A stretch of DNA of 20,000 nucleotides from positions 137,501-157,500 of the forward strand of contig JACVTC010000150.1 of assembly GCA_016946835.1 (NCBI GenBank), written 5' to 3'. A program made the position numbers and the translations under genes. The notes under the pieces were generated by a model, which worked only from the letters and a program-made list of their open reading frames with translations, had not been told where the DNA came from and ran no database searches. How positions within the stretch are numbered: position 1 is the stretch's first letter; each line of letters opens with the position of its first letter. Positions 1 through 20,000 of this stretch are shown here, one piece after another. The stretch is from Neocallimastix lanati (nom. inval.). Taxonomy: Eukaryota; Neocallimastigomycota; Neocallimastigomycetes; Neocallimastigales; Neocallimastigaceae.

Positions 1-419
1 TCTATATTAATCCATAATTATTATATTTTATATAAACATTAATATAAAAGTCTATATTATAATAACTAAATTTTATACTATAATAATATTATTTTATATA
101 ATTTATAATTAATATAATTCACTATTTTTATATAATTAATTTTATAATAATATATATTATAAATATAATTAATATAATTTAATGATAATTTTAAAATATC
201 ATATTTCTTTTCATCTCATAATCACTAATAATTAATTAAAGTGGCAAAGTAAAATTAAATATTGATCTGACTTATACTACTGATAAATATGATTAATATA
301 TATAAAGTTGTTATAATATAATACAATATATTTAGTAATAAATAAAAATATAAAGAATTAATATTAATAATAAAAGAATTGATCTTAATAATAAATTTCA
401 ATAAGAATAAAAATTATAA
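1..419. repeat. Direct repeat block A, copy 1
   Basis: This AT-rich block is repeated almost exactly at 614-1009. Both copies start with tctatattaatccataatta and share the less simple stretch around 237-290 (attaaagtggcaaagtaaaa, then tattgatctgacttatacta). Copy 1 has about 25 bases near 174-197 that copy 2 lacks. It begins at the window edge, so it may extend to the left. No ORF of note lies in it. It reads directly into block B at 420. Confidence 0.9.
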
Positions 420-484
420 ATTATTAAAATTTTTCTGATTGAGATAATCAATGCTATCATGTCTTAATTTTTCTTTCTTTTTTT

Positions 485-521
<37 letters not shown>

Positions 522-611
522 TATATATACTAACAATTGAAAATAAAATTAATGAAAAAATTAAATACAAAGAGGTTTTTTTTTTATTTTTAAGACTAAA
601 ATGCTTCTCTA
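420..611. repeat. Direct repeat block B, copy 1
   Basis: This block is repeated at 1390-1569. Both copies run from attattaaaatttttctgat through a long T run, an (AT)n stretch, tactaacaattg, and end in gactaaaatgcttctcta. The T run is longer in this copy. In copy 1, block B follows block A directly; in copy 2 about 380 bases lie between the two. The minus strand of the proximal part carries the end of the coding fragment described at 1255-1442, cut off here at the A/B junction. Confidence 0.88.
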
Positions 612-613
612 TC

Positions 614-1009
614 TCTATATTAATCCATAATTATTATATTTTATATAAACATTAATATAAAAGTCTATATTATAATAACTAAATTTTATACTATAATAAT
701 ATTATTTTATATAATTTATAATTAATGTAATTCACTATTTTTATATAATTAATTTTATAATAATATATATTATAATTTTAAAATATCATTATATTTCTTT
801 TCATCTCATAATCACTAATAATTAATTAAAGTGGCAAAGTAAAATTAAATATTGATCTGACTTATACTACTGATAAATATGATTAATATATATAAAGTTG
901 TTATAATATAATACAATATATTTAGTAATAAATAAAAATATAAAGAATTAATATTAATAATAAAAGAATTGATCTTAATAATAAATTTCAATAAGAATAA
1001 AAATTATAA
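614..1009. repeat. Direct repeat block A, copy 2
   Basis: Second copy of block A, same orientation as 1-419, with small indels and a few substitutions. After it the sequence diverges from copy 1 at a shared attaaaattt microhomology and continues into a single-copy segment (1010-1389) before block B resumes. Confidence 0.9.
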
Positions 1010-1254
1010 TTTGTATTAAAATTTAGTTTTGTATTAGTAATATAATTAGATTTTTTAACAATATTAATAATAAATTTTATAAGAATATACTATTATAAAG
1101 TATTTAAGAATATTGAAACATTCTAATATAAAAAGTAATATAATTTATTTAGTTCATAATTAATAATTACAATAGTAAATTCATTATGTGTTCATTTAAT
1201 AACTTTATGCTAAAGAATGAACATAGGTTTTATTTCTTCAAATGATATGCTATT

Positions 1255-1442
1255 TTATTGTTCGGAATCGCTCTCACATTCGACATTTCCTATATATTAT
1301 CTTTTCTTAACTTCCTTTTTTCACTTTATAAAATTCATTTTTTGGACCTCATCTGTTGTATTTATGTGTTCTGGTATTGTTTTTCTTAGATTATTAAAAT
1401 TTTTCTGATTGAGATAATCAATGCTATCATGTCTTAATTTTT
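1255..1442 (-). pseudogene. Broken coding fragment, unknown family
   Basis: Base composition is more complex here than in the flanks. On the minus strand one frame reads KLRHDSIDYLNQKNFNN, then LRKTIPEHINTTDEVQK and MNFIK before a TGA. A second frame continues KEVKKR, one in-frame TAA, then YIGNVECESDSEQ and TAA. This looks like the C-terminal end of a decayed protein with one frameshift and one stop. No start codon or upstream exon can be assigned: upstream is a long T/A run. The first part of the frame also occurs in block B copy 1 (420-611), where it is cut off after NFNN. I do not recognise the family. The opposite-strand frame across 1217-1408 could be a rival but is hydrophobic AT-rich noise. 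Confidence that this was ever a gene is low. Confidence 0.3.
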
Positions 1443-1569
1443 CTTTCTTTCTTTTTTTTTTTTTTTTTTTAATATATATATATATACTAACAATTGAAAA
1501 TAAAATTAATGAAAAAATTAAATACAAAGAGGTTTTTTTTTTTATTTTTAAGACTAAAATGCTTCTCTA
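1390..1569. repeat. Direct repeat block B, copy 2
   Basis: Second copy of block B (see 420-611), with a slightly shorter T run. It ends at gcttctcta, after which the sequence becomes unrelated to copy 1. With blocks A and the 1010-1389 segment it completes the longer A-X-B unit, of which copy 1 is an internally deleted version. Confidence 0.88.
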
Positions 1570-1913
1570 ACTTTATTATTCATTCTGGAAAAAATGAGAA
1601 AAAAAGAAAAAAATATAATTATTTTTGAATAAAATGAAGTACTATTAAAGGTCCCCCTTGTTTCGATTGGTATTCTTCCTCTTCCAATATAATTAGAAAA
1701 CAAGTTGGCCATGGAAGAGTGTTTAAAAATATAATAATTTGATTATTTTGTTAATAAACAATATTATAATTAAATTAAAAAAAAATTATTAAAACAAACA
1801 AACAAATCAACGAATAAAAAAAAAAAAAAACTATTCAAAACTTTTATTTAATATAAATAATTATATTTTGTTGTCATTTTTATTATAAAGTTAATAATTC
1901 TAAAGATTTATTG

Positions 1914-1946
<33 letters not shown>

Positions 1947-2166
1947 TTTTAGAAAAAAAAATATTTGTGTCTATTAAATTATAATAATAATTATTTAATT
2001 ATATAATTAATGAATTTTGAATAATAAAAATAAATAGAATTTAATATTAGAATATGGTAAATAAAAAATGATTTTCTTCTTATTTAAAGAAAAATCAAAA
2101 AAATAGCAAATAAAGAAAAAAAAAAAAATTTTTTTTTTTTTCTTTTTCACTAAATATAAATAATTA
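1570..2166. other. Intergenic, 3' flank of the CotH-GT2 gene
   Basis: No gene seen. The only compositionally distinct part is 1650-1725 (ggtcccccttgtttcgattg onward, ending near ttggccatggaagag), which I cannot assign. The rest is A and T runs, including about 26 T at 1919-1944. On the minus strand 2167 and below is the 3' end of the CotH-GT2 gene: its TAA is followed at once by a second in-frame TAA, then by a T-rich and A-rich stretch. No clear poly(A) signal can be singled out because near-matches occur everywhere. Confidence 0.6.
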
Positions 2167-5100
2167 TTAATCAATAATCTCAATAATTTGTGGTTCTTCA
2201 TTTTCATTTTCTATACATATTTTAGGTAAATTGTCTTTATTATAATTTACTATATCATTATGTTTTTCATTATTTTCCACTTTATATTTCTTTGTTTTAT
2301 TTTTACTCTCTTTGTTTTCTTTATTTTTATTTTGATTAGAATCTTTTTCTTTTTTATTTTTAAAAATGGATAATTTCCATTTTTCATATTTTAATTGTTT
2401 TTTATTAAATAAATAATCAGAAATATCAGATACATTGGCAATTGCTTTTTCAGAATCCATTTCTGTAATAATGTCTGACATAGTCATATAACTTATATTC
2501 TTTTTTAATGCCCTTTTCTTTATTTTTACATTATTTCTAACAAATGGAACATAATAAGTCCAAGTATAAATAATAGTAGAAATTCTAAAGAAAAGAGTTG
2601 TAAAGCACTGATAAAAAACTGGAAACACTACGCAAACTTCGAATGGTAATTTAATGGTTGGTTTACCTCTGGCAACAACTAAATTGAAGACATCTAAACT
2701 TATATAGGCAACAGCAAAGCAAATACAAATAATCATTAATGCTGGTAAAAAAGATTTCATTAAAAACATAAAGACAAATAATATAATGAAAAGATAATCA
2801 TTTATAATGGTTACGATAAAATCAATACAAAAGAATTTAGCAGTAAGAGTAGCTCGATGATTCCAACGACATTTATGGAGAATGCAATAAAGGAATTTAA
2901 AAAAGAAACGATGTCTTGCAGGTTCCCAATAAACAATACGTTGACGTGATAATGAATATTGACCACAATCACATTCTTTCAAATATTTACCCAAACAATG
3001 AGGAAGAAATTCCTTTAAATGTATATAACATCTAGGAACAACAGTATCAACCGTGACATGTGCCATTTCAATTTTATAATTACCTTCATGAATTTCATTG
3101 GGATTACAAAATCGAGGTTTACCATACATCGTATGAAGACGTAATCCAATTTGTAAATCATCTCCACGAAATACTGTATCATGGCGATAAAGACATTCCA
3201 ACAGGAATGGAATACTCCATGTACCAATAGCTCCACTTGGGAAAACAACTGTACCAATATCTTTATGTACTTTTTTACTATACATAGCAAGAGTATATTC
3301 GAAATTCTGAAATACTGGAACTATTCCTTCACGACGATTACTAGCATTAATAGGGTAGGCTAAACCTTTGACTTTGGGATCATTTTTAAAATAGGACAAA
3401 ATTTCATCTTCAACCCAATTTTCAGGAATTAATACATCATCATCAATAACTGAAATATACTGAATATTGATACCAAACCAAAATAAATTATTTAACAAAC
3501 AAAATTGAGCTAAGGTCTTGGAACCTTCATTCAAATTGGCATAAATGATATTTAATCCATTATAACTGGGATGAGTATATCGAAATCTATTACTATAATG
3601 ATCCACAATATCTTTCATTTTTTGCTTTTCTTCTGAATTTGAACCATTTTCAGCAATAAAAATGCACATAGGAATGGTAATTTTTAATAAACATTCTAAA
3701 GTTGCTGGTAATACATCGGAACTGTTATGACAGACAATGAGAAATCCATGTTTAATATTTTGATACATAGCTATGATTTTTGATTGCTCATCAGTGTATA
3801 AAGGAGTATTTTTAGCTTGGAAATATTCCTTATTTAAAACTTCATTATAATTACTATGAATACTAAGTTTTTCACTTACAGAATATGTTACTTTAGACAT
3901 CGTTTCTATATTGTCAATACTATTATTAATATCATTATCACAGTTACTACAATGAGTTCTAACACTACATTGATCATGATCTTTTTCTGTCATGTCCATT
4001 GTTTTTCTTTCTGTTTCTAAACATTCATCATTATCAAATAGAGATGAATCACTGTTAAAAATGTTGGAATAATTGGTAAGAATAGGTGAGATGTTACTCT
4101 GAATAGGTAAATTATTGTTATTAGACAAATTGGAATTAACACTATGAATATTTGAATTACCATTGACCATATTTGAGTCATTATTTAAAGTAAAAGAACT
4201 ATTGTTGATCGTATCGTTACTAGTAATATTGGAACGATTATTATTAGTATCTGTAGAATTATTATTAAAAGAACTAGTATTAGAAGAATAGATGGTATTA
4301 TCATTTCTATTATTACTGTCAGTATTACCATTACTTTGATTATCATCTATACTATTATCATTTGGAGAAAAAGTAGGCCAACGTACAAATGGTGCACCAA
4401 ATAAAACAATAAAGTTTTCACGGTTAAGAATAAGCCATAATACTATAGAAAATTTAATATATGTGTTATCGAAAGTACCATAGTAATTAATAATATAACG
4501 ATAAATTCGTACATGAATAAGTTTAAAAAACTCAGATTTTATATCATTCCTTATCAAAAAATAAGTAGAAATACATATAATAATAAATAAGAATAAAGCA
4601 ATAATCCAAAGTTTAAGGAATGTGGAAGGAAGTACTCTAATTTTTTTATTGGAGAAATGCCATACAAAAGGATTAATAAATACAGCATAAAAAAGATGTA
4701 CAAAAATAATTATCATAGAAATTAAAAAACAAGTAGTGAAAAGAGAATAAATACTGAATGGAATAATAAAATTATGATTTATAATAATATCTTCTTTTCT
4801 TTTTGTAATATATTTTTTCAAGTATTCATATTCACTGTTAATTTTTAACAATTCAATCATTTTATTACTGTTCTCTTCATATTTAATTGTATTATTGTCA
4901 ATTGGTTCCAGTAAAATATCCCATTTTAAATCTTCAAAAATCATTTTAAAAATACTATCCATTCTATTGAAATATTTTATAGTTCCATAAGTATTTAATA
5001 TAATTTCTTTCAAATATTTTTCAAAATGATACCTTTCATTTGAAAAACTAATTAAATAATCAAAAGTTGGTCTTCTAATATCATTTTTTCTTCTTCTTCC

Positions 5101-5388
5101 TATTAAACGATATTCATCATATGTAGTTATTGAACAATTTTGACCCCAATTATTAAATGGAGAAATATAATATCCTTCATGGAAATTCCATTTTTTTTTT
5201 TTCTAATATAATATATATAAATGTGTATTAGAGTAGTTAGTTAAGTTAGTATTCTATTATAATAAAGATTATTGTCTATTTTTTAATTATACGTAATTTT
5301 GATTTTTAATTTTACTATTTTTTTTTTTTTTTTTTTTTAGAAAAACAAAACAAAACAAAACAAAATAAAACAAAAAAAACAAAAAAAC

Positions 5389-5419
<31 letters not shown>

Positions 5420-6885
5420 TACTGTATCAAGATATAAAAAATAATTTGTTCCATTAAATAAATAACTATGTTGATTATTAGTTATAAAATCTAATGCCAT
5501 ATTTTTTAAAAAGGAAACAGTTTCAAAATTCTTTTTAATTTCACCTTCTGAAGTTGGTTTTTGAAATATTTTAAATAATGAAACAAGATCATTTTTAGCA
5601 TGGAAAGTATCAGGAAATTCTTTTCCTTGATACCAATAATTAAAATAATTATCTGTGGTTCTATTATTTAATAATGTTGGATCTGAATTAGTTAAGTTAA
5701 AATCACCATTATAAGTCATTGGAGAAAAATGACCATTCATTTGACTATAAAATTCAGAAGTATTATATTTTTTTTCAAAATATTGAACATTTGTATTTTC
5801 TTTAATTAAATAAAATCCTATGGGAGCATTATTGAAATAAACACGTGTGTATGCTACTTGAGCAGATTCTATACCAATATCATTACACATATCTGTATAC
5901 ATTTTTGTACGTATCATAATATTATCTGAAGACGTCGATATAAGTTGAATACTTGTATTATTAAAAATACTATTTTCTAATTGGTCTGTTGGTGATAATG
6001 GATCAGTGGAACTGTAGTCCATGTATGAAAGAAAAAATGAACTCTTTCTGGAATTATAATGGTCTTTAATATTATATTTACCCAAATAAAATGAAGTATA
6101 AATATCAGTATTTATTTTATCAGCATACTTATTATTTTCCAATAGTAATTGATTATATTTTTTTACTGAATATGGTGTAATAATAGTGGCACTTACATTC
6201 AATGAAGGAATAATGCTTTCATCATAAAAATACGCTTTTTGAAATCTTTTATATCTAAAAAGACTTCCAGTTAAATAAATAGTCGATATAAATTGATCAT
6301 TAAATAATTCTGAATGTTTATTGTGATTTAAATATTTTTGTTTAGATGATACCCCAGAAAGGTATGTATGTTGATAAATAGTTTTATTTCTACCAAAAAA
6401 ATCATTTAATAAAACTTTTGAATGTTTATTCAATGGTTGAATTGATCTTGTAAAATTTTCTTCTTCGATAATTGTATCTTTATCATTAATATTATAAGAA
6501 ACATAATTATAGGGAACTTTTTCATCTATTAAATCATATTCTTCACTCCAAATAGGATAATTTTCGTCATTTAACTTTAAAATTTTATCATTAACTTTTA
6601 ATCCTACTGCTGTGGTATTTCTATTAACAATAGCTACTACATTAAATTGGAAAAGTTCTGTATGTTATAATAAATAATAATAAAGCAATATTAATAGTTA
6701 AAAAAAAAAAGAAAAAAAAAATTAAAATTAAAAGGGTAAATATATTAAATAATAAATTTATTATAATAATATCTATACTATTTTAATTATATTTTATTTC
6801 CTTTTTAATATTTACTTGTATGAATTCCCATGAAAAGAAGGGAAAAAATAAATATAAAATTAATAAGCCATTTAAATTGAAACAT
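2167..6885 (-). CDS. CotH-domain / family 2 glycosyltransferase fusion, three exons
   Basis: Exons on the minus strand are 6885-6816, 6657-5423 and 5202-2167 (70, 1235 and 3036 nt), giving 1446 aa plus TAA. Exon 1 is essentially a signal peptide (MFQFKWLINFIFIFSLLF, then MGIHT). Residues about 25-535 align end to end with the CotH protein at 10003-11973, for example SELFNDQFISTIYL against SELFDDRFVSTIVL. Hydrophobic segments lie near 582-610, 630-652 and 684-705. Residues about 710-830 are an Asn/Ser-rich linker. The GT2 domain spans about 920-1200: VCHNSSD at the start, VIDDDV (the DxD, Asp 1022-1024), FPSGAIGTW, RGDD (1115-1117) and a QRIVYW that stands for QxxRW. More membrane segments follow at about 1231-1320, then a Lys/Asn-rich tail. 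Known of the family: GT2 enzymes of the chitin/hyaluronan synthase type polymerise sugars at the cytosolic face. The substrate cannot be told here. The usual CotH catalytic Asp residues are replaced (His 420, Tyr 446). Codon frame across both splices is continuous, but a 12-A run starts exon 3, so a homopolymer error would matter. Confidence 0.85.
4024..4377 (-). other. Asn/Ser-rich linker coding segment in the CotH-GT2 gene
   Basis: Codons here encode about residues 711-828 of the fusion, dominated by Asn, Ser, Asp and Thr (for example SNGNTDSNNRNDN and NSNLSNNNNLPIQSN). It separates the third membrane segment from the GT2 domain and is probably disordered. The DNA is AAT/AAC/AGT-rich and likely to vary in length between strains. 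Confidence 0.85.
5203..5422 (-). other. Intron 2 of the CotH-GT2 gene
   Basis: 220 nt, phase 0. The minus-strand donor is GATACA|GTAAGT and the acceptor is ATATTAG|AAAA. A perfect TACTAAC branch site lies at 5245-5251 (written gttagta on the plus strand), about 40 nt from the acceptor, with no other AG between. A long T tract follows the donor. Splicing joins ..NYFLYLDT to KKKKWNF, restoring the NYYLY..W spacing of CotH proteins and fusing the CotH part to the glycosyltransferase part. Without splicing, the upstream frame runs into Phe/Lys homopolymer and the downstream one has no ATG at its 5' end. Confidence 0.88.
6658..6815 (-). other. Intron 1 of the CotH-GT2 gene
   Basis: 158 nt, phase 1. 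The minus-strand donor is ACAA|GTAAAT and the acceptor is ACATACAG|AACTTTTCC. A long pyrimidine run (complement of 6700-6720) lies before the acceptor. Splicing joins A and AA into a Lys codon, linking the signal peptide to ..KLFQFNV, which matches ..NEFKFNV in the neighbouring CotH protein. Reading straight through meets TAA on both sides of the intron: exon 1 read on ends in SKYstop, and exon 2 read back hits a stop two codons before the acceptor. Confidence 0.8.
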
Positions 6886-7102
6886 TATTAATTATCTAAT
6901 ATTATTTTATATTGAAAAAATATAATCTTAGATATAATGCGAAAAAAAATAAAGGATATAAATACATTAAAGTAAAAGTTTATATATTAATTAGATAAAT
7001 TAAAACACCAATCATAAAGGAGAAATTATTTTATATATATAATATGTATCCTTATTATGAAAATTTGATTATAAAATTAAAGAATTGTAAATTTAATAAT
7101 AG
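6886..7102. other. 5' flank of the CotH-GT2 gene
   Basis: AT-rich DNA upstream of the inferred ATG at 6885. No gene is seen. A promoter must lie here or further upstream, but TATA-like strings are too frequent to single one out. Confidence 0.5.
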
Positions 7103-7140
7103 TTAAATAATACAAGGAATTAATTCCTTGTATTATTTAA
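7103..7140. repeat. Perfect 38-bp palindrome
   Basis: The first 19 bases, ttaaataatacaaggaatt, are followed directly by their exact reverse complement, with no spacer. Symmetry stops at the flanking g/g. The motif includes non-A/T bases (caagg/ccttg), so it is not only a by-product of AT richness. It can extrude as a cruciform or fold as an RNA hairpin. Confidence 0.95.
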
Positions 7141-7141
7141 G

Positions 7142-7181
7142 TTGATAGTTTAAAAGTTATTAATAACTTTTAAATTATCAA
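7142..7181. repeat. Near-perfect 40-bp palindrome, adjacent to the previous one
   Basis: The left arm ttgatagtttaaaagttatt (7142-7161) and the right arm (7162-7181) are reverse complements with a single mismatch (g/a at the seventh base) and no spacer. Only one base, 7141, separates it from the 7103-7140 palindrome, so the pair forms a double-hairpin unit of 79 bp. Confidence 0.93.
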
Positions 7182-7344
7182 TGAATGACTTGATATCTAA
7201 ATAAATATATAATGATGGTATATAGCTTATGATGTAAATATACAATTAAAAATTAATTTAACATCAAATAAGTTTTCACATAAAAACTTTATTTATAATT
7301 GTCAACATTGAAAAAAAAAAACTATAATCAATTAAATAAATAAT

Positions 7345-7990
7345 AAATTATATATAAAAAATTAATTTACTTTATTTTTAGCCATTAAAAAAATGTAAAA
7401 AAAAATATAAAAAATTTAAAAAAGGATAAGAATAAATTATAATAAATATAAAGTATAAATATAATTTATATCTTTAAAATTAAATATTATTTTATCCTTA
7501 TTATAACAAAAAAATATTAAAATATATCTATGAAATTAAGTATTATAAATAAATGTATTATTTATTAAAAATTTATTTATTTATTAATTTTTAAGTCACA
7601 TTTATATAAAAAGCATAAATATGTCACATTCCAAAATGTCATGTTGTTCGAAATGAAGTATAATATTCTATAAAATAAATAAATTAATAATAACTTGTTT
7701 TTATAATATTTTATGAGAAAAACTAATTTAATAATAAACAAAAATTTGAATAAAATGTATTTTATATAAATTCAATTATATAGGAAAATTTTATTTATGT
7801 TAAATTAACATTAATAATTATTATATGTGATGAAATATAAAATAAAAAGAATTAATAAAATATATAAAAATTAATAATTAATAGAGTGTTTAATTTATGA
7901 TACTATTCCGAAATGCAACATTATCTAAATAAATAAATACCTATAATGTTTAATCTTATCTCCAAAGGCTTTGCCACTGTTTTTTATTAA
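7345..7990. repeat. Dispersed noncoding repeat, copy 1
   Basis: This aligns in order with 8655-9300. Shared landmarks are tttatttttagccattaaa followed by aatgtaaaaaa (against ttttaaccttaaagaatgtaaaa), tattattttatccttatt, aatattaaaatatat, the cacatttatataaaaagca block (against ccacttttacataaaaga), acattccaaaatgtcatg (against acattccaaaaagccatg), and ctccaaaggctttgccactg (against ttccatagggtttgtcacta). Identity is patchy and the copies differ by indels, most clearly the fold-back insert in copy 2. No ORF is seen. Probably an old nonautonomous element or segmental duplication. Confidence 0.55.
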
Positions 7991-8654
7991 AACAATTGAT
8001 GTATATACATATTTTTATATGAATTTAATAATTTTAATAAATAAAATTTATTGATTTAATATGAATTAGATAACTTTAAATAAATAAAATTAATTTAATT
8101 TCTGTAAAATTATTTAATTTTATTATTTTAAATATATAAATCAATATATAATGATGGTAGAGCCTCTTAAACCTAAATTATTATAAAAACATAAATTTAA
8201 TATAATAAAATACGGATGTACCAATACATGGATTTTTATGATTATTAAATCATATATTAAAAATATATTAGTTTTTTAAATAAATAAATATTATAACAAA
8301 TTAAAAATATTTATTTATACGGTTTTTTTTATTAATAAATTCCAGTATTTCCTGACCGATATAAATTTTAATAAATAATTTTAAAAGAAAGAAATTAATT
8401 TATATAATAAGAATTAAATAATTAAATACATTTCGGAAACATTTCGGAACTGTAGCTTATAGATAAAAATATAATTATATAATTCCTAATTTAAGGTATT
8501 GTAATTTTAATTAATTGGCTAATTTTTTTTTTTTTTTTAAAATTTTAAACATCAAAAAATTTATAATTTATAATTGTTTTATTAAAAAAAAAATAAACTA
8601 AATAAATTAAATAAACAAACAAACAAATAAACAATTAATAAAATAATAAAAAAT
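7991..8654. other. Intergenic, AT-rich
   Basis: No gene. It contains a doubled catttcgga motif (8430-8450) and the string atatataatgatggta, also present near 7207. Otherwise simple A/T sequence. Confidence 0.5.
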
Positions 8655-8902
8655 TAAATTAAATAAATAATATATTAAACTCTATTTTATTTTTAACCTT
8701 AAAGAATGTAAAAAAAAAAAAAAAAAAAAAAAACCCTAAAACTGAAACAAATAAAGCAGAAATAATAAATTATTATTAATAATATTTGTATTTTTTAATA
8801 ATAAATTATTATTAATAATATTTGTATTTTTTAATAATAAATTATTATTAATATTTATATTTTTATTAATAATAAATTATTCTTTTTTGCTATATTTGCT
8901 TC

Positions 8903-8942
<40 letters not shown>

Positions 8943-8995
8943 TTCTTTAAAGTTAAAAATGAAGTATAGTTTAATATATTATTTATTTATTTAAT
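8655..8995. repeat. Fold-back element: long inverted repeat around a tandem array
   Basis: The left arm (about 8655-8770) and right arm (about 8870-8995) are inverted copies. Left: aaataaataatatattaaac, then tttttaaccttaaagaatg, an A run, then gaaacaaataaagcagaaat. The right arm read on the minus strand: aataaataatatattaaac, tttttaactttaaagaatg, A run, gaagcaaatatagcaaaaaa. The loop is a tandem repeat (8761-8881). The whole could form a hairpin with arms over 100 bp. It lies inside copy 2 of the dispersed repeat; copy 1 lacks most of it. Confidence 0.8.
8761..8881. repeat. 36-bp tandem repeat, about 3.4 copies
   Basis: Units start at 8761, 8797 and 8833 with aataataaattattattaat and carry aatatttgtatttttt. 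The first two are identical, the third is degenerate, and a partial fourth follows. It forms the loop of the fold-back element. Confidence 0.9.
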
Positions 8996-9300
8996 ATTAA
9001 CAATTAAATATTTTTAAATATTATTTTATCCTTATTTTATAAGCAAGCAATATTAAAAAAAAAAAAAAATATTAAAATATATGTTTAGAATTAAATATTA
9101 TTAAATATTATTTTATTATTATTAAGTATTTATTTATTATATTTCAAGCCACTTTTACATAAAAGATTTATTTAAGAACACTGTATATCTTATATAGTAA
9201 CATTCCAAAAAGCCATGCTCTGAAATCGGACACTCCCTAAAAAAAAAACATCTATAAAACCTAATCCTATTTCCATAGGGTTTGTCACTATTTTAATTGA

Positions 9301-10002
9301 AAAACTACCAAATTTTTATTATTGTTCTTTTTAATAAAATATAAATTTAATTTAATTTAATGTAAATAAACATAACATAAATTAAAATTGATTAATTAAG
9401 ATCAATTTATTTATTCAATATATAATTAATTTACTGTTGTTAAAATAAAACTCATTACTCAATATATATTCATTTATTTACTTTATCTATATTAATATAA
9501 TTTAGTACAATACACTCTTTCTAAACTAAATAGAATCCAAAGACAAGTTTACATATTTAGAATAAATAATAATACTAATTTCATATATTTCAAATATTTA
9601 CTATTAATATTTATTTTAATATTTAATGAATCGAAAAAAAATTATTTTTTGACATTTTCATTACTGTTTTACATACTGTTTCATTATTATTTAATATGAA
9701 AAAATTGTATACATAAATATATTTAATTATAATATTATTTAAAAATATATTTATTATGTTTAATGAATTTTTTATTTTATTTTCTAATGAAAAATATAAA
9801 TATTAATAATTTTAAATATATAACAATTAAATAAATTAGTAATAAATAAAAAAAAATATACACATGAATATTTTAATAAATAATATATAATAAACTATTT
9901 ATTTTTTTTAATGGTATTAATATATAATCAATGAAAAGGGTAAAAATAATTAAATGAGATAAATATAGTATAATCTAGAAAATTAATTAAATTATTAAAC
10001 AA
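9301..10002. other. Intergenic, 3' flank of the 656-aa CotH gene
   Basis: No gene, RNA gene or clear repeat seen; AT-rich throughout. The transcript end of the CotH gene must fall in the part near 10002, but no poly(A) signal stands out. Confidence 0.5.
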
Positions 10003-11973
10003 TCATATTATAGTATTCATGCATATTATAGATATTAAAGTTAAAAATATTGATGAAAAATGTGCTAAAACACTTTTGATTGATATTTTTTTGAAGGAAG
10101 AAGCACAATTAGCGATAGAAGTATTTATTTCATCATAGTCATATATAGAAGCATATTTAGGTTTAGTATATCCTAAGGGTCCAACTGGAACAGTTTCATT
10201 TTGTTTAGGTGCATCAATAGAATAATCTTCTGAAGTATATCTCACACGATATCTTACAAAAGTTTTTAATGGCATTGGAACTACTAATAAATTTTTTTCA
10301 TCTGTAACAGAAAATACAAAAAATTCAATATTATAAATTTTTCCTATCTTGCCATTGAAATTTACTCTACTTAATAATAAATCCCATTCAATATCACTAT
10401 ATATCATTTGAATTAATGAATCAATATAAGCATAAAGAGTTGGCACATTAAAAGCACTTTTTACTGTATCGCATATAATAGTTTCAATTCTTTTTGAATA
10501 TTTATTATAATCTACTTCCAAAAGTTTAGTAAGTGGTTGACGAACAGGATCTATTTCTGAATTATAAGTTGATTGATTATAAAAATTATCTTTTATTTGA
10601 GATGAAAAACCGTCGGATCCAAAAGTAAAATGAAAATCAGTACTAACAAAATACCATCGATAATCATTTTTTTCTTTATTAGCTGCTTTATAAAGATAAT
10701 AATTATTTCCCCAATATAAATAATTATCTACTCCTTGACATAAATAATCTAAAACAAGACTTCGTAATAATGATTCTACGTGGAAAACTTCATTTTCAAA
10801 AGTATCCAAATTTAATTTTGTTAAATCATTAATTTTTTTGAATAAGGGAATTAATTGAGATCTTTTAGCTTTCTCATTATATTCTTCAATTGGTATATTA
10901 TTTTTTTTACAATATGAACTTTTTTTCAATTCATATGCTTTATATTCTAAACTGTCAGCATCAACATCTTCTCCATAATATACCATATTACCTACACTAG
11001 TCATAATGTTATCCACTTTAAATAGCAGAGCATCATCCTTTTTATTATATCCATTTCCATTATTTAATACTTCTTTCATAAAATTATAATTAGAAATATG
11101 ATCTACTAAAGTAAAGAAACCAATACTTTTTTCATTAATAATTAAACGAGTAAATGTACATCCTTGACTAGGTATTCCCATAGCATCCGCTAAACTATAA
11201 ACTAACTTTTCACGAATATAAGAGGAATCAGCTTGATTTGCTCTTAATTTTAATGCCTTCCTTTTGTAAAGGCCTTCTCCATTATGATCTTCAATATCTG
11301 TTATTTTATAACTTAGTTTACGATTAGTAATGGAACGATCACCACTAAGATTTAATGAAACTTCTGGGAATACCTTAACAGCATAAGGAGATATATATAT
11401 CATACGAGCTTTTAAATCATCTAATCCTTTAGATGGTTTAGAATGATATTTATCTAATAAATCACTATTTGTCTGATCTAATTGAAGTACAATAGTTGAA
11501 ACAAAACGATCATCAAATAGTTCAGATGGTTCAGTATAATTAAACTTTTTATATACTCTTGGAATATATTTAAGTTCATAAAAATCATGTTTTCTTTTAA
11601 AAATGTGATTATAGGTACTGAAATCGGAAGTATTAAAATAATGAATTCTTTCAAACTCTTCTTCATCTATAACAATTGTACTACTCTCTTTTTCATATAC
11701 TCCAAAATGATATTTAATTTCATCATAACCAGAAAAAGTACTTTTTGGCATCTTATAGGAATAAAGAGGATAAAAATCAAGTTCCATTAAATATTTTTTT
11801 CCTTCATATATTAAATAGACATCAAAATTTTTTTCAGTAAATACAAGTACGTTAAATTTAAATTCATTTTGAGTGGTTTCTCTTTTCAATTTAGATGATG
11901 AATATGAATAAATTCCATTATTAAAAAATAATAAAAAATAGCATATAATAATTAATATTTTAAAAATTTTCAT
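10003..11973 (-). CDS. CotH kinase-family protein, secreted, probably GPI-anchored
   Basis: 656 aa, single exon. I use the ATG at 11973 (MKIFKILIIICYF); the open frame runs four codons further up, but only to a TTG. Residues about 1-25 are a signal peptide. The CotH region runs about 150-540: TRLIINEKSIGFFTL, an ALKLRAN motif (Lys 242, Arg 244), IREKL (Arg 254), VDNYLYWGNNYYLY with Asp 416 in the place of the family's catalytic Asp, and STDFHFTFG with Asp 446 as the DFD-like metal-binding residue. The last 25 or so residues are hydrophobic after a small-residue patch (NCASS), as in a GPI signal. Known of the family: Bacillus CotH phosphorylates spore coat proteins; Rhizopus CotH proteins are surface-exposed; gut fungi carry many copies. 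This copy keeps the expected active-site residues, so kinase activity is plausible. It is a paralogue of the N-terminal half of the gene at 2167-6885. No intron is seen, unlike the paralogue. Confidence 0.93.
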   Translation of the reverse strand: MKIFKILIIICYFLLFFNNGIYSYSSSKLKRETTQNEFKFNVLVFTEKNFDVYLIYEGKKYLMELDFYPLYSYKMPKSTFSGYDEIKYHFGVYEKESSTIVIDEEEFERIHYFNTSDFSTYNHIFKRKHDFYELKYIPRVYKKFNYTEPSELFDDRFVSTIVLQLDQTNSDLLDKYHSKPSKGLDDLKARMIYISPYAVKVFPEVSLNLSGDRSITNRKLSYKITDIEDHNGEGLYKRKALKLRANQADSSYIREKLVYSLADAMGIPSQGCTFTRLIINEKSIGFFTLVDHISNYNFMKEVLNNGNGYNKKDDALLFKVDNIMTSVGNMVYYGEDVDADSLEYKAYELKKSSYCKKNNIPIEEYNEKAKRSQLIPLFKKINDLTKLNLDTFENEVFHVESLLRSLVLDYLCQGVDNYLYWGNNYYLYKAANKEKNDYRWYFVSTDFHFTFGSDGFSSQIKDNFYNQSTYNSEIDPVRQPLTKLLEVDYNKYSKRIETIICDTVKSAFNVPTLYAYIDSLIQMIYSDIEWDLLLSRVNFNGKIGKIYNIEFFVFSVTDEKNLLVVPMPLKTFVRYRVRYTSEDYSIDAPKQNETVPVGPLGYTKPKYASIYDYDEINTSIANCASSFKKISIKSVLAHFSSIFLTLISIICMNTII

Positions 11974-12173
11974 AACTCTTAACAATATTATTAAAATATG
12001 ATCAGGAAATAATCAAATTAATTTAAAAAAAAAATGGTTGTTATTTACTAAAAAAAAAATTAACCTTAATTATCTTTTTTATGAATTATATCTAATATTT
12101 ATATTTTTTTTATAAAATGACATAAATTTTATTATTTTATTATTCTAAATATAGATGATTATATTTTATAAAT
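11974..12173. other. 5' flank of the CotH gene
   Basis: About 200 bp of AT-rich sequence between the start codon and the minisatellite. The promoter and 5' leader probably lie here, but no element can be singled out. Confidence 0.45.
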
Positions 12174-12675
12174 ATATATTTAATAGAATATAATCATATA
12201 TATTAATAAAATATATTAATATATATTAATATATTTTATTGATTCATCAAAAAACTTTTCAAATTTTTAATTTGTAATATATTAATATATATTTAATAGA
12301 ATATAATCATATATATTAATGGAATATATTAATATATTTTATTGATTCATAAAAAAAACTTTTCAAATTTTAATTTGTAATATATTAATATATATTTAAT
12401 AGAATATAATCATATATATTAATGGAATATATTAATATATTTTATTGATTCATCAAAAAAACTTTGCAGATTTTTAATTCTTAATATATTAATATATTTA
12501 ATAGAATATAATCATATATATTAAAATAATATATATATATATATTTTGATTCAAAAAAAAAAGACAACTTTGCAGATTTTTAATTTTTAATATATTAATA
12601 TATATTTAATAGAATATAATCATATATATTAATGGAATATATTAATATATTTTATTGATTCAAAAAAAAAAACTT
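12174..12675. repeat. Minisatellite, five copies of a unit of about 104 bp
   Basis: Units start near 12174, 12287, 12390, 12492 and 12600, each with atttaatagaatataatcat, then atattaatggaatatattaa, ttttattgattca, an A run, aactttt(c/g)ca(a/g)att and a run of TTAATATATTAA type. Spacings are 102-113 bp; unit 4 is the most diverged. Many TTAATATATTAA palindromes lie inside. It sits about 200 bp upstream of the CotH start codon. Confidence 0.92.
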
Positions 12676-13499
12676 TTGTTAGTATGTAATGCCATTAATT
12701 TTGGAAAATTTATACGACTTTATTATTAAAGAAAACTTTCATTTAAAATTAATTTATATGTCATTTATTTATTGAATATATTTTGATTAATAATTAAATT
12801 CTTAATATGAAAGTTTTTATTATAAATTTGTAATTGTAAAAATTCAGTTAAATTAAAAATGTTTATATTTTAACATTTATTTTTTTTTTTTAATGCAATT
12901 GATTTTTTTTTTTTTTGATTTTAAAACAATATATATATTAACATTTAAAAATTTAATTGTTAACTCATGACATTAAAGTTTTTTAAATTCCAAGAATTTT
13001 TTAAGAATTAAAAAAGAATTGAATTAATTTAAAAGTATTTATGGTGATATTAACAAAATTAGAAATAAAAATATTATAAACATAAATAGTAAAAACAAAT
13101 TTAGCAAAAAAAAAAAAAAAAAAAAATTGGATATGGGGCATATTGAAAAGTTGCATTTCTTGCTTTGCCTATATATTAATGTAATTCAATACCAGAAATT
13201 TTTAATATATTTTTAATACAATTATAAATAAATAAATAAATAAATAAATAAATTATGAATCAGTATTTGAAATAAATAAAAATTGTATTAATTATAACAT
13301 AATAAAATATTTTAAATATTTTCTTAATCACTATGATAACAAAAAAAAAAAAAAAAAAAAAAACCGAAAATTTAATATTAATTTATTTATAATAAATAAT
13401 TATATGTATATGATAAAAACAAATAATAAATAATTAAATATAAATAATAAATAATTATATAAATATTTTATTTTATATTCTATTTTTTTTTTTTTTTAA
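12676..13499. other. Intergenic with simple repeats
   Basis: No gene. It contains a solo aagttgcatttcttgctttg at 13148-13167, resembling the ends of the MITE-like element at 14704, an (AAAT)n run at 13225-13253 and A runs at 13107-13126 and 13340-13363. Confidence 0.55.
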
Positions 13500-13705
13500 T
13501 AGACTGAAGACTTATGTCTCTCCCATATATTAATATGGATGTATGTTTAATTACCATACCGGTAGGCGTCGACGCTCGTAATTCCCCATAAGCAAAGAAA
13601 CTCCAATAGAGAAGCAATCTACCCGATTCTCAAGGGAAAGCAGAGCCCACTATAGGTGGCTGGAAACTATACTCCTCTCAAACAAGGCTTACGCAAAAGG
13701 AATAT
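13500..13705. other. GC-rich island, candidate structured RNA or relic
   Basis: This is the only long stretch outside the two genes with near-balanced base composition. It has several possible hairpins on the plus strand: AGAC-uuau-GUCU (13508-13520), AATTAC..GTAATT enclosing ACCGGT and a gcgtcgacgc palindrome (about 13550-13586), GAGAA..TTCTC (13609-13632), and AGCCCAC-uauag-GUGGCU (13645-13662). It does not match tRNA, 5S, U1, U2, U4, U5, U6, SRP or group I/II intron core motifs as I know them. The 3' part (AAACAAGGCUUACG) faintly recalls the RNase P 3' region, too weak to call. All frames are open for 25-45 codons, expected from composition alone. It could equally be a fragment of a transposon or transferred DNA. 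Confidence 0.4.
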
Positions 13706-14703
13706 ATAAAAAAATATAACATTTATTTAAAGATTTTTAACTATAGCATATATAATTAAATTGCTAATGTTCAACATAATATTTAGACTTTGTACAGTAA
13801 AGTATTATAAATATTAATAATAATGTTTGGTTATGTAATAACTTGTATATAAAATATAAAAAAGAAAATTATTTTATATGATTATTATTATTATTATTAG
13901 GAGTTTTTTTAAAGATTTTATTGAATTATAAAATAAAAATAAATAAATTTTAATTATGTACTAATACATTTTTGTAGTGTAAAAATATATTTTATATTGA
14001 CTTCTTAACATAAATATATTTATTTAAATATTTAATTAAATATTTTATTATAAATGGAAAAAAAAAATATGAATATTAAAATAATGTGAAACTAATCGAG
14101 GAAAAGGTCAAATTATTATTAACAAAAAATGTAAATTTAATTTTTTCATCTAAAAAAAAAAAAAAAAAAAACAAAGATAATTATAAAGTATATAGATGTA
14201 CTGAATAAAACTTTAAATAAGTTCATTCATTATAATAATATGTATTTTTTAACAGCTATTATTACATCTATTTATTATATTAGTAATTTATTTATTTGTT
14301 CATTTAAGTTTAACAAATAATTTTGTCATTCTCTAATAAATGCACATACTATATATATTAACATAAAATTAATTCTGATTTAGCAATTTTCTGTAAAAGA
14401 TTGATCTTATCTTAATGAATTCATTATAGTATTCAATTATTAACCAATAACAATTAGAACAAATCATTTCTGTCTATTTTTATTATTTTTCTAGATTATT
14501 TTATTCTACTTTCTTCTATTATATTTAAACCATCGGTATTTTAATGTTTTCCCGATTCTACTAATAGGTTTTTACTTGAAATATTTAATGACCGATAGGT
14601 ATAGATTATTGGTCGAATTCTTGTATAGATTTTTTCTTCTAATCTTTTCCTAAACAATTGATTTGTTAAGATTAGAAACAAATTGGGAGTGGTACATTCC
14701 TCC
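13706..14703. other. Intergenic, AT-rich
   Basis: No gene seen. The part at 14520-14700 is less simple and has an exact 10-bp inverted repeat (ttctaatctt / aagattagaa, about 14636-14681) and a weaker one around gaccgatagg / attattggtc. Confidence 0.5.
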
Positions 14704-15046
14704 AAGTTGCATTTCGCCATACGGCGTATTATTATAATGTTGCATTTGAAAATTATTATGAATAAATAAATAAAATATTATTAATATTGATGTTATTTAA
14801 ATATTAAAAAAAAGTAAATAAATAAATATTATTAATATTGATATTATTTATTTTCTCAAAGTAAATATTTAAATATTAAAAAAAAAAATAAATAATATTA
14901 AAATAATAGTGATTATTAAATAAATATTATAAATATATTTTTTATAATTAAATATTTGCAAATAATAAAAAGAGTTGCATTTCATATAGTGGCGTATTAG
15001 TAAAAATTTGCTTTTTAATGACACGCCACTTGGCGAAATGCAACTT
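14704..15046. mobile_element. MITE-like element with terminal inverted repeats
   Basis: The left end, aagttgcatttcgccatacg then gcgtatta, matches the reverse complement of the right end (aagttgcatttcgccaagtg then gcgtgtcatta): 16 identical bases, then a few mismatches over about 31 bp. A third copy in left-end orientation lies inside at 14974 (gttgcatttcatatagtggc), so 14974-15044 is itself a fold-back. A fourth, short copy (gttgcatttgaaaatt) is at 14739. The interior has two direct copies of attattaatattgat(g/a)ttattt followed by A runs. No ORF is long enough for a transposase and no clear target-site duplication is seen. Confidence 0.65.
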
Positions 15047-16139
15047 TCCCAAACAAATTTATTAAAATTTAACATTTATTTAAAAATATTAAGAAACGAC
15101 TCCTGAGTTACTATTTGAAAAATCAAGGGATATTATTATAACAAACTTTAATAATAATTCAATTTATATAATTTTAAATCATTTTCTATAATTCTTTTCT
15201 ATATTATTTTGTATTTTATCTCTTTAAGATTATCAATAAAATATTTTCAAAATGTTAATTAAATATATTATCAAGTTTATATTAAAGCGATTTTAATTTA
15301 AATAAAACTTTCAAGTATTTGCTATTTTTTTTTTTGAAATAAATTATAATTTAGATAAGTATAGTAAGTTCTCAATTTAATAATATTTAATTAGTAAATT
15401 GCCATTAATAAATCCATTAATTTAATTTCCTTAATAGAATTATTATGGAAAGTTGTTACAATTCATATATTCCCAAATAATTGGGTAAAAACTACTATAG
15501 TTAATAACATAAAAAAAATTTAAATAGAAAAAAAAATTCGGTTTTAAAAGGTTTATTATTATTATTATTTTTTTAATCAGTTTTACTTTCTTTAAATTAA
15601 TTAATTTTTTTTTTATTTTTATTTTATTTAAGTTAAATGAACTTATTGGGGTTACTTGACAAATAATAATTAGTAAAATATTTAATTATAAGCAATACTA
15701 AAACTATTAATTAAAATCTGTTTCAACGGAATAATCTTAAATACTCTAATTAACTTCTTCTTATTTTAAGAAATATTATTTTTATTATAATAATTTCTAA
15801 CAATTATATTTTTATAGTAATTTTTATATTTTAGAATATCATAAATTAGTCTTTTGATAGTCCTAAGATATTCTACTAAAACAAAACAATATTAAATTAA
15901 TTCTTAACAATAACAATCATAATACAAATATTTATATCATTAATTTTAGTCATAATAAATAATATTATTAGTTGAGTATTACTTTATATAATAATTTAGT
16001 ATTAGAATATATAGTTTTATTTAAAAAATTCATCAATTAAAACAACAGTAATTAAATAGTCATTAGTTATAAATTATACTAAAAATTTAATTTTCATTTA
16101 ATATTTTGTTGCTAGTCATATTTTTGTTTCTTAATAGAT
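15047..16139. other. Intergenic, AT-rich
   Basis: No gene, RNA gene or notable repeat seen in about 1.1 kb. Confidence 0.5.
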
Positions 16140-16559
16140 TTTTGTTTTTTCAGTCTTATCTTTATTTGTTTTCATATTTACTTTTTTTCATTTTCTTTTG
16201 TTGATGAATTATTATAATTGTTATTTTCTTTATTACTTAGTTCTACTATAAATAGAATCATTAATATTTTGATTATCACTTTTTGAATTGCATAATTTCC
16301 TTCTTCTTGCATCTTTAATATATTTCTTCTACTGTTTGATTATTCTTGTCTTTGGTTCATTTAATATTTAAAGTTTTAACTATGAATTTATTTATTTAAT
16401 TTATTAGTAAATGTATTTTTCTCTTTTGTGCAGTAAAAAATATACCTTTTATAGTTTTTGCTTTCAGTACCACTTTCATCTTTGTTTTGCAATTTTTTTG
16501 TTATACTGGAGATCACGTACTCCCAATAATTAATTTAAATGATTTTCATCAACGTCAGG

Positions 16560-16601
16560 GCAATCTTCTATTTTATGTCTTTTGCATTAGCATTGATCGC
16601 A
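16560..16601 (-). other. CCHC zinc knuckle remnant
   Basis: The minus strand reads C-DQ-C-(stop)CKR-H-KIED-C, exact CX2CX4HX4C spacing with all four metal ligands kept and one TAA in the first gap. The surrounding frame is acidic afterwards (PDVDENHLN). It lies in the Gag-like pseudogene. Confidence 0.65.
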
Positions 16602-17041
16602 GAAATTAATTTTTTTTTTTTAATTTTTCCAATTTCCTTTGTAATTATCGTTTAATTCATCAGAAATAAGTTGAGGGTACTTTAAGGCATTTACTCTTTG
16701 TTCAATTCCTTTAATTAATTTCATCTCTTGATTGTATTTTAAACCGATTATTAGAATTATCAGAACTATTATAATTGTTATTATAATTACTATAATTATC
16801 ATTATAATTATTATTACTTTATTTACTATTGTGATTATTATTATTATTCTTTTTAATTTTTATCGTTTCTTTGATTAAAAATATGAACATATTTATCTCT
16901 ATAAATTATTATTATTACTTTTATGATGATTATAATAATATTAGTTTTTTTTTTAATTCATTTTTATTATATTAATTTATATTATTTTAGTATTTGAGTT
17001 TAACATTTTATTTTTATTTTTATTTTCTTCGATTAAAGCAA

Positions 17042-17044
<3 letters not shown>

Positions 17045-17085
<41 letters not shown>
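17045..17085. repeat. 41-base T homopolymer
   Basis: The longest uninterrupted homopolymer noticed in the window, inside the Gag-like pseudogene. Its length is likely unreliable in assembly. Confidence 0.9.
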
Positions 17086-17088
<3 letters not shown>

Positions 17089-17599
17089 GACGTTATTTTT
17101 ATTACTTCTTGTAAAGTTGTCGGTTCTTCTTCTAACAAAGCTTCAAAAATTTATATCTCAATTACTGAAAACATTAATATGATAGGAAGTGATTACTTAA
17201 TCACTAATTTTTAATTTTTTTATTTTATTATTTTATTACATAAAGTATTAAATCCTACATCAAAATTCAGAAATATTTTCTTCCTTTCATATAGTACCAG
17301 TAGATAATTCTAACAAATTAGTATTATTGGATGTAAATTTTCTAAAAATGTTCTTTTAGATTATTAATGATTGTAGGGTAATCATCTGGTGTAGATCTAT
17401 TTAATTCTTGCTATGTTAGTAGTTAAGGATATTAAATATTCAATTTTCTCCTTATCTTCTACTTTATTAGATTCCCACCACCGTTCAAACATGAATCTCC
17501 ATTCATCGAAGAATATTTTATCTTCTCCTAATATAGATAATCTTTTAAAAGTTATTGCTTTAATTTCATTTTCCATTTTAATAATTTATTTATAATTAT

Positions 17600-18240
17600 T
17601 TATTTATTATTTTTATTAAGTAAATGTAGAGATTTTTTGAGGTTTTGAGCTATATTCGTCAGGTCAAGATGTTTTTATTAATTATAACAATTAAAATTAA
17701 AATAAATTATTACAGACGAAGTTTATAAATTAATTAAGAAATTCAATAATTAAAATTTATGTTTTATTAGAATCTTTTATTTAATATTTTAATAATATTA
17801 TAAAAATTATTTATTTAATTTTTATTCTAAAAATTAAATTTTAAAATGAAATTGCCAATAACGAAATTTAATTTCAATTGATCTATTAATGAATTTCAAT
17901 TATAAATCCATTAATATCTGTGACATAAGAATTATAATAAAATTTAATAAAAATTTAAAAATTATTTAAGTTAAAAATCTAACTTAATTATAAAATAGAA
18001 AAAGGAAGAAACTAATAATTAAAAGTATTGATTCATCATTTGCTGATAGTAATAAATATTTTTCTATACTTTTATTCATTATTTCTCTCATTATTAAACA
18101 TTATTTCTCTTATTTTTTTATTTGTTTATTTTTATGTTTAATTATCGCAAATAGCATAAAATTTCACAAAAATATAAATATGTGTAAATTTTATAAATTT
18201 GTTCATCATTATTATTATAAGTAATAAAATTATTAATACT
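17600..18240. other. Intergenic, AT-rich
   Basis: No gene seen. It flanks the 5' end of the Gag-like pseudogene, where a 5' LTR might be expected, but I see no terminal repeat matching sequence on the other side. Confidence 0.45.
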
Positions 18241-18254
18241 AATAATAGTCAAAT

Positions 18255-18487
18255 TAATGATAAAATAAATAATAATAATAATAAAATAAATAAAAATAAT
18301 AATATAAAATAAAAATAATAATAAAATAGATAAAAATAATAGTAAAATAAATAAAAATAATAATAAAATAAATGAAAAAAATAATAAAATAAATAAAAAA
18401 TAATAATAAAATAAATAAAAAATAATAATAAAATAAATAAAAAATAATAATAAAATAAATAAAAATATTAATTAAAATAAACAAAAT
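18255..18487. repeat. A/T minisatellite based on AAATAAATAAAAATAATAAT
   Basis: Irregular tandem units of about 20-22 bp (aaaataaataaaaaataata and variants), about eleven copies, more regular in the 3' half. The open frame across it on the minus strand (Phe/Tyr/Ile only) is a product of the repeat and not a gene. Confidence 0.88.
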
Positions 18488-18599
18488 AATTTTTTTTTTT
18501 TTTTTTTTGATTTGATCTACTATTATCCCTTTTATAATTTATTACTTAAATTAAGATAATAGAATAAAATTGATCATTTTATGTTTTTTAGAAAGCTGG

Positions 18600-18778
18600 A
18601 GATCTTTAACTTCATTTATTTTTTTTTTTTTTTTTTTTTTTTTTTGTAAAAAAACACATAATTAATGAAACAAAAATAAATATTGCTTGTCTAAATTAGA
18701 ACATAACAATTTTTTAAAATAGTAATATGAAATAAAAGTTAATTGTTCAAAATAAATAATGTTATAAATGAATTTAGT

Positions 18779-18809
<31 letters not shown>

Positions 18810-18873
18810 TTTATTTTATATAGCATAACTTCTTGAGTTGACTAAACGTATGATCAAAATCATAAGGTCAGAA
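18600..18873. other. Intergenic with T and A runs
   Basis: No gene. T run at 18618-18645 and A run at 18779-18804, with a slightly more complex piece at 18820-18875 that I cannot assign. Confidence 0.45.
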
Positions 18874-18940
18874 GAAATTAATTTAAATTAAATTAATTTA
18901 TATTAAATTAAATTAAATTAAATTAAGTTAAATTAAAAAA
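18874..18940. repeat. AATTA/AAATT pentanucleotide repeat
   Basis: Tandem aaatt units, about ten, with minor interruptions (aaattaatttaaattaaatt, later aattaaattaagttaaatt). Confidence 0.85.
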
Positions 18941-18952
18941 AAAAAAAACAAA

Positions 18953-19035
18953 TACCAAGGTACAAAAAAAATCATTTCATAAAGTACAAAAAATACAAGT
19001 ACCAAGGTACCAGAAAAAAACAATTACCAAGGTAC
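18953..19035. repeat. Three copies of the palindrome-like TACCAAGGTAC
   Basis: The 11-mer occurs at 18953-18963, 19000-19010 and 19025-19035, followed each time by aaaa or cagaaaa; a degenerate half-copy (aaagtacaaaaaa) lies at 18981-18993. Each copy is a short interrupted palindrome (TACC..GGTA). Confidence 0.85.
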
Positions 19036-20000
19036 AAACAAAAAAAATAATGACAATCTGTTAATTTATCTTGTAAATTAGTGCATATCGGACTTGTAAT
19101 GAGAGGCTAAAAAAAATTTAAAAATTTTTGGAGGGTATATTTTAATCCTGAAGAAATTATCATTAAAATTAGTAATACTTTCACTTAACAACAATATTAT
19201 TCATGAATTTTTTTTTAATTTTTTTTTTAATATCAAGAATGAATTAAATTCCTTCATTTTTAACATTTGGTCCATGAGTGGAGTGTATATTTCATGGATA
19301 AAAAAAAAAAAATTACCCTTGTCTTGTAAATAAGATGTTCCCGTGATAATGAGAACCACGATGAAATATCTTTTTTTTTTTTTTTTTTTTTTTCCCATAA
19401 CGAACAACAAATTACAAATTAATAAAAAATGAAAGTTAACATGAACTTAATTTACTAATAACTATAAAAAATATAAAAAGAAAAAAAATTAATATAAAAT
19501 AATTAAAAAAAAAAAAAAAATTATCAGAATATATTTGTTCTTTCTTTTTTTTTTTTTTTCCCTTTCTTTTTCTTCTCTTTGTATTAACAACTATTTAAGA
19601 AAAATAAAAAAAAAACCATCTTTGTATAATATATTATTTTGAATAAACTTTTTTTTTTTAATCTTTTTTAAATTTTTTTATTTTATTTTTTTTTTTTCTT
19701 TTTTTTTTTTTAATTTTTTTTTCTTTTTTTTTTTTTTTAATTTTTCTTTCTTTTTTTTTTTTATTCTTTTTTAATTTTTTGATTAATAAGACTCTATTTT
19801 CAATAATAATTTTATAAAAAAAAAAATAATAATAAGGAAAATAAAATATTAGTAAAAAAAAAAAAAAAAAAAAAAAAGTAGATTCCCAACCTTTAAGTTA
19901 AATTAAGTCTTAAACAGAAGCTTTGAAGTGAATCAATCTCCTATATACATATCCATTTATATAAAAGCTACATAAGTTTAAATAAAATACTATAGGAGCA
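19036..20000. other. Unassigned AT-rich DNA with weak repeat pair and pyrimidine tracts
   Basis: No gene can be supported. Two stretches resemble each other: about 19068-19107 (tcttgtaaattagtgcatat, later taatgagaggc) and 19322-19361 (tcttgtaaataagatgttcc, later taatgagaacc). They may be remnants of one repeated element; a minus-strand reading gives LQDK in both. 19366-19393, 19540-19580 and 19648-19775 are T-rich tracts with scattered C. The final 100 bases have no recognisable feature. Confidence 0.4.

Follow-up and report, generated by a model that had tools for sequence, protein, structure and literature searches.

Anaerobic gut fungi carry CotH proteins in large numbers, and the role of the family there is speculative. 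Some of these proteins are cellulosomal and bear a dockerin. The CotH kinase family (PF08757) includes spore coat protein H, whose structure has been solved (5jd9/5jda). The available parts of PMC12189002 describe CotH counterparts of PKA residues D166, N171, and D184, as well as a Trp245 lying on the adenine. In bacteria, cotH-like genes are contained in the Pel operons of streptococci, clostridia, and bifidobacteria (PMC7112168, accessible text), and when the CotH-like SIR_1594 of S. intermedius is mutated, Pel levels change and aggregation falls (PMC12345266, accessible text). Among fungal membrane GT2 proteins, MoGT2 has 483 residues and a QxxRW motif (PMC6731526), and ZtGT2 orthologues occur in some chytrids and Mucor (PMC5653360), according to the sections available of both papers; those on MoGT2 contain no mention of CotH. 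No description of a CotH-GT2 fusion was found in the accessible portion of the open literature on CotH and glycosyltransferases.

I analyzed a window of 20,000 nucleotides of Neocallimastix lanati DNA, in which one gene encodes a CotH ectodomain, membrane spans, and a GT2 domain. With the CotH kinase family, the fusion protein shares the domain itself, the IRxK lysine, the INxxxG residues, the catalytic-loop Asn, and the adenine-stacking Trp, whereas it lacks both active-site aspartates and two conserved arginines and is joined to membrane spans and a GT2. The cellulosomal CotH proteins have the CotH domain in common with it and are encoded in the same genome; in contrast to them, the fusion protein has no CBM_10 dockerin at E<=1 in the Pfam search. 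The MoGT2/ZtGT2 type shares the GT2 domain, an acidic motif of the DxD type, and spans of the membrane, which in the fusion are predicted; this likeness does not imply orthology. As in the bacterial Pel loci, in the parts of PMC7112168 and PMC12345266 at hand, CotH stands beside a polysaccharide synthesis system. However, the CotH-like and synthesis genes of those bacterial loci are separate, while the fusion is one chain, and the likeness is one of context.

One spliced gene for CotH and GT2

The first-pass annotation had proposed that the CotH-like and GT2 frames belong to one spliced gene. This was borne out: when joined, the three exons (Table 1) encode a single open protein of 1446 residues followed by a stop codon, and both domains score above their Pfam cutoffs. 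The C-terminal part of CotH, the membrane spans, and the GT2 lie in one frame of 1011 codons, and thus the join of CotH to GT2 is independent of any intron. In first-order Markov shuffles (n=200) of exon 3, the longest open run was 110 codons. The GC content at codon position 3 is 0.11-0.18, against 0.24-0.40 at position 1, in the six parts measured. At the level of the genomic sequence, the CotH-GT2 fusion is confirmed.

Table 1. Positions of the fusion gene, its predicted parts, and CotH relatives (window coordinates, except for the paralogue matches)
Feature	Position	Strand	Remarks
Exon 1	6816..6885	-	Carries the start codon; residues 7-25 hydrophobic and signal-peptide-like (hydropathy 1.78)
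Intron 1	6658..6815	-	GTAAAT...ACAG; 158 bases; 9.5% GC
Exon 2	5423..6657	-	Bulk of CotH ectodomain
Intron 2	5203..5422	-	GTAAGT...TACTAAC...TTAG; phase 0; 220 bases; 12.3% GC
Exon 3	2167..5202	-	Remainder of CotH, then membrane spans, linker, GT2, and tail; open for 1011 codons up to the stop
Pfam CotH (PF08757) match	4792..6052	-	Residues 226-572; 43.4 bits (curated gathering cutoff 23.8); split by intron 2
Predicted membrane spans	4396..4731	-	Residues 593-611 (2.66), 634-652 (2.73), weakly 686-704 (1.49); hydropathy
Asn/Ser-rich linker	3793..4395	-	Residues 705-905; N+S 39%
Pfam Glyco_tranf_2_3 (PF13641) match	3136..3744	-	Residues 922-1124; 32.6 bits (curated gathering cutoff 27)
DDD motif	3436..3444	-	Residues 1022-1024
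GDD motif	3157..3165	-	Residues 1115-1117
C-terminal hydrophobic spans	2581..2817	-	Residues 1231-1309; hydropathy
Neighbour CotH gene	10003..12012	-	Single frame; retains both aspartates (DFH variant); in the fusion's tree group
Four best own-genome paralogue matches	C1:1655819, C1:893912, C1:1638193, C257:372022		Single stop-free frames over the junction

The placement of the canonical phase 0 intron between the two frames is supported. Among 30 enumerated GT/AG pairs for intron 2 (5 donors and 6 acceptors), the frame stays open in six; within these six, 5422/5203 is the sole pair with a GTAAGT donor, and it alone produces the paralogue-like sequence YFLYLDT followed across the junction by KKKKWNFHE. 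It had also been claimed that the CotH homology continues beyond the acceptor, and it does. The exon junction (residues 435/436) falls inside the Pfam CotH match, and in each of the four best paralogue matches from this genome a single stop-free frame runs across it. In the MAFFT alignment of the fusion with paralogues in uninterrupted frames, YFLYLDTKKKKWNFHE and YYLFKDTAKNLWYFHD are placed gap-free at the junction. At the 5′ end, the proposal of a signal-peptide exon is plausible, judging from the hydropathy of exon 1 and from the alignment, in which the paralogues' ectodomain homology starts at about the start of exon 2. No Rfam or tRNA match was found in the window.

The CotH ectodomain and its relatives

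At least 124 matched CotH places exist in the genome (124 scored out of 303 candidates). The membrane-anchored CotH proteins of this genome (L050-L054 and the neighbour gene) form a tree group with the fusion (99/99), and their ectodomains align with that of the fusion from the N-terminus to the ectodomain end. A hydrophobic tail ends three of five fetched close paralogues, the other two running past the fetched stretch; in the fusion, the spans and the GT2 come after the last ectodomain block of the alignment. L050-L054 and the neighbour protein keep both active-site aspartates, whereas the fusion has lost both. With a length of 2.18, its branch is the longest in the tree group, where the median is 0.5.

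In the fusion, the catalytic Asp is replaced by His and the metal Asp by Tyr, while both are Asp in all 26 other own-genome CotH rows, which are mostly high-scoring matches and thus no random sample of the 124 places. Two conserved arginines are also altered, to Asn and to Ile (Arg in 25/25 rows having a residue there). A 10-row CotH profile found 5jd9/5jda among the solved structures, and the family profile aligns to them with FDGF and WDYD at the active-site places, while the neighbour CotH alone found no related solved structure at E<=1. Since the catalytic and metal aspartates are replaced, the fusion ectodomain is probably a pseudokinase, as read from its residues. The suggestion that the CotH module acts as a kinase was accordingly not upheld, although the loss of the known residues does not exclude an unusual form of catalysis.

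The GT2 half and the membrane topology

That the protein takes part in polysaccharide synthesis, as first suggested, is plausible. The suggestion agrees with the GT2 match, which is modest in score, and with the DxD-type and acceptor-side acidic motifs, DDD and GDD, whose aligned counterparts in a bacterial GT2 are DAD and GED. It finds no such agreement in the canonical QxxRW of processive GT2 synthases, which is absent from the fusion (QRIVYW at residue 1189 is all there is, where the bacterial GT2 has QRARW), and the processivity of the GT2 is therefore unproven. No related solved structure was found by sequence for exon 3 (E<=1) or the GT2 part (E<=10), and no chitin synthase model such as PF03142 matched the whole protein (E<=1) or the GT2 part (E<=10). 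AlphaFold2 run on the GT2 half without an alignment gave a mean pLDDT of 40.4.

By hydropathy, spans are predicted on both sides of the GT2 domain. The third span is weak, weaker than a stretch within the GT2 domain itself (1.72 at residues 933-951); if it were absent, the GT2 would be on the lumen side. Furthermore, the loop between spans 2 and 3, lumenal in the proposed topology, has five Lys/Arg and three Asp/Glu, contrary to the positive-inside rule.

The GT2 half has one match in the genome. By eye, no second CotH-GT2 pair within 10 kb was seen among the listed CotH and PF13641/PF13632 places, lists that are partial (CotH, 124 of 303 candidates; PF13641, without the fusion's own GT2). About 13 kb separate the closest listed pair, which lies on C223 and whose GT2 is a chitin synthase. 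Outside the genome, viral contigs queried with the GT2 and the CotH half, and prokaryote genome contigs queried with the GT2 and a three-row CotH alignment, gave pattern matches of which none was confirmed by tblastn, and no fusion was found in either set. Among plasmids, the GT2 found one record (E 4e-2) and the CotH domain of L037 one (E 7e-11). NCBIfam had no match and PHROGs had one (E 0.14). Two records of one phage matched the GT2 at E 9e-2; they are annotated as phosphoribosyltransferase and were taken as chance.

Possible roles of the fusion protein

The most likely reading, which I hold tentatively, is that of a membrane sugar transferase with an outward-facing dead CotH module that anchors or controls the enzyme. 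The signal peptide would direct the CotH ectodomain to the secretory lumen or the outside of the cell, and the chain would cross the membrane, most likely three times. The long Asn/Ser-rich linker would then connect to the GT2 domain on the cytosolic side, with about three more spans C-terminal to it. The GT2 may draw on cytosolic nucleotide-sugar for the synthesis or extension of a glycan of the surface or wall. In a putative sensor or scaffold role, the CotH pseudokinase may recognize an active CotH kinase, the glycan as it emerges, or a partner in the coat or wall; through such binding it would anchor, position, or regulate the transferase. A more specific version is possible but doubtful: a membrane-spanning glycan synthase gated by the pseudokinase, in which the dead ectodomain would relay the outside state (contact with the wall, a partner in the coat, or an active CotH kinase, for example the neighbour gene product) to the cytosolic GT2, as a single-chain form of the CotH-polysaccharide link of bacterial Pel operons.

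Other explanations were weighed against the same evidence. Rather unlikely, but the strongest of them, is a non-processive GT2 attaching sugars singly to lipid or protein, with CotH as an adhesive leftover of a membrane-anchored ancestor exerting no control over the enzyme. The missing canonical QxxRW speaks for it, and the long branch and the lost kinase residues are compatible with relaxed constraint; however, the ectodomain is still open and above the Pfam cutoff, and the GT2 domain has predicted spans on either side, as synthases do. The single genomic match to the GT2 half and the lost kinase residues could also indicate a young, species-limited chimera without fixed function and heading to a pseudogene. 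This is improbable, since the reading frame stays open over 1446 codons although the genome is very AT-rich, both halves show the base pattern of coding sequence, and the GT2 retains its acidic motifs.

The two remaining explanations are both very improbable. An active CotH kinase might phosphorylate coat proteins or the polymer produced by the GT2. The full-length domain, the loop Asn, the Trp, and the IRxK lysine could be cited for this; against it stands the replacement of four residues, the two aspartates and the two arginines, that are constant in the other rows covering them. Alternatively, CotH might end in or near intron 2 with the GT2 expressed from a start of its own, or the frame might be misread owing to a wrong base in the run of 11 A with which exon 3 begins. 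Homopolymers are indeed present in the splice region, but the CotH homology restarts at the acceptor, with the right length and in the frame of the GT2.

A CotH domain without its catalytic residues, carried on the same polypeptide as a membrane glycosyltransferase, links the CotH family to glycan synthesis, and the fusion is one concrete protein for testing the role of CotH in anaerobic gut fungi. If the preferred reading of an anchoring or controlling CotH module is true, the protein would parallel, in a eukaryote, the association of CotH with exopolysaccharide in bacteria, and it would exemplify the control of a glycosyltransferase by a pseudokinase outside the cytosol.

Gene model of the CotH-GT2 fusion

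The first-pass annotation had joined two frames through an intron into one spliced gene, CotH followed by a family 2 glycosyltransferase (GT2). This was borne out by the genomic sequence; read as three exons, the gene yields an uninterrupted protein of 1446 residues with both Pfam domains. The CotH match covers residues 226-572 (43.4 bits; cutoff 23.8), and the Glyco_tranf_2_3 match covers residues 922-1124 (32.6 bits; cutoff 27). Glycos_transf_2 is below its cutoff of 23.3 in the full fusion (22.6) and passes it with exon 3 alone (23.6) and with the GT2 part alone (25.8). Since the second part of CotH and GT2 lie in one frame, no intron is required between them. This exon 3 frame is open for 1011 codons, while the maximum in 200 shuffles was 110 open codons. 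The codon-position base composition is coding-like in the parts measured.

The connection between the two parts of CotH depends on intron 2. It was found that CotH paralogues of the same genome run across this point in single frames without stops, and the alignment at the splice is gapless (YFLYLDT/KKKKWNFHE in the fusion, the slash marking the junction, versus YYLFKDTAKNLWYFHD in a paralogue). Around intron 2, the frame was kept by 6 of the 30 GT/AG pairs tried; among these 6, only 5422/5203 has GTAAGT and yields the paralogue-like sequence. The window has a GC content of about 18%; its other features are listed in the table.

Features in the window and in two fetched stretches
Feature	Location	Strand	Observation
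Intron 2	window 5203-5422	-	GTAAG and a long T run at the start, an A run near the middle; pairing possible
Start of exon 3	window 5192-5202	-	11 A; a sequencing indel there would shift the frame
Neighbour CotH gene	window 10003-12012	-	one frame, hydrophobic C-terminal tail; on the strand of the fusion gene, about 3 kb past the 5′ end of the latter
Tandem array	window 12221-12670		103-base unit, 4.3 copies, 88% matches; upstream of the neighbour CotH gene
Short frames	window 16977-17585	-	subjective resemblance to a Gag-type fragment of a retroelement
CotH frame	L041 (outside the window) 3182-6082	+	chitin-recognition domain in six matched stretches; a further polysaccharide-linked CotH combination
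Gene row	L055 (LR962858.1, Enterococcus faecalis plasmid) 914-6041		unannotated VTC, DUF4956, response regulator, histidine kinase and CotH genes

CotH family and kinase residues

In the assembly (199.05 Mb, 762 contigs), where own-genome match lists are lower bounds, CotH matched at least 124 places, all above the cutoff (124 of 303 candidates scored). Places are not equal to genes, since one frame (L037) holds two. Partner domains were scanned in eight CotH frames, leaving out the longer frames L030-L033. CBM_10, the dockerin typical of anaerobic fungi according to PMC11291939, was found in three and CBM_1 also in three (one below its cutoff); one has chitin-recognition domains, three have CotH as the sole domain, and none of the eight has a GT2 partner. 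In a 24-row tree, the fusion, the neighbour and five fetched paralogues form one group (99/99); the fusion has the longest branch (2.18 versus a median of 0.5), and the tree program warned of uncertain placement for a row of this length.

Ten family members were combined into a profile, which aligns with the solved CotH structures 5jd9/5jda (E 3.4e-35). According to the review PMC12189002, CotH retains equivalents of PKA D166, N171 and D184, and adenine is held by Tyr142 and Trp245. The fusion was aligned with 26 other rows, namely 20 high-scoring Pfam matches, five from the match list of the fusion's CotH half, and the neighbour. The catalytic D is H in the fusion and the metal D is Y, while each is D in all 26 other rows, whose conservation is partly a matter of choice because they were selected largely by high score. 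The arginine preceding KLR is N and the KLR arginine is I (each R in 25 others, with one gap); the first KLR position is Q, as in one other row. The fusion keeps the loop N and the N and G of INxxxG (each in 26/26 others), the W (W in 20 others, Y in 5, a gap in 1) and the IRxK lysine. The fusion's nearest relatives retain both aspartates, and so does the neighbour, which has DFH instead of DFD (H in 5 of 26 rows, neighbour included). Judging from its residues, the CotH module of the fusion is probably dead as a kinase.

GT2 half and predicted membrane topology

The GT2 half matched only itself in its own genome (one match of two candidates; a lower bound). For PF13641, 20 loci were fetched and the frames of 10 scanned; these were eight chitin synthases and two other GT2 proteins, one with a GT1 domain. 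CotH was found in none of the 10 at E<=1e-6, several frames being cut by locus ends. In an alignment with a GT2 from an Erythrobacter plasmid (24% identity; a weak match, E 4e-2), DDD and GDD of the fusion fall on DAD and GED. The plasmid GT2 has QRARW; the fusion has QRIVYW near the same place. In the fungal MoGT2, as PMC6731526 reports, DxD mutation abolished function and QxxRW mutation partly impaired it. No description of a CotH-GT2 fusion was found in the open-access literature searched.

Hydropathy predicts spans at residues 593-611 and 634-652, together with a weak span (686-704; 1.49) and three more C-terminal of the GT2 domain. Residues 933-951, which lie within that domain, score 1.72, higher than the weak span. 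Nucleotide-sugars are located in the cytosol. A lumenal start followed by three predicted spans would fit a cytosolic GT2.

Bacterial parallel, proposed origin and role

In Gram-positive bacteria, cotH-like genes accompany Pel operons, for which regulation via phosphorylation was proposed (PMC7112168). In S. intermedius, mutants of the CotH-like SIR_1594 differed in Pel levels and aggregated less (PMC12345266). The L055 gene row overlaps the accessory gene set that PMC7112168 describes with Pel operons; the six of its frames that were scanned gave neither a GT2 nor a Pel protein. The bacterial cases are company, not mechanism.

A hydrophobic tail ends three of the five fetched CotH paralogues, and the other two run off the fetched stretch. 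In the fusion, the last conserved ectodomain block is followed by the spans and GT2. In the simplest history, the anchor of a membrane-anchored CotH gene would have been replaced by a gained multi-span GT2, and catalysis would have been lost from CotH. The dead CotH may anchor or gate the transferase.
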